Source of the DNA: Amycolatopsis thermophila
Lineage (GTDB): Bacteria > Actinomycetota > Actinomycetes > Mycobacteriales > Pseudonocardiaceae
Direction of reading: 5' to 3'
DNA length: 64,000 bases
NCBI RefSeq assembly: GCF_030814215.1
Contig: NZ_JAUSUT010000001.1
Coordinates: 1,240,001-1,304,000, forward strand
The notes beneath the pieces were generated by a model. The model was not told where the DNA came from. It saw only the letters and a program-made list of their open reading frames with translations, and did not search any database. Positions 1 to 64,000 of the stretch are shown piece by piece (position 1 is the first letter of the stretch; every line of letters begins with the position of its first letter). The position numbers and the translations under genes were made by a program.

Positions 1-306
1 GCCTTCCGGATGATCTTCGAGTCCGACCTGCGCGGCGAGCCCGTCGTGCAGGAGGCCGTGGACCGCGCGACCACCGAGTGCGTCAACGCGATCACCGAGA
101 CCATCACCTCGGACGCGGGCCTGGACGAGGGCCGCGCACGCCTGCTGGCGGTCGGCCTGGTCGGGTTGAGCCAGGTCAGCGCCCGGTTCTGGCTGGCCCA
201 CCACAGCACGATGAGCCGCGAGGAGGCCGTCGCCCTGACCGCGACGCTCGCCTGGCGCGGCATCGGCGGCGGCTTCCCGCTCCAGCACGCCCCCGGCGAG
301 GCGTAG
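1..306 (+). CDS. TetR-family regulator, C-terminal part (5' end outside window)
   Basis: The frame is open from base 1 and ends with TAG at 304-306, so about 101 C-terminal residues are visible and the DNA-binding domain lies upstream of the window. The alpha-helical sequence, with the stretch LAVGLVGLSQVSARFWL, looks like the ligand-binding C-terminal domain of a TetR regulator. In mycobacteria a TetR gene (Rv3208) lies next to the DUF3107 gene, which fits the DUF3107 gene found 3 kb further on here. Ligand and targets cannot be read from this fragment. The opposite-strand hydrolase gene ends one base after it. Confidence 0.6.
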   Translation, partial: AFRMIFESDLRGEPVVQEAVDRATTECVNAITETITSDAGLDEGRARLLAVGLVGLSQVSARFWLAHHSTMSREEAVALTATLAWRGIGGGFPLQHAPGEA

Positions 307-307
307 C

Positions 308-1201
308 TCAGACCTTCAGCAGGCGGCTCAGCCGGGCCGCCACCTCCCGCGTCCGCTCGTAGGTCAGCTCGTGACCGGCGCCCGGGAACAGCACGAACTC
401 CGCGTCCGGCAGCTCCTCGGCGATCACGCGCGCGTGGTGCACCGGCGTGATCCGGTCCCGGTCCCCCACCAGCACCACCGCGGGCGTGTCGCGCAGGGTG
501 GCCAGCGCCTTGCGCCGGTCGTGCTCGGACATCGAGTCGCGGAACCCGCCCACGCTGCGCGGGTGCGCCCGCAGGAACTGCTCCGTCATCGCCCGCACGT
601 CGGCCCGTCGGACCTTCTTCCCGAACGCCAGCCACTTCACCGACGGGCGCGCCAGCGGTGCCGGGATCGGCACGTGCTCGGCACCCCAGCGGTTCAGCAG
701 CCGCCCGAACGCCTTGTCCACGCGGGCCGCGACCCGCCCCGCGGTGCCGTCGAGGCCCAGCGTGAGCCGGTCCATGTCGCAGCAGGACGTGGCGATGAAC
801 GCCACCCCGGCGACCCGCGACGCGACCAGGTCCGGGTGCCGTTCGGCCAGGGCCATCACGGTCATCCCGCCCATCGAGTGCCCGGCCAGCACGAGCTTGC
901 CCTCGGGCACCAGCTCCGCGATCAGCTCGGCGAGGTCGTCTGCCAGCTGCGCGACCGTCGCGGTGCCCGGCCGCGCCGGCTCGGACAGGCCGTGCCCGCG
1001 GTGGTCGTAGCGCAGCACCTGGACGCCGGTGGGCAGCAGCGGCAGCACCGGGTCCCACTCCAGGTGGTCCTGGGTCCACGCGTGCACCAGGACCAGGGTG
1101 ACCGCGGCGTCGCGCGGCCCGGACAGATCGACGTGCAGGGCGGTGCCGTCGCCGGTGGTGAAGCGACGGTCCGTCCCCCTACGCCGGACCGTCGCCGTCA
1201 T
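308..1201 (-). CDS. alpha/beta-fold hydrolase
   Basis: This 297-residue protein has the alpha/beta hydrolase layout. An oxyanion-type HAWTQ stretch lies near residue 40, the nucleophile elbow GHSMGG at about 107-112 (Ser109), an acidic GDRD near 246-249 and the catalytic-type His in GAGHE near 277. No signal peptide is seen, so it is probably cytosolic. The start ATG overlaps the stop of the upstream oxygenase gene by 4 bp (ATGA), so the two are very likely co-translated. The partner suggests it acts on a hydrophobic ester or thioester in the same pathway, which is inference. The substrate is unknown. Confidence 0.85.
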   Translation of the reverse strand: MTATVRRRGTDRRFTTGDGTALHVDLSGPRDAAVTLVLVHAWTQDHLEWDPVLPLLPTGVQVLRYDHRGHGLSEPARPGTATVAQLADDLAELIAELVPEGKLVLAGHSMGGMTVMALAERHPDLVASRVAGVAFIATSCCDMDRLTLGLDGTAGRVAARVDKAFGRLLNRWGAEHVPIPAPLARPSVKWLAFGKKVRRADVRAMTEQFLRAHPRSVGGFRDSMSEHDRRKALATLRDTPAVVLVGDRDRITPVHHARVIAEELPDAEFVLFPGAGHELTYERTREVAARLSRLLKV

Positions 1202-2103
1202 CGGGCCCCCAGCAGGAAGGACTTGCGCCACCAGTACGTGCCCGGCGAGCCGACCAGCCCGGCCTCGTCCAGGAACGCCATGATCCGCTCGCCGGACCAG
1301 CGCAGCGTCTCGTGCCAGTGGGGGTTTTTCATCGCGGTCTCCCACGCCTCGCGCGGGTTGAGCCCGACCGCCTGGTAGACGCGCGGGTTGATCAGGCTGC
1401 GGGTGATGGCGAAACTCACCACCGCGATGAGCCAGCGCTGGTAGAACAGCTCGACCCGGCCCAGGTTCGCCATGCCGCGGGTGACCTCCTCGCGCGCGAA
1501 GGTCACGTGCCGCGCCTCCTCCAGCACGTGGATGCGGTTGACCATGCGCACGAGCGGCTGGATGTTCTCGTCGGCCATGCTCTCCCGCTGGATGCGGTCG
1601 AGGATCTCCTCGGCGACCAGGATCGAGCCGTAGAGCGCGGGCCCGTACCCGATGAACGGCAGCAGCTTGCCCAGCCGGTGCACGATCTTGACCGGTCCGT
1701 ACGCCGGCGCGCCGAGCCGTTCGACCGAGCGCGCGAACATCGTCGAATGGCGGCACTCGTCGGCGATCTCGGTGAGCGCGTACTGCACGTGCCGCTTGGT
1801 GGGGTCGGAGTTGTAGACCTCCTTGAGCAGCATCTGCATCAGCAGGACCTCGAAGAAGATGCCGTTGCTGGCGATGCTGGCGAGCTCGTGCTTGCCCAGC
1901 TCCAGCCGCTGCTCCGGGGTGAGCCGGTCCCACAGGTGCGTGCCGTACAGCGAGCTGCGGTGCTCCAGCTGGAACGGCTTGCCCTCGGCCAGCGGGGCGT
2001 TCCAGTCGATGTCGACCTCGGGGTCGTAGAACTTGTTCGCCGAGGACTTCAGCAACCGCTCCGCGGTCTTCTCCCGGCCGTGGTCGTCCAGCGTTCGCGT
2101 CAT
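1198..2103 (-). CDS. AurF-type diiron oxygenase (metal-dependent hydrolase-like)
   Basis: This 301-residue helical protein carries two clear diiron ligand motifs, ExCRH at about 116-119 and EEARH at about 195-199. Further Glu residues lie at about 85, 112 and 165-166, as in AurF-type (p-aminobenzoate N-oxygenase-like) ferritin-fold enzymes. Such enzymes use O2 at a diiron centre. The substrate here cannot be told from sequence, and an acyl chain is as likely as an amine. It is the first gene of a two-gene minus-strand operon with the hydrolase. It is divergent from a TetR gene across a 61-bp gap holding a perfect palindrome at 2134-2146, so TetR control is likely. Confidence 0.8.
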   Translation of the reverse strand: MTRTLDDHGREKTAERLLKSSANKFYDPEVDIDWNAPLAEGKPFQLEHRSSLYGTHLWDRLTPEQRLELGKHELASIASNGIFFEVLLMQMLLKEVYNSDPTKRHVQYALTEIADECRHSTMFARSVERLGAPAYGPVKIVHRLGKLLPFIGYGPALYGSILVAEEILDRIQRESMADENIQPLVRMVNRIHVLEEARHVTFAREEVTRGMANLGRVELFYQRWLIAVVSFAITRSLINPRVYQAVGLNPREAWETAMKNPHWHETLRWSGERIMAFLDEAGLVGSPGTYWWRKSFLLGAR

Positions 2104-2133
2104 CGCGTGCTCCCCACTGATTGTGTAACCCGT

Positions 2134-2146
2134 GGTAACAGTTACC
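2134..2146. promoter_or_regulatory. Probable TetR operator (perfect 6+1+6 palindrome)
   Basis: GGTAAC-A-GTTACC is a perfect inverted repeat, with a further GTAACC half-site just upstream at 2125-2130. It lies between the divergent oxygenase (start 2103) and TetR (start 2165) genes, where an autoregulated TetR operator is expected. Binding has not been shown. Confidence 0.6.
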
Positions 2147-2164
2147 TCTGGTAGCTTGAAGCGC

Positions 2165-2923
2165 GTGACGGATCGTGTCAAGCGCAGCGGCAAACACCCG
2201 ACGGCCGGTGAACCCGCGACCGGCGACGCCCGGCGGGACCGCTGGCGCAAGCACCGGGTCGAGCGGCGGGCGGAGTTCGTCGAGGCGGCGCTGAAGGCAC
2301 TGGACGAGCACGGCCCGGACCTGGCGATGGACGACGTCGCCGTCGCCGCCGGGGTCACCAAACCGGTGCTGTACCGGCACTTCGCGGACAAGGCCGACCT
2401 CTACGACGCGCTCGGCCAGCGCGGCACGGAGCTGCTGTTCTCGCGCCTGGTCCCGGCGATCAACGCCGAGCTGGCGCCGGTGCCGCGGATCCGCATGGCG
2501 CTGGACGCGTTCTTCACCGTCATCGAGGAGCACCCGAACCTGTACCGGCTGCTGGTGCGCGGGTCGTTCGCCGGCAAGCAGGCCGACGCCGACGTGGTGG
2601 CCGAGGACAAGGAGCTCATCGCCACGGCGCTGACCGCCCTGCTCGGCGACTACATGCGGATGTTCAACATGGACTCCGGCGCGGCCGAGCCGTGGGCCTA
2701 CGGGATCGTGGGGATGGTCCAGAACACCGGAGAGTGGTGGCTGGAGCGCCGGTCGATGAGCCGCGACAGCGTCGTGGAGTACCTGACGCAGATCATCTGG
2801 GCCGCCATCGACGGGCTCGCGCGCCAGCACGGGGTCACGATCGACCCGGACAAGCCGCTGGAGGAGAACAAGATCGTCCAGCTCGGACGGGGACGCCCGA
2901 AGGAGGAGACGGATGTCGGCTGA
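2165..2923 (+). CDS. TetR/AcrR-family transcriptional regulator
   Basis: The protein has about 252 residues. An N-terminal helix-turn-helix reads LAMDDVAVAAGVTKPVLYRHFADKADLY in pattern (TKPVLYRHF is the recognition helix), followed by a helical ligand domain. I chose the GTG at 2165 because the in-frame alternative GTG at 2132 would put its start inside the palindrome at 2134-2146. The N-terminal extension is basic. The gene is divergent from the oxygenase-hydrolase operon and probably represses it and itself. It overlaps the downstream DUF4873 gene by 11 bp, so the two are likely co-expressed. Confidence 0.88.
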   Translation: MTDRVKRSGKHPTAGEPATGDARRDRWRKHRVERRAEFVEAALKALDEHGPDLAMDDVAVAAGVTKPVLYRHFADKADLYDALGQRGTELLFSRLVPAINAELAPVPRIRMALDAFFTVIEEHPNLYRLLVRGSFAGKQADADVVAEDKELIATALTALLGDYMRMFNMDSGAAEPWAYGIVGMVQNTGEWWLERRSMSRDSVVEYLTQIIWAAIDGLARQHGVTIDPDKPLEENKIVQLGRGRPKEETDVG

Positions 2924-3230
2924 CGACGAAGACGGCTACACCGGTCCCGCGCAGGTGGTGGTCGAGGGCACCGAGATCGCGGTCGAGGTGGAGCTGCGCG
3001 GCCACTTCCAGCCGATCGACGGCTACTACCGCTGGTACGGCCGCATCGCGCCGAACGCCGAGCTGGACGCGCTGTGCGGCGGCCGCAAGAAGACGGGCGA
3101 GATCCGCACGCCGGAGGGCTCCGCGACGGGCGAGTTCGCCGACCCGGACCCGTGGGGCCGCTACCGCGTCCTCGGGACGAGCACCCCGCCGTTCACGGTG
3201 CCCACAACCCTGGCCGAACTGGCCGGGTAG
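2913..3230 (+). CDS. DUF4873 domain-containing protein
   Basis: This 105-residue soluble protein matches the DUF4873 pattern as I recall it: GPAQVVVEGTE near residue 10, GHFQPIDGYYRWYGRI near 37-52 and a C-terminal PPFTVP. In other actinobacteria this domain also occurs fused to flavin monooxygenases. Its link here to an oxygenase locus through the overlapping TetR gene is therefore suggestive of a role in oxidative metabolism, but that is inference. The ATG at 2913 lies inside the end of the TetR gene and is preceded by AGGAG. A strong hairpin follows the stop. Confidence 0.75.
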   Translation: MSADDEDGYTGPAQVVVEGTEIAVEVELRGHFQPIDGYYRWYGRIAPNAELDALCGGRKKTGEIRTPEGSATGEFADPDPWGRYRVLGTSTPPFTVPTTLAELAG

Positions 3231-3237
3231 CGAAAAA

Positions 3238-3268
3238 GGGGCGCCCACCTGGTCCAGGTGGGCGCCCC
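3238..3268. terminator. Bidirectional terminator hairpin
   Basis: A perfect 15-bp stem (GGGGCGCCCACCTGG pairing with its complement around one central T) lies between the convergent DUF4873 and DUF3107 genes. It is preceded by an A-run at 3233-3237 and followed by TT, so it can serve as a terminator from either side. Confidence 0.85.
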
Positions 3269-3284
3269 TTCGTTCGTCGGAGGC

Positions 3285-3515
3285 TTACGAGCCGACCGCG
3301 AAACCGACCCGGCGCACGTCCGAGGGCGCGATCTCGACGTAGGCGATCCGGTCCGAGGGGACCATGAACTTGCGGCCCTTGTCGTCGGTGAGGCTGAACA
3401 GGCCGTCCGCGGTCTTCAGCGCGTCGGCGACCAGCTTCTCGACCTCCTCGGCCGACTGGCCGCTGGACACCACCAGCTCACGCGGCGTGTCCTTGATGCC
3501 GATCTTGACCTCCAC
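3285..3515 (-). CDS. DUF3107 domain protein (TB9.4-like)
   Basis: This acidic 76-residue protein begins MEVKIGIKDTPREL and contains SAEEVEKLVADAL and the end-motif RVGFAVG. It is a full-length DUF3107 protein, a family conserved across actinobacteria; the M. tuberculosis member is TB9.4 (Rv3208A). Function is not established. It lies just downstream of the ferritin-like gene on the same strand and ends at the hairpin at 3238-3268. Confidence 0.88.
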   Translation of the reverse strand: MEVKIGIKDTPRELVVSSGQSAEEVEKLVADALKTADGLFSLTDDKGRKFMVPSDRIAYVEIAPSDVRRVGFAVGS

Positions 3516-3557
3516 CTGTACCTCCGGCTCGTTCTGCCACGTTCTCCACCGCCCAGG

Positions 3558-4205
3558 CTAGCCCAGCCCGAGCTTCTGCATCCGTTTGGCGTGCCCCTGC
3601 TGCAACCGGCGGAACAGCCCGGCGATTCCCGACAGGTCGCCCGACCCGGACACGATCAGCTCGGCCAGCGGGTCGCGCTCGGCCACCACGTACTGCGCCT
3701 GGGTGAGCGCCTCGCCGAGCAGCCGCCGCCCCCACAGCGCCAGCTTGTCGCGCGTCTTCGGGTCGGCCTCGATGCCGGCCGCGACCTCCCGCTCGGCGAA
3801 CGCCGAGTGCCCGGTGTCGGCGAGCACGGTCACCACGAGGTCCTTGGTCTCCGGGTCCAGCCAGCTGCCCACCTCGCGGTACAGGTCGGCCGCCAGCCCG
3901 TCGCCGACGTAGGCCTTGACCAGCGACTCCAGCCACGACCTCGGCGCGGTGGACGCGTGCCAGGCGTCGAAGCGGGCGACGAAGGGCTCCATCGCGTCCT
4001 CGACCCGCCTGCCGTGGTCGGCGAGGAACTTCGCCAGCATGTCGTAGTGCCCGATCTCGGCGGCCGCCATCGCCGACAGCGCCGCGCGGCCGGACAGGGT
4101 GGGCGCCTGGCGCGCGTCCTCGGCCATCCGGTCGAACGCGGACAGCTCGCCGTAGGCGATGACCCCGAGCAGGTCGACGACGCCTTCGCTGATCTCTCGT
4201 GTCAC
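3558..4205 (-). CDS. Ferritin-like fold protein (MiaE-type family, Rv3210c-like)
   Basis: The protein is helical and has about 215 residues. Carboxylate and His positions such as [26 protein letters not shown] and [12 protein letters not shown] fit a diiron ferritin-like bundle. Actinobacterial members are grouped with tRNA hydroxylase MiaE-like proteins, but a tRNA role is unproven. I chose the GTG at 4205 (VTREISEG) because homologs, as I recall them, begin there. An in-frame GTG at 4253 would add 16 residues. The neighbours DUF3107 and the DEAD-box helicase repeat the mycobacterial order. Confidence 0.75.
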
Positions 4206-4502
4206 GGCCGTGAGCGTACCGCCGCTACGAGGAGACGAATCTAACGTGGACACACCGGGCCGAAATACCGAGGCCGGCGCCGCACCGGTTACAATTGGAC
4301 GGGAAAGCTACCGCATTCGCTCAGATGCGCCCCACCCGAGGCACCCCCGCCTCGACTCGCCGGAGGACGAGCACACCCGGGCGCAGGGCGAGCGGCAGGT
4401 AATGCGCGTGCACGCCGTCCAGGCAATCCCGGTGGACCTTCCCGCCGGTTGAGTGCCGAATCTCGACCAGGCCGTGCGCGCTGGTAGAGAGAGGCGATCA
4501 CA

Positions 4503-6155
4503 CTGACCGCGACCGAATCCGACAACAACCAGATCGACCCGGTGACCCTCGAGCACAGCGAGAGCGGCGTCCCGGACACCGACACCTCGCACCCCCTGCA
4601 GGCCGACCACGTCGAGCCCGCCACCCCCACCTTCGCCGAGCTGGGTGTTCGCCCCGAGATCGTGCGGGCGCTCGCCGAGGCCGGCATCGAGCACACCTTC
4701 GCCATCCAGGCCCTCACGCTGCCGCTCGCGCTGGCCGGTGACGACCTGATCGGCCAGGCCCGCACCGGCATGGGCAAGACGCTGGGCTTCGGCGTCCCGC
4801 TGCTGCAGCGCCTGGTCAGCCCCGGCGACGGAACCCCGCAGGCGCTCGTCGTCGTGCCGACCCGCGAGCTGTGCCTGCAGGTCACGCGTGACATCACCGA
4901 CGCCGCGAAGCACCTGGACGTGCAGACGCTGGCCATCTACGGCGGCCGCCCCTACGAGCAGCAGATCAGCGCGCTGCGCAAGGGCGTCGACGTGGTCGTC
5001 GGCACCCCCGGCCGCCTGCTCGACCTCGCCGAGCAGAAGGCGCTGGTCCTGGGCAAGGTCCGCGCGCTGGTGCTGGACGAGGCCGACGAGATGCTCGACC
5101 TGGGCTTCCTCCCGGACATCGAGCGCATCCTCGGCATGGTGCCCGACGAGCGGCAGACGATGCTGTTCTCGGCCACGATGCCGGACCCGATCATCAAGCT
5201 GGCGCGCACCTTCCTCAACCGCCCCACGCACGTGCGGGCCGAGGAGAACGACTCGAGCGCGGTGCACGAGCGCACCACCCAGTTCGCCTACCGGGCGCAC
5301 TCGCTGGACAAGCCGGAGCTCATCGCCCGCGTCCTGCAGGCCAGGGACCGCGGCCTGACGATGATCTTCACCCGCACCAAGCGCACCGCCCAGAAGGTGG
5401 CCGACGACCTCGCCGAGCGCGGGTTCGCCGCCGCCGCGGTGCACGGTGACCTGGGCCAGGGCGCCCGTGAGCAGGCGCTGCGCGCGTTCCGCTCGGGCAA
5501 GGTCGACGTGCTGGTGGCCACCGACGTGGCGGCCCGCGGCATCGACGTCACCGACGTGACGCACGTGATCAACTACCAGACGCCCGAGGACGAGAGCACC
5601 TACGTGCACCGCATCGGCCGCACCGGCCGCGCGGGCAAGACCGGCGTCGCGATCACGCTGGTCGACTGGGACGACATGCACCGCTGGCAGAGCATCAACG
5701 ACGCGCTCAAGCTCGACCTGGCCGAGCCGGTCGAGACGTACTCGACGTCGAAGCACCTGTTCAGCGACCTGGACATCCCGGAGGACGCCACCGGGCGCCT
5801 GCCGCTGTCCAAGCGCACCCGCGCCGGCCTGTCGGCCGAGCCGGAGGAGCAGATGGGCGGCCGCCGCCGCTCCGGTGGCAGCACCCGCACCCGTCGTCGC
5901 ACGCGCGGCGCGAAGGGCACCGAGGGCGAGCCGGCCGAGGCCACCGGCGAGTCGTCCGGCGAGGAGCGCCGTCCGCGCCGCCGCACGCGCGGTGGCAAGG
6001 CGGTCGGTGACGCCTCGGGGCCGGCGGACAAGGGCCCGGCCGAGCGCGAGGCCGGCGAGTCGGCGGAGCGTCCGGCGCGTCGGCGCCGCCGTCGCCGTTC
6101 GGGTTCGGCGGGCGCGACGGCGAACACGTCTGATACACCGGGTTCGGCAGACTGA
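4503..6155 (+). CDS. DEAD-box ATP-dependent RNA helicase
   Basis: All core motifs are present: Q motif FAELGV, motif I ARTGMGKT, Ia PTREL, Ib TPGRL, II DEAD, III SAT, then VATDVAARGID and HRIGRTGR in the second RecA domain. A tail of about 130 residues holds repeated basic RRRRTRG-type blocks, probably for RNA binding. The first conventional start is GTG at 4542, which has no good ribosome site. The frame stays open upstream to a stop at 4485, and a CTG at 4503 lies 8 nt after AGAGAGG, so I use 4503. The gene corresponds to rhlE (Rv3211) by position and likely acts in RNA remodelling or decay. Confidence 0.9.
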   Translation: MTATESDNNQIDPVTLEHSESGVPDTDTSHPLQADHVEPATPTFAELGVRPEIVRALAEAGIEHTFAIQALTLPLALAGDDLIGQARTGMGKTLGFGVPLLQRLVSPGDGTPQALVVVPTRELCLQVTRDITDAAKHLDVQTLAIYGGRPYEQQISALRKGVDVVVGTPGRLLDLAEQKALVLGKVRALVLDEADEMLDLGFLPDIERILGMVPDERQTMLFSATMPDPIIKLARTFLNRPTHVRAEENDSSAVHERTTQFAYRAHSLDKPELIARVLQARDRGLTMIFTRTKRTAQKVADDLAERGFAAAAVHGDLGQGAREQALRAFRSGKVDVLVATDVAARGIDVTDVTHVINYQTPEDESTYVHRIGRTGRAGKTGVAITLVDWDDMHRWQSINDALKLDLAEPVETYSTSKHLFSDLDIPEDATGRLPLSKRTRAGLSAEPEEQMGGRRRSGGSTRTRRRTRGAKGTEGEPAEATGESSGEERRPRRRTRGGKAVGDASGPADKGPAEREAGESAERPARRRRRRRSGSAGATANTSDTPGSAD

Positions 6156-6200
6156 GGTCGACCGGCGCTGCAGGCGCCGCCGGACACCGGGAGCAGGAAC

Positions 6201-7553
6201 GTGAGCGAGCCCGTGGAGGGGGGACGGCACCGTCGTCCCCAGGGCGGCGAGGCCACCGAGCTGATCGGCGCGGAGGACGTGCTGGCCGGCCCGCCCGCCA
6301 CGGTCCGTCCCGCCGCGCCGCGGCGGGACCGGCGCTCGCCGTGGAACCGCCGTCGCGACCGGGTGATCGCCGTCGTGATCGCCGTGGTCGTGGTCGCCAC
6401 CGGGCTCGCGATCTGGGCCGGTAGCGAAAGCCGCGCGACGGTGCAGCAGACGTCCGCACCCGGCACTCCCCTGCCGCCGTCACCCGCGACCGTGCCGGCG
6501 ACGCTGCGCGAGCTGTGGCGGGCACCCAGCGGCGCGGCGCCGGTGCCGATCGCCGAGGGCGCGGCCGTGGCCACGGCCAACGGCGGGGAGATCACCGGGC
6601 GCGACCCGATGACCGGCGAGGTCCGCTGGCGCTACGCGCGCGACCTGTCGCTGTGCACGGCCACCGAAGCCTGGGGGCGGGTGCTGGCGGTGTACCGGAA
6701 GGACGGCGTCAACGGCGAGTCCGGCTGCTCCGAGGTGGTCGCGCTCGGCATCGACACCGGGCAGCGCAAGGCGCAGCGCACCGGCAGCGCCGAGCTGGGC
6801 ACCGGCCTGGTCGGCGACGGCAGCCAGGTCACCGCGACCGGCCAGGACCTGCTCGTGACCTGGCGGGACGACCTCGTCGAGACCAACGAGTACGGCCGGG
6901 TTCCCGCGCTGGTGAACCCGGACAAGCAGCCGCGGACGGGGTGCACCTACGGCTCGGTCGCCATGGCGTCGGGCCGCATCGGCGTGATCGAGCGGTGCCC
7001 TGGCGACCCCGGCGACCGGCTGTCCGTGATGAAGGCCGTACCCAAGGAGTCGGACCAGCCGCAGCTGTCGTTCAGCGCGATCATGCCGGGACGGGACGCG
7101 AAGGTGGTCGCGATGTCCGGCGACTTCACCGCGGTGGCGATGCCGGACCAGAAGCTGCTGGTGCTCTACGACCAGGACGGCGACCAGACCGCCGCCTACC
7201 CGCTGGACGTGCCGCAGGCCGATCTGGCGCAGGACCCGCCGGGCCGGGTGGCGGCGACGACGACCACGTCGGCGAACGTGTACTGGTACACCGGCTCGAA
7301 GATGATGGCGTTCTCCCGGGACACCTTGACTCCACTGTGGACGTTGAACGGCGCGCGCGGCCCGGGGGTCACCTTCGCGCACCAGCTGGTCGTGCCGATC
7401 GACGGCGGGCTGGCGGTGCTCAACGAGTCGGACGGCTCGACGATCCGGACGATCGCGGTGGACCGGCACGGCTACACCGGCACGGTGCGGCTGGCCGCGC
7501 TGGGCCCGGTGCTGCTGGAACAGCGCGGCGACACCGTGGTCGCGCTGTCGTGA
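6201..7553 (+). CDS. Membrane-anchored PQQ-like beta-propeller protein (Rv3212-like)
   Basis: This 450-residue protein has a basic cytosolic N-terminus rich in Arg, one transmembrane helix at about residues 57-76, and an extracytoplasmic domain. Repeated short strand motifs such as ITGRDPMTGEVRW and FSRDTLTPLWTLNG are typical of PQQ-type propellers. It starts with GTG at 6201 after GGAGCAGGA. The position directly after the DEAD-box helicase matches Rv3212 in M. tuberculosis. No catalytic motif is visible, so a scaffold or ligand-sensing role in the envelope is possible but not shown. The stop overlaps the next gene's GTG (GTGA). Confidence 0.75.
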   Translation: MSEPVEGGRHRRPQGGEATELIGAEDVLAGPPATVRPAAPRRDRRSPWNRRRDRVIAVVIAVVVVATGLAIWAGSESRATVQQTSAPGTPLPPSPATVPATLRELWRAPSGAAPVPIAEGAAVATANGGEITGRDPMTGEVRWRYARDLSLCTATEAWGRVLAVYRKDGVNGESGCSEVVALGIDTGQRKAQRTGSAELGTGLVGDGSQVTATGQDLLVTWRDDLVETNEYGRVPALVNPDKQPRTGCTYGSVAMASGRIGVIERCPGDPGDRLSVMKAVPKESDQPQLSFSAIMPGRDAKVVAMSGDFTAVAMPDQKLLVLYDQDGDQTAAYPLDVPQADLAQDPPGRVAATTTTSANVYWYTGSKMMAFSRDTLTPLWTLNGARGPGVTFAHQLVVPIDGGLAVLNESDGSTIRTIAVDRHGYTGTVRLAALGPVLLEQRGDTVVALS

Positions 7554-8395
7554 CCGCCCAGCTCACCCCGCACGGCGCGGAGAAGGTCCGCTACCGGAAC
7601 CTGGCCGCGCTGCGCACCCCGGCCCCGGCGAAGGCGACGGCCCTGCTGGTGCCCGGCTACACGGGGTCCAAAGAGGACTTCGCGCCGCTGCTGGACGGCA
7701 TCGCGGCCGACGGGCTCCGGGCGGTGGCGATCGACCTGCCCGGCCAGTTCGAGTCGCCCGGCCCCGAGGACGAGGCGGCGTACCTGCCGTCCGCGTTGGG
7801 CGCGGTCGTGGCCGCGCTGGTCGAGGATCTCGCGGCCGAGGGGCCGGTGGTGCTGCTGGGGCACTCCTACGGTGGTCTGGTCGCGCGGGCCGCGGTGCTG
7901 GCCGGCGCGCCGGTCGCGGGTCTGACGTTGCTGGACAGCGGGCCCGGCGAGCTGCCCGAGGGCGCGCGGCGGCAGGCGCTGGGCGTGGGCGAGCCGGTGC
8001 TGCGGACGTCCGGTTTGGACGGGGTGTACCGGGTGCGCGAGCAGGTGAGCGCGCGGTCGCCGATGTGGGCGGCGTTGCCCGCGGAGCTGAAGGACTTCCT
8101 GCGGCTGCGGTTCCTGGCGTCGAGCCCGGCGGGACTGCTCGGGATGGCCGCGGGGTTGCGGACCGAGCCGGACCGGGTCGCCGAGCTGGCCGCGACGGGC
8201 GTCCGGACGCTGGTGGTGGCCGGCGAACGCGACGACGCGTGGAGCGTGGCCACGCAACGCGAGATGGCCGCGCGGCTGGGCGCGCCGTTCGAGCTCATCA
8301 CGGGCGCCGCGCACTCCCCGAACACCGAAAACCCGGTCGCACTGTTACGCGTGCTGCTCCCCGCGTGGCGGGAGTGGCTGGGGTGGCCTCGCTAG
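7550..8395 (+). CDS. alpha/beta-fold hydrolase
   Basis: This 281-residue cytosolic protein has the hydrolase signature LLGHSYGG (nucleophile Ser at about residue 105), the oxyanion-type PGYTGSKEDF and a late His in TGAAHSPNTENP. The Asp is probably in VVAGERDDAW. The start GTG overlaps the beta-propeller stop by 4 bp, so the two genes form one transcript. Substrate is unknown. The stop at 8393-8395 is followed at once by the edge of the IS481-type remnant, so this gene marks the end of the conserved block. Confidence 0.88.
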   Translation: MTAQLTPHGAEKVRYRNLAALRTPAPAKATALLVPGYTGSKEDFAPLLDGIAADGLRAVAIDLPGQFESPGPEDEAAYLPSALGAVVAALVEDLAAEGPVVLLGHSYGGLVARAAVLAGAPVAGLTLLDSGPGELPEGARRQALGVGEPVLRTSGLDGVYRVREQVSARSPMWAALPAELKDFLRLRFLASSPAGLLGMAAGLRTEPDRVAELAATGVRTLVVAGERDDAWSVATQREMAARLGAPFELITGAAHSPNTENPVALLRVLLPAWREWLGWPR

Positions 8396-8449
8396 CTGTA
8401 GTGCCCATGGACGTTGTCGATGGTGTGGTCGGCGCGTCGGGTCGATCAG

Positions 8450-8507
8450 GAAGACCTCCGTGTGGGGTGAAGGTGTCCGACGCCTTCCCCGACGAGCGGA
8501 GGTCTTC
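8450..8507. repeat. Hairpin ahead of the IS481 transposase
   Basis: GAAGACCTCCG (8450-8460) and CGGAGGTCTTC (8497-8507) form a perfect 11-bp stem ending one base before the transposase GTG. The loop contains a second partial pairing (GGGG.GAAGG with CCTTCCCC). The stem could sequester or help the ribosome site of the transposase, or block read-through into it. Confidence 0.6.
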
Positions 8508-8953
8508 GTGTCTCGCCGCAATGCCCGGTTGACGGAGTACGGCGTATGTGGCGGCGGAGATGGGGGTGTCGCGGGCGACCGGGCACATGTGGGTGCGCCG
8601 GTTCCGGGAGAAGGGCCAGGCCGCCGCTACGAGCGGGACCGGCCCGGCGAGTCGGTGCACGTCGATGTGAAGAAACTCGGACGGCTGCGCGAGGGCGGCG
8701 GGTGGTGGGCCCACGGCCGCGGCAGCGATGAGCACCAGGCCGCCCGCCGCGCACGTGCACTGCGCCGTCCGACGATCACTCCGGGCTGGCCTACGCCGAG
8801 ATCCACCCCGACGAAACCGCCGCCACCTGCGCGGACTTCCTCCGCCGCGCCACCGCCGTGTTCGCCACCCACGGCATCCCGGCCATCGAACGGGTCATGA
8901 CCGGCAACGCTTTCAGCCCCTCACACGAACGCACCGCCGCAATTCCCGGTTGA
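8508..8953 (+). pseudogene. IS481-family transposase, frameshifted and truncated
   Basis: Recognisable transposase pieces lie in three different frames. From 8508 the frame reads VSRRNARLT. From 8548 another frame reads VAAEMGVSRATGHMWVRRF, the helix-turn-helix. Around 8628 the first frame resumes with YERDRPGESVHVDVKKLGR. From 8771 a third frame gives DDHSGLAYAEIHPDE and ERVMTGNAF, where family members normally have a DNA triplet after MT. At least two frameshifts, a Gly in place of a catalytic Asp and loss of the C-terminal part make it non-functional. Confidence 0.75.
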
Positions 8954-8955
8954 CG
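8515..8955. repeat. 20-bp direct repeat flanking the IS481 remnant
   Basis: GCCGCAATGCCCGGTTGACG at 8515-8534 recurs at 8936-8955 with one change (19 of 20 identical). Both copies encode the transposase N-terminal motif RRN(A/S)RLT. The second copy therefore looks like the beginning of another IS481 copy fused to the middle of this one by deletion. Confidence 0.7.
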
Positions 8956-8959
8956 AAAC

Positions 8960-8978
8960 CTAGATGAGTGATTCCGAA
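8960..8978. repeat. IS982 terminal inverted repeat, left copy
   Basis: CTAGATGAGTGATTCCGAA matches the inverted right end at 9925-9943 (CTAGACGAGTAAGTCTTAA when read inward) at 14 of 19 positions, including the outermost CTAGA. Confidence 0.6.
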
Positions 8979-8983
8979 TTTGA

Positions 8984-9913
8984 TCAGTGGTCGTAGGCGA
9001 TCAGGGATCGGGTGGTGGGTTGGCCGGTGGCGCGGTTGTGCCAGATGGCGGCGGTGAGGGCGAGCAGTCGTTGGGTGATGCGGGCGGCGACTCCTTCGAT
9101 GGTGCGGCCACCGTGTAGCTCGAGGTCGAGTTGGCCTTTGAGGGTGTCGTTGACCGACTCGATCAGTTGGCGGACTGGCTTGAGCAGGTGTTGGGCGGGA
9201 TGCGGGGTTCGGTTGCGGTAGGACGGGCGCAGCAGGCGCACCCTGCGGTCGGCGAGGTAGGTGTCGAGTTCGCGGGAGACGTAGCCCTTGTCGGCCAGGA
9301 TCAGCAGTCCGGGCCGGTCGTGGATCAACGCGCGATCCTGATCCAGCATCGCCATCAGCACCTGACGTTCGTCGATTTTGGGGTCGGCCAGGGCCCAGGT
9401 GACTGGCAGGCCGGCCGGGGTGCAGATCAGGTGCAGGCGAAGGCCCCAGAAGAAACGGGAATGGCTGGCGCAGTAGCCGTAACCGGCCCAGCCGGCCAAG
9501 TTCGACCGCTTCACCGTGGGACGAGACCGTGCGCATTCCACCGGGGTGGAATCCACGATCCAGGTGGTGTCGCTCCACAGGTCGGTGTCGGCGGCCAAGA
9601 CCCGGATCAGCCGTTTGAGCAGCGGGACCGCGGCCCGCAGCCGCTTGTTGTAGCCGGACTGGCCGGGCAGGTAAGGGAACGCGCCGGGCAGGTGGCGGGG
9701 CACAAACCGCAACCACCGGGCCTCCGAGCGCACCCCCAGCAGCACCTGCGCCACCGCCAGCGTCAGCAGTTCAGCATCGGTCAGCCGCGGCGGCCTGCCG
9801 ATACGCACGGGCTTGCCGAGATGGTCATCGATCTTGACGTACAGTGCGGTCAGAAGGGTGTTCAGATCGGTCCTCACAAACTGATCTTGAACACCCTTCA
9901 CCCATCTCCACAC
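8984..9913 (-). CDS. IS982-family transposase
   Basis: This 309-residue DDE transposase has the IS982 hallmark VDSTPVECARSRPTVKRS, followed by GYCASHSRFFWGLRLHL, ILADKGY and RQLIESVNDTLKGQ. These supply the expected D, D and E positions. The length is normal for the family, and there is no frameshift, so it may be active. An alternative downstream start is possible, but the ATG at 9913 fits the family length. It lies inside the terminal repeats at 8960 and 9943. It is unrelated to its neighbours and was acquired by transposition. Confidence 0.9.
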   Translation of the reverse strand: MWRWVKGVQDQFVRTDLNTLLTALYVKIDDHLGKPVRIGRPPRLTDAELLTLAVAQVLLGVRSEARWLRFVPRHLPGAFPYLPGQSGYNKRLRAAVPLLKRLIRVLAADTDLWSDTTWIVDSTPVECARSRPTVKRSNLAGWAGYGYCASHSRFFWGLRLHLICTPAGLPVTWALADPKIDERQVLMAMLDQDRALIHDRPGLLILADKGYVSRELDTYLADRRVRLLRPSYRNRTPHPAQHLLKPVRQLIESVNDTLKGQLDLELHGGRTIEGVAARITQRLLALTAAIWHNRATGQPTTRSLIAYDH

Positions 9914-9924
9914 ACCACCCAGGG

Positions 9925-9943
9925 TTAAGACTTACTCGTCTAG
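9925..9943. repeat. IS982 terminal inverted repeat, right copy
   Basis: This is the right-end counterpart of 8960-8978 (14 of 19 matches). Its last bases CTAG include the complement of the TAG that terminates the adjacent minus-strand gene at 9940-9942. Confidence 0.6.
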
Positions 9944-10260
9944 CTCCACCAGAAGGTCCACAGCGCCACCGCGAGGACGGCGACGACCAGGAGGCCGGCC
10001 ACACCGGCCACCGGGCCGTTCCTCCGGTCGGCGACGCGCTGTGCGAGCAGGGCGAGGGCCGCGGCGACCGGGTGGGCGATCATCGGTTCGGCGCCGGGGC
10101 CGGGGACGTCGAGGAACGCGCACAGCACGCCCGCCCCCAGGACGAGCACCGCCAGCGCGACGAGGCCCGCCGCGAGCGAGCCGGTGAAGCCGCGCCACCA
10201 GCGAGCCGCGCGGTTCCGGCCGCGGGCCGCGGCGAGCTCGAGCTCGTCGGTGTCCGCCAT
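9940..10260 (-). CDS. Small membrane protein, 3' end formed by IS982
   Basis: The reading frame encodes about 106 residues. An acidic then Arg-rich N-terminus is followed by two or three hydrophobic segments (SLAAGLVALAVLVLGAGVLCAFL near 28-50, AAALALLAQ near 65-75 and VAGVAGLLVVAVLAVALWTFWW at the end). The family is not recognised. An upstream GTG at 10272 is an alternative start. The TAG stop lies in the right inverted repeat of the insertion element. The protein may therefore be truncated or altered at its C-terminus relative to its ancestor. Confidence 0.55.
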   Translation of the reverse strand: MADTDELELAAARGRNRAARWWRGFTGSLAAGLVALAVLVLGAGVLCAFLDVPGPGAEPMIAHPVAAALALLAQRVADRRNGPVAGVAGLLVVAVLAVALWTFWWS

Positions 10261-10578
10261 GTCGTCGCTCACCTGATCCACCAGTCCGTAGGCCACACTC
10301 CCCCGACGATTCCACCACGCCCCCGCCGCCGGCCGACCACCCGCGGTGGGGATTTTCCAATGGGCGGTCACCCCGTCCGGCACCTGCCGGGAGCCCTCCG
10401 CGCCACCGGCGCGACCCCCACTCCACGCCACGGCACCCGCCCGAACGCACTTCCGGCGCCAACTCCGCTCACCAGGCGCCGCCCCGGCCGCTTTCCCGGC
10501 GCTACGCACTCCCGATCGAGGCACACAGCCGCCCACGCGATGCGCCCCGTACCGCGCTCGGAACCGAACGCACCGGAC
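10261..10578. other. Intergenic region without a recognised gene
   Basis: The 318 bp between the small membrane gene and the RecB-like nuclease are G+C-rich. No reading frame has recognisable protein character. I see no clear hairpin or promoter motif. Confidence 0.4.
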
Positions 10579-11442
10579 CTACGGCGCCAGCAACTCCCAC
10601 GGCTTCGCGGCGGGGGCGGCTTGCCGTCCGGCCTCGCAGCTGGGCCGGAAGTCGCACCAGGCGCAGCGGGGTGCGGGGCGCGCCGGGAACAGCGTGTCGG
10701 CCTCGCCGCCAGCTTCCAGGGTGTCGGTTGCCAGGCGCACGTCCTCGGCGGTCTCCTCCGCGCGGCTGAGGTGGCGGCGCAGGCTCTCGGGCGTGTGCGT
10801 GGCCTCGGCGACCGTGCCGCTGGGCAGGTGGTGCAGCTCGACCTTGTGACACGGCCGCCGCAGCGTGCGCGACGCCGCCACCGCGTACATCGCCAGCGCC
10901 TGCGAACCGCGGGCCTCGTACTCGTCCGGTGCGCGGCGCCCGGTCTTGTAGTCGACGATGACCAGCTCGCCGCCGCGCTGGTCGATCCGGTCCGCCCGGC
11001 CCTCGATGATCATCGACGCCGGCTGTCCCGGCTCGGGGTTGACCGGCGCCGACACCCAGCGCTCGACGCCGACCGGGTCGCTCGTCACGTCGTGGTGCTC
11101 CACGTACTCCGCGACCCACTCCTTGGCACGGGCGCGGTAGACCGCGGCCTGGTCGCCGTCCGCGAACCCGGCGTCCTGCCAGTGCTCGGACACCAGCGCG
11201 GCGGCCCGTTCGGGCGTGCGGCGCGCGGGCGGGACGTCGAACAGCGCGCGCAGGGCGTTGTGGACGACCGCGCCGAGCGTGCTGTGCGCCCACGGTCCGG
11301 TGCGCTGCGGGGTCGGCCGGTCGAGGTAGGCCATGCGGTACCGGCGCGGGCAGTCCGCGAAGGTCGCCAGCCGCGCCGGGCTCACCTTCGTCAACCGCCG
11401 CGGCTGGACCGCGAACTCGAACCCCAATTGCTCCACGGCCAC
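10579..11442 (-). CDS. RecB-family exonuclease (PD-(D/E)XK, Fe-S type, Rv2119-like)
   Basis: The 287-residue protein has the RecB nuclease core: a His in ALRALF-type helix I, ADRID and then VIVDYKTGR with the catalytic Asp and Lys. Cys31 (FADCPRRYR) and a C-terminal cluster Cys260, Cys263 and Cys269 (CAWCDFRPSC) match the four-Cys 4Fe-4S staple of AddB/Cas4-type nucleases. It stands alone, without helicase genes, as Rv2119 does in mycobacteria. GTG codons at 11442 and 11436 both could start it. It probably processes DNA ends or single strands in repair. Confidence 0.88.
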   Translation of the reverse strand: MAVEQLGFEFAVQPRRLTKVSPARLATFADCPRRYRMAYLDRPTPQRTGPWAHSTLGAVVHNALRALFDVPPARRTPERAAALVSEHWQDAGFADGDQAAVYRARAKEWVAEYVEHHDVTSDPVGVERWVSAPVNPEPGQPASMIIEGRADRIDQRGGELVIVDYKTGRRAPDEYEARGSQALAMYAVAASRTLRRPCHKVELHHLPSGTVAEATHTPESLRRHLSRAEETAEDVRLATDTLEAGGEADTLFPARPAPRCAWCDFRPSCEAGRQAAPAAKPWELLAP

Positions 11443-11535
11443 TACGTTACGCACCACCACCGACACTTTCGGCTCCGGTCCGGCCGTCCGCCGCATATGA
11501 TCCGGATCGTCGGTTCGCGGATCAGGGGGCAGTGG

Positions 11536-12264
11536 GTGTTGACGTTCGAAACGGCGCCGGCCGAGTTGGACATCCTCGACGAGGAACTGGGACTCGGGAG
11601 GTTCGTCTACCCGCACAAGATCCCGTACGTGAGCGGCACGATGAGCGAGCGCGCCCGGCAACGGCAGCGGGTGTTCGAGCACTGGCAGCGCACCGGCCGC
11701 ATGTCGCGGGACCGGGTGCGCGGCGACTTCGAGGCGCTGTTCCGGTTGTGGGCCCGCCCCGAGGTGCTCGTCACGCAGGTCGCCACCGAACCGGCGACCG
11801 GGGCGAAGGTCCTCTCGCGCGGCGGGTGGACCGGCGAGCAGGGCGTGCTGAGCCGCCAGACGGGCGATGCGGTGTCGTTCACCGAGCTGCGGGCCGCGCA
11901 GGTGGTGCCCCAGCTCCTGGAGTTCCTGCCGGAGGTGCCGCCGGTGCGGATCGCGCCGGTGAGCTACGTCGCCCAGGCCAGCGGCGGCGGCGACCTGTTC
12001 GGCGGCGGCGAGCCGCCGCGGGAGAAGCGCGCGGCGGACCGGTACTTCGCGGCGCCGCCGCTGCGCGCCGGGGTCGTCTCGTGCTCGGTCCGCGGTGCCG
12101 ACGCGGGCCGGATGACCTGGTTCGACACCCCGGACGGCCGGTTCTTCAAGACCGTCGACGAGCTGCCCGACGGCGCGCAGCGGCACACGTTCACACCCGC
12201 CGACCGGGCCCGGATCGGTCAGTGGATCCGGGACCGCGTCAACCAGCGGCTGGGCGGCTACTGA
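11536..12264 (+). CDS. EspG-family ESX secretion-associated chaperone
   Basis: The 242-residue protein begins VLTFETAPAELDILDEELGLG and shows the EspG pattern: an N-terminal LDxLxExLGLG, a middle RVRGDFEALFRLWARPEV and a C-terminal RIGQWIRDRVNQRLGGY. EspG proteins bind PE/PPE-type substrates in the cytosol and guide them to type VII secretion. I chose GTG 11536 because AGGGGGC sits 7 nt upstream. An ATG at 11497 would add residues unlike the family. The next gene encodes a PPE-like protein, its likely client. Confidence 0.85.
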   Translation: MLTFETAPAELDILDEELGLGRFVYPHKIPYVSGTMSERARQRQRVFEHWQRTGRMSRDRVRGDFEALFRLWARPEVLVTQVATEPATGAKVLSRGGWTGEQGVLSRQTGDAVSFTELRAAQVVPQLLEFLPEVPPVRIAPVSYVAQASGGGDLFGGGEPPREKRAADRYFAAPPLRAGVVSCSVRGADAGRMTWFDTPDGRFFKTVDELPDGAQRHTFTPADRARIGQWIRDRVNQRLGGY

Positions 12265-12338
12265 TCGCGGCGAACCGGTAACACGGCGGGGCCGGACGCG
12301 CTACCGTGTCGACCGGGAGCAGGGGAGGAAGTTGAGCC

Positions 12339-13766
12339 ATGACGCAGCCTGACAACGGCCACTCGCGTCGGTACGAGTCCGAGGTCTACGCCGAGACCGC
12401 GGGCCGCCACACCAGCGCGTGGGCGTTCGCGCCCGACGCGGCGGAGGTCGCGGGCAAGTACTCGGTCAAGTCGGGTGAGATCTACACCAAGAAGCTGCAG
12501 GCCGAGGGCGGCGCCTACCGCGACGGGCTCCCGCCGTCGGAGATCGACTACCGCACGATGGACCACCAGGCCCTGTCCGACATGGTGAAGGACGGCGCGT
12601 CCCCGGAAGAGGTCGACGAGCAGGGCATCATCGTCAACGACCTCGGCAACGCGTTCGGCGAGATGGCCTCCGCGCTGCGGGACGGCGTCGCGAAGGAGCA
12701 GGCCGGCTGGCAGGGCAACGGCGCCCAGTCCGCCTTCGGCTACTTCACCACGCTCGCGACCTGGGCGGACAGCTCCCGCGACGCCGCGTACCTGTCCTCG
12801 AACCGCTACTCGCAAACCTCCGCCGCACTGGCCCAGGCCCGCAACAGCATGCCGGAGCCCGCGGGCAGGTCGGTCGACGAGTCGTTGGCCACGGCGCAGC
12901 AGCAGTTCACCAGCGGTGACTGGCAGGCGGCCAGCGCCACCCTCAACGACATGGAGCAGCAGGCCGCCCTGCAGGAGCAGGCCCGCCAGCAGGCCGCGGC
13001 GGTGCTCGCGCAGCGGGACGTGATGCTCCACTCGGGTGGTTCGACGCAGCCCCTCTACGCCACGCCCACGACACAGCCGGACACCGGACAGGCCACGCAC
13101 CCGCAGTTCGCGGCCAACGACAACACCACCGCGTCCAGCTCGGTCGGCGTCGGCCCGATGGGCGGTGCGGCGGGCGGCATCCGCACGACCGCGGGCATCG
13201 CGCCACCCACGACACCGCTGCCGGGCGTGGGGACGGCCACCGGCGCGTCCCCCGTGGCCGGCCTGCCCGACGGTGCCGGCGGCTGGGGCCGCTCCCCCGG
13301 GATCACCGTGCCGGGTGGTTCGGGGGTGACGGCGGGGCCGGGGATGATGCCGGTCGGCCCGGGCCAGGCCGAGCAGACGCGCACGTCACCCCGCCCGGGT
13401 TCGGTCGCGGGCCGGGCCGGTCTGTCGCCGCGCGCCGGTGTCGGCGGGCGAGCGGCCGGAGGTGCGTCCGGCCGGATCGGTGGCGCCGCCGATCGGGAAG
13501 CGCTGGGGCGCAAGGCCGGGGTCGCCGAACCGGGCGCCAGGGCCGCCGCGGAAAGCGCGAACAGCGGGCGCGCCGGTGCCGCGGGCAAGGCGGGCGCGTC
13601 CGGCGCGGGGGTGGGCGGTCCGGCGGGCAACTCGAAGAAGGACGAGGACAAGGAGCACGAGCGGCCCTCGTACCTGCTCGAGGACGACCCGGACAGCATC
13701 TTCGGCCTGGAGGGCGGCCGGGACGAGAACGGCAACCGCATCAGCCCGCCGGTGATCGGCGGCTGA
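12339..13766 (+). CDS. PPE-like/WXG-type type VII secretion substrate with long low-complexity tail
   Basis: The 475-residue protein has a helical N-terminal half with a WQG turn at 124-126 between two helices, followed by more helices to about residue 230. From about 235 to 440 it is a Gly/Ala/Pro/Thr-rich, probably disordered segment, ending with a conserved-looking acidic cap PSYLLEDDPDSIFG and SPPVIGG. No Sec signal is present, as expected for a type VII substrate. GGGGAGGA precedes the ATG. It follows the EspG gene at 74 bp on the same strand. No ESX core gene lies in this window, so the secretion machinery must be elsewhere. Confidence 0.75.
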   Translation: MTQPDNGHSRRYESEVYAETAGRHTSAWAFAPDAAEVAGKYSVKSGEIYTKKLQAEGGAYRDGLPPSEIDYRTMDHQALSDMVKDGASPEEVDEQGIIVNDLGNAFGEMASALRDGVAKEQAGWQGNGAQSAFGYFTTLATWADSSRDAAYLSSNRYSQTSAALAQARNSMPEPAGRSVDESLATAQQQFTSGDWQAASATLNDMEQQAALQEQARQQAAAVLAQRDVMLHSGGSTQPLYATPTTQPDTGQATHPQFAANDNTTASSSVGVGPMGGAAGGIRTTAGIAPPTTPLPGVGTATGASPVAGLPDGAGGWGRSPGITVPGGSGVTAGPGMMPVGPGQAEQTRTSPRPGSVAGRAGLSPRAGVGGRAAGGASGRIGGAADREALGRKAGVAEPGARAAAESANSGRAGAAGKAGASGAGVGGPAGNSKKDEDKEHERPSYLLEDDPDSIFGLEGGRDENGNRISPPVIGG

Positions 13767-14396
13767 TCAGCCGCCCTCGACGAAGCCGCGCACGGAGTTG
13801 GCCACGAGTTCCACCGCGATCGCCGCGAGGAGCAGGCCCGCGATCTTGGCGAGCAACGTGATACCGCTTTCCTTGATCAGGCGGATCACCACGCCGGAGA
13901 AGCGCATGCACGCGTAGATCACCACGTGCACGGCCACGATCGCGCAGCCCAGCGCGACGTAGGCGCCCACGTGCCCGGCCGCCTGCCGCACGAAGACGAT
14001 CGTCGCGGCGATCGCGCCCGGGCCGGCCAGCAGCGGGGTGCCCAGCGGCACGAGTGCCACGTTCACGTCCTCGACCACGTTCGGCTCGCTCGTCGCGCCG
14101 CGCCCGGTCAGCAGGTCCAGCGCGATCAGCAGCAGGAGCAGCCCGCCGGCGCCCTGCAGCGCGGGCACGCCGATCCCCAGGTAGGCCAGGATCGCCTGCC
14201 CCGCGATCGCGAACAGCGAGATCACCAGCAGCGACACCAGTACCGCCTGCCGGGCCGCGCGCGCCCGCACGGCGGGCGGTTTGCGGCCGACGAGGCTCAG
14301 GAACACCGGTACCGTCCCGGGCGGGTCCATGATCACGACCAGCGTGATCGACGCGGCCAGGAACAGCTTCACGTCGAAGAAGTCGGCGACCGTCAA
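13767..14396 (-). CDS. MarC-family integral membrane protein
   Basis: The 209-residue protein has about six hydrophobic segments and the MarC hallmarks MDPPGTVPVFLSL near the N-terminus and LLAGPGAIAATIVF in the middle. The family is membrane-bound with unproven transport function; an old link to antibiotic resistance in E. coli was withdrawn. The start is a TTG at 14396 only 2 bp after the PHP gene stop, so expression is coupled to that gene. A CTG at 14402 is the alternative. It converges tail-to-tail with the PPE-like gene with no gap. Confidence 0.85.
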   Translation of the reverse strand: MTVADFFDVKLFLAASITLVVIMDPPGTVPVFLSLVGRKPPAVRARAARQAVLVSLLVISLFAIAGQAILAYLGIGVPALQGAGGLLLLLIALDLLTGRGATSEPNVVEDVNVALVPLGTPLLAGPGAIAATIVFVRQAAGHVGAYVALGCAIVAVHVVIYACMRFSGVVIRLIKESGITLLAKIAGLLLAAIAVELVANSVRGFVEGG

Positions 14397-14398
14397 GG

Positions 14399-15247
14399 TC
14401 AGCCCACCGCGATCTGCGCGCCCGACGCCTTGTCGATGAGCGCCTCGAACTGCTCGGGGTCGGTGCTCTCCGCGCCGATCGGGATCGTCTTGTTGGTGCC
14501 GTGGTAGTCGCTCGACCCGGTCCGGACCAGCCCGAGGTCGTCGGCCAGCGCACGCAGCTCGGCACGGGTCGCCTCGTCGTGATTCGGGTGGTCCACCTCG
14601 AGGCCGGTCAGCCCGATCTCCGCCAGCTCGACGATGGCCTCCGGCGACACGATGCGCCCTCGGCTGCGCGCGAACGGGTGCGCGAACACGGTAACCCCAC
14701 CGGCCTCGGCGATCATCTCGATCGCCGTCTCGACCGGCGTGTCCTGCCGCGGCAGGTAGTAGCCGCGCCCGTTGCCGAGGTACTCGGCGAACGCCTGGTC
14801 CACGCTGGTCACCAGGCCGGCCCGGACCAGCGCCTGCGCGAGGTGCGGGCGCCCGGCCGGCGAGTCGGGACCGAGGGAGTCGAGCAGCTCGTCCGCGTCG
14901 ATCGGCAGGCCGTCGGCGGCCATCCGCACCGCCATCGCCCGCAGCCGCGTGCGGCGCTCCTGCCGCAGCCGCGTCTGCTCGGCGACGATCGCCGGCGCCG
15001 TCGGGTCGAACAGGTAGGCCAGGAGGTGGATGCTGACTCCGAAGCTGCTCACGCACGACAGCTCGGCGCCGGGCACGAGCGTGAGGCCCGGCGGAAGTGC
15101 CGCGGTCGCCTCGGCCCAGCCGGCCGTGGTGTCGTGATCGGTGAGCGCGACCACGTCGAGGCCGGCCGCCGCCGCGGTGGTCACGAGCTGGGCCGGGCTG
15201 TCGGTGCCGTCCGACACGGTGGAATGGGTGTGCAGATCGATGCGCAT
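14399..15247 (-). CDS. PHP-domain metal-dependent phosphoesterase
   Basis: The 282-residue protein starts MRIDLHTHSTVSDGT and contains ALTDHDTT, PGAELSC, FAHPFA and TGSSDYHG, a full set of PHP metal-ligand His and Asp residues. RNase AM/nucleoside 3',5'-bisphosphate phosphatase proteins of this type remove 5' nucleotides or recycle pAp. That assignment is by family, not by proof. ATG 15247 is preferred to the ATG 9 bp upstream because the motif begins there. It forms an operon with marC. Confidence 0.88.
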   Translation of the reverse strand: MRIDLHTHSTVSDGTDSPAQLVTTAAAAGLDVVALTDHDTTAGWAEATAALPPGLTLVPGAELSCVSSFGVSIHLLAYLFDPTAPAIVAEQTRLRQERRTRLRAMAVRMAADGLPIDADELLDSLGPDSPAGRPHLAQALVRAGLVTSVDQAFAEYLGNGRGYYLPRQDTPVETAIEMIAEAGGVTVFAHPFARSRGRIVSPEAIVELAEIGLTGLEVDHPNHDEATRAELRALADDLGLVRTGSSDYHGTNKTIPIGAESTDPEQFEALIDKASGAQIAVG

Positions 15248-15302
15248 CGGAACCATTGTCGCCTACCCGGACCGCAGGCCGCCGACCAGGCAGGACGGCG
15301 GC

Positions 15303-15866
15303 TCAGCCGACGATCTTCTTGCCGCGGGCCAGGCGCTGGGCCTTGATCATGGAGAAGCGCTCGCTCTGCTTGTGCTTGTCGCCGAAGACCAGCTCGGAGA
15401 TCGTGTCGTAGAAGTCTTCCGGGCTGGGCAGGAACTCGATGCGGTTGAGGGCCTGGATCTGGCCGGCCGACTCGACGACGACCGTGCCGTAGCCGAACAT
15501 CCGGCCCCAGGCCGAGCGTTCGTAGGTCAGGTCGGTGACCTTGGAGATGGGCATCATCGCGACCTTGGTCGTGAAGACGCCGGTGGTGAGCACGAACCGT
15601 TTGTCGGTCACCACCAGGCGCTCCACCCACCACTCGATGACCTTGAACGCGTACACGACGACGACGAGCAGCGCCGCGTACCAGAGGATGTTCTGCACGA
15701 CCCACAGGGACGGCGGGAGCAGGTACGACACCATCACGCAGATGGCGAGGAGCGCCACCGCCTCGAAGGTGTCCCAGGCGAGGAACGCCCAGTGCCTGCG
15801 GACCCGGACCACACGCCGCTCGGTGTCGAGCAGGTACTCGTCGGGATCCCGTGGGGCGAACATCAA
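15303..15866 (-). CDS. PH-like domain (bPH2) membrane protein
   Basis: The 187-residue protein has two adjacent transmembrane helices at about 28-48 and 56-76. A bacterial PH-like domain follows with RLVVTDKRFVLTTGVFTTKVAMMPISKVTDLTYERS-type strands and GTVVVESAGQ. Proteins of this kind are common in actinobacteria and of unknown role, probably envelope-associated. Two ATG codons open the frame (15866, 15863). It is the third of four minus-strand genes here, after the small membrane peptide gene and before the PHP gene. Confidence 0.8.
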   Translation of the reverse strand: MMFAPRDPDEYLLDTERRVVRVRRHWAFLAWDTFEAVALLAICVMVSYLLPPSLWVVQNILWYAALLVVVVYAFKVIEWWVERLVVTDKRFVLTTGVFTTKVAMMPISKVTDLTYERSAWGRMFGYGTVVVESAGQIQALNRIEFLPSPEDFYDTISELVFGDKHKQSERFSMIKAQRLARGKKIVG

Positions 15867-15884
15867 GCCAGCCTATCCGGCCGC

Positions 15885-16049
15885 CTACGAAGTGAACACG
15901 TTGCTGACGAAGGTGATGACGGCCTCGGCCGACTCACGCAGGAAGTCGACGATGTTGCTGACCAGGTTGGCCGCGTTGCCCGGCTGGGCGATCACGAAGA
16001 ACAGCACCAACGCGATACCCACGAGCCCGGCAATCTTCTTCGCGTTCAC
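15885..16049 (-). CDS. 54-residue single-helix membrane peptide
   Basis: The frame from GTG 16049 to TAG 15885 encodes VNAKKIAGLVGIALVLFFVI, a helix of about 18 residues after a KK pair, then AQPGNAANLVSNIVDFLRES and a short amphipathic end. The KK...helix arrangement, normal codon use and its position 18 bp upstream of the PH-domain gene on the same strand support a real small gene. An in-frame TTG 9 bp upstream could also start it. Function is unknown; it could be a subunit of an envelope complex. Confidence 0.7.
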   Translation of the reverse strand: MNAKKIAGLVGIALVLFFVIAQPGNAANLVSNIVDFLRESAEAVITFVSNVFTS

Positions 16050-16221
16050 AACGATCAATCCCGTCTCTTACTCCGGCGTCGGACTGGCAAGCTCACCAGT
16101 AACGTTGTACCGCACTCCGCAGCGTTACGGGAGGTAAGTCCCGCGCTTGGGTCAGTGTCCGGGTGTGATCTCATCGGTTGATTACTCTCCGCTTCCGGCG
16201 CGCCCGAGTTAGGCTGCCCTC

Positions 16222-16623
16222 ATGAGCGCGATCGACGCCGTTCCGGTGCGCTGCGTAGGCGGCATCTTGCACGATCAAGAGGGCCGGTTGCTGCTCATCC
16301 AGCGCGCCCACGACCCCGGGCGCGGACTGTGGTCGATCCCCGGCGGACGCGTCGAACCCGGCGAAACGGACAGCGAGGCGCTGATCCGGGAGATGCGCGA
16401 GGAGACGGGGTTCGAGGTGCGGCCGGGCGTGCTGGCCGGGCACGTGGTCCGCGGCCGGTACGAGATCTACGACTACGTCTGCTCGGTGTCCGGCGGGTCC
16501 CTGCGGGCCGGCGACGACGCGGCCGACGCGCGCTGGGTCGACACGGCGGCCTTCACGGCGCTCGCCCTGACCGACGGGCTGGCCGACACGTTGCGCGGCT
16601 GGGAGCTGCTGCCCCGCTGCTGA
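16222..16623 (+). CDS. Nudix hydrolase
   Basis: The 133-residue protein has a perfect Nudix box at residues 42-64 (GRVEPGETD...REMREETGF), matching GX5EX7REUXEEXGU. The fold around it is short and complete, with no extra domain. Such enzymes hydrolyse nucleoside diphosphates linked to another group, such as oxidised nucleotides or ADP-sugars; the substrate is not predictable. It is monocistronic on the plus strand, divergent from the small membrane peptide gene, and is followed by a strong hairpin at 16776. Confidence 0.9.
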   Translation: MSAIDAVPVRCVGGILHDQEGRLLLIQRAHDPGRGLWSIPGGRVEPGETDSEALIREMREETGFEVRPGVLAGHVVRGRYEIYDYVCSVSGGSLRAGDDAADARWVDTAAFTALALTDGLADTLRGWELLPRC

Positions 16624-17073
16624 GGGCGCTTTCCCGGAGCGCCGGCGCCGCGGCCGGGCCGGCGAACACCCGCTCCCGCGTCGCCCAGCCGTGGATGCGC
16701 GACGGGTTCGCTGCCGGCGGTCACCCCGGCGGCTCCGGCCGGGTCTGCGGCTCCGCCTTGGCGCGCGACTGCGGTCCACTCCGCGCGACCGCACCCGCGC
16801 GGAGTGGGCGCGCGGCGTGGGCATCCGGTGGCCGCCCCGGCAGCGCGCGGCCCGGCTCAGCCCGGGACGCCCGCCGCGCCCGCGCTCCCGGCCCGCGTGG
16901 AAAGCCACTCCGGCCGGTGTAGCGCCCTCTGTCGCGCGACCGCGACCCAAGCCGCGCGATCACCCGCGCACAGCGGACACGTGGCACTGCCACTCGGCCA
17001 CTGCCCCAGCGCGGCCGGGATCTGCCAAGCGACCTGTCCGCTCGCGGCCGCTCGCGGCAGGGCGCGGCTCGGC
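16624..17073. other. 450-bp intergenic region
   Basis: The region between the convergent Nudix and acyl-CoA ligase genes is extremely G+C-rich. The only structure I can support is the 12-bp stem at 16776-16807. Its open frames have no recognisable protein character. Confidence 0.45.
16776..16807. terminator. 12-bp stem hairpin between convergent genes
   Basis: CCACTCCGCGCG (16776-16787) pairs perfectly with CGCGCGGAGTGG (16796-16807) around an 8-nt loop. There is no T-run, which is usual for high-G+C actinobacterial terminators. Its location between convergent genes supports a terminator role. Confidence 0.6.
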
Positions 17074-18666
17074 TCAGCCCTGGATCCGCGACTCGGCCCC
17101 GCCCCAGTCGCGTTCGCGCAGCTGGAACTTCTGGATCTTGCCCGTCGAGGTCTTGGGCAGCGCGTCGACGAACTCGATGTGGTCCGGCACCTTGAAGCGG
17201 GCGATCTGCGAGCGCACGTGTTCCCGCAGCTCGTCGGCCGTCACGGACGCTCCCGGCCGCAGCACGACGTACCCCTTCGGCCGCTCGCCCCACTTCTCGT
17301 CCGGCACGCCGACCACCGCGACCTCCGCGACGGCCTCGTGCGAGTCCAGGGCGGCCTCGACCTCGATGGTGGAGATGTTCTCGCCCCCGGAGACGATGAT
17401 GTCCTTCGCCCGGTCACGCAGCTGGATGTAGCCGTCCGGATGCCACACGCCCAGGTCACCGGAGTGGAACCACCCGCCGCGGAACGCCTTCGCCGTCGCC
17501 TCCTCGTCCGCGAAGTACCCGGACATCACGTTGTTCCCGCGCATCACGACCTCGCCCATCGTGACGCCGTCGCGCGGCACGTCCCGCATCTGCTCGTCCA
17601 CCACGCGGATCCCGTCGGTCACCAGCATCCCGACGCCCTGCCGCGCCAGGAGCCTGCTCCGCTCGGCGATGTCGAGCTTGACCCAGCCCTCCTGCGGCTC
17701 GCACACCGTGTACGGGCCGTAGGTCTCGGTCAGCCCGTACACGTGCACCAGCCGCGCACCGAGGTCCGTCATCCGCCGGATCACGGTCGGCGACGGCGGG
17801 GCCCCCGCGGTCGTCACCACGACTTCACGGGACAGCGGGTGCGCGCCCGGGTGCCCGGCGATCGTGTTCAGCACCGTCGGCGCGCCGTTGAGGTGCGTGA
17901 CGCCCTCGCTGTCCAGCAACCGCCAGATCTCCGCGGCGTCGACCGCCCGCAGGCACACGTGCGTGCCGCCGATCGCGGTGACCGCCCACGTCGTGCACCA
18001 GCCGTTGCAGTGGAACATCGGCAGCGTCCACAGGTACCGCGACTCCGGCGAATGGTCCGAATGGATGATCTCGGAGAGTGAATTCAGGTACACGCCACGA
18101 TGGTGGTACTGCACGCCCTTCGGCCGGCCCGTGGTCCCGGACGTGTAGTTGATCGAGATCGTGGACCGCTCGTCCGCGACGCTCCACGGCAGCGGCTCGT
18201 CGCTCCCCCGCGCCAGCAGCTCGTCGTAGCCGATCCCGCCGACCGACGGGTCCGGTGTGGCGCCGTCGGCGACCGTCACGATGTCCACGCCGGTCCCGGA
18301 CGGGACCGAGTTGTGCAGGGCGGCGTCCACCACCAGCACCTTCGCCCCGGAGTGCTCGAGGATGTAGCGGACCTCGGCCGGCGCCAGGCGCGTGTTGATC
18401 GCGACCAGCACCGCGCCGGCCAGCGGCACCGCGAAGTGCGCGACCAGCATCTCCGGGATGTTCGGCAACAGGTACGCGACGCGGTCGCCGGGCTCGACGC
18501 CGCTCGCCTGCAGCGCGCGGGCCACGCGCGTCGCCTCGGCGGCGAACTCGCGGTAGCTCACGCGGCGCTCGCCGTAGACGATCGCCTCCTTCGACGGGAA
18601 GACCTCGGCGGCGCGCTCGAGGAAGGCCAGCGGGGTGAGCGGGGTGAACCACGTGTCGTCAGCCAT
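17074..18666 (-). CDS. Acyl-CoA synthetase (AMP-forming, FadD-type)
   Basis: This 530-residue adenylating enzyme carries YTSGTTGRPKG (nucleotide loop), MFHCNGW, VYGLTETYG, FHSGDLGVWHPDGY, DRAKDIIVSGGENIS and the C-terminal catalytic-Lys motif PKTSTGKIQKF. The wording of these motifs is nearest to medium-chain or methylthiopropionate-type CoA ligases, so it activates a carboxylic acid to its CoA thioester. ATG 18666 is chosen because MADDTWFTPLTPLAFL is the usual family N-terminus. The DUF2332 and MaoC hydratase genes lie upstream on the same strand and may share the pathway. Confidence 0.9.
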   Translation of the reverse strand: MADDTWFTPLTPLAFLERAAEVFPSKEAIVYGERRVSYREFAAEATRVARALQASGVEPGDRVAYLLPNIPEMLVAHFAVPLAGAVLVAINTRLAPAEVRYILEHSGAKVLVVDAALHNSVPSGTGVDIVTVADGATPDPSVGGIGYDELLARGSDEPLPWSVADERSTISINYTSGTTGRPKGVQYHHRGVYLNSLSEIIHSDHSPESRYLWTLPMFHCNGWCTTWAVTAIGGTHVCLRAVDAAEIWRLLDSEGVTHLNGAPTVLNTIAGHPGAHPLSREVVVTTAGAPPSPTVIRRMTDLGARLVHVYGLTETYGPYTVCEPQEGWVKLDIAERSRLLARQGVGMLVTDGIRVVDEQMRDVPRDGVTMGEVVMRGNNVMSGYFADEEATAKAFRGGWFHSGDLGVWHPDGYIQLRDRAKDIIVSGGENISTIEVEAALDSHEAVAEVAVVGVPDEKWGERPKGYVVLRPGASVTADELREHVRSQIARFKVPDHIEFVDALPKTSTGKIQKFQLRERDWGGAESRIQG

Positions 18667-18705
18667 GGCCCCATCCTCACCGGAGTGGGCCACACCACAC
18701 AACAG

Positions 18706-19812
18706 CTACGCGGCCAGCCAGGTCATCCGGGCGCCGTAGCGCGTCGTGCGGGCCAGGGCGACCGCGTCCCAGCCGTCGGCGGTGCGCCGCGCCACGCCGA
18801 GCGTCGTCAGGCCGTCCCGGGCGAAGGCCAGCTCGTCGCGGCCGGGCAGCACGGCGGACAACCCGTGCTCGTACGTCTCGTCCATGACCCACCACAGTGG
18901 ACGTTCCTGACCCAGCGCCGCCAGCCGGGACACGAACGCGGCGCGGTGGTCCGCGTCGCCGATGTGCCCCACCGTCCGGCTGGTGAGCACCACCAGCGGC
19001 GCGTCGGCGGGCAGCCGGGACAGCGCTTCGTCGAGATCATCGACCGCGTCGCCCGTCACGATCTCCGGCGGCGCCTTGCGCTGCGCCAGCGCGGCCGCCC
19101 GCAGCAACCGCACCCGGTCCGGCTGGTCCGCCCACACACAGGCCTCCAGCCACGCCAGCTCGTCCTCATCGGACAGATCCAGCGGGTACGGGTCGAGCCC
19201 GGCCTTCGCCACCACCGTCAGCTTCTTCGGCAGCTTCGGCAGCACCGCACCGGGCGCCAGGTCCAGCGCGCAGTGCAGCCCTACCGCCGCCTTGGCCGGT
19301 CCGGCCACCAGCTGCTCGCCACCGTCGCACTGGTAGCGGTAGGCGAACTTGTCCATCCCGAGCAGCAGACCACCGGCCGTGCCGACCTCGAGCAGCGCGA
19401 TCTTGCCCCCGGCCTGCTTGGCCGCGAACGCGACACCGGGGTAGGCGGCCGCGGCCCGGCGCACCTCGTTGTTGGCCAGCGACCGCGTCGCGAGCATCCC
19501 GGCCGCCTCGTCGGCGTGCGCGAGCAGGAACTCGCGGAACAGCGGCCAGGTCTCGCCGTCGACGCCGTCGAACCCGCCCAGCGACGGGTAGTAGCGCGAC
19601 AGCGGGTGGATCGGGTCGGCCTGGATGAGCCGGTGCGCCACCGCGAGCAGCAGCGCCGGGCCGGCGCTCTCCGGCGCGGCGGCCAGCAGACCGGCCACCT
19701 CGTCGTCCTCCGCGGCCCGCGACGCGAGGTGCGCGTACAGCGGCGACTCGTCCGCCGCATCACCGGCGAACTCGCTGAGCCGCCGCCTGGCCTCGGCCAA
19801 CCCGATCGTCAC
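18706..19812 (-). CDS. DUF2332 family protein
   Basis: The 368-residue soluble protein matches the DUF2332 layout: ESPLYAHLASRAAEDDEV at the N-terminus, HPLSRYYPSLGG, ATRSLANNEVRRAA, LLEVGTAGGLLL and a C-terminal LARTTRYGARMTWL. The family has no proven activity. GTG 19812 starts it, 9 bp downstream of the MaoC gene stop. It is followed within 40 bp by the acyl-CoA ligase gene, so all three are probably one transcription unit. Confidence 0.85.
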   Translation of the reverse strand: MTIGLAEARRRLSEFAGDAADESPLYAHLASRAAEDDEVAGLLAAAPESAGPALLLAVAHRLIQADPIHPLSRYYPSLGGFDGVDGETWPLFREFLLAHADEAAGMLATRSLANNEVRRAAAAYPGVAFAAKQAGGKIALLEVGTAGGLLLGMDKFAYRYQCDGGEQLVAGPAKAAVGLHCALDLAPGAVLPKLPKKLTVVAKAGLDPYPLDLSDEDELAWLEACVWADQPDRVRLLRAAALAQRKAPPEIVTGDAVDDLDEALSRLPADAPLVVLTSRTVGHIGDADHRAAFVSRLAALGQERPLWWVMDETYEHGLSAVLPGRDELAFARDGLTTLGVARRTADGWDAVALARTTRYGARMTWLAA

Positions 19813-19821
19813 GCGCTCTCC

Positions 19822-20325
19822 TCACTCGTGCGGCGTGGGACGCCCCGGCTGCTCGCCCCCACGCGCTTCACCGTAGTTCTGCTTGGGTACCAGAACCTTG
19901 CGCCGGAAGGTGCACACGATCGTGCCGTCCTGCTTGTAGCCCCGGGTCTCCACGTACACGACACCACGGTCGTCCTTGGATTTCGACGGGGTTTTCTCCA
20001 GCACCTCGGTCTCACCGTAGATGGTGTCGCCGTGGAAGGTGGGCTTGACGTGCCGCAGCGACTCGATCTCCAGGTTGGCGATCGCCTTGCCCGACACGTC
20101 CGGCACCGACATGCCCAGCAGGAGCGAGTAGATGTAGTTGCCCACCACGACGTTCTCGCCGAAGTCGGTCGTCTCGCCCGCGTAGTGCGCGTCCAGGTGC
20201 AGCGGGTGGTGGTTCATGGTGAGCAGGCAGAACAGGTGGTCGTCGTACTCGGTCACCGTCTTGCCGGGCCAGTGCTTGTACACCGCGCCCACCTCGAACT
20301 CCTCGAAATACCGCCCGAACCGCAC
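19822..20325 (-). CDS. MaoC-family acyl-CoA dehydratase
   Basis: The 167-residue hot-dog protein begins VRFGRYFEEFEVGAVYKHWPGKTVTEYDDHLF, with the MaoC D/N-type hydratase region FCLLTMNHHPLHLD and FGENVVVGNYIYSL. It resembles enzymes that hydrate enoyl-type or mesaconyl-type CoA esters. GTG 20325 is chosen because GGGAGG lies 7 nt upstream and the family starts there. An upstream in-frame start would add ten unrelated residues. It is the first gene of the unit with DUF2332 and the ligase. Confidence 0.87.
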   Translation of the reverse strand: MRFGRYFEEFEVGAVYKHWPGKTVTEYDDHLFCLLTMNHHPLHLDAHYAGETTDFGENVVVGNYIYSLLLGMSVPDVSGKAIANLEIESLRHVKPTFHGDTIYGETEVLEKTPSKSKDDRGVVYVETRGYKQDGTIVCTFRRKVLVPKQNYGEARGGEQPGRPTPHE

Positions 20326-20370
20326 CGCTCGACCTCCCTGCGGGTAACGCCACACCGACCTGGAGCGACG

Positions 20371-20384
20371 TCAACTGATGTTGA
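20371..20384. promoter_or_regulatory. Palindrome between maoC-type and corA transcription units
   Basis: TCAAC-TGAT-GTTGA is an inverted repeat 46 bp upstream of the MaoC-type gene and 86 bp upstream of the corA leader start. It could be an operator for either divergent unit. No regulator gene lies beside it. Confidence 0.35.
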
Positions 20385-20469
20385 GGAGTACCCTCGACCA
20401 ATGGCGGCGGTGCGTCAACGCGACAGCCGCCACGTTGCCGGTCCGGCTGGAGGAGGTGAGGAACGCACG

Positions 20470-20547
20470 ATGAGTAGTGGCGATAGTCCGCTCCCTAGTA
20501 ATCCCAGCGTTTCCCTCCGAACGGCCGGGGCCCTTTCTCGCCGTTAG
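20470..20547 (+). CDS. Putative 25-residue leader peptide upstream of corA
   Basis: The frame from ATG 20470 to TAG 20547 encodes MSSGDSPLPSNPSVSLRTAG followed by ALSRR. It has a very strong ribosome site, GGAGGAGGTGAGG, 8 nt before the ATG. The sequence holds three Pro within six residues (7, 9 and 12) after an Asp. Four of its six Ser codons are AGT, a rare codon in such genomes, so slow translation is plausible. The left arm of a 12-bp inverted repeat begins inside the Pro12 codon. Leader peptides rich in Pro and acidic residues sense Mg2+ in enterobacterial mgtA and mgtC leaders. Transfer of that idea to this gene is inference. Confidence 0.5.
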   Translation: MSSGDSPLPSNPSVSLRTAGALSRR

Positions 20548-20572
20548 ACGGTATTTCCCCGGGAAACGCTGG
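20504..20572 (+). promoter_or_regulatory. Nested inverted repeats in the corA leader
   Basis: CCAGCGTTTCCC (20504-20515) and GGGAAACGCTGG (20561-20572) are perfect 12-bp complements. Inside them AACGGC (20520-20525) pairs with GCCGTT (20540-20545), a stem that reaches the leader's stop codon. A ribosome paused on the Pro codons would cover the left outer arm. The element therefore has the geometry of a translation-dependent RNA switch. Confidence 0.5.
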
Positions 20573-20576
20573 TGGT

Positions 20577-20604
20577 GCCGGGCGGACACCTGTGCCCGCC
20601 CGGC
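20577..20604 (+). terminator. G+C-rich hairpin before corA, possible attenuator
   Basis: GCCGGGCGG (20577-20585) pairs perfectly with CCGCCCGGC (20596-20604) around a 10-nt loop. It stands 35 nt before the corA start and follows directly on the right arm of the leader repeat. No T-run follows, so it may be an attenuator, a pause hairpin or a simple fold in the 5' leader. Confidence 0.45.
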
Positions 20605-20639
20605 GGTCGTGGTACGCACTGCGAAAGCCAGGAGATCCC

Positions 20640-21725
20640 ATGCCCGCGATTCCCTCCCTCGGTGGCCTGCGCGGCCGGGGCAACGGCCGGTCCAGCCGGG
20701 TCGCGCCCCCGGTGCCCGTGCCGGTCTCCGCCTACATCGTCGACTGCGCCGTGTACGTCGACGGTGCGCGGCTGCCCGGGCGCTGGACCCACGCTGAGGC
20801 CATCAAGGAGGTCCGGCGGCGGCGGGACGGGTTCGTCTGGATCGGCCTGCACGAGCCGGACGAGCGGCAGATCCAGGGCATCGCCGACGTCTACGGCCTG
20901 CACGAACTCGCCGTCGAGGACGCGGTGCAGGCGCACCAGCGGCCCAAGCTCGAGCGCTACGACGACACGCTGTTCATGGTGCTCAAGACGGTCCGCTACG
21001 TCGAGCACGAGTCGCCGACCACGGCCAACGAGATCGTCGAGACCGGCGAGCTGATGGCGTTCCTCGGGCTGGACTTCATCATCACCGTCCGGCACGGCGC
21101 GCACTCCGGCCTGGCCCGGCTGCGCCGCGACCTCGACGAGGACCCGGAACGGCTCACCAACGGCCCGGCCGCGGTGCTGCACGCCATCACCGACCTGATC
21201 GTCGACCAGTACCTCGACGTCACCTCCTCGATCGAGGAGGACATCGACGAGATGGAGACGCGCGTGTTCGCGCCCCGGTCGCCGGTCAGCGCGGAGCAGA
21301 TCTACCTCATGAAACGCGAGGTGCTGGAGCTGCGCCGCGCGGTGTTGCCGCTGGTCACGCCGGTGCGTCGGCTGGCGGAGGGCTTCACCCGGCTGGTGCC
21401 GGACGAGGTCCGGTCCTATTTCCGGGACGTCGACGACCACCTGACGACCGTGTCGGAGCGGGTGGGCAACTTCGACGAACTGCTGACCACGCTGGTCGAC
21501 GCGACGGTCGCGAAGATCACGCTGCAGCAGAACACCGACATGCGCAAGATCACCGCCTGGGCGGCGATGATCACGGTACCGACGATGATCGCCGGTATCG
21601 AGGGCATGAATTTCGACTTCATGCCGGAACTGCGGTGGCAGTTCGGTTATCCGGTGGTCCTGATCCTCATTCTCGGGATCTGCCTGCTTCTTTACCGAAT
21701 ATTCAGGAAGAACAACTGGCTCTAG
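20640..21725 (+). CDS. corA: CorA-type magnesium/cobalt channel
   Basis: The 361-residue protein has the CorA order: a soluble alpha/beta N-terminal domain, the long stalk helices (IEEDIDEMETRVF to DNxxTTVS-type region around 190-290), transmembrane helix 1 with the signature EGMNFDFMPEL (GMN at 322-324), helix 2 and a basic tail RIFRKNNWL. It mediates Mg2+ uptake across the cytoplasmic membrane as a pentamer. AGGAG lies 6 nt before ATG 20640. The leader peptide and hairpins upstream suggest post-initiation control. A 37-residue membrane peptide gene follows. Confidence 0.95.
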   Translation: MPAIPSLGGLRGRGNGRSSRVAPPVPVPVSAYIVDCAVYVDGARLPGRWTHAEAIKEVRRRRDGFVWIGLHEPDERQIQGIADVYGLHELAVEDAVQAHQRPKLERYDDTLFMVLKTVRYVEHESPTTANEIVETGELMAFLGLDFIITVRHGAHSGLARLRRDLDEDPERLTNGPAAVLHAITDLIVDQYLDVTSSIEEDIDEMETRVFAPRSPVSAEQIYLMKREVLELRRAVLPLVTPVRRLAEGFTRLVPDEVRSYFRDVDDHLTTVSERVGNFDELLTTLVDATVAKITLQQNTDMRKITAWAAMITVPTMIAGIEGMNFDFMPELRWQFGYPVVLILILGICLLLYRIFRKNNWL

Positions 21726-21760
21726 TCGATTCCTGAACTGTTCGACGAAAGGAGTTCCCC

Positions 21761-21874
21761 GTGACCAGACTGCTGACGAACCTCAAGTTCTGGGCCCTGG
21801 CCCTGGCCGTCGTGTGGATCGCGGTGGTGGCGGTGCTGGTGGCCGACCACCCCGAACTCGCGCAGGCGCACTGA
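21761..21874 (+). CDS. 37-residue single-helix membrane peptide downstream of corA
   Basis: The frame from GTG 21761 to TGA 21874 encodes VTRLLTNLKFWALALAVVWI and a further hydrophobic run ending in a short ADHPELAQAH tail. That is one transmembrane helix of about 20 residues. A strong AAAGGAG sits 7-8 nt upstream, and the gene follows corA by 35 bp. Proteins of this size often modulate a neighbouring transporter, so a CorA partner is possible. That is inference from position only. Confidence 0.65.
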   Translation: MTRLLTNLKFWALALAVVWIAVVAVLVADHPELAQAH

Positions 21875-21894
21875 CGAGTCCCTATCGTGGACCC

Positions 21895-22563
21895 ATGCGC
21901 GCGCTGGTGGTCGCCGACGAGGTCGACGAACGGTTGTGGGCCGGTCTCGGCCCCGGCTGCGACGTCGACCTCGTCCTGGCCGCCGGCGACCTGCCCTTCG
22001 ACTACCTGGAGTTCCTGACCGACGCGCTGGGCGGCAAGCCGTGCGTGTTCGTGCCGGGCAACCACGACCCGGACCTGTCCGGTTTCACCCGGCACGGCGG
22101 CCTGTTCATGCGGGCCGGCTTCCCCCAGGCCTGGCCTGGCCCGGCCGGTGGGATCAACGCCGACGGCCGGGTGGTGGACGTGTGCGGCCTGCGGATCGCC
22201 GGGCTGGGCGGATCGGTCCGCTACAACGAGGGCCCGAACCAGTGGACGCAGGCGCAGCAGGCCCGCCGGGCCCGGCGGCTGGTCCGGATCGCCGCGCGGC
22301 GGCACCGCCGGGACGGGCGCCGCGTGGACGTCCTGCTCACCCACGCCCCGCCGCGCGGCGTCGGCGACCGCGAGGACCCGGCGCACCGCGGGTTCGACTG
22401 CCTGCACCCGACGGTCGACCGCATGCGGCCGGACTGGTTGCTGCACGGCCACATCCACCCCTACGGCGAGCACCCGCGCGAGCACCGCATGGGCGCCACG
22501 CGCGTCCGCAACGTCGTCGGCAAGCACGTCCTCGAGTTCACCCCGCACGAGGTCCGCACGTGA
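21895..22563 (+). CDS. Metallophosphoesterase
   Basis: The 222-residue calcineurin-like phosphoesterase shows the metal-ligand series LAAGDLPFD, VPGNHDPD, LLTHAPPRG and LLHGHIHPYGEH. The first motif of the superfamily (DxH) is degenerate: the N-terminus reads LVVADEVDERL, so metal binding or substrate may differ. ATG 21895 is the first start that keeps this strand. The stop overlaps the ParB-like gene's GTG by 4 bp, so the two are coupled. Substrate unknown. Confidence 0.85.
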   Translation: MRALVVADEVDERLWAGLGPGCDVDLVLAAGDLPFDYLEFLTDALGGKPCVFVPGNHDPDLSGFTRHGGLFMRAGFPQAWPGPAGGINADGRVVDVCGLRIAGLGGSVRYNEGPNQWTQAQQARRARRLVRIAARRHRRDGRRVDVLLTHAPPRGVGDREDPAHRGFDCLHPTVDRMRPDWLLHGHIHPYGEHPREHRMGATRVRNVVGKHVLEFTPHEVRT

Positions 22564-23408
22564 ACGCGGCCCGCGACACCGGTTTCCCGCGCGCCGACGC
22601 CGAGCACGACTTCCTGCGCGCCCGGCGGCGGCAGGTGCTGTCCCGGCTGGCGAACTGGCTGCGCCGGGAACCCGACGACGTCAACATCATGCTGCCGTTC
22701 GACGAGGTCGTGGACGCGCTCGGCTACGTCAGCGAGCGGCGCATCGGGCTGCGGGTGATCCCGCTGAGCTCGATCGTCGGCAGTGTGGACCGGAGCCGGG
22801 ACTTCGACCGCCGGTTCCGGCCGACCTCGGGCCGGGTGCGGGAGCGCTGGGAGCGGCTCGCGCTGGCCGCCCGGCGCGGCGAGCACATCCCGCCGATCGA
22901 GGTGTACCGGGTCGGCGACCTGCACTTCGTGATCGACGGGCACCACCGGGTGTCCGTGGCCTACGCGCTGGGCCTGGAGACCATCGAGGCCGCGGTCACC
23001 GAGGTGCAGACCAAGCTCAACCCGAAGGGCATCCGCTACCGGGGCGACCTGATCGTCAAGGACTACCGGCGGCTGTTCCTGTCCCGCGTGCCGCTGAGCG
23101 GCGAGGCGCGGGCCGCGATCGTGGTGAGCGACCCGTGGGACTACGCGCACCTCGGCGAGCACGTCGAGGCGTGGGGGTTCCGGCTGATGCAGTCCGAGGG
23201 CGAGTTCCTCGACCGCGCCACGATCGCGCGGCGCTGGTACACCGAGGAGTACCAGCCGGTGGTGGAGATGCTGCGGCAGGCGGAGCTGATCGGCGACCGC
23301 ACCGAGGCCGAGGCCTACATGTGGGTCGCCGGTGAGCGCTACCGCCTGATCCGCCAGCACCGCTGGGACGACGAGGTCATCGAGGCGCTGCGGGCCCGCC
23401 GGCGCTGA
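22560..23408 (+). CDS. ParB-like nuclease-domain protein
   Basis: The 282-residue protein has a ParB/sulfiredoxin-type core IPPIEVYRVGDLHFVIDGHHRVSVAYALG at about 114-142. Upstream are LPFDEVVDALG and a short basic helix, downstream a helical region. There is no helix-turn-helix for parS binding and no ParA gene beside it, so it is not a chromosome partition protein. The ParB-CTP or phosphotransfer activity of the domain is possible but unproven. GTG 22560 overlaps the phosphoesterase stop (GTGA), so they probably act together. Confidence 0.8.
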   Translation: MNAARDTGFPRADAEHDFLRARRRQVLSRLANWLRREPDDVNIMLPFDEVVDALGYVSERRIGLRVIPLSSIVGSVDRSRDFDRRFRPTSGRVRERWERLALAARRGEHIPPIEVYRVGDLHFVIDGHHRVSVAYALGLETIEAAVTEVQTKLNPKGIRYRGDLIVKDYRRLFLSRVPLSGEARAAIVVSDPWDYAHLGEHVEAWGFRLMQSEGEFLDRATIARRWYTEEYQPVVEMLRQAELIGDRTEAEAYMWVAGERYRLIRQHRWDDEVIEALRARRR

Positions 23409-23470
23409 GACCGGGGGCCCCCGGCGGCTCACGCGTGGACGACGGGCAGGTCGGAGCCTTACAGACGGTC

Positions 23471-23980
23471 TCAGCGCCTCGGCAACAGCGCCTCGACCCG
23501 CTCCGCCAAGTCGTGTGCCAGCGGGCACGCTTCCGCATTGCGCTCCGGCTGGGACATGGCCATTTGCGCAAGCACACGGGCATGGTCGCTCACCTCGAAT
23601 GCGATCGTGCAACCGAGCGGGTTCTGTTCCTGCAATGCTTTGCGGCCGTTCACCCTGATGTCGATGGATTCGGGGTTGATTTGTTTGAATGCCGCTAATC
23701 CCTGCACCGGGTCAAGCGCGAGCCCGTCGCTACCGAGCCCGGGTTTTGTTGCCGTGCATTCATTGCGGCGGCTGATATTGTCGCCGGGATTGAAGCCTTG
23801 GCCGGCATTGAGTTGGTCCAGCACCCGGCAGGCAACCATTCCAGCGAACGGATCGCCGGCGTCCGCCGATGTGGGAGTTCCGCTCATCGCCGGGGCCGGC
23901 GTACCAGACACCGTGGACGTGCACCCAGTCGCGGCAATTGCCGCACAGACAAACGCGACCGCCGTCAGCCTTTTGCTCAC
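23471..23980 (-). CDS. DUF3558 lipoprotein
   Basis: The 169-residue protein has a signal peptide with a lipobox ending in AATGC (Cys20), then a Thr/Ser/Pro linker and a DUF3558-type domain with DPFAGMVACRVLDQL, GDNISRRNECTA and a C-terminal ERNAEACPLAHDLAERV. Such lipoproteins are very common in Pseudonocardiaceae and sit in the outer face of the membrane; function is unknown. The start GTG shares one base with the stop of the upstream gene (TAGTG). G+C is clearly lower than in neighbouring genes, a sign of acquisition. Confidence 0.82.
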   Translation of the reverse strand: MSKRLTAVAFVCAAIAATGCTSTVSGTPAPAMSGTPTSADAGDPFAGMVACRVLDQLNAGQGFNPGDNISRRNECTATKPGLGSDGLALDPVQGLAAFKQINPESIDIRVNGRKALQEQNPLGCTIAFEVSDHARVLAQMAMSQPERNAEACPLAHDLAERVEALLPRR

Positions 23981-24408
23981 TACTCCGCATCCTTGAACTT
24001 GCCGAGATATTGCGTGGCCGCCTCATTCGACGCGTCGTATTTGCTTATGGCGATGTCTAGCGCTTCACGTATCGTTCTGAGGTTTTCCAGCACGGTTTGA
24101 TAAACCGGAATGAGCGATTGCTGGTCAGAATCCATTGCACACTGGAAATGCGCGGCCGCCTGTTGTGCGTATTGATCATTGCCGAATGGCGGTTTGTTGC
24201 GCAGCCGTTCAATGTTGAGTGAAATTCGCGAAAGTCGGTCCTCCGCCTGCGTAACCGCGTTGCGGAGGTGTGCGCCGGTCTCTTCATCCACGGCCCACCC
24301 ACCAGACTTGGCCTCGGCCAGCAGGTGTTGCGCCTGGTCCCCCATCGCTTTGAGCTTTTCCCGATCGCCGAACGCGGCGGTTATCCCCGTGTCTGTCCAG
24401 GCAGCCAT
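23980..24408 (-). CDS. Helical WXG100-like partner of the DUF3558 lipoprotein
   Basis: The 142-residue protein is nearly all helical, without signal peptide or membrane segment. It begins MAAWTDTGITAAFGDREKLK and ends KYDASNEAATQYLGKFKDAE. Genes of this size and fold regularly precede DUF3558 lipoprotein genes in Pseudonocardiaceae and are thought to relate to type VII secretion; a clear WXG is not present, only SGGW near residue 36-39. Translation is coupled to the lipoprotein by a 1-bp overlap. Low G+C, with codons such as TTT and GAT, marks it as atypical here. Confidence 0.6.
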   Translation of the reverse strand: MAAWTDTGITAAFGDREKLKAMGDQAQHLLAEAKSGGWAVDEETGAHLRNAVTQAEDRLSRISLNIERLRNKPPFGNDQYAQQAAAHFQCAMDSDQQSLIPVYQTVLENLRTIREALDIAISKYDASNEAATQYLGKFKDAE

Positions 24409-24561
24409 ACCGTCGCGCCCCCTCCTCGTGATGCTCTGCGATCGACACCCTAGCAGGTTGCCCGTATGGTCGACATCACAAGCTTTGTATCTGGATCAGC
24501 GTCGGAGATGAAGTATCCGGTAACAGTGCATCCCTCATCCGAGCTTCGTGAATGCCATTGT
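24409..24561. other. AT-richer stretch, no confident gene
   Basis: This stretch has many A and T bases for this genome. A plus-strand frame of 43 codons opens at ATG 24466 (MVDITSFVSG...) but has no ribosome site and no recognisable family. I regard it as debris of the accessory patch. Confidence 0.35.
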
Positions 24562-24693
24562 TCAGCCCTCGCTCATTGCACGGTCTTGTTCGCGTAGGAA
24601 CTCGATGTCTTCGTTCACTACTCGATCTTCTTTACCAATCACATCGACAAGGAAGCTGAGCACTTCAACTTGGTGTTGAATGGCGGACAGCCA
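24562..24693 (-). pseudogene. C-terminal fragment of an unidentified protein
   Basis: The minus-strand frame encodes 43 residues from 24693, bounded upstream by a stop and ending at TGA 24562: WLSAIQHQVEVLSFLVDVIG, then KEDRVVNEDIEFLREQDRAM and SEG. The charged, amphipathic sequence looks like the end of a real helical protein that has lost its front. It abuts the truncated MFS gene, so both were probably cut by the same rearrangement. A GTG at about 24666 could make a 33-residue peptide, but it has no good ribosome site. Confidence 0.4.
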
Positions 24694-24710
24694 TCAGTTG
24701 ATGGTGCAGG

Positions 24711-25407
24711 TTACGCGGCTGATAGGGACCAGCCGTGCGTCTCGACCGCGCCCGGGATGTCCAGCTTCGGGCGGTCCTCCGACGGCCGGTGCCGCAGCAG
24801 GGTGGAACCGCCGGCGAACGCGATCACCGCGAAGATGATGTTGACGAGCATGCACCAGCGCCAGTCGAGGTACTCGGTGAGCACGCCACCGAGCAGCAGG
24901 CCGACCGCGGCACCCCCCGCCGGCGATCGCCCCGAAGATGCCGAACGCGCGGCCGCGTTCCTTCGGGTCGATGAAAGTCGTGGTCAGCAGCGACAGCGCG
25001 GCCGGCGCGAGCAGCGCGCCGAACACACCCTGCGCGGCGCGCGCGACGATCAGCATCTCGATGCCGTTCGCGGCGCCGCCGACTGCGGAGGCGATGGCGA
25101 ACCCGGCCAGCCCGGTGAGGAACGCCCGCTTCCGTCCGAACAGGTCGTTCACCCGCCCGCCGAGCAGCAGGAGGCTGCCGAAGGCCAGCGCGTAGGCGGT
25201 GACCACCCACTGGCGGGCGTCACTGGAGAAGCCCAGCTCGTGCTGGGCGGTGGGCAGGGCGATGTTCACGATGGTCGCGTCGAGCACGACCATCAGCTGG
25301 GCCAGCCCGATCACCACCAGGATCAGCCAGCGCCGCGCGTGGTGCGGATCGTCCGTCGAGCCGGCTGGACTCCCCCCGGCGGGCTCGGCGTAGGTGGTTC
25401 GCGTCAT
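24711..25407 (-). pseudogene. MFS drug transporter (DHA2 type), frameshifted and truncated
   Basis: From ATG 25407 the protein reads MTRTTYAEPAGG, then the typical MFS start VVIGLAQLMVVLDATIVNIALP, VVTAYALAFGSLLLLGGRVNDLFGRKR and GALLAPAALSLLTTTF. At a run of six G (plus-strand C run 24913-24918) the frame shifts. In the next frame GAAVGLLLGGVLTEYLDWRW continues the transporter for another 60 residues, to a TAA at 24711. Only about 230 of the usual 470-520 codons remain. The gene is divergent from an intact TetR gene that was probably its repressor. Confidence 0.75.
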
Positions 25408-25430
25408 GACAGGTCCTCGCAGACGATGTG

Positions 25431-25446
25431 GAGGAGAGATCTCCTC
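25431..25446. promoter_or_regulatory. Probable TetR operator 1
   Basis: GAGGAGA-GA-TCTCCTC is a perfect 7-bp inverted repeat in the gap between the broken MFS gene and its divergent TetR gene. The position fits a shared repressor site. Confidence 0.5.
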
Positions 25447-25472
25447 TTCCGCTTCCACGTTACGCAAAAAGC

Positions 25473-25487
25473 GGAGGAGCTACCTCC
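25473..25487. promoter_or_regulatory. Probable TetR operator 2
   Basis: GGAGG-AGCTA-CCTCC shares the GGAGGA core with the repeat at 25431-25446 and lies just upstream of the -10-like TATAGT, so binding there would block the TetR gene's own promoter. Confidence 0.45.
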
Positions 25488-25494
25488 TGTTTGC

Positions 25495-25500
25495 TATAGT
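25495..25500 (+). promoter_or_regulatory. -10-like element of the TetR gene
   Basis: TATAGT ends 7 bp before ATG 25508. A transcript starting at the usual distance would begin at or next to the ATG, that is, it would be leaderless. No clear -35 is seen. Confidence 0.4.
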
Positions 25501-25507
25501 GGCTTTC

Positions 25508-26179
25508 ATGACGCGGGACACACTGCGCGCCGCATCGCCGCGGCCGCTGCGGCGCGACGCCGAACGGAACCGGTTGCGGATCCTGTCGGCGGCCAAGGAG
25601 GTGTTCCGGGAACGCGGCTTCGACGCCACGCTCGACGACGTCGCCCATCGCGCCGGCCTCGGCGTCGGCACGGTCTACCGGCGGTTCCCCAACAAGGAAC
25701 ACCTGATCGACGCGATGTTCGCCCGCCGCCTCGAAGAGATCGAGGAAGGTGCCCGCGCGGCACTGGCCGATCCGGACCCGTGGCACGGGTTCCGGCAGTT
25801 CGTGTGGGACATCGTCGAGCTGATGGCCACCGACCGCGGGATACGGGACACGTTGCTGAGCAACGCGTTCGGCCGGGTGGACGTGGCGCAGGCCAAGGAC
25901 CGCCTGGTGCCGATCGTCACGGAGCTGGTGCAGCGGGCCAAGGACAGCGGCAAGCTGCGCGCCGACTTCGCCGAGACCGACTGCCCGATGCTGTTCAAGA
26001 TGGCGGCCTCGGTCGTGGAGTACTCGCAGGACCTGGCGCCCGACCTGTGGCAGCGGTACCTGACCATGCTGCTGGACGGTCTGCGGGCGGACTCCGGTGA
26101 GCGCCGGCCGCTGCCGGTGCCGCCGCTGGACCACGAAACGCTGGACTGCGCCATGAACGCGTGGCACGCGCGACGCTGA
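25508..26179 (+). CDS. TetR-family regulator of the broken MFS pump
   Basis: The 223-residue protein has an N-terminal HTH (ATLDDVAHRAGLGVGTVYRRFPNKEHLI, in pattern) and a helical ligand domain ending in a Pro-rich LPVPPLDHETLD tail. It matches TetR regulators that sit divergently beside DHA2 pumps. It is intact, although its presumed target is now a pseudogene, so it is either an orphan or controls other genes. ATG 25508 is chosen because the -10-like TATAGT directly precedes it. Its 3' end overlaps the convergent DMT gene frame by 185 bp. Confidence 0.85.
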   Translation: MTRDTLRAASPRPLRRDAERNRLRILSAAKEVFRERGFDATLDDVAHRAGLGVGTVYRRFPNKEHLIDAMFARRLEEIEEGARAALADPDPWHGFRQFVWDIVELMATDRGIRDTLLSNAFGRVDVAQAKDRLVPIVTELVQRAKDSGKLRADFAETDCPMLFKMAASVVEYSQDLAPDLWQRYLTMLLDGLRADSGERRPLPVPPLDHETLDCAMNAWHARR

Positions 26180-26957
26180 GGCCGCTGCGGCGGGTGGCCA
26201 GCACGGCGAGCCCGGCGATGGCGGTCGCGCCACAGGCGGCGAGGGTGGGCAGGTCGAGTCCGGGCGCCTCGCCGAGGACGGCGACGCCGAGCGCGGTCGC
26301 CACGACGGGGTTGGCCGCGGTCTGGCAGCCGACGACGACGTCCGGCGGGCCGCTGGCGTAAGCGTGCTGGACGAGCCAGGCGGCGGTGGCGAAGGCGAGC
26401 ACGGCGGTGACCAGGGAGAGCCAGGGCAGGCCCGGCGAGTGCAGGACGTCCCTGGCGAGCACCGCGGCGAGCCCGTAGCCGGCCCCGGCGGCGACGGCGA
26501 GCGCGGCGCTGCGGGCGACCTTCTCGGTGAACGCCGCGACGGCGACCAGGACCGCGACGAGAACGGCGACGATCCGACCCGCCTCGGCGACGGCGTCGGG
26601 CGGGATGGCGGCGGGGGCCTGCGCGCGGGCGGTGAGCGTCACGAACACCGCGACGGCGAGCGTGACGGCCACGGCGGCCGCCTGCGCGACCCGGTCCCGT
26701 GGTCCATTGAGGACAGCGAGCACCGGCAGGGCCAGGACGACGAGCGGCGTGACCACCGTGACCGGAGCGAACGCGAGGGCGAGGCCCTGCAATCCGGTGC
26801 ACGCGGTGAGCACACCGAGGCCGAGCATCCACGCCCGGTTGCGCACGAGCGCGACCGGCCGGGGCGCGCTCCCGGCGACGCCGCGGTGCTGCAACCACGC
26901 CCCGGCCGCCGCGGCGACCGCGGCAACCGCCGCACAGAGCACCCCCACGGCGATCAT
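25995..26957 (-). CDS. DMT/EamA-like multi-helix transporter with unusual tail
   Basis: Residues 1 to about 260 form about nine or ten Ala/Val-rich transmembrane helices, as in DMT-superfamily (EamA-like) transporters: a first helix MIAVGVLCAAVAAVAAAAGAWLQHR and a late PVVATALGVAVLGEAPGL. The frame then runs on for about 60 residues of Arg/Ala/Pro-rich sequence antisense to the TetR gene before TGA at 25995. That tail has no protein character, so the original stop was probably lost. Family members lack such a tail. Substrate is not predictable. Confidence 0.7.
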   Translation of the reverse strand: MIAVGVLCAAVAAVAAAAGAWLQHRGVAGSAPRPVALVRNRAWMLGLGVLTACTGLQGLALAFAPVTVVTPLVVLALPVLAVLNGPRDRVAQAAAVAVTLAVAVFVTLTARAQAPAAIPPDAVAEAGRIVAVLVAVLVAVAAFTEKVARSAALAVAAGAGYGLAAVLARDVLHSPGLPWLSLVTAVLAFATAAWLVQHAYASGPPDVVVGCQTAANPVVATALGVAVLGEAPGLDLPTLAACGATAIAGLAVLATRRSGLSVARATRSWRSPAFRGPAAAPAAAGAHRSPPADRPAAWSGTAATGRAPGPASTPRPRPPS

Positions 26958-27099
26958 CGGCGAACCTCCCTCACTGCAAGAGAGGATGCCCGCCGGTGGC
27001 TGAGAAGTTCCTCAAGCGGCTGGACGTCCGGCGGAAGTTCGCACACCGCGCTCGGCGCCGGCCGGCCACCCAGTCACCCCGTCGAGGTGCGGTGGTTCC
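26958..27099. other. Gap between DMT gene and IS110-type remnant
   Basis: This 142-bp stretch holds the DMT gene's upstream region. I see no gene or clear promoter in it. Confidence 0.35.
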
Positions 27100-27290
27100 T
27101 GATCGAGGAGCCGCCGCTGCTGGTCGTGGTCGATCAACGCGCACCGTCGGTGCCCTGCTTGTCGCGGTCGCCCGCGCGCACACCGCCGCCGACACGACGC
27201 ACCTGGCTGCCTACGCCGGCACCGCCCCCCACCAGCCGGACCTCCTACTAGCGGAAACGCGACGAACGCAAGAAACACTACGAATACCGC
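27100..27290 (+). mobile_element. IS110-family transposase remnant, heavily decayed
   Basis: Scattered motifs in shifting frames recall the IS110 transposase order: LLVVVDQ (about 27115), TVGALLVAVARA (27143-27178), then a jump to the C-terminal TTHLAAYAG-AP (about 27194-27232), and Y*RKRDERKKHYEY (about 27243-27285), which resembles the AYYDRKRAEGKRH region. The middle is deleted and a stop interrupts the last part, so it is inert. The resemblance is by eye only. Confidence 0.5.
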
Positions 27291-27472
27291 AGAGGTCCGG
27301 CACCCACCAGTTGCGCCGTCGCGAGCTGGATCGCGTCGTACGCGCAGGCCGTGCACTCCGCCGAGCCGGGCGTCCCCCGCGAGGTCCGGATCGGTCGCCG
27401 CGTCGAGGACGCGAAGAGAGGCCGGGCACGCCACTTCCGGGTGAAAGGGCGTTCCCGGCCCGAACGGCGTAC

Positions 27473-28654
27473 TCAGCCCTCGAAGGTGAGGTTCCGCCCC
27501 GAGGACGGGTCGAACAGCTGCACCTTCTGCACGTCGAACCAGACGTCGAGCATGCCGCCCTCCTGGGCCCCCGACACCGGCGACAGGCGGGCCGTGATCG
27601 AGGCGCCCCCGCCGGGGACGTCGTCGGCGCCCGCGTCCGCCGCCAGCTCCGCCAGTTCGGACGTCGCGGCCAGCTCGCCTTCGACCGTGAAGTACGCGTA
27701 CTTCTCCGACCCCATCGACTCCAGCACGTCCACGTGCGCGCTGAACACGCAGCCGCCGGCCTGCGCGGTCTCGTCGAGCAACGCGGCGTCCTCGAAGTGC
27801 TCCGGCCGGATGCCGGCGATCACCTCGCGCGGCGCGTTCGCGGCCTCGGCCAGCCGGCGCAGCCGGTCCGGCAGCGTGACCGTGCCCAGCGCGCTCTTCA
27901 GGCTGCCCTCCTCGAGCGTCGCCGGCACGAAGTTCATCGACGGCGAGCCGATGAACCCCGCCACGAACAGGTTCGTCGGGTGGTCGTAGAGGAACTGCGG
28001 CGACCCGATCTGCTGCACGTACCCGGCCCGCAGCACGACGACGCGGTCGCCCAGCGTCATCGCCTCGGTCTGGTCGTGGGTGACGTACAACGTGGTCGTG
28101 CCGAGCTGCCGCTGCAGCTTCGACACCGACGTCCGCATCTGCCCGCGCAGCTTCGCGTCCAGGTTGGACAGCGGTTCGTCCATCAGGAACGCCTTGGGGC
28201 TGCGCACGATCGCCCGGCCCATGGCCACCCGCTGCCGCTGCCCACCGGAGAGGTTGGACGGCTTGCGGTCCAGGTGCTGGGTCAGGTCCAGGATCTCGGC
28301 CGCCTCCTCGACCTTCGCCTTCACCGTCGCGTCGTCAACTTTGGCCAGGCGCAGCGGGAAGGCCATGTTCTCCCGCACGCTCATGTGCGGGTACAGCGCG
28401 TAGGACTGGAACACCATCGCGATGTCCCGGTCCTTCGGTGCGCGCTCGTTCATCCGCTGACCGTCGATGCGCAGCTCGCCGGAGGAGATGTCCTCCAGCC
28501 CGGCCACCATGTTCAGCGTGGTCGACTTCCCGCACCCGGACGGGCCGACCAGGATGATGAACTCGCCGTCGGCGACCTGCAAGTCCACTTCGGACACAGC
28601 GAGCGCGCCGTCCGGATAGCGCTTGCTCACCTTGTCCAGCACGATCTCAGCCAT
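27473..28654 (-). CDS. sugC: Trehalose ABC importer ATPase SugC
   Basis: The 393-residue ABC ATPase has Walker A GPSGCGKST at about residue 36-44, the Q-loop VFQSYALYPHM, the signature LSGGQRQR, Walker B AFLMDEPLSNLD, the switch His VTHDQ and a C-terminal MalK/UgpC-type OB domain from about 245 (AGIRPEHF). It powers the SugA-SugB permease. Length and gene order fit SugC (Rv1238), which recycles trehalose released at the cell envelope. ATG 28654 starts 5 bp after the sugB stop, the last gene of a four-gene operon. Confidence 0.9.
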   Translation of the reverse strand: MAEIVLDKVSKRYPDGALAVSEVDLQVADGEFIILVGPSGCGKSTTLNMVAGLEDISSGELRIDGQRMNERAPKDRDIAMVFQSYALYPHMSVRENMAFPLRLAKVDDATVKAKVEEAAEILDLTQHLDRKPSNLSGGQRQRVAMGRAIVRSPKAFLMDEPLSNLDAKLRGQMRTSVSKLQRQLGTTTLYVTHDQTEAMTLGDRVVVLRAGYVQQIGSPQFLYDHPTNLFVAGFIGSPSMNFVPATLEEGSLKSALGTVTLPDRLRRLAEAANAPREVIAGIRPEHFEDAALLDETAQAGGCVFSAHVDVLESMGSEKYAYFTVEGELAATSELAELAADAGADDVPGGGASITARLSPVSGAQEGGMLDVWFDVQKVQLFDPSSGRNLTFEG

Positions 28655-28659
28655 GGCGC

Positions 28660-29502
28660 TTACCCCTTCACCGCACCGGAGGTCAGCCCCGCGACGATGC
28701 GGCGCTGGAAGAACAACACGAACAGGATGATCGGGACGGTGATCACCACGGCCGCGGCGCAGATCGTCCCGGCGGGGTCCTCGAACTGCGAGGCCCCGGT
28801 GAAGAACGACAACGCCGCCGGCACCGTCCGCGACGCGTTGGTCGAGGTCAGCGAGATGGCGAACAGGAAGTCGTTCCAGCAGAAGATGAACACCAGGATG
28901 GCCGTGGTGAACACACCCGGCGCGGCCAGCGGGGCGATGACCCGCCGGAACGCCTGACCGGGCGTGGCACCGTCCATCTTGGCCGCCTTCTCCAGCTCCC
29001 ACGGGATTTCCCGGAAGAACGCCGACAGCGTGTAGATCGCCAGCGGCAGGGCGAAGGTGATGTAGGGCAGGATCAGCCCCGGCCAGGTGTCGAACAGGCC
29101 CAGCGTGCGCTCGATGTTGAACAGCGGGCTGACCAGCGAGACCTGCGGGAACATCGCGATCAGCAGCGAGACCCCGACCAGCAGCCGCTTGCCGGGGAAG
29201 TCCAGCCGCGCGATCGCGTACGCCGCCATCGTGCCCAGGACCACCGCGATCAGCGTCGCGATGAGCGAGATGCCGATCGAGTTGATCAGCGCTCGCACGA
29301 AGTCCAGCGTCTGGAAGATGTCCGCGTAGTTCTGCAGGGTCCACGACCGCGGGATGAACTTCCCGTCGTCGAGGGTGTCCTTAGTCTTGAGCGACAACGA
29401 CAGGATCCACAGCACCGGCACCAGCGCGTAGACCACCACGATGATGTCGATGATCGTCCACTTGGTCTTGCGGCCGGTGGTGACCGCGCCACCCATCACC
29501 AT
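28660..29502 (-). CDS. sugB: Trehalose ABC importer permease SugB
   Basis: The 280-residue protein has six transmembrane helices and the importer EAA loop [22 protein letters not shown] near residues 165-190. It is the MalG-type half of the permease, with a typical C-terminal [17 protein letters not shown]. The first ATG shares a base with the sugA stop (TGATG), so translation is coupled. An inner ATG two codons later is equally possible. It works with SugA in the membrane, fed by lipoprotein LpqY and driven by SugC. Confidence 0.9.
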
Positions 29503-30449
29503 CAGCGCTTCCCCCCTTGGTCACTGCCCGGAGCCGCGGTGCCGAACAGCTTGATGAAGATGAACGCGATGATCGCGACCGTGATGAAGATCAGCACCGA
29601 CATCGTCGACCCGATGCCGAGGTTCAGACCCTTGATCAGGTTGTTGTAGGTCTGCATGGACACCGACGACGTGTTGTTCTGGCCGCTGGTGAGCACGTAG
29701 ATGTTGTCGAAGATGCGGAACGCGTCCAGCGTGCGGAACAGCAGCGCCACCAGGATCGCCGGCTTCATCACCGGCACCATCACCTTGATGAACCGCTGCC
29801 AGCCGTTGGCGCCGTCCATCGCGGCCGCCTTGAGCAGGTCGTCCGGCACCAGCGCCAGCCCGGCCATCAGCAGCAGCGCCATGAACGGCGTCGTCTTCCA
29901 CACCTCGGCCAGGATGATGATCGCCAGCGACGGGATGTACTGCGTCAGCGGCGCCGAGTTCCCGGCGAGGGTGTTGGCCAGGTACCCGGTGTCCGGCGTC
30001 CACGCGTAGTACCAGGAGAACGCCGCCACCACGGTCACGATCCCGTACGGGATCAGCGACACCGTGCGCACCAGACCGCGCCCGACGAGAGTCCGGTGCA
30101 TGATCAGGGCCAGCAGCATGCCCAGCACCAGCTCGATCGCGACCGAGATGATCGTGAGCCCCATCGTCGTGGCGAACGCCGTCCACCAGTAGGAGTCGGA
30201 CAGCACCGCCGCGTAGTTCGCCAGCCCCACGAACTCGGTGTTCTGCGGGAACCGCAGGTCGTATCGCTGCAGCGACAGCCAGATCGAGTAGACGATCGGA
30301 TACCCGGTGACCGCGAGCATCACGATCGCCGCGGGTGCGCACAACAGCCAGCCCAGCCGCCGCTCCGCCCTCTTGCCCTCGCTCAGCGCCGGTTTTCCCG
30401 GTTTCGTCGTGGTCTTCGGCGCGGTGGACACGTCCTCGACCGTGCTCAC
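29502..30449 (-). CDS. sugA: Trehalose ABC importer permease SugA
   Basis: The 315-residue MalF-type permease half has an N-terminal soluble extension of about 30 residues, six helices and the EAA loop [22 protein letters not shown] near 210-231. It starts at GTG 30449, with AAAGGGGTG 5 nt upstream; that GTG overlaps the lpqY stop by 4 bp (GTGA). The synteny with lpqY, sugB and sugC identifies it. It forms the membrane channel with SugB for trehalose import. Confidence 0.9.
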
Positions 30450-31768
30450 GGGATCACCCCTTTCGAATTCAGCGCGTCGGTCAGCCGGCTGCGCAGTTCG
30501 TCGGCGGTCTTCTGCGGATCGATCTTCGACGGCGGCGACAGGACCTTGGAGATGACGGTGGACAGGCTCTGGTACGCGGGCGTCAGCGGGCGCACCGCGG
30601 CATTCTTGAGCGCGGCGAAGATCGCGTCCCGCATCGGGTACGCGGTGGCCATGCTCGGGTTGTTGTCCGGGTCGACCGGCTTCGTGGGGTCGAGCGGCGT
30701 GTCGTCGGTGTAGAGCGCCTCCAGGCTCGGCGGGACACCGTCCTTGACCGCGGAGAACTTCTGGTTCTCCTGGCTGCGCAGGCACAGCGCCGCTTCGAAC
30801 GCCTCCGGCTTGTGCTGCGACGTGGAGCTGACCGCGAGGTCGTAACCACCGATCGTGGTCCTGGCCGGGACGCCGGGATCGACGGCCGGGTAGGTCGACC
30901 ACTTGAAGTGCGGCAGGTCCTGCGGCTGCTCGTCGGCGAAGGACGCGTAGACGAACGGCCAGTTCAGCTGGAACGCGCCGTTGCCGCGCTGGAACGCCTG
31001 CCGGACGTCGTCCTCCTTCATGTTCGTCAGCGACGGGTCGGTGACGCCGCTCGACGTGACGCGCTTGAGGATCTCCAGTGCCTGCACCGCGCCCTGGTCC
31101 ATGACCACGGACTTGCCGTCGTCGGAGAGGATGTGGCCGCCCGCGGACGCGACGAGCGTGTTGTAGATGACCACCAGGCCCTCGTACTGGGCGCCGGTGA
31201 ACAGGATGTTGTGCGGCTTGCCCGCGGCCTTGAGCTGCTCGGCCGCGGTGATCATGTCGTCCCACGTGGCCGGCGGCTGCGGGGTGATCCGGTCGTCGTA
31301 CCAGAGCAGCTGGACGTTGGTGTTCTTCGTGGCCGCGTACAGCTTGCCGTTCCAGGTCGCGGTGGCCAGCGGACCGGGCAGCACCCCGGCCTCGGCCTTC
31401 GCCCGGTTGGCACCGGTCCACTCCTCGGCCCAGCCGGCCTCGGCGAACTCCGGCACCCACGTGACGTCCAGGCCCAGGATGTCCAGGCCCTTGTCACCGG
31501 CGGCGAGCCGTCGCGCCATCTGCAGCCGCTGGTCGTCGGCGCCGCGCTGGAGCTTGTTGTAGACGATCTTGTAGCGCCCCGCCGCCTGGGCGTTGCAGTT
31601 GTCCACCACCTTCTGGAAGGTGTCCTCCGGCGCGTAGTACAGGTTGAGCGTCGTGCCCTGCTCCGAGCTGCACGCGGTGACCAGCCCCGCGGTCAGCATC
31701 CCGGCGCCGAGCACCGCGGCGATCTGACCGGGCGGCCTGCCCCGGCGGCCACCCCTACCGTTCCCCAT
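30446..31768 (-). CDS. lpqY: Trehalose-binding lipoprotein LpqY
   Basis: The 440-residue solute-binding protein (family 1) has a signal peptide with an Arg-rich n-region (GRGGRRGRP), a hydrophobic core and the lipobox LVTAC at about residue 33. The mature part shows LNLYYAPEDTFQKVVDNCN, DILGLDVTWVPEFAEAGW and QRGNGAFQLNWPFVYA, as expected for a sugar-binding lobe. ATG 31768 has AGGAGG 5 nt upstream. It captures trehalose outside the membrane for SugA-SugB-SugC. It is the first gene of the operon. Confidence 0.88.
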   Translation of the reverse strand: MGNGRGGRRGRPPGQIAAVLGAGMLTAGLVTACSSEQGTTLNLYYAPEDTFQKVVDNCNAQAAGRYKIVYNKLQRGADDQRLQMARRLAAGDKGLDILGLDVTWVPEFAEAGWAEEWTGANRAKAEAGVLPGPLATATWNGKLYAATKNTNVQLLWYDDRITPQPPATWDDMITAAEQLKAAGKPHNILFTGAQYEGLVVIYNTLVASAGGHILSDDGKSVVMDQGAVQALEILKRVTSSGVTDPSLTNMKEDDVRQAFQRGNGAFQLNWPFVYASFADEQPQDLPHFKWSTYPAVDPGVPARTTIGGYDLAVSSTSQHKPEAFEAALCLRSQENQKFSAVKDGVPPSLEALYTDDTPLDPTKPVDPDNNPSMATAYPMRDAIFAALKNAAVRPLTPAYQSLSTVISKVLSPPSKIDPQKTADELRSRLTDALNSKGVIP

Positions 31769-31925
31769 CAGGCCTCCTCCTCGGCACGCGACCGGCGGGA
31801 GACCCACCCCGCACGGCGTCGTGCATGCCATCAGGCAATCCGGTGCTGTCAACCCGGATCGCGCGATCGGTGGGAAGCCAAACTATGCCCGGCGATCACG
31901 CCCCGCAAGCGCTGCGGGTCACGAT

Positions 31926-32459
31926 TCAGTCGGTTGACCCGGATGGCCGCATCGCGAGCTTCGCCAGCAGGTCACGGCCCTGCTCCGCGTTGCGGGGCTG
32001 GCACAGGACGTCGTAGCGGCCGGCGACCAGCTGGCTGGCCGAGGCGAAGTCGCGGCGCCCGCGCGAGGAGGCGTAGCTGATGGCGGCGAACACCAGGCCG
32101 AACAGCACGCCGGAGGCCAGGCCGACCAGGATGGGCTGGTAGGTGACCGACGCACCGGAGGCGAACATCGCCAGCAGGAAACCCACGAACAGGCCGAACC
32201 AGGCGCCCGAGACCGCGCCGGTCATGAGGACCCGGCCCCACGACAGGCGGCCCAGCACCCGCTCGACGAGCATCAGGTCCACGCCGACGATGGTCACGTC
32301 CTCGACCGTGAACTGGTTGTCGGCGAGGTAGTCGACCGCCCGCTGCGCCTCCTGGTACGTGGCGTAGGAGCCGATCGGCCACCCCGTGGGCGGGGTCGGC
32401 AAGCGCGGCAGCCCCTGCGCGGGACGGCCTCCGGAGGAGAACGGGCTGGTCACGGTCAT
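31926..32459 (-). CDS. General-stress-type membrane protein (Rv1234-like)
   Basis: The 177-residue protein has an N-terminal domain of the general stress protein 17M type (GWPIGSYATYQEAQRAVDYLADNQFTVEDVTIVGVDL) and two central transmembrane helices with Gly-rich faces (VSGAWFGLFVGFLLAMF and ASGVLFGLVFAAISY). A C-terminal VAGRYDVLCQPRNAEQGRDLL segment follows. A GTG one codon before the ATG is an alternative start. The place beside lpqY matches Rv1234 in M. tuberculosis. A role in envelope stress is inferred from the family name only. Confidence 0.8.
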   Translation of the reverse strand: MTVTSPFSSGGRPAQGLPRLPTPPTGWPIGSYATYQEAQRAVDYLADNQFTVEDVTIVGVDLMLVERVLGRLSWGRVLMTGAVSGAWFGLFVGFLLAMFASGASVTYQPILVGLASGVLFGLVFAAISYASSRGRRDFASASQLVAGRYDVLCQPRNAEQGRDLLAKLAMRPSGSTD

Positions 32460-32685
32460 CACCTGTGCTGTCGTAGTGATCGAGTGACTTCATCCTGCCA
32501 ACCCCCATGAAACCACGCGAACCCGACACTCGAGGGACCGAAGAGCCGGATGATGCCGCGGTGCCCGTAATTCCCGGTCCGGAGCGGTGAGGTGGCCCCG
32601 CTGAGCGCACCCCCGGTACGCACGCGAACGCGACCTTCAGCCGACTCGGCGGAAGGCCGCGTTCGGGAACCGGGATTGCCGGCCC
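32460..32685. other. 226-bp gap, no gene seen
   Basis: The stretch between the stress-type gene and the acyl-CoA dehydrogenase gene holds no recognisable gene or clear repeat. Confidence 0.35.
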
Positions 32686-33882
32686 TCAGGAGCGGGACTG
32701 GTACTCGCGCAGCAGGCCGCGGCTGATGATCGTCTTCTGGATCTCGCTGGTGCCTTCGCCGATGAGCAGGAACGGCGCCTCGCGCATCAGCCGCTCGATC
32801 TCGTACTCCTTGGAGTACCCGTAGCCGCCGTGGATGCGGAACGCCTCCTGGGTCACCTCGGCGCAGTACTCGGACGCGATGAGCTTGGCCATCCCGGCCG
32901 CGACGTCGTTGCGCTCGCCGGTGTCCTTCAACCGGGCGGCGTTGACCATCATCAGGTGCGCGGCCTCGACCTTGGTGGCCATCTCGGCCAGCTTGAACGC
33001 GATCGCCTGGTGCTGCGCGATCGGCTTGCCGAAGGTCTTGCGCTGCTGCGCGTACTCCACCGCCAGCTCGAACGCCCGGATCGCGATCCCGCACGCCCGC
33101 GCCGCCACGTTCACCCGGCCGACCTCGATACCGTCCATCATGAACGCGAACCCCCGGCCCGGCGCCGCCCCCAGCACCTGCGCGGCCGGGATGCGGAAAC
33201 CGTCGAACACCGCCTCGGTGGTGTCGACGCCCTTGTAACCCATCTTGTCGATCTTGCCCGGGATGGTCAGCCCGGGCGCCACCTCACCGAAGCCCTCCGG
33301 CTTCTCCACCAGGAACGTCGTCAGGTTCTGGTGCGACTTCTGCGCACCCTCGTCGGTGCGCACCAGCAGCGCGATCAGGTTCGACGACCCGCCGTTGGTC
33401 AGCCACATCTTCGACCCGTCGATCACGTACTCGTCCCCGTCCCGCCGGGCGCGGGTCTTGATCGCCGCCACGTCCGACCCCAGATCCGGCTCCGACATCG
33501 AAAACGACCCACGGATCTCACCGGTGGCCATCCTGGGCAGGTAGCGCTGCTTCTGCTCCGGCGTCCCGTGCCGGGAGATCATGTGCGCCACGATGAAATG
33601 CGTGTTGATCACACCCGACACGCTCATCCACCCACGCGCGATCTCCTCCACCACCAGCGCATAGGTCAGCAACGACTCGCCCAGCCCGCCGAACTCCTCC
33701 GGGATCGTGATCCCGAACAGCCCCATCTCCTTCATGCCCTCGACGATCTCGGCCGGGTAGGCGTCCGCGTGCTCCAGCTCCTGGGCGTGCGGAATGATCT
33801 CCTTGTCCACGAACGACCGGACCGTGGACAGGATCTCCGACTGCACCTCGGTGAGACCGGCGGTCTGGGCCAGACGGGCCAT
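32686..33882 (-). CDS. Acyl-CoA dehydrogenase (FadE-type)
   Basis: The 398-residue flavoenzyme has all acyl-CoA dehydrogenase signatures: ISRHGTPEQKQRYLPRMATGEIRGSFSMSEPDLGSDVA with the FAD-binding region, QQRKTFGKPIAQHQAI, RIHGGYGYSKEYEIERLMREA and the catalytic-Glu-type end IGEGTSEIQK. It oxidises acyl-CoA esters with electrons going to an ETF. The substrate chain length is not predictable. ATG 33882 has AGGAG upstream. It lies in the middle of the trehalose/stress block as an apparent insertion relative to mycobacteria. Confidence 0.92.
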   Translation of the reverse strand: MARLAQTAGLTEVQSEILSTVRSFVDKEIIPHAQELEHADAYPAEIVEGMKEMGLFGITIPEEFGGLGESLLTYALVVEEIARGWMSVSGVINTHFIVAHMISRHGTPEQKQRYLPRMATGEIRGSFSMSEPDLGSDVAAIKTRARRDGDEYVIDGSKMWLTNGGSSNLIALLVRTDEGAQKSHQNLTTFLVEKPEGFGEVAPGLTIPGKIDKMGYKGVDTTEAVFDGFRIPAAQVLGAAPGRGFAFMMDGIEVGRVNVAARACGIAIRAFELAVEYAQQRKTFGKPIAQHQAIAFKLAEMATKVEAAHLMMVNAARLKDTGERNDVAAGMAKLIASEYCAEVTQEAFRIHGGYGYSKEYEIERLMREAPFLLIGEGTSEIQKTIISRGLLREYQSRS

Positions 33883-33973
33883 GGGGCGACTCCTGTGTCT
33901 GCGAGACGAATTACCGGCGAGTATGACCCGCGCCGGAACGTCCCGCATATGAGGCGCCTCACCCGGCCCGGTG

Positions 33974-34801
33974 TCAGGTCGCCTGGTCCACCGCGGCCTC
34001 GCCGGACTGGCGGGGCATCGGCGCGTGCCCGTTCACCTGCTGATCGGCGGCGGTGGTCTGTCGTTCGAGAAAGCGCAGCAGCTCCACCGGGAACGGCAGC
34101 ACGAGCGTCGAGTTCTTCTCCGCCGCCACCTGCACCACCGTCTCCAGCAGTCGCAGCTGCAGCGCGGCCGGGGTGTCGGACATGACGCCGGCGGCCTCGG
34201 ACAGCTTGTGCGACGCCTGCAGCTCACCGTCGGCGGAGATGACCCGCGCCCGGCGCTCCCGTTCGGCCTCCGCCTGGCGGGACATCGACCGCTTCATCGA
34301 CTCCGGCAGGGCGACGTCCTTGATCTCCACCCGGTCGATGTGCACGCCCCAGTCCAGGGCCGGGCTGTCGATCATCAGCTCGAGCCCCTGGTTGAGCCGT
34401 TCGCGGTTGGACAGCAGGTCGTCCAGGTCGCTCTTGCCGATGATCGAGCGCAGCGAGGTCTGCGCCACCTGCCCGACGGCGAACCGGTAGTCCTGGACGT
34501 TGATCGCGGCCACGATCGGGTCGATGACCTTGAAGTAGACGACGGCGTCGACGCGGACGGTCACGTTGTCGCGGGTGATGCCCTCCTGCGCCGGGATCGG
34601 CAGGGTGACGATCTGCATGTTCACCTTCTGCAGCCGGTCGGCGACCGGCACCAGCAGGGTCAGGCCCGGCTCGCGGATGGCGCTGCGGACCCGTCCGAAG
34701 CGGTAGATCAGCCCGCGCTCGTACTGCCTGACCACGCGGACGCTGGCGGCGAGTCCGGTGACTCCCACGGCGGCGACGATGGAGATGATTTCGGCCAGCA
34801 T
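33974..34801 (-). CDS. Slipin / SPFH-band 7 membrane protein
   Basis: The 275-residue protein has an N-terminal helix MLAEIISIVAAVGVTGLAAS, a band-7 domain with VRQYERGLIYRFGRVR, LVPVADRLQKVNMQI, DNVTVRVDAVVYFKVIDP and LDWGVHIDRVEIKDVALPESM, and a helical C-terminus with a Gln-rich end. Slipins form oligomers on the inner membrane and often pair with an NfeD protein; no NfeD gene is seen here. The role may be organising a membrane protease or transporter. ATG 34801. Confidence 0.88.
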   Translation of the reverse strand: MLAEIISIVAAVGVTGLAASVRVVRQYERGLIYRFGRVRSAIREPGLTLLVPVADRLQKVNMQIVTLPIPAQEGITRDNVTVRVDAVVYFKVIDPIVAAINVQDYRFAVGQVAQTSLRSIIGKSDLDDLLSNRERLNQGLELMIDSPALDWGVHIDRVEIKDVALPESMKRSMSRQAEAERERRARVISADGELQASHKLSEAAGVMSDTPAALQLRLLETVVQVAAEKNSTLVLPFPVELLRFLERQTTAADQQVNGHAPMPRQSGEAAVDQAT

Positions 34802-34927
34802 GGCGGCTCCCGGGGGTGCGTGTCCCTTGACGCGATGTTACGCCCGTCACACCTGTTGGGAAGTGCCCGAGCACGGGCAGTCCGGACGGCGCCCGGGGGG
34901 CAGGGCCGATCGGCTGCGGGGGCCGCA

Positions 34928-34946
34928 CCGCCGGTCTTGCCGGCGG
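34928..34946. repeat. Hairpin CCGCCGG/CCGGCGG
   Basis: A perfect 7-bp stem with a 5-nt loop (TCTTG) lies 311 bp upstream of the MgtE-N/CBS gene. It could be a terminator of an upstream transcript or a leader fold. Confidence 0.35.
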
Positions 34947-35061
34947 CCGCGGATCGAAGGGACCACCGCGGCGCGGCGGCACGCGCCCGTGTCCCTCCCG
35001 CGACGCGACGGTGCGTCACCGGGACTGTCCATCTGGGATGGTCGTGGTGCCGGAAATCCGC

Positions 35062-35091
35062 TACCGGACACGAAATCCGGAACGTCCGGTA
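35062..35091. promoter_or_regulatory. Inverted repeat upstream of MgtE-N/CBS gene
   Basis: TACCGGAC (35062-35069) and GTCCGGTA (35084-35091) are perfect complements with a 14-nt spacer containing AAATCCGG. It lies 166 bp upstream of the start. It could be an operator or an RNA stem. Confidence 0.4.
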
Positions 35092-35256
35092 TCACGCGGT
35101 CCACAGTGGAAGACGGGTTCGCGGTGGACTGGACCCGCGGCGGGTGCGGGCGAGCCCGCCCGTGCACCCGGTTCCCGGCCGCCGAGCCGGACGTGCCCGG
35201 CGTGCCGACGCCGCGTGCGATCGCCGAGCGGGCGGCACTCGAATAGTGTTGGCCGC

Positions 35257-36549
35257 ATGGCGGGAGTGAACAGGGTCTTCGCCGCCCAGCTGGCCGGCCT
35301 GCCGGTCTTCGGGCCGGACGGTGAGTCGATCGGCAAGGTGCGCGACCTGGTCGCCGGCCTCCGCCTCGACCAGCAGCCGCCGCGCGTGCTCGGGCTCGTC
35401 GTCGAACTGGCCACCCGGCGCCGCGTGTTCGTGCCGATGTTGCGGGTCACCGCCATCGAACCCAACGCCGTCACGCTCGCGACCGGGTCGGTCAACATGC
35501 GCCAGTTCCACCGGCGCCCCAACGAGGTGCTCGTGCTGGGGCAGCTCATCGACGCGCAGGCGCGCCTGGCCTCCACGGAAGCGCGGGTCACGGTCACCGA
35601 CGCGGCGATGGAACAGGTCCGGACCCGCGACTGGGTGCTCGCCAGGCTCGCCGTCCGCGAACGCTCCGGCCGGCTCGGGCTGAGCCGGCGGCGGTCGTCG
35701 CTGCAGGTCCTGTCGTGGTCGGAGGTGCGCGGGCTGAGCCTGACCGACCTGACCGGGCAACCGCAGGGCGCCGGGCAGCTGCTCATGCTGTTCGACACCA
35801 TGCGCCCGGTGGACATCGCGGCGACGATGCGCGACCTGCCGACCAAACGGCGGCACGAGGTGGTCGACTCGATGGACGACGAACGGCTCGCCGACGTGCT
35901 CGAGGAGCTCCCGGAGGAGGACCAGAAGGAGCTGCTCGCGCACCTGGCCGAGGAACGGGCCGCCGACATCCTCGAGGCGATGAACCCCGACGACGCGGTC
36001 GACCTGCTCGGCGAACTGGCCCCGGCCGAGCAGAGCCGCCTGCTCGACCTGATGCACCCCGACGAGTCCGAGCCGCTGAAACGCCTGCTCAGCTACTCCT
36101 CGGACACCGCGGGCGGCCTGATGACGCCGGAGCCGGTCATCCTCACACCGGACGCCACGATCGCCGAGGCGCTGGCCCACATCCGCAACCCCGACCTGCC
36201 CGCCGCGCTCGCCAGCCTGGTCTTCGTGTGCCGTCCGCCGACCGAGACCCCGACCGGCCGCTACGTCGGGTGCGTCCACTTCCAGCGTCTGCTCCGCGAA
36301 CCGCCCGCGGAGCTGGTCGCCAGCGCCGTCGACACCGACCTGCCCGCCCTGCACCCGGACACCGGGCTGTCCGAGATCACCCGCTACTTCGCGGCCTACA
36401 ACCTCGCCTGCGGACCGGTCGTGGACGACCAGGACCACCTGCTGGGCGCCGTCACCGTCGACGACCTGCTCGACCACCTGCTGCCCGACCGCTGGCGCGA
36501 GACCGGGCTGCACGACGTCACCGAGGGACAGGAGATAGACAGTGCCTGA
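35257..36549 (+). CDS. PRC-barrel + MgtE N-domain + CBS protein (Rv1232c-like)
   Basis: The 430-residue soluble protein has a PRC-barrel-like N-terminus (SIGKVRDLVAGLR), then a MgtE N-type superhelical domain (MRDLPTKRRHEVVDSMDDERLADVLEEL, LAEERAADILEAMNPDDAVDLLGEL) and a CBS pair around residues 300-415 (VILTPDATIAEALAHIRNP, LLGAVTVDDLLDHLLPDRW). The MgtE channel domain is missing, so this is a regulator or sensor rather than a transporter. Mg2+ or nucleotide binding by the CBS pair is likely by family. It overlaps the DUF1003 gene by 8 bp. Confidence 0.85.
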   Translation: MAGVNRVFAAQLAGLPVFGPDGESIGKVRDLVAGLRLDQQPPRVLGLVVELATRRRVFVPMLRVTAIEPNAVTLATGSVNMRQFHRRPNEVLVLGQLIDAQARLASTEARVTVTDAAMEQVRTRDWVLARLAVRERSGRLGLSRRRSSLQVLSWSEVRGLSLTDLTGQPQGAGQLLMLFDTMRPVDIAATMRDLPTKRRHEVVDSMDDERLADVLEELPEEDQKELLAHLAEERAADILEAMNPDDAVDLLGELAPAEQSRLLDLMHPDESEPLKRLLSYSSDTAGGLMTPEPVILTPDATIAEALAHIRNPDLPAALASLVFVCRPPTETPTGRYVGCVHFQRLLREPPAELVASAVDTDLPALHPDTGLSEITRYFAAYNLACGPVVDDQDHLLGAVTVDDLLDHLLPDRWRETGLHDVTEGQEIDSA

Positions 36550-37063
36550 GCTCACCACCCGACGACGCCTCGACCAGCCCCGGGCGAGCCGGGGACCGGT
36601 CCTGTCCATCGACCCGGACAGCTTCGGACGGCTGTCCGAGCGGCTGGCCCGGTTCCTCGGTACCGGCAAGTACCTGTTCTGGCAGACGCTCATCGTGGTC
36701 GTCTGGATCATCATCAACCTGGGCGCGGCCACGCTGCGCTGGGACCCGTACCCGTTCATCCTGCTCAACCTGGCGTTCTCCACCCAGGCCGCGTACGCCG
36801 CACCGCTGATCCTGCTCGCGCAGAACCGCCAGGACGACCGCGACCGGGTGTCGCTGGAGGAGGACCGGCACCGGGCGGCGCAGACCAAGGCCGACACCGA
36901 GTACCTGGCCCGTGAGCTGGCCGCGCTGCGCCTCGCGGTGGGCGAGGTGGCCACCCGCGACTACCTGCGCGGCGAACTGGACAAGCTCCGCGAGGACCTC
37001 AACACCAAGCCGCGACGTGGCAAAAGCAATAGGGCGCAGGCAGACGCCGCTACCGGTCCGTAG
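36542..37063 (+). CDS. DUF1003 membrane protein (Rv1231c-like)
   Basis: The 173-residue protein has two transmembrane helices (ILLNLAFSTQAAYAAPLILLAQNRQ is the family signature, preceded by FWQTLIVVVWIIINLGAA). A charged helical, probably coiled-coil, C-terminal tail (residues about 95-150) ends in a basic RRGKSNR. The 8-bp overlap with the MgtE-N/CBS gene suggests that the two proteins form a complex, with the soluble one as the sensor for the membrane part. That pairing is inference from gene order, also kept in mycobacteria as I recall. Confidence 0.82.
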   Translation: MPELTTRRRLDQPRASRGPVLSIDPDSFGRLSERLARFLGTGKYLFWQTLIVVVWIIINLGAATLRWDPYPFILLNLAFSTQAAYAAPLILLAQNRQDDRDRVSLEEDRHRAAQTKADTEYLARELAALRLAVGEVATRDYLRGELDKLREDLNTKPRRGKSNRAQADAATGP

Positions 37064-37072
37064 CATGGGGGC

Positions 37073-38218
37073 GTGACCAGTACGCAGCAGATCCCCAGCG
37101 TCGAGGACGTCCGCGCAGCGCTGAAGGACGTGCACGACCCCGAGATCCGCAAGCCCATCACGGACCTCGGCATGGTCAAGGACGTCACGGTGGGCGACCA
37201 CGGCGTCGTCACGGTCGCGGTGTACCTGACGGTCGCCGGCTGTCCGCTGAAGGACACCATCACGAAGGACACCCAGGCCGCGGTCGGCAAGCTCGCCGGC
37301 GTCCGCGAGGTGCGGGTCGAGCTGGACGTGATGAGCGACGAGCAACGCACCGAGCTGCGGAAACAGCTGCGCGGCGACGCGGCGGAGCCGGTCATCCCGT
37401 TCGCCCAGCCCGGTTCGATGACGCGGGTCTACTGCGTCGCGTCCGGCAAGGGCGGGGTCGGCAAGTCCAGTGTGACGGTCAACCTCGCGGTCGCGATGGC
37501 GCAGCGCGGGCTGTCCGTCGGGGTCGTCGACGCGGACATCTACGGTCACTCCGTGCCGCGCATGCTGGGCGCGCGCGAGAAGCCCACCAAGGTCGAGCAG
37601 ATGATCATGCCGCCGCAGGCGCACGGCGTGAAGGTCATCTCGATCGGCATGTTCACCCCGGGCAACACGCCGGTGGTGTGGCGCGGGCCGATGCTGCACC
37701 GCGCGCTGCAGCAGTTCCTCGCCGACGTGTTCTGGGGCGATCTGGACATCCTGCTGCTGGACCTGCCGCCGGGCACCGGTGACATCGCCATCTCGGTCGC
37801 GCAGCTCATCCCGAACGCGGAGATCCTGGTGGTGACGACGCCGCAGCAGGCGGCCGCCGAGGTCGCCGAGCGCGCGGGTGCGATCGCGATGCAGACGCGG
37901 CAGCGGCTGGCCGGGGTCATCGAGAACATGTCGTGGCTGGAGACGCCGTCCGGGGAGCGGATGGAGATCTTCGGCTCCGGCGGTGGCCAGACGGTGGCGG
38001 ATTCGCTGTCGAAGTCGGTCGGTTCCGAGGTGCCACTGCTGGGTCAGGTGCCGCTCGACCCGCGGCTGCGGGAACAAGGTGACGCCGGCACCCCCCTGGT
38101 GCTGGCCGAGCCGGAGGCTCCGGCTTCCCAGGTGCTGCGGGACGTGGCCAAGAAGCTGTCGGTCCGGGCGCGCGGGCTGGCCGGGAAGATGCTGAACCTG
38201 AGCCCCACCGGCCGCTGA
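37073..38218 (+). CDS. mrp: Mrp/NBP35-type Fe-S carrier ATPase
   Basis: The 381-residue protein has an N-terminal MIP18/DUF59 domain (KDVHDPEIRKPITDLGMV, AGCPLKDTI) and a ParA-like ATPase domain with GKGGVGKSSVTVNLA (about 121-135), VDADIYGHSVPRMLG and LPPGTGDI. It delivers Fe-S clusters to apoproteins in the cytosol. The CxxC pair usual for NBP35-type cluster binding is not visible near the C-terminus, where the family varies. GTG 37073 follows the DUF1003 stop by 9 bp, making one operon. It corresponds to Rv1229c. Confidence 0.9.
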   Translation: MTSTQQIPSVEDVRAALKDVHDPEIRKPITDLGMVKDVTVGDHGVVTVAVYLTVAGCPLKDTITKDTQAAVGKLAGVREVRVELDVMSDEQRTELRKQLRGDAAEPVIPFAQPGSMTRVYCVASGKGGVGKSSVTVNLAVAMAQRGLSVGVVDADIYGHSVPRMLGAREKPTKVEQMIMPPQAHGVKVISIGMFTPGNTPVVWRGPMLHRALQQFLADVFWGDLDILLLDLPPGTGDIAISVAQLIPNAEILVVTTPQQAAAEVAERAGAIAMQTRQRLAGVIENMSWLETPSGERMEIFGSGGGQTVADSLSKSVGSEVPLLGQVPLDPRLREQGDAGTPLVLAEPEAPASQVLRDVAKKLSVRARGLAGKMLNLSPTGR

Positions 38219-38282
38219 GGAGCTGCTGACGTCGCCCGGGTCGCGGTGGGACACGCGCCTCACGGCGGCCTGGGGAGGCCGG

Positions 38283-38319
38283 GTGCCGGCTTCGTTGCCG
38301 TGGCCTGTTGAGCCGGCAC
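38283..38319. terminator. Candidate terminator between mrp and tatB
   Basis: GTGCCGGC (38283-38290) and GCCGGCAC (38312-38319) are perfect 8-bp complements with a 21-nt loop, between the convergent mrp and tatB genes. No T-run follows. Confidence 0.35.
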
Positions 38320-38350
38320 AACGGGCCGTCTGAATGCCTTTTCCGGCTGG

Positions 38351-38764
38351 TCAGGTGGCGTCGGGGTCGACGGGCGGTTTTTCGCCGGGCTTGAGGGGCT
38401 CCGGTTCGGGCTTGGCGGCCGGGGTGGCGCTCGCGGCGGGGTAGCCGTTCGGCTTCACGCTGCCGCCGGACAGGCCGTTGAGGCCGAGCGGGTCCGGGTC
38501 GCCGTCGAAGAGGTGCTGCGTCACCGCCCGGCGCGGGTCGAAGTTGCGCAGCTGCCGCAGGTCCTCCAGCGGCTTCTGGAACTGCTCGAAGTCCGAGCCC
38601 ATCTCGTCCTTGAGCTGCTGCCGCGCACCGTTGGCGAACTCGCGCATCTTGCGCACGTTGCGGCCCAGCCAGGCCGCCGCCTCGGGCAGCCGCTCCGGCC
38701 CCAGGATGAACAGGCCCGCGACGATCAGGACGAGGATCTCGCCCCAGCCAACGCTTTCGAACAT
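38351..38764 (-). CDS. tatB: Sec-independent translocase protein TatB
   Basis: The 137-residue protein starts [28 protein letters not shown], the TatB/TatA transmembrane and hinge motif, followed by an amphipathic helix ([20 protein letters not shown]) and a Pro/Lys-rich tail. It helps recognise twin-arginine substrates in the inner membrane. Beside htrA, rseA and sigE it keeps the mycobacterial order. No other tat genes lie in the window. The tail is longer than in E. coli but usual for actinobacteria. Confidence 0.92.
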
Positions 38765-38865
38765 TCGCGAACCTCCGCCTCACACGGCCCAGCGCTCCCA
38801 GCCTACCCCGGCCGCTGCCCCGATCGGATACTCCGCACGGAGTTCACGTCCTCGCCATCCGGCCG

Positions 38866-40395
38866 TCAGTCCGAACCGAGCGTCACGTCGACCACCAGCG
38901 TGCGGCCCTGCCGCACCAGCTGCACCGGCACCGTCTCGCCGATGTCGTGCTGCCGGACGGCGACGGTCAGCTCCGCCGCGTTGCGGACCAGCCGGTCGCC
39001 GAGCCTGGTGATCACGTCGCCCTCCGCGATGCCGGCCCGCGCGGCCGGGCCGCCGTCGGCGACGTTGAGCACCTGCGCGCCCTCGGACGTCTCCGCCGCG
39101 ACCGACGCCGCGTTCACCCCGATGTCGGCGTGCTTGACCTGGCCACTGCCGATGAGCGTGCGGGCGATCTTGATCGCGTCGTCGGCCGGGATCGCGAACC
39201 CGATGCCGATGCTGCCGCCCGAGCCGTCCGCACCGCCGTCGGTGCGGATCGACGAGTTGATGCCCACCAGCGCGCCGGTCGAGTCGACGAGTGCGCCGCC
39301 GGAGTTGCCGCGGTTGATCGGGGCGTCGGTCTGGATGGCGTCGTAGGTGACCGGCGGCTCGCCGTTCTCCCCCGCCGCCGTCACCGGCCGGTGCAACGCG
39401 CTCACGATGCCCGAGGTCACGGTGTTCTCCAGGCCCAGCGGCGAACCGACGGCGATCACCGAGTCGCCCGGTTCGAGGTTCGCCGGATCGCCGACCTGCA
39501 GCACGACCGGGTTCGACACCGCCACCTTGACCACCGCGAGGTCGGTCTTCGGGTCCGTGCCCACGACGCGCGCCTCGGTGCGGGTGCCGTCGGTGAACAC
39601 CGCGGTGATCTTGGCCTGCGGATCGCTCGTGGCCAGCGAGATGACGTGGTTGTTCGTGATCGCGTAGCCCTGCGGGTCGATCATCACACCCGAGCCGACG
39701 CTGCCGGACTGGCCGGACTTGACCTCGATCGACACCACCGCGGGCGCGACCCGCTGGGCGATTCCCGCGATCGACCCCGGTGCGCGCTCCTTGCCCGCCT
39801 CGGCCTCGGAGATCGTCGCCGAGCCGGTCAGCGAGTCGCCCGCGCCGCCGAGCCACCAGCCGATCAGGCCGCCGACGGCACCGATGAGCAGGCAGATCAC
39901 GCCGAGCAGGCCGAGCGCGACCGGCTTGACCCGCCGGCCGAACAGCAGCTCGGGCAGCGACAGCTGGGCGCTGCGGGGCCGTTCGGAGTCCTCGTCGTCG
40001 TCGTTCCCGGGCTCGAGCGCGGGCCGGGACAGCACCGCGGCGGACCCCGGGTCGCGCCACGGATCGGTCATGCGGGACCACAGCGGCGGCTCCGGCTCAC
40101 CGGGACGGCGGCCGCTGTCCTCGGCCGGGCGCTGGAGCCGGACGTCCTCGGCGCCGGGCGGGCGCCCGAACGCCTCGGCCAGCGACTCCGGGGCCGGCGG
40201 GGTGGAGACGATCTTGTCGCCGTTGCGCGTCCCGGGCGCGTAGAGCTTGTCGAAGGCGCCCTCGACGCCGTGCGGGCGGCCGAACGCGCCGGCCTCCGCG
40301 GGATCCACCGGGGGCCGGTCCAGGGGCCGGGGCGCCAGCCGCGGCTCGGTCCGCGGCGCACCGGCGGTGTCCTGTGGTGGGTTCGGCTGGCTCAT
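38866..40395 (-). CDS. htrA: Membrane-anchored HtrA/DegP serine protease
   Basis: The 509-residue protease has a long disordered cytosolic N-terminus (1 to about 155, Pro/Arg/Glu-rich), one transmembrane helix at about 158-182, then a trypsin-like domain with triad His250 (NNHV), Asp285 (TDLAVVK) and Ser365 (RGNSGGAL), and a C-terminal PDZ domain from about 415. It acts outside the membrane in quality control of envelope proteins. It lies in the sigE-rseA-htrA-tatB unit. SigE likely controls it together with its own operon. Confidence 0.93.
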   Translation of the reverse strand: MSQPNPPQDTAGAPRTEPRLAPRPLDRPPVDPAEAGAFGRPHGVEGAFDKLYAPGTRNGDKIVSTPPAPESLAEAFGRPPGAEDVRLQRPAEDSGRRPGEPEPPLWSRMTDPWRDPGSAAVLSRPALEPGNDDDEDSERPRSAQLSLPELLFGRRVKPVALGLLGVICLLIGAVGGLIGWWLGGAGDSLTGSATISEAEAGKERAPGSIAGIAQRVAPAVVSIEVKSGQSGSVGSGVMIDPQGYAITNNHVISLATSDPQAKITAVFTDGTRTEARVVGTDPKTDLAVVKVAVSNPVVLQVGDPANLEPGDSVIAVGSPLGLENTVTSGIVSALHRPVTAAGENGEPPVTYDAIQTDAPINRGNSGGALVDSTGALVGINSSIRTDGGADGSGGSIGIGFAIPADDAIKIARTLIGSGQVKHADIGVNAASVAAETSEGAQVLNVADGGPAARAGIAEGDVITRLGDRLVRNAAELTVAVRQHDIGETVPVQLVRQGRTLVVDVTLGSD

Positions 40396-40476
40396 CGTTC
40401 CCCGGGTGGCTGGCTCGTCGTGCTGTCGGCGCGACCCTACGCCACCGATTGTCCCGCGGAAGCGGTGAAGGGCGCG

Positions 40477-41136
40477 TCAGCGACCGGCGACCGCAACGGG
40501 GCTGGTGGTCGTCGTGGTGGTCGCCGGGGGCACCACCGTCGGCTCGCCGCCGAGCTGGGCGCGCAGCACCCCGGGCGCGGGCGCCGGTCCCGGCTCCGGG
40601 TTCGCCTGACCGGGATCGCCGCCGCTCGCCGAGGTCGCGACGAGCGCGAGCGCGCTCAGGACCAGGCCGGACACGGCCACCCCGGCGCCCTGTGCGACAC
40701 GGCGCCGCACCGACGGATGGCGCTGCGCACCCAGTACGGCGGAACCGCTACCGAGTGGCGCGCTCGACCCGAGCGGCGCCGACGAACCGAAAGGGGACGA
40801 TTTGAGACCTGCCACGCGATCGGGTCGCTGGATCGCGACGAGCTGGCCGTCCTCGGTGACCGCGAGGTTGTCCGGCGTGGTGGGCAGGTCGGTGTCCTGC
40901 GGGATGTTGCGCAGGGTCGCCAGCAGGCCGGCGGGCATCGACGGCGCCCCGGCGTGCCGGACCGCGGCACGCACCTGGCGCTGCGAACTCACCTCTGCGG
41001 CGCAGATCGGGCACCGCGCCACGTGGGACGCGGCCCGCTCGCGGGCCCCGAGGCCCATCTCCCCGTCGACGAAGGCGACGACGGCATCCGGAAGGAGGTG
41101 AGACTCGGGCAGGCCCCAGCCTCGCAGTTCGCTCAT
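40477..41136 (-). CDS. rseA: Anti-sigma factor RseA, zinc type
   Basis: The 219-residue protein has a ZAS zinc motif with His38, Cys42 and Cys45 (HVARCPIC), which binds SigE in the cytosol. A probable transmembrane helix at about 149-168 follows, then a Pro/Thr-rich tail. Envelope or redox stress releases SigE by proteolysis or zinc loss, as in mycobacterial RseA. ATG 41136 overlaps the sigE stop by 4 bp, the usual coupling that keeps anti-sigma in step with sigma. Mycobacterial RseA, as I recall, lacks a clear helix, so the anchoring here may differ. Confidence 0.9.
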
Positions 41137-41753
41137 GCGGAAACCTCCACGGACTCCTCCTTGGCCGCCCGGCGCCGTTCGAGCGAGGCACGCAGCGCCT
41201 GCCGGCCACGGTGGATCCGGCTGCGCACGGTGCCCAGCTTCACGCCGAGCGTCGCACCGATCTCCTCGTAGGAAAGACCTTCGACGTCGCAGAGCACCAC
41301 CGCGGCGCGGAACTCCGGCGGCAGCTCGTCGAGCGCCGCCTGCAGGTCCGGGTCCAGGTGGGTGTCGCTGTAGACCTGCTCGGGGCTCGGGTCGTCACCG
41401 ACGATGCGGTCGGTGTCCTCCGGCAGCCCCTCCATGCGCACCCGCGAACGGCGGCGCGCCATGTCCAGGAACAGGTTGGTGGTGATGCGGTGCAGCCAGC
41501 CCTCGAAGGTGCCCGGCTTGTAGGAGGCCAGGGAGCGGAACACCCGGATGAACGTCTCCTGGGTGAGGTCCTCGGCGTCGTGGGTGTTGCCGGTCAGGCG
41601 GTACGCCAGCCGGTAGACCCGGTCGCCGTGCTCGCGCACGACCTCGTCCCAGGACGGCGGGGTCCACGCGGCGTCGTCCACGGTGACCGGGCGGCCCTCG
41701 GCGACCTGCTCGTTGTCCAGAGTGTTCGGCATCGTGGGGGACGGCACCTCCAT
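41133..41753 (-). CDS. sigE: ECF sigma factor SigE
   Basis: The 206-residue protein has region 2 ([30 protein letters not shown]) and region 4 ([40 protein letters not shown]) of an ECF sigma factor, with the long linker typical of SigE. I start it at ATG 41753 ([12 protein letters not shown]), with GGGAG upstream, because an ECF-type promoter (41781-41807) lies within any longer frame. The frame stays open to GTG 41798 and ATG 41792, so a longer form is possible from another promoter. It directs envelope-stress transcription. Confidence 0.9.
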
Positions 41754-41780
41754 CAGGCTGTTCTCCCAACTGATCTCTCC

Positions 41781-41807
41781 AACGCGGGCCATCCGCACTG
41801 TGTTCCC
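41781..41807 (-). promoter_or_regulatory. Candidate SigE autoregulatory promoter
   Basis: GGGAAC (41807-41802) and CGTT (41784-41781) on the minus strand are separated by 17 bp, close to the ECF consensus GGAAC-N16/17-CGTT. The predicted start is about 41772, 19 nt before ATG 41753. This implies SigE drives its own short-form transcript. Confidence 0.5.
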
Positions 41808-41944
41808 GGCAGACCCCGCCGGGATGCTGGGACCCAGCTTGGACCCCTTCCTTATGTGGGTAGTGAGACCAGACTGAGAGCGGCCTGAGAGAAGTGTGCA
41901 CGTCTTCCACAGCTTTGGCGACGACCAGCGCTAACCTTTGCCGC

Positions 41945-42583
41945 GTGACCTCCGAGACGCTCGCGGCGAGTGGCGGCGACCACGCCGAGGGCTACCTGCC
42001 CGGCCACCCGACCGACGGTGCGCTGCTCGCCGCGCTGGCACGCTCGGCGGAGCTCGGCTGCCTCGCGCTCGGGCCGGCGACCGGTGCCGCGCTGTGCTTC
42101 CTCGCGACCAGCCTGCGGGCCCGCGCGGTGGTCGAGATCGGCACCGGCATCGGGGTCAGCGGGCTCTACCTGCTGCGCGGCATGGCGCCGGACGGGGTCC
42201 TCACCTCGATCGACATCGAGCCCGAACACCACCAGGCGGCGCGCCGCACGTTCCGCGACGCCGGGTACCCGCCGGGCCGGACGCGGCTGATCATGGGGCG
42301 CGCCCTGGACGTGCTGCCCCGGCTGACCAGCGGCGGGTACGACCTGGTGTTCGTCGACGCGGCCCGCGCCGAGTACCCGAGGTACTTCGAGCACGGCGTG
42401 CAGCTGCTGCGGCCGGGCGGGGTCATCGCGTTCCACGGCGTCACCGACGCCGCGCGCGGCGAGCGGCGGGACCCGGGGGTGCTCGCGGCGCGGGAGCTGG
42501 CGCGGGCGATCCGCGAGGACGAGCGGCTGGTGCCGGCGTTGCTGCCCGTCGGCGGGGGGTTGCTGGTCGCCGCGGTGCAGTGA
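41945..42583 (+). CDS. O-methyltransferase (Rv1220c-like)
   Basis: The 212-residue SAM-dependent enzyme has VVEIGTGIGVSGLYLLRGM (SAM motif I, about 65-83), TSIDIEPEHHQAARRTF, and DLVFVDAARAEYPRYFEHG, the pattern of the class I O-methyltransferases that act on catechol-type or caffeoyl-type substrates. GTG 41945 is preferred over an upstream start by family length. It is divergent from sigE, as Rv1220c is from Rv1221. The substrate is not known. Confidence 0.88.
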   Translation: MTSETLAASGGDHAEGYLPGHPTDGALLAALARSAELGCLALGPATGAALCFLATSLRARAVVEIGTGIGVSGLYLLRGMAPDGVLTSIDIEPEHHQAARRTFRDAGYPPGRTRLIMGRALDVLPRLTSGGYDLVFVDAARAEYPRYFEHGVQLLRPGGVIAFHGVTDAARGERRDPGVLAARELARAIREDERLVPALLPVGGGLLVAAVQ

Positions 42584-42732
42584 GCTCGCCGGCGCGTTCC
42601 CCCACATGATCGTTCCTGGTCAGCGCGCTGCGTCGCGCGGTGCTCGCGAGGTGTCACGGGCCTCGAAATTGTCGTACCCCTGGTGCAGGATCGCCTCACG
42701 CACCGTCCGGATCGGCGAGGGGGTCGTCACAC

Positions 42733-43512
42733 ATGCGCGAGGCAGTGCTGAGCGCGGCGCGGTTCATCACCACGCGCGCGCACGAACCGATAGCTCTGGG
42801 GGACGTCGCCGACCACGTCGGGTACAGCCCGTTCCACCTGGCCCGCACCTTCGAGCGGGAGATGGGCATCCCGCCGGGCCAGTTCCTCACCGCACACCGG
42901 TTCCAGCGGGCCAAACAGCTCCTGCTGCACACCGACGAGCGGATCATCGACATCTGCAACGAGGTCGGCTTCTCCGCGGTGGGCACGTTCACCACCCGCT
43001 TCACCGCGGCGGTCGGCACCACGCCGGTGGAGTTCCGGCGGCTGCCGGACGTGCTGACCGCGTCCCCGCCGCGGCCCGTCTCGGTCCCGGACGGTGACCA
43101 CGACGGCGGCGCGGTCACGGGTACGGTCCGGCTCAGCCCGGCCGCGCTGGCCGCCCTCGGCCCGAACCCGGCCGTCTACGTCGGGCTGTTCCCCCGCCGC
43201 GCCGCCCGCGGGTTCCCGGTCAGCGGCACGCTCCTCGCCGAACCGGGGTGTTTCCTGCTCACCGGCGTCCCGCCGGGCACGTACTGGGTGCTGTCCTCGG
43301 CAGTGCCCACCCGGGACGGGCCGCAGGCCCAGCTGATCCCCGGCCGCAGCGTGCTCGGCGCCTGCCCGCGCGCGGTCCGCGTGACGCCCGAGACGCCGGT
43401 GCACCACCGCGACGTCGACCTGGACGTGGGCGCGGAGTGGTCCCAGCCGGTCCTGATCGCCCTGCCCGCCCTGACCTCGGCCGGAGCGCAAGAACGGAGA
43501 AGACAACGGTGA
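42733..43512 (+). CDS. AraC-family transcriptional regulator
   Basis: The 259-residue protein has an N-terminal AraC-type double helix-turn-helix: DVADHVGYSPFHLARTFEREMGIPPGQF and RIIDICNEVGFSAVGTFTTRFTAAVGTTP (within residues 16-100), then a C-terminal beta-rich domain (PAVYVGLFPRRAARGFPVSGT) that is not a common cupin. The HTH-first order is less usual than in classic AraC. The C-terminal domain may sense a ligand. ATG 42733. It stands just ahead of a VOC-family gene on the same strand, a possible target. Confidence 0.87.
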   Translation: MREAVLSAARFITTRAHEPIALGDVADHVGYSPFHLARTFEREMGIPPGQFLTAHRFQRAKQLLLHTDERIIDICNEVGFSAVGTFTTRFTAAVGTTPVEFRRLPDVLTASPPRPVSVPDGDHDGGAVTGTVRLSPAALAALGPNPAVYVGLFPRRAARGFPVSGTLLAEPGCFLLTGVPPGTYWVLSSAVPTRDGPQAQLIPGRSVLGACPRAVRVTPETPVHHRDVDLDVGAEWSQPVLIALPALTSAGAQERRRQR

Positions 43513-43536
43513 GAGCGCCACCGTAGGTTCCGTGAC

Positions 43537-43905
43537 GTGATCAGCCACCTGCACTCCGCCACGATCCTGGTCACCGACCAGGAGGAGGCCCTGCGCTTCT
43601 ACGTCGGCAAGCTCGGGTGGGAGAAGCGGGAGGACAACCGGTTCGGGCCTGCACACCGGTTCCTGACCGTGGCGCCACCGGGCGGGGTCACGGCGATCGT
43701 GCTCGGGCAGCCGGAGGTGTACGACCGCGCCGTTGCGCCCGGCGGCACCGGCATCACGGTGATCACACCCGACCTGGCCGCGGCCCGCGCCGAGATGACC
43801 GCCCAGGGCGTGGCCGTCGGCGAGCCGCAGGTCATGCCGTGGGGTGCGAAGGCGACGTGGTTCGCCGACCCGTTCGGGAACGAGTACTTCCTGCTCGAAG
43901 GCTGA
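43537..43905 (+). CDS. VOC-family (glyoxalase/bleomycin-resistance type) protein
   Basis: The 122-residue protein has two beta-alpha-beta-beta-beta modules of the vicinal oxygen chelate fold: HSATILVTDQEEALRFYVGKLGW and GTGITVITPDLAAARAEMTAQG, ending in ATWFADPFGNEYFLLEG. The metal ligands may be His6 and the late Glu. It might be a lyase, dioxygenase or antibiotic-binding protein. GTG 43537 starts 24 bp after the AraC stop. Its 3' end overlaps the MFS gene's frame on the other strand by 74 bp. Confidence 0.87.
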   Translation: MISHLHSATILVTDQEEALRFYVGKLGWEKREDNRFGPAHRFLTVAPPGGVTAIVLGQPEVYDRAVAPGGTGITVITPDLAAARAEMTAQGVAVGEPQVMPWGAKATWFADPFGNEYFLLEG

Positions 43906-45070
43906 CCACCGCGAGCCCGCCCAGCGCCAGCCAGAGCACCGCGACGCCGACCAGCCAGCTCCACCCGGCGTGCGCGAACACGACGCTGCCGAGCGTGCCG
44001 CCGACGCTGCTGCCGAGGTAGTAGGCGAGGTTGTAGGTGCCCGAGGCCTGGCCGCGCGCGCCCTCCGGCGCCTCGGCCGCCGCCCAGCCGTTGGCCACCG
44101 AGTGCGCCGCGAAGAACCCGCCGGTCAGCACGAGGAACCCGGCCACCACCAGGGGCAGCGAGTCGGGCAGCGTGAGCAGGATGCCGGCCGCCATCACGGT
44201 CAGCCCGCCCAGCACGGCGCGCGGACGGCCGAAGCGGGCGACCAGACGTCCGGCGTTGGAGGACGACACCGAGCCGACCGCGTAAGCGAGGAACACCAGT
44301 GACGCGACGGCCGGGGAGAGGTTCAGCGGTTCGCCGGTCAGCCGGAAGCCGGCGGCGTTGTACATGGCGACGAAGCCGCCCATCGCGAGCATCGCGACGC
44401 CGTATTGCACGAGCAGCACCCGGCTGCGCAGTGCCGCACCGAGGCCGGTGACGACGGTACCCAGCTGGTTCCCGGAGCGGGTTCCGCGCGCGCGGCCGCC
44501 GCCCGGCAGCGCGCGGATCGTGACCGCGGTGCACACCAGCGCCACTCCGGCGACCACGGCCAGCGCGCCGTGCCAGCCGAACGACTCCGCCGTGAACCCC
44601 GCGGACAGACGCCCGAGCATGCCGCCGACGGTGTTGCCCGCGATCATCGCCCCGACCGCGGCCGCCACCCCGGTCTGGCCCAGTTGTTCGACCAGGTACG
44701 CCGACGCCACGCCCGGGAAGCCCGCGATCGCGATGCCCTGCAGGGCCCGCAGCGCCAGCAGCAGCGGGTACGTGGGCGCGAACGGGAGCAGCAGGCCCAG
44801 CACGACCGACAAGGTCACCGACGCGATGATGACCGGCCGCCGCCCGATGATCTCGGACAGCGCCGCGATCGGCAGCACCGATATCGCCAGCGCGCCCGTC
44901 GCCACCGACACCGCCAGCGACGCCGAGCCCGGGTCGAGGTGGTACTGCTCGGCGAGCTGGGGCAGCACCGGCTGCGGCGCGTAGAGCAGGGCGAACGACG
45001 AGATCCCGGCGGTGGCGACGGCGAGCTTCACGCGCCGGGTGTTCGGGCGGGCGGGGGCGGCGACGGGCAC
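43832..45070 (-). CDS. MFS transporter (YnfM-like)
   Basis: The 412-residue protein has 12 predicted helices and MFS motifs: LAAPQPVLPQLAEQYHL-type start (YAPQPVLPQLAEQY), ALSEIIGRRPVII in loop 2-3 and a similar LVARFGRPRAVL in loop 8-9. This pattern is typical of exporters of the YnfM type. Its tail of about 20 residues (RAGSTRSRTGRR) lies over the VOC gene. It is divergent from a LysR gene, a classic regulator-exporter pair. Substrate unknown. Confidence 0.88.
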   Translation of the reverse strand: MPVAAPARPNTRRVKLAVATAGISSFALLYAPQPVLPQLAEQYHLDPGSASLAVSVATGALAISVLPIAALSEIIGRRPVIIASVTLSVVLGLLLPFAPTYPLLLALRALQGIAIAGFPGVASAYLVEQLGQTGVAAAVGAMIAGNTVGGMLGRLSAGFTAESFGWHGALAVVAGVALVCTAVTIRALPGGGRARGTRSGNQLGTVVTGLGAALRSRVLLVQYGVAMLAMGGFVAMYNAAGFRLTGEPLNLSPAVASLVFLAYAVGSVSSSNAGRLVARFGRPRAVLGGLTVMAAGILLTLPDSLPLVVAGFLVLTGGFFAAHSVANGWAAAEAPEGARGQASGTYNLAYYLGSSVGGTLGSVVFAHAGWSWLVGVAVLWLALGGLAVVSLRAGSTRSRTGRRTTSPSHPTA

Positions 45071-45096
45071 GAACTCGAAAGTAAGCTCCGCTAATC

Positions 45097-45126
45097 AATA
45101 GTCCAATACGCAGATCTGTCACTATT
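45097..45126. promoter_or_regulatory. Possible LysR-type binding repeat
   Basis: AATAGT (45097-45102) and ACTATT (45121-45126) are exact complements with an 18-bp spacer in the AT-rich gap between the MFS and LysR genes. A LysR regulator usually binds such divergent regions. Confidence 0.35.
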
Positions 45127-45132
45127 CATACC

Positions 45133-46062
45133 GTGGTGCATGAGAACGTCGAGGAATCGCCTGACCAGGGGCTGACCGCTCGGCTGGCACCCAGCCTGGC
45201 TCTCCTGGCCGTTGTGGGTGAAACGCGCAACATCACCCGTGCGGCCGAGCGACTGGGGGTTCCGCAACCCACCGTGAGCCGCCGGCTGGCCACCTTGTCC
45301 GAGGTCGCCGGCGCACCGCTGACCGAGCCGGACGGCCGTGGGGTGCGCCTGACGCGGGCGGGCGAGATCCTCGCCGCGACGGCCGTCCGGGCGCTCGGCG
45401 TGGTCGAGACGGGCGTGCGGCAGCTGCGGGAGGAGATCTCACCCGACAGCGGGCACGTCGTCCTCGGGTTCCTGCACCTGCTGGGCCGCTGGCTGGTGCC
45501 GTCCCTGCTCCGCGACTTCCGGGCCGCGCACCCCGGTGTGCGGTTCTCGCTGGTCCAAGGTTCGCGGCAGCACGTGCTCGACCGGCTGGCCGGCGGCGAG
45601 CTGGACCTCGCGCTGGTCGCTCCCCTCCCGGACGACCCGGCGTTGGAGAGCTTCGCGCTGTCGGAGCAGGACCTGCTGCTGTCGGTGCCGGAGGCGCACC
45701 CGCTGGCCCGGCGGCGCCGCATCCGCGTGCGGGAGCTGGCCGACGAACCGTTCGTGACGCTCGAGCACGGCTACGGGCTGCGGCAGATCGTCGACGACCT
45801 CTGTGCGGCGGCCGGGTTCGAGCCGAAGATCGCGTTCGAGAGCCAGGAGTCGGACACCGCGCGCGGCCTGGTCGCGGCCGGCCTGGGGGTGGCGCTCCTC
45901 CCCCGGTTCGGCCCGGCCCCGCCCGCCGGTGTGGTCGAGGTGCCGCTGTCCCCGCAGGTCAGCCGCACGATCGGACTGACCTGGCGTGCGGGCGAACACC
46001 TGACGCCCGCGGTGCACGCCTTCCGCGACTACGTCCGCACCGAGGGCAGGCGGCACGCCTGA
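45133..46062 (+). CDS. LysR-family transcriptional regulator
   Basis: The 309-residue protein has an N-terminal winged HTH at about 22-80 (ALLAVVGETRNITRAAERLGVPQPTVSRRLATLSE) and a periplasmic-binding-like effector domain (VVLGFLHLLGRWLVPSLLRDFRAAHPGVRFSLV, DLLLSVPEAHPLA, LVAAGLGVALLPRF). It is divergent from the MFS exporter gene and presumably activates it in response to its substrate. GTG at 45133 is the first start. The effector cannot be deduced. Confidence 0.92.
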   Translation: MVHENVEESPDQGLTARLAPSLALLAVVGETRNITRAAERLGVPQPTVSRRLATLSEVAGAPLTEPDGRGVRLTRAGEILAATAVRALGVVETGVRQLREEISPDSGHVVLGFLHLLGRWLVPSLLRDFRAAHPGVRFSLVQGSRQHVLDRLAGGELDLALVAPLPDDPALESFALSEQDLLLSVPEAHPLARRRRIRVRELADEPFVTLEHGYGLRQIVDDLCAAAGFEPKIAFESQESDTARGLVAAGLGVALLPRFGPAPPAGVVEVPLSPQVSRTIGLTWRAGEHLTPAVHAFRDYVRTEGRRHA

Positions 46063-46066
46063 CCGG

Positions 46067-47494
46067 CTACCGGACCGCCTGGTCGGTGCCGAAGGACTCC
46101 GCGAAGGCGACCAGCGTCCGGGCGGCGAAGCCGGTCGCTCCGGGAACGACCTCCGCGTACGGCTTCTCGGCGCGTGCGGGGCCCGCGATGTCCAGGTGCG
46201 CCCACGGCAGGCCTTCAGTGAACTCGCGCAGGAACAGCGCCGCCGTGATGCCGCCCGGCCCGCCCGGCGCCTGCTTCACGTCGGCCAGCTCGCCGCGCAC
46301 CGCGTCGGCGTGGGCGTCCAGCAGCGGCATCCGCCACCAGGCCTCGCCGACGCTCGCGCCGGCCTCGCGGATCCCGTCGGCCAGCTTGTCGTCCGTCGCG
46401 AACAGCCCGCCGGTCCGCAGGCCCAGCGCGACCTTCATCGCGCCGGTCAGGGTGGCCACGTCGATCACCGCGTCGGGGGTGAACCGCCGGATCCCGTAGG
46501 CGAGGGCGTCGGCCAGCACCATGCGGCCCTCGGCGTCGGTGTTGGCCACCTCGGTGGTCCGCCCGCCGTAGTGCCGGACCACGTCACCCGGGCGGTACGA
46601 CGACCCCGAGACGTGGTTCTCCGCCGCCGGCACCAGTGCCGTGACCCGCACCGGCAGCCGCAGCGACGCGATGGCCCGTGCCGCGGCGATGACGGCCCCG
46701 CCGCCGGCCATGTCGGTGCGCATCAGGTGCATCCCGTCGGCCGGCTTGATCGACAACCCGCCGGTGTCGAACGTGATGCCCTTGCCGACCAGCAGCAGGT
46801 GCCGGACCGCGCCGCGCGGCCGGTAGGTCAGCTCGATCAGCCGCGGCGGGCTCGCCGAGCCGCCGCCGACCGCGAGGATCCCGCCGAAGCCCTGGGCGGC
46901 CAGCCACTGCTCGTCCCGGACGGTGGCGGTCAGGCCGGGCACTTCGGCGGCCAGGCGCGCGGCCGTGTCCGCCAGCCACTCCGGGTTCTTGATGTTGGAC
47001 GGGGTGTTCGCCAGATCCCTGGCCAGGGCCGATGCTTCGGCCAGCGCGCGGACCCGGTCGACGATCCGCTGGTGACCGCCCTCCGGCGTCACCAGGCGCA
47101 GGGTGCGCAGCGCGGGCCGGCCGGAGTCCGCGGTGACCTTGAAGCGGTACCCGCCGAGCAGGGCGCCCAGGGTCAGCTCGGCCACCTGATCGCCGGTGAC
47201 GTCACCACCCAGCTCGACCTGGACCGCCTTGACGTCCGCGGCTTCCCGGGCGAGCGCGGCGCCCGCGGTGCGCCACTGCGCGGGCTCGCCCTCACCGATC
47301 CCCACCAGCCAGTGCACGTCCCCGCCGGGGAGCCGCCGGACCTCACCGGGCTTGCCGGAGTGCGGCACGCCGGCGACCGGCTCGCCGGCACCCGCGGGCA
47401 CCAGAACGGCCACCTCGGCGCCACGCCGGGGCGAGCCGGCGACCTCGACCTCGATCAACCGGCTGGGAACGGACGGCAGGGGAAACCGCGCCAT
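46067..47494 (-). CDS. pepA: Leucyl aminopeptidase (M17)
   Basis: The 475-residue enzyme has the M17 C-terminal catalytic domain: GKGITFDTGGLSIKP with metal and catalytic Lys residues (about 235-250), MRTDMAGGGAVIAA, the signature NTDAEGRMVLADAL and AHLDIAGPA near the end. The N-terminal domain is less conserved, as is usual. It releases N-terminal residues from peptides, using two metal ions, in the cytosol as a hexamer. ATG 47494 follows AGGAGG by 7 nt. The gene is monocistronic. Confidence 0.93.
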   Translation of the reverse strand: MARFPLPSVPSRLIEVEVAGSPRRGAEVAVLVPAGAGEPVAGVPHSGKPGEVRRLPGGDVHWLVGIGEGEPAQWRTAGAALAREAADVKAVQVELGGDVTGDQVAELTLGALLGGYRFKVTADSGRPALRTLRLVTPEGGHQRIVDRVRALAEASALARDLANTPSNIKNPEWLADTAARLAAEVPGLTATVRDEQWLAAQGFGGILAVGGGSASPPRLIELTYRPRGAVRHLLLVGKGITFDTGGLSIKPADGMHLMRTDMAGGGAVIAAARAIASLRLPVRVTALVPAAENHVSGSSYRPGDVVRHYGGRTTEVANTDAEGRMVLADALAYGIRRFTPDAVIDVATLTGAMKVALGLRTGGLFATDDKLADGIREAGASVGEAWWRMPLLDAHADAVRGELADVKQAPGGPGGITAALFLREFTEGLPWAHLDIAGPARAEKPYAEVVPGATGFAARTLVAFAESFGTDQAVR

Positions 47495-47566
47495 CTGGCG
47501 ACCTCCTGGAACCTCGAGACTGCGGCCGCGCGTGACGTCAGCCGGTGACGACGGGAGCGGGACGGA

Positions 47567-47734
47567 TCAGCTGGTGGCCTCCTGCAGGGCGACCCCCAGG
47601 TCCTTGGCCTCTTCGGCCGACAGCTCGACGACAAGTCGCCCACCGCCCTCGAGCGGAACGCGCATCACGAGGCCCCGCCCCTCCTTAGTCACCTCGAGGG
47701 GACCATCTCCGGTCCGGGGCTTCATGGCCGCCAT
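47567..47734 (-). CDS. DUF3117 small protein (Rv1211-like)
   Basis: The 55-residue protein MAAMKPRTGDGPLEVTKEGR ends GVALQEATS and matches the DUF3117 family, a highly conserved small actinobacterial protein. GGAGGG stands 7 nt before ATG 47734. An inner ATG three codons later is possible. Rv1211 lies beside tag-type Rv1210 in mycobacteria; here tag lies about 1 kb away on the same strand, with the enoyl-CoA hydratase gene between them. Function is unknown. Confidence 0.9.
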   Translation of the reverse strand: MAAMKPRTGDGPLEVTKEGRGLVMRVPLEGGGRLVVELSAEEAKDLGVALQEATS

Positions 47735-47902
47735 AGCGTGCTCCCTCCGTCTCAACCGGCGCGCCCGGGTCGCGCTCCTCAAGCCAACCGGGTCAGGCCC
47801 ATTCTCCCTCATCAGGATGGGGGCGCGAACGCGGACCGATCTTTTCGTGTTTGCTTAGGTGCTGGTATCGCCCGACACCCGACATATCAGGAGGACCCTC
47901 CG

Positions 47903-48697
47903 GTGACCACCGAGGACGTGCTGCTCACCGCCGACGCCGACGGCGTGCGCACCGTGACGCTCAACCGCCCCAAGGCCTACAACTCGCTCACGGTCGAGCT
48001 GAAGAAGCGCCTGCTGGCCGCGTTGCGCGACGCTTCCGCAGACCCCTCGGTGCGCGCGGTGGTGCTGACCGGGACGGGCAAGGCGTTCTGCGCGGGCCAG
48101 GACCTCAAGGAGCACGTCGGGCTGCTGCAGGCGGGCGACCCGGCGCCGCTGCGGACCGTCCAGGACCACTACAACCCGATCGTCCGGGCCATCGTCGAAA
48201 TGCCCAAACCGGTGATCGCCGCGGTCAACGGGCCGGCCGCGGGTGCGGGAGCCGCCTTCGCCTACGCCGCCGACCTGCGGATCGCCGCGTCGTCGGCGAA
48301 CTTCCTGATGGCGTTCGCCAACGTCGGATTGGGGCCGGACTCGGGCGCGTCGTGGACGCTGCAGCGGCTGGTCGGCTACGGCCGGGCGGCCGAGCTGATG
48401 CTGCTCGCGCGCACGGTCGCGGCCGAGGAGGCGCTGTCGCTGGGCCTGGTCACCGAGGTCGTGCCGGACGAGGAGCTGGCCGGGCGGGCGCAGGCGCTCG
48501 CGGCGAAACTCGCCGCCGGGCCGACGGTCAGCTACGCCAAGATCAAGCAGGTCCTGACCGTCGCCGCGGAGGGCAGCCTCGAGGACGCCCTGGCCGCCGA
48601 GGACGCCGCGCAGACCGTGCTCGGCTCGACGGCCGACCACCGCGAGGCGGTCGAGGCGTTCGTCGCCAAGCGCAAGCCCGACTTCCAGGGCAAGTAG
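47903..48697 (+). CDS. Enoyl-CoA hydratase/isomerase (crotonase family)
   Basis: The 264-residue crotonase has FCAGQDLKEH (about 62-71) and the oxyanion hole region KPVIAAVNGPAAGAGAAFAYAADLRIA (about 95-121), then GLGPDSGASWTLQRLVG. Its pattern (AGQDL, DSGAS) is nearest to PaaG/PaaB-type isomerases of phenylacetate or a related pathway, where the Glu usual in hydratases is replaced. So it may isomerise rather than hydrate. GTG 47903 is preceded by AGGAGG at 8 nt. It sits between DUF3117 and tag, divergent from the first. Confidence 0.88.
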   Translation: MTTEDVLLTADADGVRTVTLNRPKAYNSLTVELKKRLLAALRDASADPSVRAVVLTGTGKAFCAGQDLKEHVGLLQAGDPAPLRTVQDHYNPIVRAIVEMPKPVIAAVNGPAAGAGAAFAYAADLRIAASSANFLMAFANVGLGPDSGASWTLQRLVGYGRAAELMLLARTVAAEEALSLGLVTEVVPDEELAGRAQALAAKLAAGPTVSYAKIKQVLTVAAEGSLEDALAAEDAAQTVLGSTADHREAVEAFVAKRKPDFQGK

Positions 48698-48698
48698 G

Positions 48699-49268
48699 TC
48701 ACGAGGACGCGCGGAAGCAGGTCACCAGGTGGTCGTCGACCATGCCGGTGGCCTGCATCAGCGCGTAGCAGGTGGTCGGGCCGACGAAGGCGAAGCCGCG
48801 CTTCTTCAGCGCCTTCGCCATCGCGGTCGACTCCGGCGTGATGGCCGGGACGTCGGCGAGCGTCTTCGGGCGCGGCCGCTTCCCGGTCGGCGCGAACGAC
48901 CACAGCAGCTCGTCGAGCGGCTGGTCGAGGGCGACCACGGCGCGCGCGTTGGTGATCGCGGCCAGGATCTTCGCCCGGTTCCGCACGATCGACGCGTCGG
49001 CCATCAGGCGCTCGACGTCGTCGTCACCGAACTCGGCCACCTTCTCCGGCACGAACCCGGCGAAGGCGTTCCGGAAGCCCGCGCGCTTGCGCAGGATCGT
49101 GATCCACGACAGCCCGGACTGGAACGCCTCCAGGCACAGCCGCTCGAACAGCGCGTCCTGCCCGTGCAGCGGCACGCCCCACTCCGTGTCGTGGTACTCG
49201 GCGTAGTCCGGGGACGAGTTGCCCCACGGGCAGCGCGCGACCCCGTCGGCCCCCACCAGTTCCGTCAT
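48699..49268 (-). CDS. tag: DNA-3-methyladenine glycosylase I
   Basis: The 189-residue base-excision enzyme begins MTELVGADGVARCPWGNSSP and holds YHDTEWGVPLHGQDALFERLCLEAFQSGLSWITILRKR, SIVRNRAKI, and FVGPTTCYALMQATGMVDDH, the Tag signatures. It removes 3-methyladenine from DNA. Its ATG overlaps the stop of the SRPBCC gene by 4 bp. It is the last gene of a unit that runs gpgS, DivIVA-type, SRPBCC and tag. Confidence 0.93.
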   Translation of the reverse strand: MTELVGADGVARCPWGNSSPDYAEYHDTEWGVPLHGQDALFERLCLEAFQSGLSWITILRKRAGFRNAFAGFVPEKVAEFGDDDVERLMADASIVRNRAKILAAITNARAVVALDQPLDELLWSFAPTGKRPRPKTLADVPAITPESTAMAKALKKRGFAFVGPTTCYALMQATGMVDDHLVTCFRASS

Positions 49269-49720
49269 ACCTGCCCCACCGAGTAGCTCTCCGCGAACTT
49301 CGCGAACCGTTTCAGCGAATACCGCAATCCGAGCACGAACGCCGGCTTCACCACCGGCCACCCCAGCTGCCCGGCCGGCCCGAGCGGCGGCACCAGGCTC
49401 TCCGACCAGACGAACGTCGAGGAGTTCGCGCCCTTGGCGTGCACGTGGAAGGCGCCGGTGCCCTTGACGACCCCGCCCAGGTGCCGCACGGTGCACCGCA
49501 CCGGCGGCTCCCAGCTGGTGATCTCCATCGGGTCGGTGACGCCCACCCCGCGCACGCCGGTGAACGCCGTGAGCTTCGACCCGACGCTGCGCCCGTCGCC
49601 CTCGGTGACCTCCACGTGCGTGCCCAGCATCCACTCGTGCTGCCGTTCCCAATCGGTCAGCGCGAGCCAGGTCGTGCCTGCGCTCGCGCGGACGTCCACG
49701 GACAGGACCAGGTCGATCAT
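49265..49720 (-). CDS. SRPBCC-family (Bet v 1-like) protein
   Basis: The 151-residue protein has the START/Bet v 1-like fold with an N-terminal MIDLVLSVDVRASAGTTWLALTDWERQHEWMLG, a central VGVTDPMEITSWEPPVRCTV and a C-terminal helix. Such proteins carry hydrophobic ligands in a cavity and may act in lipid or polyketide handling. The start overlaps the DivIVA-type stop and its own stop overlaps the tag start, each by 4 bp. Function is not deducible. Confidence 0.8.
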   Translation of the reverse strand: MIDLVLSVDVRASAGTTWLALTDWERQHEWMLGTHVEVTEGDGRSVGSKLTAFTGVRGVGVTDPMEITSWEPPVRCTVRHLGGVVKGTGAFHVHAKGANSSTFVWSESLVPPLGPAGQLGWPVVKPAFVLGLRYSLKRFAKFAESYSVGQV

Positions 49721-50019
49721 CCCGACGTCTGCCGTTCCGCCTCGAGCTGGGCCACCCGCTCGCGGAGCGTGTCGATCTCGGTGCCCAGACGGCGCATCAC
49801 CCAGTCCACTTCGGACATCTTGTACCCGCGCAGCACCAGCTGGAAGCGCACCTGGTGCACGTCCTCGCCGGTGATGTCGCGCACCGGCAGGCGCGTCGGC
49901 GAGCTGCCCGGCGGCAGCGGCGCGAGCTCCTCGCCGCGGCCGAACACGACAGCGGCCAGCAGGAACACCACCGCCGCCACGAGCAGCATGATCACGAGGT
50001 AGATCAGGGCGGTCGTCAC
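49717..50019 (-). CDS. Membrane-anchored DivIVA-domain protein (Rv1209-like)
   Basis: The 100-residue protein has one N-terminal transmembrane helix (about residues 4-26) and a short DivIVA-type coil: VRFQLVLRGYKMSEVDWVMRRLGTEIDTLRERVAQL. DivIVA proteins bind curved membrane and guide polar growth in actinobacteria; this one lacks the usual N-terminal DivIVA membrane tip and uses a helix instead. GTG 50019 is 1 bp after the gpgS stop. Its place between gpgS and the SRPBCC gene hints at a link to envelope glucan synthesis. Confidence 0.75.
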   Translation of the reverse strand: MTTALIYLVIMLLVAAVVFLLAAVVFGRGEELAPLPPGSSPTRLPVRDITGEDVHQVRFQLVLRGYKMSEVDWVMRRLGTEIDTLRERVAQLEAERQTSG

Positions 50020-50020
50020 A

Positions 50021-50983
50021 TCAAAATCCTGGCACACCGGGCCGCGGTTCGTCCCCCGAGCGGGCCGTGCGCATCGGGGGCCGGTCGGCCACCAGCACGT
50101 CGGCATCCCGCGGCACCCAGGCACCCGCCTCCGGCACGAACTGGGTCAGCGTCCCGGAGCCGCCCGCGTCGATCCCGCACCGGGCCAGCGCCGTGCCGAG
50201 GATCTGCCGCGCCATGACGCCCAGCTGCAGCAGTGACCGGTTGCGGTGCTTGCGCACCCCGAGGTTGACCTGCGCGAGCCCGTCCATGCCGTAGCGGGCC
50301 TCGGCGTCGAGCAGCAGCCCGATCTCCACCCCGTACCCGGCCGCGAAGGGCACCGACTCGAGGAACTCGCGCGTGGCGGCGTACTCGCCGCCGAGCGGCT
50401 GGACCACCGACGACAGCGCGGGGCGCAGGGCTGACAGGACCGGCCGCGCGAGCAGCTCGGTGACGCGGCCGCCGCCGGTGCCGGCCTCCGCCGACTCCAG
50501 TCGCAGCGGGCGCCGGTAGAAACCCTTGACCAGGTGCACACCCTCGGTGAGCAGCAGCGGGCCGAGCAGCGCGGGCACGAACCCCGGGTCGGGGTCGACG
50601 AGATCGGAGTCGAGGAACACGACGAGGTCGCCGGCGGTCGCGGCCAGTGAACGCCACAGCACCTCACCCTTGCCGGGCAGCGGCTCGAGGTGCGGCAGGA
50701 CGTCCTCGCGGTGCACGACCCGCGCGCCGGCCTCGGCCGCGACCTTGACCGTGGCGTCCGTCGAACCGGAGTCGACGACCACCAGTTCGTCGACGAGCGT
50801 GCCGACCAGGGGCCGCACCGAGGCGACCACGTCGCCCACGGTCTCCTCCTCGTCGAGCGCGGGCAGCACCACCGACACGGTGCGGCCCGCTTTCGCCCGA
50901 ACCAGGTCGGCGGGGTCGAAATCGGGCTCCTGCCACGTGCGCCGCGCGAACCAGCCGGTGTCCATGAGCGCCGATCGTGCCAT
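50021..50983 (-). CDS. gpgS: Glucosyl-3-phosphoglycerate synthase
   Basis: The 320-residue GT-A/GT81 enzyme has VSVVLPALDEEETV, LVVVDSGSTDATVKV, VLWRSLAATAGDLVVFLDSDLVDPDP with the DSD metal motif, GEYAATREFLESVPFAAGYGVEIGLLLD and a C-terminal LVADRPPM. It transfers glucose from NDP-glucose to 3-phosphoglycerate, the first step of methylglucose lipopolysaccharide. An inner ATG at 50965 (MDTGWF) is an alternative start. It heads a unit with the DivIVA-type, SRPBCC and tag genes. Confidence 0.92.
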   Translation of the reverse strand: MARSALMDTGWFARRTWQEPDFDPADLVRAKAGRTVSVVLPALDEEETVGDVVASVRPLVGTLVDELVVVDSGSTDATVKVAAEAGARVVHREDVLPHLEPLPGKGEVLWRSLAATAGDLVVFLDSDLVDPDPGFVPALLGPLLLTEGVHLVKGFYRRPLRLESAEAGTGGGRVTELLARPVLSALRPALSSVVQPLGGEYAATREFLESVPFAAGYGVEIGLLLDAEARYGMDGLAQVNLGVRKHRNRSLLQLGVMARQILGTALARCGIDAGGSGTLTQFVPEAGAWVPRDADVLVADRPPMRTARSGDEPRPGVPGF

Positions 50984-51013
50984 GCTGGAACCGAAGACGA
51001 ACTGGAGGGAACC

Positions 51014-51685
51014 GTGCTTTACCAGCTGATCCGCGTCGTCGCCGTCCCGGTGGTCAAGTTGATCTACCGTCCGGAGGTCCGCGGCGCGGAGAGGGTTCCC
51101 GAGCGCGGCCCGGTGCTGCTGGCGCCCAACCACCGCGCGGCCGTCGACACGACGGTGTTGTCGCTGGTCAGCCCGCGCCGGGTGCGGTTCCTGGGCAAGG
51201 CGGAGTACTTCACCGGCAAGGGGCTCCGGGGCCGGCTGATGGCCGCCTTCCTCGACGCGCTCGGGTTCGTGCCGGTGGAGCGCGGCAACGCCAAGGCCGG
51301 GCTCGCGGCGCTCGAATCGGGCCGCAAGGTGCTCGACGACGGGGGCGTGTTCGGGATCTACCCGGAGGGCACGCGCTCGCTCGACGGGCGGCTGCACCGC
51401 GGGCACACCGGCGTCGGGTCGCTGGCGCTGGCGACCGGTGCGAAGGTGGTGCCGGTCGCGCTCACCGGCACCGAGAAGCTGCTGCCGAAGGGGAAGCTGT
51501 TCCCGCGACCGGCCAAGGTCACCGTCGAGTTCGGCGAGCCGCTGGACTTCTCCCGCTACGACGGCCTGGACGCCTCGCCCGCGATCCGGCGGGCGGTGAC
51601 CGACGAGATCATGTACGCGATCGCCGAGCTGTCCGGGCAGGAGTACGTGGACAAGTACCACAAGCGGCCCGGAGAGGCCGCGTAG
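51014..51685 (+). CDS. 1-acyl-glycerol-3-phosphate acyltransferase (PlsC type)
   Basis: The 223-residue membrane-associated enzyme has the PlsC motifs NHRAAVD (HX4D, about 38-44), FIPVERG-type FVPVERGN, and YPEGTRS (about 116-122). It adds the second acyl chain to lysophosphatidate or a similar acceptor. GTG 51014 is preceded by GGAGGG at 5 nt. It is divergent from gpgS by 30 bp. The end meets the LOG gene's stop almost directly. Confidence 0.9.
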   Translation: MLYQLIRVVAVPVVKLIYRPEVRGAERVPERGPVLLAPNHRAAVDTTVLSLVSPRRVRFLGKAEYFTGKGLRGRLMAAFLDALGFVPVERGNAKAGLAALESGRKVLDDGGVFGIYPEGTRSLDGRLHRGHTGVGSLALATGAKVVPVALTGTEKLLPKGKLFPRPAKVTVEFGEPLDFSRYDGLDASPAIRRAVTDEIMYAIAELSGQEYVDKYHKRPGEAA

Positions 51686-51688
51686 CCG

Positions 51689-52255
51689 CTACTGCCACTT
51701 GGCGATGCGGGGGGCCTCGTAGGCCGCGAAGGCGTCCAGCAACGCCGCCGGGTCCTCGTGCACGAAGATCAGGTCCCGGTGCTCCGGGCGCAGGAACTTC
51801 TCCGTCACCATGTGGTCAATGAACTCGCGGAAGGGGCGGTAGTACCCGGCCACGTCGAGCAGGCCGATCGGCTTGGCGTGCAGTCCCAGCTGGGCCCAGG
51901 TCCAGACCTCGGCGAGCTCCTCCAGCGTCCCCGCGCCGCCGGGCAGGGCCAGGAACGCGTCGGCGTACTCGGCCATCTTCGCCTTGCGTTCGTGCATGTC
52001 GGCGGTCACCACCAGCTCCGACAGGCCGTGGTGGGCGATCTCGACGCGCTTGAGGTGCTCGGGTATCACGCCGATCACCTCGCCGCCCGCCGACAGCGCG
52101 CCGTCGGCGACCGCGCCCATCAGCCCGACGCTCGCGCCCCCGTACACCAGGCCGATTCCCCGCTCGGCGAGCAGCTTGCCCAGTCCGGTCGCGGCGTCGG
52201 CGTACACCGGCGAGCCGCCGCCGGACGAACCGCAGAACACACAGATCCGCTTCAC
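51689..52255 (-). CDS. LOG-family nucleotide 5'-monophosphate phosphoribohydrolase 1
   Basis: The 188-residue Rossmann-type protein begins [16 protein letters not shown] and has [19 protein letters not shown] and the catalytic [23 protein letters not shown] enzymes hydrolyse cytokinin-type nucleoside monophosphates or AMP to ribose-5-phosphate and base. Its start follows directly on the stop of a second LOG-family gene, so the two are cotranscribed. It corresponds to Rv1205 by position. Confidence 0.9.
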
Positions 52256-53041
52256 CTAGTGCGTGTCCTCCCAGGCCTGGTAGGCCTCCTCGACCTTGGC
52301 CACCGCGTCGTCGACGTCGTCGGTCAGGTGCAGCAGCGCCAGGTCCTTGTCGCTGACCTTGCCCTGGGCGTGCACCACGTCCCGGACCCAGTCGTAGAGC
52401 CCGCCCCAGTAGGACCGTCCGAAGAGGACCACCGGGAACTTCGTCACCTTCTTGGTCTGGACCAGGGTGAGCGCCTCGAAGAGCTCGTCCAGTGTGCCGA
52501 ACCCACCGGGCAGGCAGATGAACGCCTGCGCGTACTTGATGAACATCGTCTTGCGGGCGAAGAAATACCGGAAGTTCACCCCGAGATCGACCCACGGGTT
52601 CAGGCCCTGCTCGAACGGCAGCTCGATCCCCAGCCCGATGGACAACCCGCCCGCCTCGGACGCGCCCCGGTTGACCGCCTCCATCGCGCCCGGCCCACCG
52701 CCGGTGATGACCGCGAAGCCGGCGTTCGCGAGCCCGACGCCGATCTTGCGTCCCAGCTCGTACTCGGGGTGGTCGCGCGGGGTGCGGGCCGAGCCGAACA
52801 CGGTGACCGCGCGCGGCACCTCGGCCAGCGCGCCGAAACCCTCGACGAACTCGGCCTGGATGCGCATGACCCGCCACGGGTCCGTGTGCACCCAGTCGCT
52901 GGGCCCGCGAGCGTCGAGCAGGCGCTGGTCGGTGGTGGTCGACTCGATGCGGCGCTCGCGGCGCAGCACGACCGGGCCCCGCTGCTTCTCCCGCGGGTGC
53001 TCGGGATACTCGGACGTTTCGTCCACTTCTTCCCCTGTCAC
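52256..53041 (-). CDS. LOG-family protein 2 (longer paralog)
   Basis: The 261-residue protein is a LOG-fold paralog with an N-terminal extension of about 65 residues rich in charged residues. The core has RAVTVFGSARTPRDHPEYELG, FAVITGGGPGAMEAVNRGASEAGG and PGGFGTLDELFEALTLVQTKK. It is a full-length TIGR00730-type protein, more like the type II group with the extra tail. The gene ends one base before the first LOG gene begins. Two paralogs in tandem is uncommon and suggests a heteromer or a divided substrate range. Confidence 0.88.
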   Translation of the reverse strand: MTGEEVDETSEYPEHPREKQRGPVVLRRERRIESTTTDQRLLDARGPSDWVHTDPWRVMRIQAEFVEGFGALAEVPRAVTVFGSARTPRDHPEYELGRKIGVGLANAGFAVITGGGPGAMEAVNRGASEAGGLSIGLGIELPFEQGLNPWVDLGVNFRYFFARKTMFIKYAQAFICLPGGFGTLDELFEALTLVQTKKVTKFPVVLFGRSYWGGLYDWVRDVVHAQGKVSDKDLALLHLTDDVDDAVAKVEEAYQAWEDTH

Positions 53042-53051
53042 GCCGCCGAGC

Positions 53052-54128
53052 TTACTGGCCCAGGAAGTTCCGCAGCACGCGCGTGACCTGCCGGATCTCC
53101 CGCGCCGCGACGTGCTCCTCGCGCGTGTGCGCGAGCGTCGGGTTCCCGGGGCCGAAGTTCACCGCCGCCATGCCGAGCGCGGCGAACCTCGCGACGTCCG
53201 TCCACCCCAGCTTCGCCGCCGCCTCGCCGCCCGCGGCCCGGACCAGTTCCGCCGTCGCCGGGGCGGTCAGGCCGGGCAGCGCACCGGGCGAAAGGTCCAC
53301 AACGGACAGTTCGTAGCCGTCGAACACCTCGCGCAGGTGCTTTTCGGCCTGTTCGGCGCTGCGGTCCGGGGCGAACCGGAAGTTGACGGCGAGCACCGCC
53401 TCGTCCGGCACCACGTTGCCGGCCACCCCGCCGGACACCCGCACCGCCTGCAGGCCCTCGCGGTAGGTCAGCCCGTCGATGTCGACGATCCGCGCCTGGT
53501 AGGCCTCCAGCCGCCGCAGCGGCTCGCCGAGCGCGTGGATCGCGTTGACACCCATCCACGCCCGTGCGGTGTGGGCGCGTTTGCCGGACAGGCGCACCTC
53601 GACCCGCATGGTGCCCTGGCAGCCGGCCTCGATGACCGCGTTCGACGGTTCGCCGACGATCGCCAGGTCGCCCGCGAGCCAGCCCGGCATCTCCCGCTCG
53701 ATCCGGCCGAGACCGTTGCGGACCGCCTCGACCTCCTCGTTGTCGTAGAAGACGAAGGTGACGTCGTGACGCGGCTCGGTGACGGTGGCCGCCAGGTGCA
53801 GGAACACCGCGTCGCCACCCTTCATGTCGACCGTGCCGAGCCCGTGCAGCACCTCGTCGTCGCCCGAGCCCTCGCGGCGCACCGGCAGGTTGTCGTTGAC
53901 CGGCACCGTGTCCAGGTGCCCGGCGAGCACCACGCGCGACGGGCGGCCCAGGTTCGTGCGGGCCAGCACGGCGTCGCCGTTGCGCACGACCTCGAGGTGC
54001 CCGGCCTGCTCCAGCAGCGCGGTCTCCACCGCGTCGGCGAGCGCCGCCTCCTGCCCGGAGACGCTCCGGACCTCCACCAGTGCGGCGGTCAGGTCCACCG
54101 GATCGGCGTGCAGGTCGAGAGTGGTCAT
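53052..54128 (-). CDS. dapE: Succinyl-diaminopimelate desuccinylase
   Basis: The 358-residue M20-type enzyme has the metal-binding set [26 protein letters not shown] (DMKGG), [12 protein letters not shown] (EE) and the late His in AHTREEHV, with the insert domain in the middle. It hydrolyses N-succinyl-LL-diaminopimelate in lysine/peptidoglycan synthesis. ATG 54128 begins 34 bp from the divergent lipoprotein gene. dapD follows on the opposite strand and dapC lies 3 kb away, so the succinylase branch is well represented. Confidence 0.92.
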
Positions 54129-54162
54129 GTGCCGACTCTAAGGGGTGTCGTACGGTGAGGAC

Positions 54163-54597
54163 GTGCGCACGTGCAAGCCCCTGATCGCCCTCGGCGCGCT
54201 GGCACTCGTGCTGGCCGGCTGCTCGAACGAGGCCGGCCCGACCCCGAAGGGCAGCGTCGGCCAGGCCGACACGCCCTACGCCCTGTCGGTCAAGCTCGAC
54301 GCGCTCGCCGCGGACCCGTGCTTCCGCGATCCGGCCGGGTCGACGCCGCGCGGGTGCGGCAAGTACGTCACCGAACTGGGCAGCACCCCGGGCCTGGTGC
54401 GCGAGCAGGCCGGCACCAGGCACCCGGACCTGGTCGCGCTGGCCGGCGACCTGGAGCGCGGGATCGGCACCTACCGCGACGGCCGGTGCGACACCGTCGC
54501 CGATCCCGGCGACCCGTGCACCCCCGCGCTGACCAAGATCGCGGACACCCTGCGCTCCATCAAGCAACTGGTGGACACGGACCTCGTCACCCGCTGA
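54163..54597 (+). CDS. Small lipoprotein
   Basis: The 144-residue protein has a signal peptide ending in the lipobox LVLAGC at about residue 20, then a small domain with paired Cys (DPCFRDPAGS, RGCGKYV, GRCDTVADPGDPCTP) that could form disulfides. It is exported and lipid-anchored; family unknown to me. GTG 54163 has GGTGAGG upstream. It precedes dapD by 15 bp and is likely cotranscribed with it. A cell-wall role is suggested by position only. Confidence 0.7.
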   Translation: MRTCKPLIALGALALVLAGCSNEAGPTPKGSVGQADTPYALSVKLDALAADPCFRDPAGSTPRGCGKYVTELGSTPGLVREQAGTRHPDLVALAGDLERGIGTYRDGRCDTVADPGDPCTPALTKIADTLRSIKQLVDTDLVTR

Positions 54598-54612
54598 GTT
54601 ACCGTTGGGGCC

Positions 54613-55593
54613 GTGAGCGAGCAGAGCCCGAACCCCGAGACCACCGGCGCCCACGGCATCGGCCTGGCCACCGTCACCACCGACGGGACCGTGCTGGACA
54701 CCTGGTTCCCCCAGCCCAAGCTGGGCGAGCCCGGGACCAGCGGGACCGAGCGGCTGACCCGCGACGAGGCCGCCGAGGTCCTCGGCGAGGCCGCCGCCGC
54801 GCTGCTCGGCCCGGACGACGCCCGCGGCGTGGAGGTGGTCGCGGTCCGCACCACCATCGGCACCCTCGCGCAGGCCCCGGTCAGCGCGCACGACGTCTAC
54901 CTGCGCCTGCACCTGCTGTCGCACCGCCTGGTGCAGCCGCACGGCCAGAGCCTGGACGGCATCTTCGGCCTGCTGGCCAACGTCGTGTGGACCAACCACG
55001 GCCCGTGCCCGGTGGAGGGCTTCGAGCAGACCCGCCTGCGGCTGCGGGCGCGCGGGCCGGTGACCGTGTACAGCGTCGACAAGTTCCCGCGCATGGTCGA
55101 CTACGTGGTGCCGACCGGTGTCCGGATCGGGGACGCCGACCGCGTACGCCTGGGCGCGCACCTGGCGAGCGGCACGACGGTCATGCACGAGGGCTTCGTG
55201 AACTTCAACGCCGGCACGCTCGGCGCGTCGATGGTCGAGGGCCGCATCTCGGCCGGTGTGGTCGTGGGCGACGGCACCGACGTGGGCGGCGGGGCGTCGA
55301 TCATGGGCACGCTGTCCGGTGGCGGAAAGGAGGTCATCTCGCTGGGTGAGCGCTGCCTGATCGGCGCGAACGGCGGGGTCGGCATCTCACTGGGCGACGA
55401 CTCGGTGGTCGAGGCCGGCCTGTACGTCACGGCCGGGACGAAGGTCGTGGTCGAGGGCAAGACCGTGAAGGCCCGTGAGCTGTCCGGGATCTCCGGCGCG
55501 CTGTTCCGGCGGAACTCCGAGACCGGCGCGGTCGAGGCCGTCCCGCGGACCGGTGCCGGGATCGAGCTGAACGAGATGCTGCACGCCAACTGA
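54613..55593 (+). CDS. dapD: Tetrahydrodipicolinate N-succinyltransferase
   Basis: The 326-residue enzyme has an N-terminal domain and a C-terminal left-handed beta helix with repeated hexapeptides: [99 protein letters not shown]. This is the actinobacterial DapD type. It succinylates tetrahydrodipicolinate with succinyl-CoA in lysine and peptidoglycan synthesis, as a trimer. GTG 54613. It corresponds to Rv1201c; dapE is divergent nearby. Confidence 0.94.
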
Positions 55594-55629
55594 GCGGGAC
55601 GTGGATCTCGTTCACCTATCATTCATGCG

Positions 55630-56571
55630 GTGAGCACCGCTACGCTGCCATCCCGCGTCCTGACCGTGGGCGACCTCGGCCTGCCCGGGACGCCGCTGGC
55701 GGCGGGCCGGGGAGACACGCCGGAAGCGCTGCTCCGGGCCCGGATCGACGGGCAGTTGCGGGCATTGCTGGCGTACGAGCCGGGCACGCGGTCCGGCGCC
55801 GATCCGGAGGATCTGCACCAGATGCGCGTGGCCGTCCGCCGGCTCCGCAGCGCGCTCAAGCTGCTGGGGCCGGCGGGCGACGACGTGCGGGCCGAGCTGA
55901 AGTGGCTCGGCGCCGCTCTGGGCGAGGTGCGTGACCACGACGTGCTGATCGGGCACCTGCGGGCGACGGTCGCGTCGTTCGAGGCGGCCGACCAGCCGGC
56001 CGGGGCGCGGCTGGTCCGGATCTTCGTGGCCGAGCGCGCCAAGGCGAAGCGGCGGCTCAACCGCTGCCTGGGCAGCTCGCGGTACACGGCGCTGCTGCGT
56101 TCCGCGGCGCGGCTGGTGCTCACCGAGCTGCCGCTGGCCACGGCGGACGGCCCGGTCGTGGTCGACGTCGCCGCCCTGATCCGGAAGCCGTACCGCAAGC
56201 TGGTGAAGGCGGTCGCCGCGCTGCCGGCCGACCCGCCCGACGACGAGTTGCACGAGTTGCGGATCTACGGCAAGCGCTTGCGGTACGCCGCGGAGACGGC
56301 GAAGTCGGCCGCGCGGAAGAAGGAGATCGCGCAGGTCAAGTCGCTGATCAAGGCAACCAGGCAGCTGCAGGACGTGCTGGGCGACCACCAGGACGCCGTG
56401 GTGGCCGCCGCGCGGATGCGGGAGCTGGTCGCCACGGCCGACGAGGCCGCCGTCGGGTTCGTCGCGGGGCGCATCGCGGAGCGCGAACTCCGGCGACGGG
56501 CCACCGCGCGGGCGGCATGGCCGGCGGCGCTGTCCACCCTGGACGCGGCGGCGGGGAAGCTCTGCCGCTGA
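55630..56571 (+). CDS. CHAD-domain protein
   Basis: The 313-residue helical protein has two copies of the CHAD core with conserved His and basic pairs: DLHQMRVAVRRLRSALKLLG (about 59-78) and ELHELRIYGKRLRYAAETAKSA (about 206-227). CHAD domains bind polyphosphate. The protein lacks the CYTH phosphatase domain that often accompanies it. GTG 55630. It lies 36 bp after dapD on the same strand and may be cotranscribed with it. A polyphosphate granule role is likely by family. Confidence 0.9.
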   Translation: MSTATLPSRVLTVGDLGLPGTPLAAGRGDTPEALLRARIDGQLRALLAYEPGTRSGADPEDLHQMRVAVRRLRSALKLLGPAGDDVRAELKWLGAALGEVRDHDVLIGHLRATVASFEAADQPAGARLVRIFVAERAKAKRRLNRCLGSSRYTALLRSAARLVLTELPLATADGPVVVDVAALIRKPYRKLVKAVAALPADPPDDELHELRIYGKRLRYAAETAKSAARKKEIAQVKSLIKATRQLQDVLGDHQDAVVAAARMRELVATADEAAVGFVAGRIAERELRRRATARAAWPAALSTLDAAAGKLCR

Positions 56572-56858
56572 GGGCTGCACCACGCCGCGCGCGGGCATTC
56601 TGCACCCAGGTTGCCGCCGCTGAGGGCCGCTGGTGCCTCCTCCGGAAAGGTTGGCGTGGTAGCCGAGCCGAGTCGATCGGCTGGGAGGCTCTCGCCGGAG
56701 GTGGCTCCTGGCTGAACTGGATCGAGCCGCGTAGGAAGCCGCGATCGCCGGATACGGCCGGTGGACCCACAAACACGCCCGACCCGAGCACACCGCTTCG
56801 CACCCGAATCCAAGATCCGCAGGCGCCGCGGGCGTCCGTCCCGGTGCCCACCGCCGGG
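56572..56858. other. 287-bp gap between convergent genes
   Basis: No gene or clear terminator hairpin is seen between the CHAD gene and the FAD monooxygenase gene. The sequence GCCGCTGAGGGC occurs twice in slightly different form at about 56566 and 56620. Confidence 0.35.
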
Positions 56859-58235
56859 CTACCGGCTCAGCGCGCCCACGTACCCGTCCGGTCGCACCAC
56901 GACCCGCGTCGCGGCGTAGGCCTTGTACGCGTGTCCCTCGACGTCGGTCACGTAGTTGCCCGCCGCGGCCTCCCCCGGGCGCAGCACCGCGTACGCGTGC
57001 GGCTCGGCCGGCGCCTCGGCCCCGAAGACGAGTGTTGTCGCGTGGGGGCCCCGGAAGAGGTCGAACAGGCGCACCGCCTTGCCGTCGGCGTCCCGCAACG
57101 GCGCGTCCGGCGCCCGGTCCCCCACCGCCAGCCCCGGCTCGTTCGTGGTGCGGTAGCTGATGTTCAGCTGCTGCGTGTCCTCCCCGCGCTCGTGCGCCCG
57201 CTCGTCGCCGTCGATGTACCTGCGCATCAGCTCCGACGACAGCCCCAGCACGCCGGCGGCCACGGCGCGGCGCTCGGTCTCGTAGCTGTCCAGCAGCTCG
57301 GGCGAACCGCCGGCCAGCTTCCAGCCCAGGTTGTACGCGTCCTGCACCCCGGTGTTCAGCCCCTGCCCGCCGGTGGGCGGGTGGACGTGCGCCGCGTCGC
57401 CGGCCAGGAACACCCGGCCGACGCGGAAACGCTTCGCCAGCCGCACGTTCGGCCGCCACACCGTCGACCACGTCATCTCCCGCAGCCGCACCCCGGCGTT
57501 CACCGCGTCCAGCTTCGCCTGCAACGTCGCCACCGTCGGCTCGACGTCGTCCTCCCCCAGCGGCGCCCCGAACTGGAACAGGCCGATCCCGGGCAGCGGG
57601 CTCATCATCACACCCCGCATCGGGTGCGCCGAGGCCGCGAACCAGTACCCGTACTCCGGATCGAGGTCGGCCGCCACATCGCCCAGCAGCATCCGGACCG
57701 ACTCGTCGGTGACGCCCTCGAACTCGATCCCCAGCGCCTTCCGCACGAAACTGCGCCCACCGTCCGCGCCGACCAGGTAGTCCGCCCGCACGGTCTCACC
57801 GGTCGACAACCGGGCGGTCACACCCGAGGAGTCCTGCGTCAACCCGGTCAGCGCCGCACCCAGTTCGACGTGCACGCCGAACTCGGCGAGCCGGTCGCGC
57901 AGGATGCCCTCGGTCTGCGCCTGGCCCAGCATCCGCCCGCTGGGATAGGGCACGTCCGGCGCCGGGTCGCGGAGCTCGGCCATCCGCCGCTCCATCGCGA
58001 ACCTGCCGTCCAGGTGCACGCGGAACGTCGGCGCGTCCCGGCCCGCCGCCAGCACCGCGTCGATCACGCCGAGGTCGTCGAACACCTCCAGGGTGCGCGG
58101 CTGCAGCCCGTCGCCTCGGGAACCGGGGAAGAACCCGGTCGCCTTGTCGACGATCCGCACGCCCACCCCGCGGCGGGCGAGGTCGATGGCCAGCGTCAGC
58201 CCGGTCGGCCCGGCTCCCGCGATCAGCACATCCAT
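56859..58235 (-). CDS. FAD-dependent aromatic monooxygenase
   Basis: The 458-residue flavoprotein has the GxGxxG start AGAGPTGLTLAIDLARRGVGV, the substrate-motif LVGADGGRSFVRKALGI (DG motif) and the second FAD motif GRVFLAGDAAHVHPPTGGQGLNTGVQDAYNL. The C-terminal thioredoxin-like domain (about 380-458) is typical of PgaE/RdmE-type hydroxylases of polyketides and antibiotics such as rifampicin. ATG 58235 is the family start. It faces a TetR gene across two palindromes at 58239-58267, so its expression is probably induced by its substrate. Confidence 0.9.
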   Translation of the reverse strand: MDVLIAGAGPTGLTLAIDLARRGVGVRIVDKATGFFPGSRGDGLQPRTLEVFDDLGVIDAVLAAGRDAPTFRVHLDGRFAMERRMAELRDPAPDVPYPSGRMLGQAQTEGILRDRLAEFGVHVELGAALTGLTQDSSGVTARLSTGETVRADYLVGADGGRSFVRKALGIEFEGVTDESVRMLLGDVAADLDPEYGYWFAASAHPMRGVMMSPLPGIGLFQFGAPLGEDDVEPTVATLQAKLDAVNAGVRLREMTWSTVWRPNVRLAKRFRVGRVFLAGDAAHVHPPTGGQGLNTGVQDAYNLGWKLAGGSPELLDSYETERRAVAAGVLGLSSELMRRYIDGDERAHERGEDTQQLNISYRTTNEPGLAVGDRAPDAPLRDADGKAVRLFDLFRGPHATTLVFGAEAPAEPHAYAVLRPGEAAAGNYVTDVEGHAYKAYAATRVVVRPDGYVGALSR

Positions 58236-58238
58236 GAC

Positions 58239-58252
58239 TGAATCTCCATTCA
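58239..58252. promoter_or_regulatory. TetR operator half of double site, copy 1
   Basis: TGAAT-CTCC-ATTCA is an inverted repeat 3 bp upstream of the monooxygenase ATG. It is one copy of a pair; the other lies 15 bp further. Confidence 0.55.
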
Positions 58253-58253
58253 C

Positions 58254-58267
58254 TGAATCTTGATTCA
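58254..58267. promoter_or_regulatory. TetR operator half of double site, copy 2
   Basis: TGAATC-TT-GATTCA is a perfect 6-bp inverted repeat. The two copies are 15 bp apart centre to centre, a spacing that lets two dimers bind adjacently. The 70-bp gap to the TetR gene has no other candidate. Confidence 0.65.
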
Positions 58268-58304
58268 TAGTGCGCCTTGCTAGCGTGCCAGTCAAGGAGG
58301 TGCC

Positions 58305-58901
58305 GTGAATCGCAAGGAGAGGGCGGCGGAGACCGAGGCCGCGCTGAAGGCGGCCGCCCAGCGGCTGTTCGCCACGCGCGGCTACCTGAACACCAAGATC
58401 ACCGACATCACCGCCGAGGCGGGCCGGGCGGCCGGGTCGTTCTACAACCACTTCGCGAGCAAGGAAGAACTGCTCGAGTCACTGCTCGCCGACCTGGAGG
58501 AGGCCGGCGACGAGAGCGCCGGCCTGCCCGGGCACAGCCCGGACTTCGCCGACCCGGCCGCGATCCGCTACCACATCGCGGCGTACTGGGGGTTCTACCG
58601 CCGGCACGCGGCGACGATCCGCGCGCTGCGCCAGGCCGCGCTGGTGAACGAGGACTTCGCGCGCAAGCTCACCGCGTTCCGCCGCGCGCAGAACGAGGAG
58701 CTGACCGGCCACGCCGACTACGTGACCAAGGCGGGCCTGCGGCTGCCCACCACGCCGATCGCGAGCGTGGTGATGATGTCCGCGCTGATCGACAACTTCG
58801 TCCAGATGTGGCACGACGGCCAGCCGGACCTCGCCGAGGAGGACGCGATCGACGCCCTCACCCGGTTCGTCTACCGCGGCTTCACCGGCCGCGACTACTG
58901 A
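58305..58901 (+). CDS. TetR-family regulator of the monooxygenase
   Basis: The 198-residue protein has an N-terminal HTH (ITDITAEAGRAAGSFYNHFASKEELLESL, in pattern) and a helical ligand domain ending in LIDNFVQMWHDGQPDLAEEDAIDALTRFVYRGF. It is divergent from the FAD monooxygenase gene across the double operator and probably represses it. GTG 58305 has AAGGAGG 4 nt upstream. Its 3' end overlaps the convergent dapC gene by 7 bp. The inducer is probably an aromatic compound or antibiotic (inference). Confidence 0.9.
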   Translation: MNRKERAAETEAALKAAAQRLFATRGYLNTKITDITAEAGRAAGSFYNHFASKEELLESLLADLEEAGDESAGLPGHSPDFADPAAIRYHIAAYWGFYRRHAATIRALRQAALVNEDFARKLTAFRRAQNEELTGHADYVTKAGLRLPTTPIASVVMMSALIDNFVQMWHDGQPDLAEEDAIDALTRFVYRGFTGRDY

Positions 58902-59989
58902 GACAGGCGCTCGGCCGCGGCCTCGATGCGCTCGTCGGTCGCGGTCAGCGCCACCCGCACGTGCGAGCCGCCCGCCGGACCGTAGAACGTGCCCGGCGCG
59001 ACGAGGATCCCGCGCTCGGACAGCCACTGCACGGTCTGCCAGGCGTCCTCACCCCGGGTGGCCCACAGGTAGAGCCCGGCCTCGGAGTGGTCGATGCGGA
59101 AACCGTTGTCCTGCAACGCCTTCTGCAGCACCAGGCGACGGCGCGCGTAGCGCTCCCGCTGCGTCTCCAGCGCGGCGTCGTCCGCCAGTGCGGCGGTCAT
59201 CGCCTCCTGCACCGGGCGCGGCACGATCATGCCGGCGTGCTTGCGCACCGCCAGCAGACCGGCGACCAGCTCCGGGTCACCGGTGACGAACCCGGCGCGG
59301 TAGCTGGCCAGGTTCGCGGACTTGGACAGCGAGTGCACGGCCAGCAGGTTGTCGTGACGGCCGCCGCACACGGACGGGTGCAGGATCGACACCGGGTCCG
59401 CGTCCCAGCCGAGCGCGAGGTAGCACTCGTCGGACACGACGATGACGTCCCGCTCGCGCGCCCACTCGACGATCTCGCGCAGCGCCTGCGCGCCCAGCAC
59501 GCGACCGGTCGGGTTGGACGGCGAATTCAGCCACAGCAGCGCGGGCGGCTCGGCGAGGCTCCGCGGGTTGTCGCTGCGCAGCACCCCGGCTCCGGCGAGC
59601 AGCGCGCCGACCTCGTAGGTCGGGTACGCCAGCTCCGGGATCACCACGGTGTCGCCCGGCTCGGTGCCGAGCAGGCGCGGTAGCCACGCCACCAGCTCCT
59701 TGGACCCGATGGTCGGCAGCACCGCCACCGGGTCGACCCCGGTGATGCCGTGCCGGCGGCTCAGCGCCCCGACCGCGGCCGCGCGCAGCTCCGGCGTCCC
59801 GTGCGTGGTGGGGTAGCCGGGGATCTCCGAGACCGACGCCAGCGCGGCGCGGATCGAGTCGGGCACCGGGTCGACGGGAGTGCCGACCGAGAGGTCGACC
59901 AGGCCGCCGGGGTGCGACTTCGCCCGCGCCGTGGGCTCGGCGAGCGAGTCCCACGGGAAATCGGGCAGACCGGTACCGCCGCGGTTCAT
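58895..59989 (-). CDS. dapC: Succinyldiaminopimelate transaminase
   Basis: The 364-residue class I aminotransferase has [55 protein letters not shown] and [18 protein letters not shown] with the PLP Lys. The N-terminal [11 protein letters not shown] is typical of DapC. It makes N-succinyl-LL-diaminopimelate. ATG 59989 overlaps the ferredoxin stop by 4 bp. This dapC-ferredoxin pair occurs as Rv1178-Rv1177 in mycobacteria. It completes the dapD-dapC-dapE trio in the window. Confidence 0.92.
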
Positions 59990-60306
59990 TCGCCCTGCGG
60001 GGGCAGGTCCTTGATCCACTGCGGATCGTTGCTGGTCTTGCCGACCTTGGAGGCGCCGCCGGGCGAGCCGAGGCTGTCGAAGAAGTCGACGTTGGCCTTG
60101 GTGTACTCGGCCCACTCGTCCGGGACGTCGTCCTCGTAGTAGATCGCCTCGACCGGGCACACCGGCTCGCAGGCGCCGCAGTCCACGCACTCGTCGGGGT
60201 GGATGTAGAGCATCCGGTCGCCCTCGTAGATGCAGTCGACAGGGCACTCGTCGATGCACGCCTTGTCGAGCACGTCGACGCAGGGCTCGGCGATCACGTA
60301 CGTCAC
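59986..60306 (-). CDS. fdxC: Seven-iron ferredoxin
   Basis: The 106-residue protein has two cluster motifs: [21 protein letters not shown] (3Fe-4S type with the spaced Cys) and [21 protein letters not shown] (4Fe-4S type). It carries electrons at low potential to reductases, here possibly to a P450 or other enzyme. It is cotranscribed with dapC through a 4-bp overlap. ATG 60306. Seven-iron ferredoxins with this gene order are called FdxC in mycobacteria. Confidence 0.92.
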
Positions 60307-60380
60307 TGCGGTCTCCTGCTAGGTCAAAGGATCCACTATCACTGCTGGACATTACGCGCCGATGCGGGCGCCTTCCAAAG

Positions 60381-60394
60381 TAAGGCCACCCTTA
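60381..60394. promoter_or_regulatory. Candidate iron-type operator
   Basis: TAAGG-CCAC-CCTTA is an inverted repeat between the divergent ferredoxin and GNAT genes. The core GTAAGGC resembles half of the DtxR/IdeR iron box (TTAGGTTAGGCTAACCTAA), but only loosely. Confidence 0.3.
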
Positions 60395-60423
60395 ATCCGC
60401 GCGTACCGAGCACAATGTGAACC

Positions 60424-61170
60424 GTGGACGCCTTCGAAACGCTCGAGCTGCGCTGTGCCGACGCCTGGCCCGCGGTGAGCACGGACAAGATCGGTGACTG
60501 GCGGCTTCGCGCCGCCGGCGGGTTCACCGGCCGGGCCAACAGCGCACTGGCGGTCGGCGACCCGGGGTCGCCGACCGGGAGCGCACTGCGGGGCGTTTGT
60601 GACTTCGCCCACGCCCACCGGATCCCGCCCGTCGTCCAGGTGGTCGCCGGGAGCGAGACGGAGCGCGCGATCGCGGCGGCCGGGTGGGTGCCGAACTCCG
60701 GGCACGCGGCGGGGCACGTCGTGTCCGTGCTCACCGGACCGCTCGGCGAGGGCGCCGACGAGGTGCCCGTGCTGGCTTCGCCGACCGGGGGGTGGTGGGA
60801 GCTGACCGTGGGACGGCCCGAGCCGACCGACGCGGAGCGGCACGTGCTGACCACCGGGGAGATCGGCTACGCGCTCGCCGACGTGATGGGTGTCACGGCG
60901 GGCGCGGTGCGGGCGGCGGTCGTCGACGACGTGCTGCACATCGCCCGGCTCGCGGTCCGGCCCGGGTACCGCCGCCGCGGCCTGGCCTCGGCGTTGATGG
61001 CCGCGTGCGGGCCGTGGGCCGCCGAGCGCGGCGCGACGCGGACCGTGCTCCAGGTCGCCGTGGAGAACGCCGGCGCGCTGGCGTTCTACGACCGGCTCGG
61101 GTTCACCGAACACCACAGGTACCGGTACTGGGTCCCCGGGCCCGGCGCGTGCGAGGATCGCTCGCTGTGA
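60424..61170 (+). CDS. GNAT-family N-acetyltransferase
   Basis: The 248-residue protein has an N-terminal degenerate half (DAFETLELRCADAWPA, KIGDWRLRAAGGFTGRANSAL) and a C-terminal GNAT domain with LAVRPGYRRRGLASALMAACG (motif A, acetyl-CoA loop) and ENAGALAFYDRLGFTEHHRYRYW. Substrate unknown. GTG 60424 starts it, and its stop overlaps the fbiA GTG by 4 bp. It is thus the first gene of the F420 unit. Whether it acts in F420 metabolism or merely rides along is open. Confidence 0.85.
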   Translation: MDAFETLELRCADAWPAVSTDKIGDWRLRAAGGFTGRANSALAVGDPGSPTGSALRGVCDFAHAHRIPPVVQVVAGSETERAIAAAGWVPNSGHAAGHVVSVLTGPLGEGADEVPVLASPTGGWWELTVGRPEPTDAERHVLTTGEIGYALADVMGVTAGAVRAAVVDDVLHIARLAVRPGYRRRGLASALMAACGPWAAERGATRTVLQVAVENAGALAFYDRLGFTEHHRYRYWVPGPGACEDRSL

Positions 61171-62162
61171 AGGTTGTCGTACTTGTCGGCGGGGTCGGCG
61201 GCGCCCGCTTCCTGCTCGGAGTCAAAGCCGCTCTGAACCTGCCCCCGGTCGGCCCCGGGGAATCCCCGCACGAGGTCACCGCGGTGGTCAACACCGGCGA
61301 CGACGTGTGGATGCACGGCCTGCGGATCAGCCCGGACCTGGACACCTGCATGTACACGCTCGGCGGCGGCATCGACACCGAGCGCGGCTGGGGGCACCAG
61401 GGCGAGACGTGGGTGGTGAAGGAGGAGCTGGCGGCCTACGGCGCCGAGCCGACCTGGTTCGGTCTCGGCGACAAGGACATCGCCACCCACCTGATCCGCA
61501 CGCGCATGCTGCGCGCCGGCTACCCGCTGTCCGCGGTCACCGAGGCGCTGTGCGACCGGTGGCAGCCGGGTGTGCGGCTGCTGCCGATGAGCGACGACCG
61601 GGTCGAGACCCACGTCGTGATCGACGACCCGGACGAGGCCGGCAACCGCAAGGCGATCCACTTCCAGGAGTGGTGGGTGCGCTACCGCGCGGAGCCGGTG
61701 GCGCACTCGATCGTGCCGGTCGGCGTCGAGGAGGCCAAGCCCGCGCCGGGCGTGCTGGACGCGATCGCCGAGGCCGACGCCGTCCTGTTCGCACCGTCCA
61801 ATCCGGTCGTCTCGGTCGGGACGGTGCTGGCCGTGCCCGGCGTGAAGGAGGCGCTGCGCAAGACCGCGGCCGGGGTGGTCGGCGTGTCGCCGATCATCAG
61901 CGGCAAGCCGGTGCGCGGCATGGCCGACGCGTGCCTGTCCGCGATCGGGGTGGAGACGTCGGCGGAGGCCGTCGGCATCCACTACGGGTCGCGGCAGACG
62001 TCGGAGGACGGCCTGCTCGACGGGTGGCTGGTCGCCGAGGGCGAGACCGTGCACGTGCCGGGCGTCGCGGTGCGCGCGGTTCCGCTGCTGATGTCCGATG
62101 TGGACGCGACAGCGGCGATGGCGCGGGCCGCGCTGGAACTCGCGGGAGCCGAAGTTGAGTGA
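61167..62162 (+). CDS. fbiA: 2-phospho-L-lactate (phosphoenolpyruvyl) transferase, F420 synthesis
   Basis: The 331-residue enzyme starts [20 protein letters not shown] and shows [43 protein letters not shown] and [15 protein letters not shown], the CofD/FbiA pattern. It joins Fo to a phosphoenolpyruvyl-type moiety on the way to F420. GTG 61167 overlaps the GNAT stop. TTG of fbiB begins inside its end. The wording of the active site fits the actinobacterial PEP-using type. Confidence 0.93.
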
Positions 62163-63486
62163 CCATTCCGCCGCGCGCCTGGAGGTCCTGCCGGTCGAGG
62201 GCCTGCCGGAGTTCCGGCCGGGCGACGACCTGACCGGCGCGATCGCCGCGGCCGCGCCCTGGCTGCGCTCCGGTGACGTCCTCGTGGTCACGAGCAAGGT
62301 CGTGTCGAAGATCGAGGGACGGCTGGTGCGCGTGCCCAGCGACCCGGAGGCCCGCGACGCGGCCCGGCGCGAGCTGGTCGAGCAGGAGTCGGTGCGCGTG
62401 CTGGCCCGGTTCAACCGGACCCTGATCACGCAGAACCGGATCGGGATCGTGCAGGCTGCGTCCGGTGTGGACGCGTCCAATGTGGCCGGTGATGAGATCG
62501 CCCTGCTGCCCGCCGACCCGGACGCCTCCGCGCTGGCGCTGCGCAACGGACTGCGGGAGCGGCTGGGCGTCGAGGTCGCGGTCGTCATCACCGACACGAT
62601 GGGCCGGGCGTGGCGGGTCGGGCAGACCGACCAGGCGATCGGCGCCAGCGGGATCCGGGTGCTGCACTCCTACGAGGGCGAGGTCGACCCCCAGGGCAAC
62701 GAGCTGCAGGTCACCGAGATCGCGGTGGCCGACGAGATCGCCGCGGCCGCGGATCTGGTGAAGGGCAAGCTGACGGCGACACCGGTCGCCGTGGTGCGCG
62801 GGCTGGAGCCGGTCGACGACGGGTCGACGGCGCGCAAGCTGGTACGGCCGTCCGAAGAGGACATGTTCTCGCTCGGCACCCGGGAGGCGATCGCGCGGGG
62901 CCGCCGGGAGGCGGTGCTGGTGCGCCGGTCGGTGCGGTCGTTCACGGACGAGCCGGTCGATCCCGAGGCGGTGCGCCGCGCGATCGGCGCCGGGCTGACC
63001 GCGCCCGCCCCCCACCACACGCGGCCGGTGCGGTTCGTGTGGCTGCGCGACCGCGGGTTGCGGACGAAGCTGCTCGAGGCGATGCGCGAGGCGTGGCGGG
63101 CCGACCTGTCCGGCGACGCGTTCACCGAGGAGCAGATCGCCCGGCGCGTGGCGCGCGGGGACATCCTGTTCGACGCGCCGGAGGTCGTGATCCCGTTCCT
63201 GGTGCCCGAGGGCATGCACACCTACCCGGACGAGCGGCGCAACGCCTGCGAGCGGACGATGTTCACGGTCGCCGGTGGCGCCGCGGTGCAGGGTCTGCTG
63301 GTCGCGCTCGCGGCGGAGGACCTGGGGTCGTGCTGGATCGGGTCGACGATCTTCGCCGCGGACGTGGTGCGCGAGGTGCTGGGGCTGGAGCCGTCGTGGC
63401 AGCCGCTGGGTGCGGTCGCGATCGGGCACCCGGTTTCGGCCGCCCCGCCGCGCGAGCCGGTGAGCGACGGGCTGGTCGAGCTGTGA
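62155..63486 (+). CDS. fbiB: F420-0:gamma-glutamyl ligase/FMN reductase fusion
   Basis: The 443-residue two-domain enzyme has an N-terminal CofE ligase (residues 1 to about 245) with [38 protein letters not shown] and a C-terminal nitroreductase/FMN domain (about 246-443) with [29 protein letters not shown], and [19 protein letters not shown]. It adds the Glu tail and reduces dehydro-F420-0. The start is a TTG at 62155, 8 bp inside fbiA, with GGGAGCC upstream. It overlaps the next gene's GTG (GTGA). Confidence 0.93.
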
Positions 63487-64000
63487 GCCTGCACGCGGAT
63501 GCCGTGGCGACGCTGGAGAAGTGGCAGCCGGGGACGTCCGGTCAGGAGGCGCTGCGGCACGCGTTCCTGGGTTTCCTCGCCGCGCGGGACGACGCCTGTC
63601 AGCGGTCGTGCGCGGCCGGGCACCTCACGGCGTCGGCCGTGGTGCTGGACGCTTCGCGGTCGCGGGTGTTGCTGACGTTGCACCCGCGGGTGGGGCGGTG
63701 GTTGCAGCTGGGCGGACATTGCGAGGCTTCCGACGTGTCGCTGGCCGCGGCGGCCCTGCGGGAGGCGTCGGAGGAGTCCGGGATGAGCGGGCTGAGGATC
63801 TCGCCGGAGCCGGTGCACCTGGACGTGCACCCGATCACGTGCTCGCTGGGCGTGCCGACGCGGCACTTCGACGTGCGGTTCGTGGTGGTGGCGCCGGACG
63901 GTGCGTCGCCGGTGCGCAGCGACGAGTCGGACGACCTGCGGTGGTGGCCGCTGACCGCGCTGCCGCCCGGGTCGGAGGAGCTGACCGAGTTGATCGCGGC
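63483..64000 (+). CDS. Nudix hydrolase, 3' end outside window
   Basis: The first 172 residues are visible. GTG 63483 overlaps the fbiB stop by 4 bp, so this gene belongs to the F420 unit. The Nudix box [24 protein letters not shown] (about residues 78-101) follows a WLQLGGH lead and fits GX5EX7REUXEEXGU except that the first part is GHCEAS. A C-terminal [13 protein letters not shown] is typical of the family. The protein is cut by the end of the window. Its place after fbiB hints at nucleotide or F420-precursor hygiene, but this is unproven. Confidence 0.85.

Follow-up and report, generated by a model that had tools for sequence, protein, structure and literature searches.

A conserved, probably translated leader of the magnesium channel gene corA in Pseudonocardiaceae, with the anatomy of enterobacterial Mg2+-responsive leaders

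Introduction

Sensing of Mg2+ by hindered translation of short leader peptides with acidic and proline residues has been described for enterobacteria. In Salmonella and E. coli, the corA leader carries the upstream open reading frame (uORF) corL, whose translation lowers corA via Rho, with expression that depends on Mg2+ (PMC11552253). In mgtL, the leader of mgtA, ribosomes drop off at an early EPDP motif at low Mg2+ (PMC11282234). A third case, mgtQ, precedes Salmonella mgtB, and its acidic codons and stems that mask the ribosome binding site control mgtB translation; there, a silent change of a Pro codon acted like removal of the Pro, so it was the pairing that mattered and not the proline (PMC8092293). 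Within actinobacteria, the uORF Rv1805A lies under the pe20 M-box of M. tuberculosis, and its Pro7 is mostly conserved (PMC12810186).

The DNA analyzed here is a 64,000-nt stretch (the window) of the 7.3-Mb genome of Amycolatopsis thermophila. An earlier note on it had described a Pro-rich leader peptide with an unusually strong ribosome site before corA and proposed it as a candidate Mg2+ sensor that is probably translated slowly and may be a new regulator. The claim of novelty holds in part. Among the open-access literature matches listed, there was no report of a leader uORF for an actinobacterial corA, but since enterobacterial corA has the leader uORF corL, a precedent that the note had not mentioned, this kind of leader is already known (PMC11552253).

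Results

The corA locus. The gene lies at 20640 to 21725 on the forward strand and encodes a CorA-family Mg2+ channel of 361 aa (PF01544, E 2.8e-57; against TIGR00383 it scores 193.4 bits, under the cut-off of 200.75). It is preceded by the ribosome site CCAGGAG (20628 to 20634, forward strand). A GTG at 20592 was rejected as the start, the conserved one being the ATG at 20640 with its Shine-Dalgarno (SD) sequence. The source genome also holds a second, distant CorA-family gene (L025, G000:C1:5975660-5976538, 34% identity). Upstream of the corA leader, a divergent MaoC-like gene starts at 20355. In the genus alignment, the block GAGTACCCT is kept together with the promoter-like element GCGACG-N18-TACCCT (20365 to 20394, forward strand), a weak consensus match that is possibly the corA promoter; a sigma-70 consensus scan gave no site. 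Of the 52 non-redundant leaders, 44 have a loose GAGTA-type pattern 5' of the uORF, a raw count.

Downstream, 35 nt after corA, we observed a frame of 37 aa (MTRLLTNLKFWALALAVVWIAVVAVLVADHPELAQAH, 21761 to 21874, forward strand) with a ribosome site and one hydrophobic segment. A relative follows corA at 18/19 genus loci and at 10/25 of the other family loci examined. It had no NCBIfam match, and its product is possibly a small membrane partner of CorA.

The uORF and its codons. The 25-codon frame reported earlier was confirmed at 20470 to 20547 on the forward strand and is more than a chance frame. It encodes MSSGDSPLPSNPSVSLRTAGALSRR followed by a stop, and its strong ribosome site, GGAGGAGGTGAGG, lies at 20449 to 20461 on the same strand. 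Across the family, 92 of 95 leaders carry GGAGGTG(A/G)G at most 22 nt from the uORF start, these leaders having been chosen in part for such a site. The peptide has Asp at position 5 and Pro at positions 7, 9 and 12, and codons 2, 3, 6 and 10 are AGT, as the note had read them. In 43 script-picked genes of the window, AGT makes up only 15 of 689 Ser codons (2.2%); CCT accounts for 19 of the 890 Pro codons there, and GAT for 69 of the 843 Asp codons. Within their first 25 codons, 36 of these 43 genes have no AGT and seven have one; the uORF has four.

Conservation in the family. Every same-genus corA leader has the frame (19/19), and a uORF or a recognizable form of it was found upstream of corA at 96 of 100 loci of the family Pseudonocardiaceae. 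These 100 loci comprise the 19 of the same genus and 81 others, read from 106 other family genomes with a match. The analyzed uORF is present in 95 leaders, in L116 it sits further upstream, and four leaders (L096, L102, L104 and L106) have none. For distant genera, the uORFs were chosen by eye among frames that had a ribosome site before them, and a few are doubtful (L138, L145, L146 and L150). Two outcomes had been named beforehand as refuting the proposal, namely absence of the frame and drift without codon-level conservation; neither occurred at the 96 loci. In the source genome, the uORF core has a single match at up to 3 mismatches. Outside the family, an early D/E-S-P/A uORF was not flagged at 33 corA loci by a rough filter that also misses some family members. 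Family f8 of the order was considered as a carrier of the same leader and rejected, as no common uORF was seen in 12 aligned loci; by eye, TAGCAT stands shortly before corA in nine of these 12.

For the comparisons below, leaders more than 80% alike were merged, reducing 93 leaders to the 52 non-redundant ones; L137 and L140, with overlapping uORFs, were left out. All 52 have the uORF frame open, against 14 and 11 for the two other forward frames. Openness alone is weak evidence, because two antisense frames are also open in most leaders (43 and 45 of 52; within the genus, 19 and 18 of 19). Stronger evidence for coding is the pattern of synonymous changes. Within the MSSGDSPLP of the 37 leaders of that type, all changes are synonymous: Ser2 is AGT in 26, AGC in 7 and TCC in 4, Gly4 is GGC in 36 and GGT in 1, and Leu8 is CTC in 27 and CTT in 10. 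Codons 3, 5, 6, 7 and 9 are constant, so that GAT-AGT-CCG (Asp5-Ser6-Pro7, 20482 to 20490, forward strand, identical in 37/37 and the proposed pause or drop-off point) and CCT are unchanged. Pro7 and Pro9 are invariant in this set, and Pro12 occurs in only 10/37. Synonymous sites vary more in the first corA codons of the same genomes than in MSSGDSPLP. Comparison of the loci thus shows both a conserved frame and codon constraint.

A search with the exact core returned 61 contigs (51 Amycolatopsis, 5 Prauserella, 3 Saccharomonospora, 1 Qaidamihabitans and 1 unclassified actinomycete MAG). A CorA start lies downstream in 58 of them and the CorA GMNF motif in L221; L193 is cut short, and L182 has the corA start and then an assembly gap. 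The search pattern fixed most of codons 4 to 10, so these contigs give nothing new on those codons. Beyond the pattern, Ser2 is AGT in 36, AGC in 14, TCC in 10 and TCG in 1. Codon 3, also beyond it, is AGT in 60 contigs, and the one exception has ACT (Thr). In two species (L210 and L217), the uORF has expanded in frame to 43 codons.

These data bear on the idea that the conserved stretch is an RNA element, such as an aptamer or a protein site, in which the frame is incidental. Constraint on the nucleotides at GATAGTCCG and at AGTA does exceed what the amino acids need. However, Ser2 varies among AGT, AGC, TCC and TCG, Gly4 and Leu8 change only synonymously, and the expansions stay in frame. 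Moreover, the Rfam search of the window gave no match for the leader, and one other Rfam search gave a single minus-strand hit at chance level (E 0.46, far below the gathering score). We regard an RNA element with an incidental frame as very unlikely. The M-box (RF00380) was found neither in the window at the gathering score nor in the genome at E 0.001, a search whose controls rang in 2 of 14 genomes.

Hairpin H1. The earlier note had not described a hairpin that the uORF forms with the RNA behind it. The strand CCAGCGTTTCCC (20504 to 20515, forward strand), within uORF codons 12 to 16, pairs perfectly with GGGAAACGCTGG (20561 to 20572, forward strand), which lies 13 nt past the uORF stop and is called here the switch strand. 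Family-wide, the R/S-V/I codons tend to pair with the post-stop strand despite different letters. Covariation was assessed with arms anchored without regard to pairing, in 33 of the 52 leaders (19 dropped) and with pairs 1, 2 and 4 set by the anchors. Pair 3, which involves the first base of the Val/Ile codon, is G-C in 23 and A-T in 10 leaders with zero mismatches, and double-change cells numbered 31 versus 9.8 under permutation (0 of 2000). The arms were paired at 84%, versus 78% when permuted and 41 to 44% when slid. Pairing of the C-terminal half of the uORF with the post-stop stretch also exceeded that obtained when partners were permuted among genomes (z -4.85). All permutation tests in this work ignore the tree and count sequences rather than events, so relatedness inflates every one of them, and scans that pick the best helix, for H1 as for SD pairing, are biased towards pairing. 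When the post-stop stretch was shuffled, H1 reached p <=0.05 in 27/52 leaders and was not significant in 25/52; for the longest uORFs, the tested stretch stops before or inside the arm. The whole leader of the window folded no better than shuffles (z -1.11, 29 of 200). A further hairpin, H2 (GCCGGGCGG / CCGCCCGGC, 20577 to 20604, forward strand), is predicted by folding and, judged by eye, is absent from some genera.

H1, with its covariation, also bears on whether the uORF peptide acts in trans, for example on CorA. The conserved N-terminus would suit such a role, but the C-terminal half drifts while its RNA pairing is kept, and the peptide is without a hydrophobic segment; this explanation is scarcely credible.

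Spacing of the acidic codon and the AGT codon. An acidic residue and a Pro both occur within uORF residues 2 to 14 in 89/95 leaders. Distances to the H1 arm could be counted in 45 of the 52 leaders, seven being without an anchor. An acidic residue stands 8 or 9 codons before the arm codon in 39/45, versus 8.3 after shuffling (0 of 5000), and is missing there in 6/45. Offset 8 is acidic in 17/44 and offset 9 in 22/43. Offsets 1 and 7 each had a single acidic residue, offsets 2 to 6, 10 and 11 had none, and 14 lay at offsets 12 to 18, in longer peptides. Among long uORFs, with the arm at codon 16 or later, 11/12 keep the acidic residue at 8 or 9. An acidic residue precedes the arm in 41 leaders. 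Their distance from start to arm varies between 35 and 62 nt, while the distance from the last acidic codon to the arm is 25 or 28 nt in 38 of them. The position of the acidic codon thus follows the hairpin and not the start.

AGT stands three codons before the arm codon in 44/45 leaders, and in L081 four codons before. Here AGT(A) lies at 20497 to 20500 on the forward strand; no other point of the leader is as constant across the family (A 45, G 44, T 44 and A 40 of 45), and AGT occurs as a codon from codon 6 onward in 52/52. By eye, no pairing partner for it was found. A Pro lies 4 to 6 codons before the arm in 37/45 leaders, so the Pro-rich signature stressed in the earlier note stands as one part of a pattern that also includes the acidic residue and AGT. 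Ribosomes usually cover about 15 nt ahead of the P site, so a ribosome halted on Asp-Ser-Pro would end just short of the H1 arm, and a few codons later it would invade the arm. In these alignments, the fixed spacing of the acidic codon to the arm, together with AGT, is the geometry of an attenuator. Slow translation, as the note had proposed, or aborted early translation is thus plausible, with the Asp, Ser-AGT and Pro codons kept and the acidic codon at a fixed distance from the arm.

The same attenuator could respond to another signal, with elongation speed setting corA according to overall translational status (EF-P, EttA, charged tRNA-Ser or tRNA-Pro, or ribosome inhibitors) instead of Mg2+. 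The near-invariance of a rare AGT three codons before the arm and the commonness of Pro codons would agree with this, as would the single acidic residue of the window's peptide, given that in enterobacteria EttA rescues the leaders where two acidic residues are paired (PMC11282234). On the other side, the residue tied to the spacing is the acidic one, the regulated gene is a Mg2+ channel, and the known leaders of Mg2+ transporter genes respond to Mg2+ (PMC11552253, PMC8092293). We consider a signal other than Mg2+ unlikely, at about one chance in four.

Possible masking of the corA ribosome site. A candidate anti-SD, CTGGT (20569 to 20573, forward strand), is shared with H1 and can pair with GCCAG before corA. 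Across genomes, the end of the H1 3' arm pairs better with the SD region of its own corA than with SD regions taken from elsewhere in the set (z -4.6 at offset -8 and -4.5 at offset -6; none of 20000 permutations), a signal that fades within SD types (p 0.014 to 0.030 in type B and 0.065 to 0.082 in type A). In windows neighboring the switch strand, the signal drops. Windows counted from corA also show dips, at 82 to 68 nt (z -3.0), 76 to 62 nt (z -2.7) and 52 to 38 nt (z -2.2) before the gene, of which the first two probably cover the same switch strand. The pairing is striking in L115 and L121; in the present leader it is modest, with 5 pairs, and absent from the lowest-energy fold. An ensemble model of access to the SD compared a ribosome on codons 5 to 7 with one on the H1 arm. 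Over 48 leaders the mean difference was 0.64 kcal/mol, with 16 above +1 and 7 below -1 (p 0.22), so that the model leaves the two states unseparated, and the present leader taken alone goes the expected way (1.7 to 3.4).

Other outputs were also considered. A classical amino-acid attenuator was rejected, as no intrinsic terminator (a hairpin and then a T run) occurs in 20340 to 20660. Two further pairings were discarded: the N-terminal uORF sequence as an anti-SD for corA, for which matched pairing was no better than permuted (z -0.9 and -1.2), and the uORF SD with the corA SD (z +0.55). In L225 and L226, two genomes of another genus (g17), a GTG uORF whose N-terminus, STGDSPV, is similar to that of the window's peptide opens 62 nt upstream of corA and, out of frame with it, reaches 64 nt into the gene. 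This overlap fits uORF translation opposing corA, and the condensed leader is a hint that the N-terminus is the sensor.

The sign or the output may nevertheless differ from what we propose, with H1 as the off state, or with Rho termination in the leader in place of ribosome-site masking. The uORF-codon stem of Salmonella mgtQ is part of its off state (PMC8092293), the output of corL is Rho-dependent (PMC11552253), and the SD-access model did not separate the two states. Coevolution of the switch strand with the SD and the overlapping uORFs of L225 and L226 speak against it, and we hold this alternative to be rather unlikely, at somewhat under one chance in three. The alignments support, without settling it, a pairing between the switch strand and the corA ribosome site, and masking of that site appears a likelier output than Rho.

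Discussion

The existence of a translated, cis-regulatory corA leader, as first proposed from the letters of one genome, is well supported by the comparison of loci. We think it fairly probable that this leader is a cis-acting, translation-dependent attenuator of corA, working like enterobacterial corL, mgtL and mgtQ. A ribosome would start the uORF at its strong ribosome site. If it paused or dropped off at the early Asp-Ser-Pro, its front edge would stay just short of the H1 arm, H1 would form, the post-stop strand would be tied up and corA would be expressed. With efficient elongation, H1 would be melted and the freed strand would lower corA. Pairing of this strand with the corA ribosome site is the likeliest route, and termination by Rho is the alternative. 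If the leader behaves as mgtL, mgtQ and corL do, drop-off would be favored at low Mg2+ and corA would be turned on. From these precedents we infer that the corA leader senses Mg2+, and the pausing or drop-off and the direction of control are inferred likewise.

A more far-reaching proposal, which we advance tentatively and hold to be somewhat less probable than its opposite, is that a nascent-chain Mg2+ sensor for corA, equipped with a built-in ruler, arose in Pseudonocardiaceae independently of enterobacteria. The acidic residue 8 to 9 codons before the arm would let the RNA fold report the fall-off of ribosomes at that residue, and the near-invariant AGU three codons before the arm would add a second checkpoint. 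If this is true, destabilization of the ribosome at low Mg2+ would be a sensing principle used across phyla, and an actinobacterial case with a conserved ruler from acidic codon to hairpin would suggest that the principle is general. The leader would also offer a way to control corA in a genome in which the M-box search found nothing. Predictions for single codons follow from the attenuator reading.

Among the systems described, corL shares the position of a uORF in a corA leader, and its alternative RNA structures that involve the uORF are like those proposed here. For corL, the inverse relation between uORF translation and corA was measured and the output through Rho was established, whereas in the present leader the relation is proposed and Rho is a candidate output (PMC11552253). 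The conserved N-terminus of corL is described with a single proline, the two peptides being set side by side by description, and its described features include no ruler from acidic codon to stem, unlike the present leader (PMC11552253). With mgtL, the leader shares early acidic and Pro codons (EPDP versus GDSPLP) and a short uORF before the gene of a Mg2+ importer (PMC11282234, PMC11552253); mgtL differs in having two acidic residues instead of one and a downstream gene of another family, and its Rho output is for the present leader a candidate one.

In mgtQ, as here, a strong AGGAGG site, early acidic codons and stems made with uORF codons occur together, and its control of translation by masking the ribosome site is the output proposed for the present leader. 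However, the stem made with uORF codons is the off state in mgtQ, whereas H1 is proposed as the on state, and mgtQ lies between two operon genes, whereas the present leader follows a putative promoter. The silent change in mgtQ is a warning against taking Pro as the sensor here (PMC8092293). Rv1805A is likewise actinobacterial, with a small conserved uORF in a Mg2+-linked leader, but it is governed by an M-box aptamer and does not precede corA (PMC12810186), and no M-box was found in the present genome.

Of the features of the corL/mgtL class, the leader has a short uORF ahead of a Mg2+ transporter gene and early acidic and Pro codons in that uORF. As for two exclusive structures, H1 covaries, and the alternative pairing is backed by coevolution and not by the folding model. 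Without being filed as a member of that class, the leader resembles corL, mgtL and mgtQ by its anatomy, and the distance between the hosts suggests an origin independent of CorL and MgtL.
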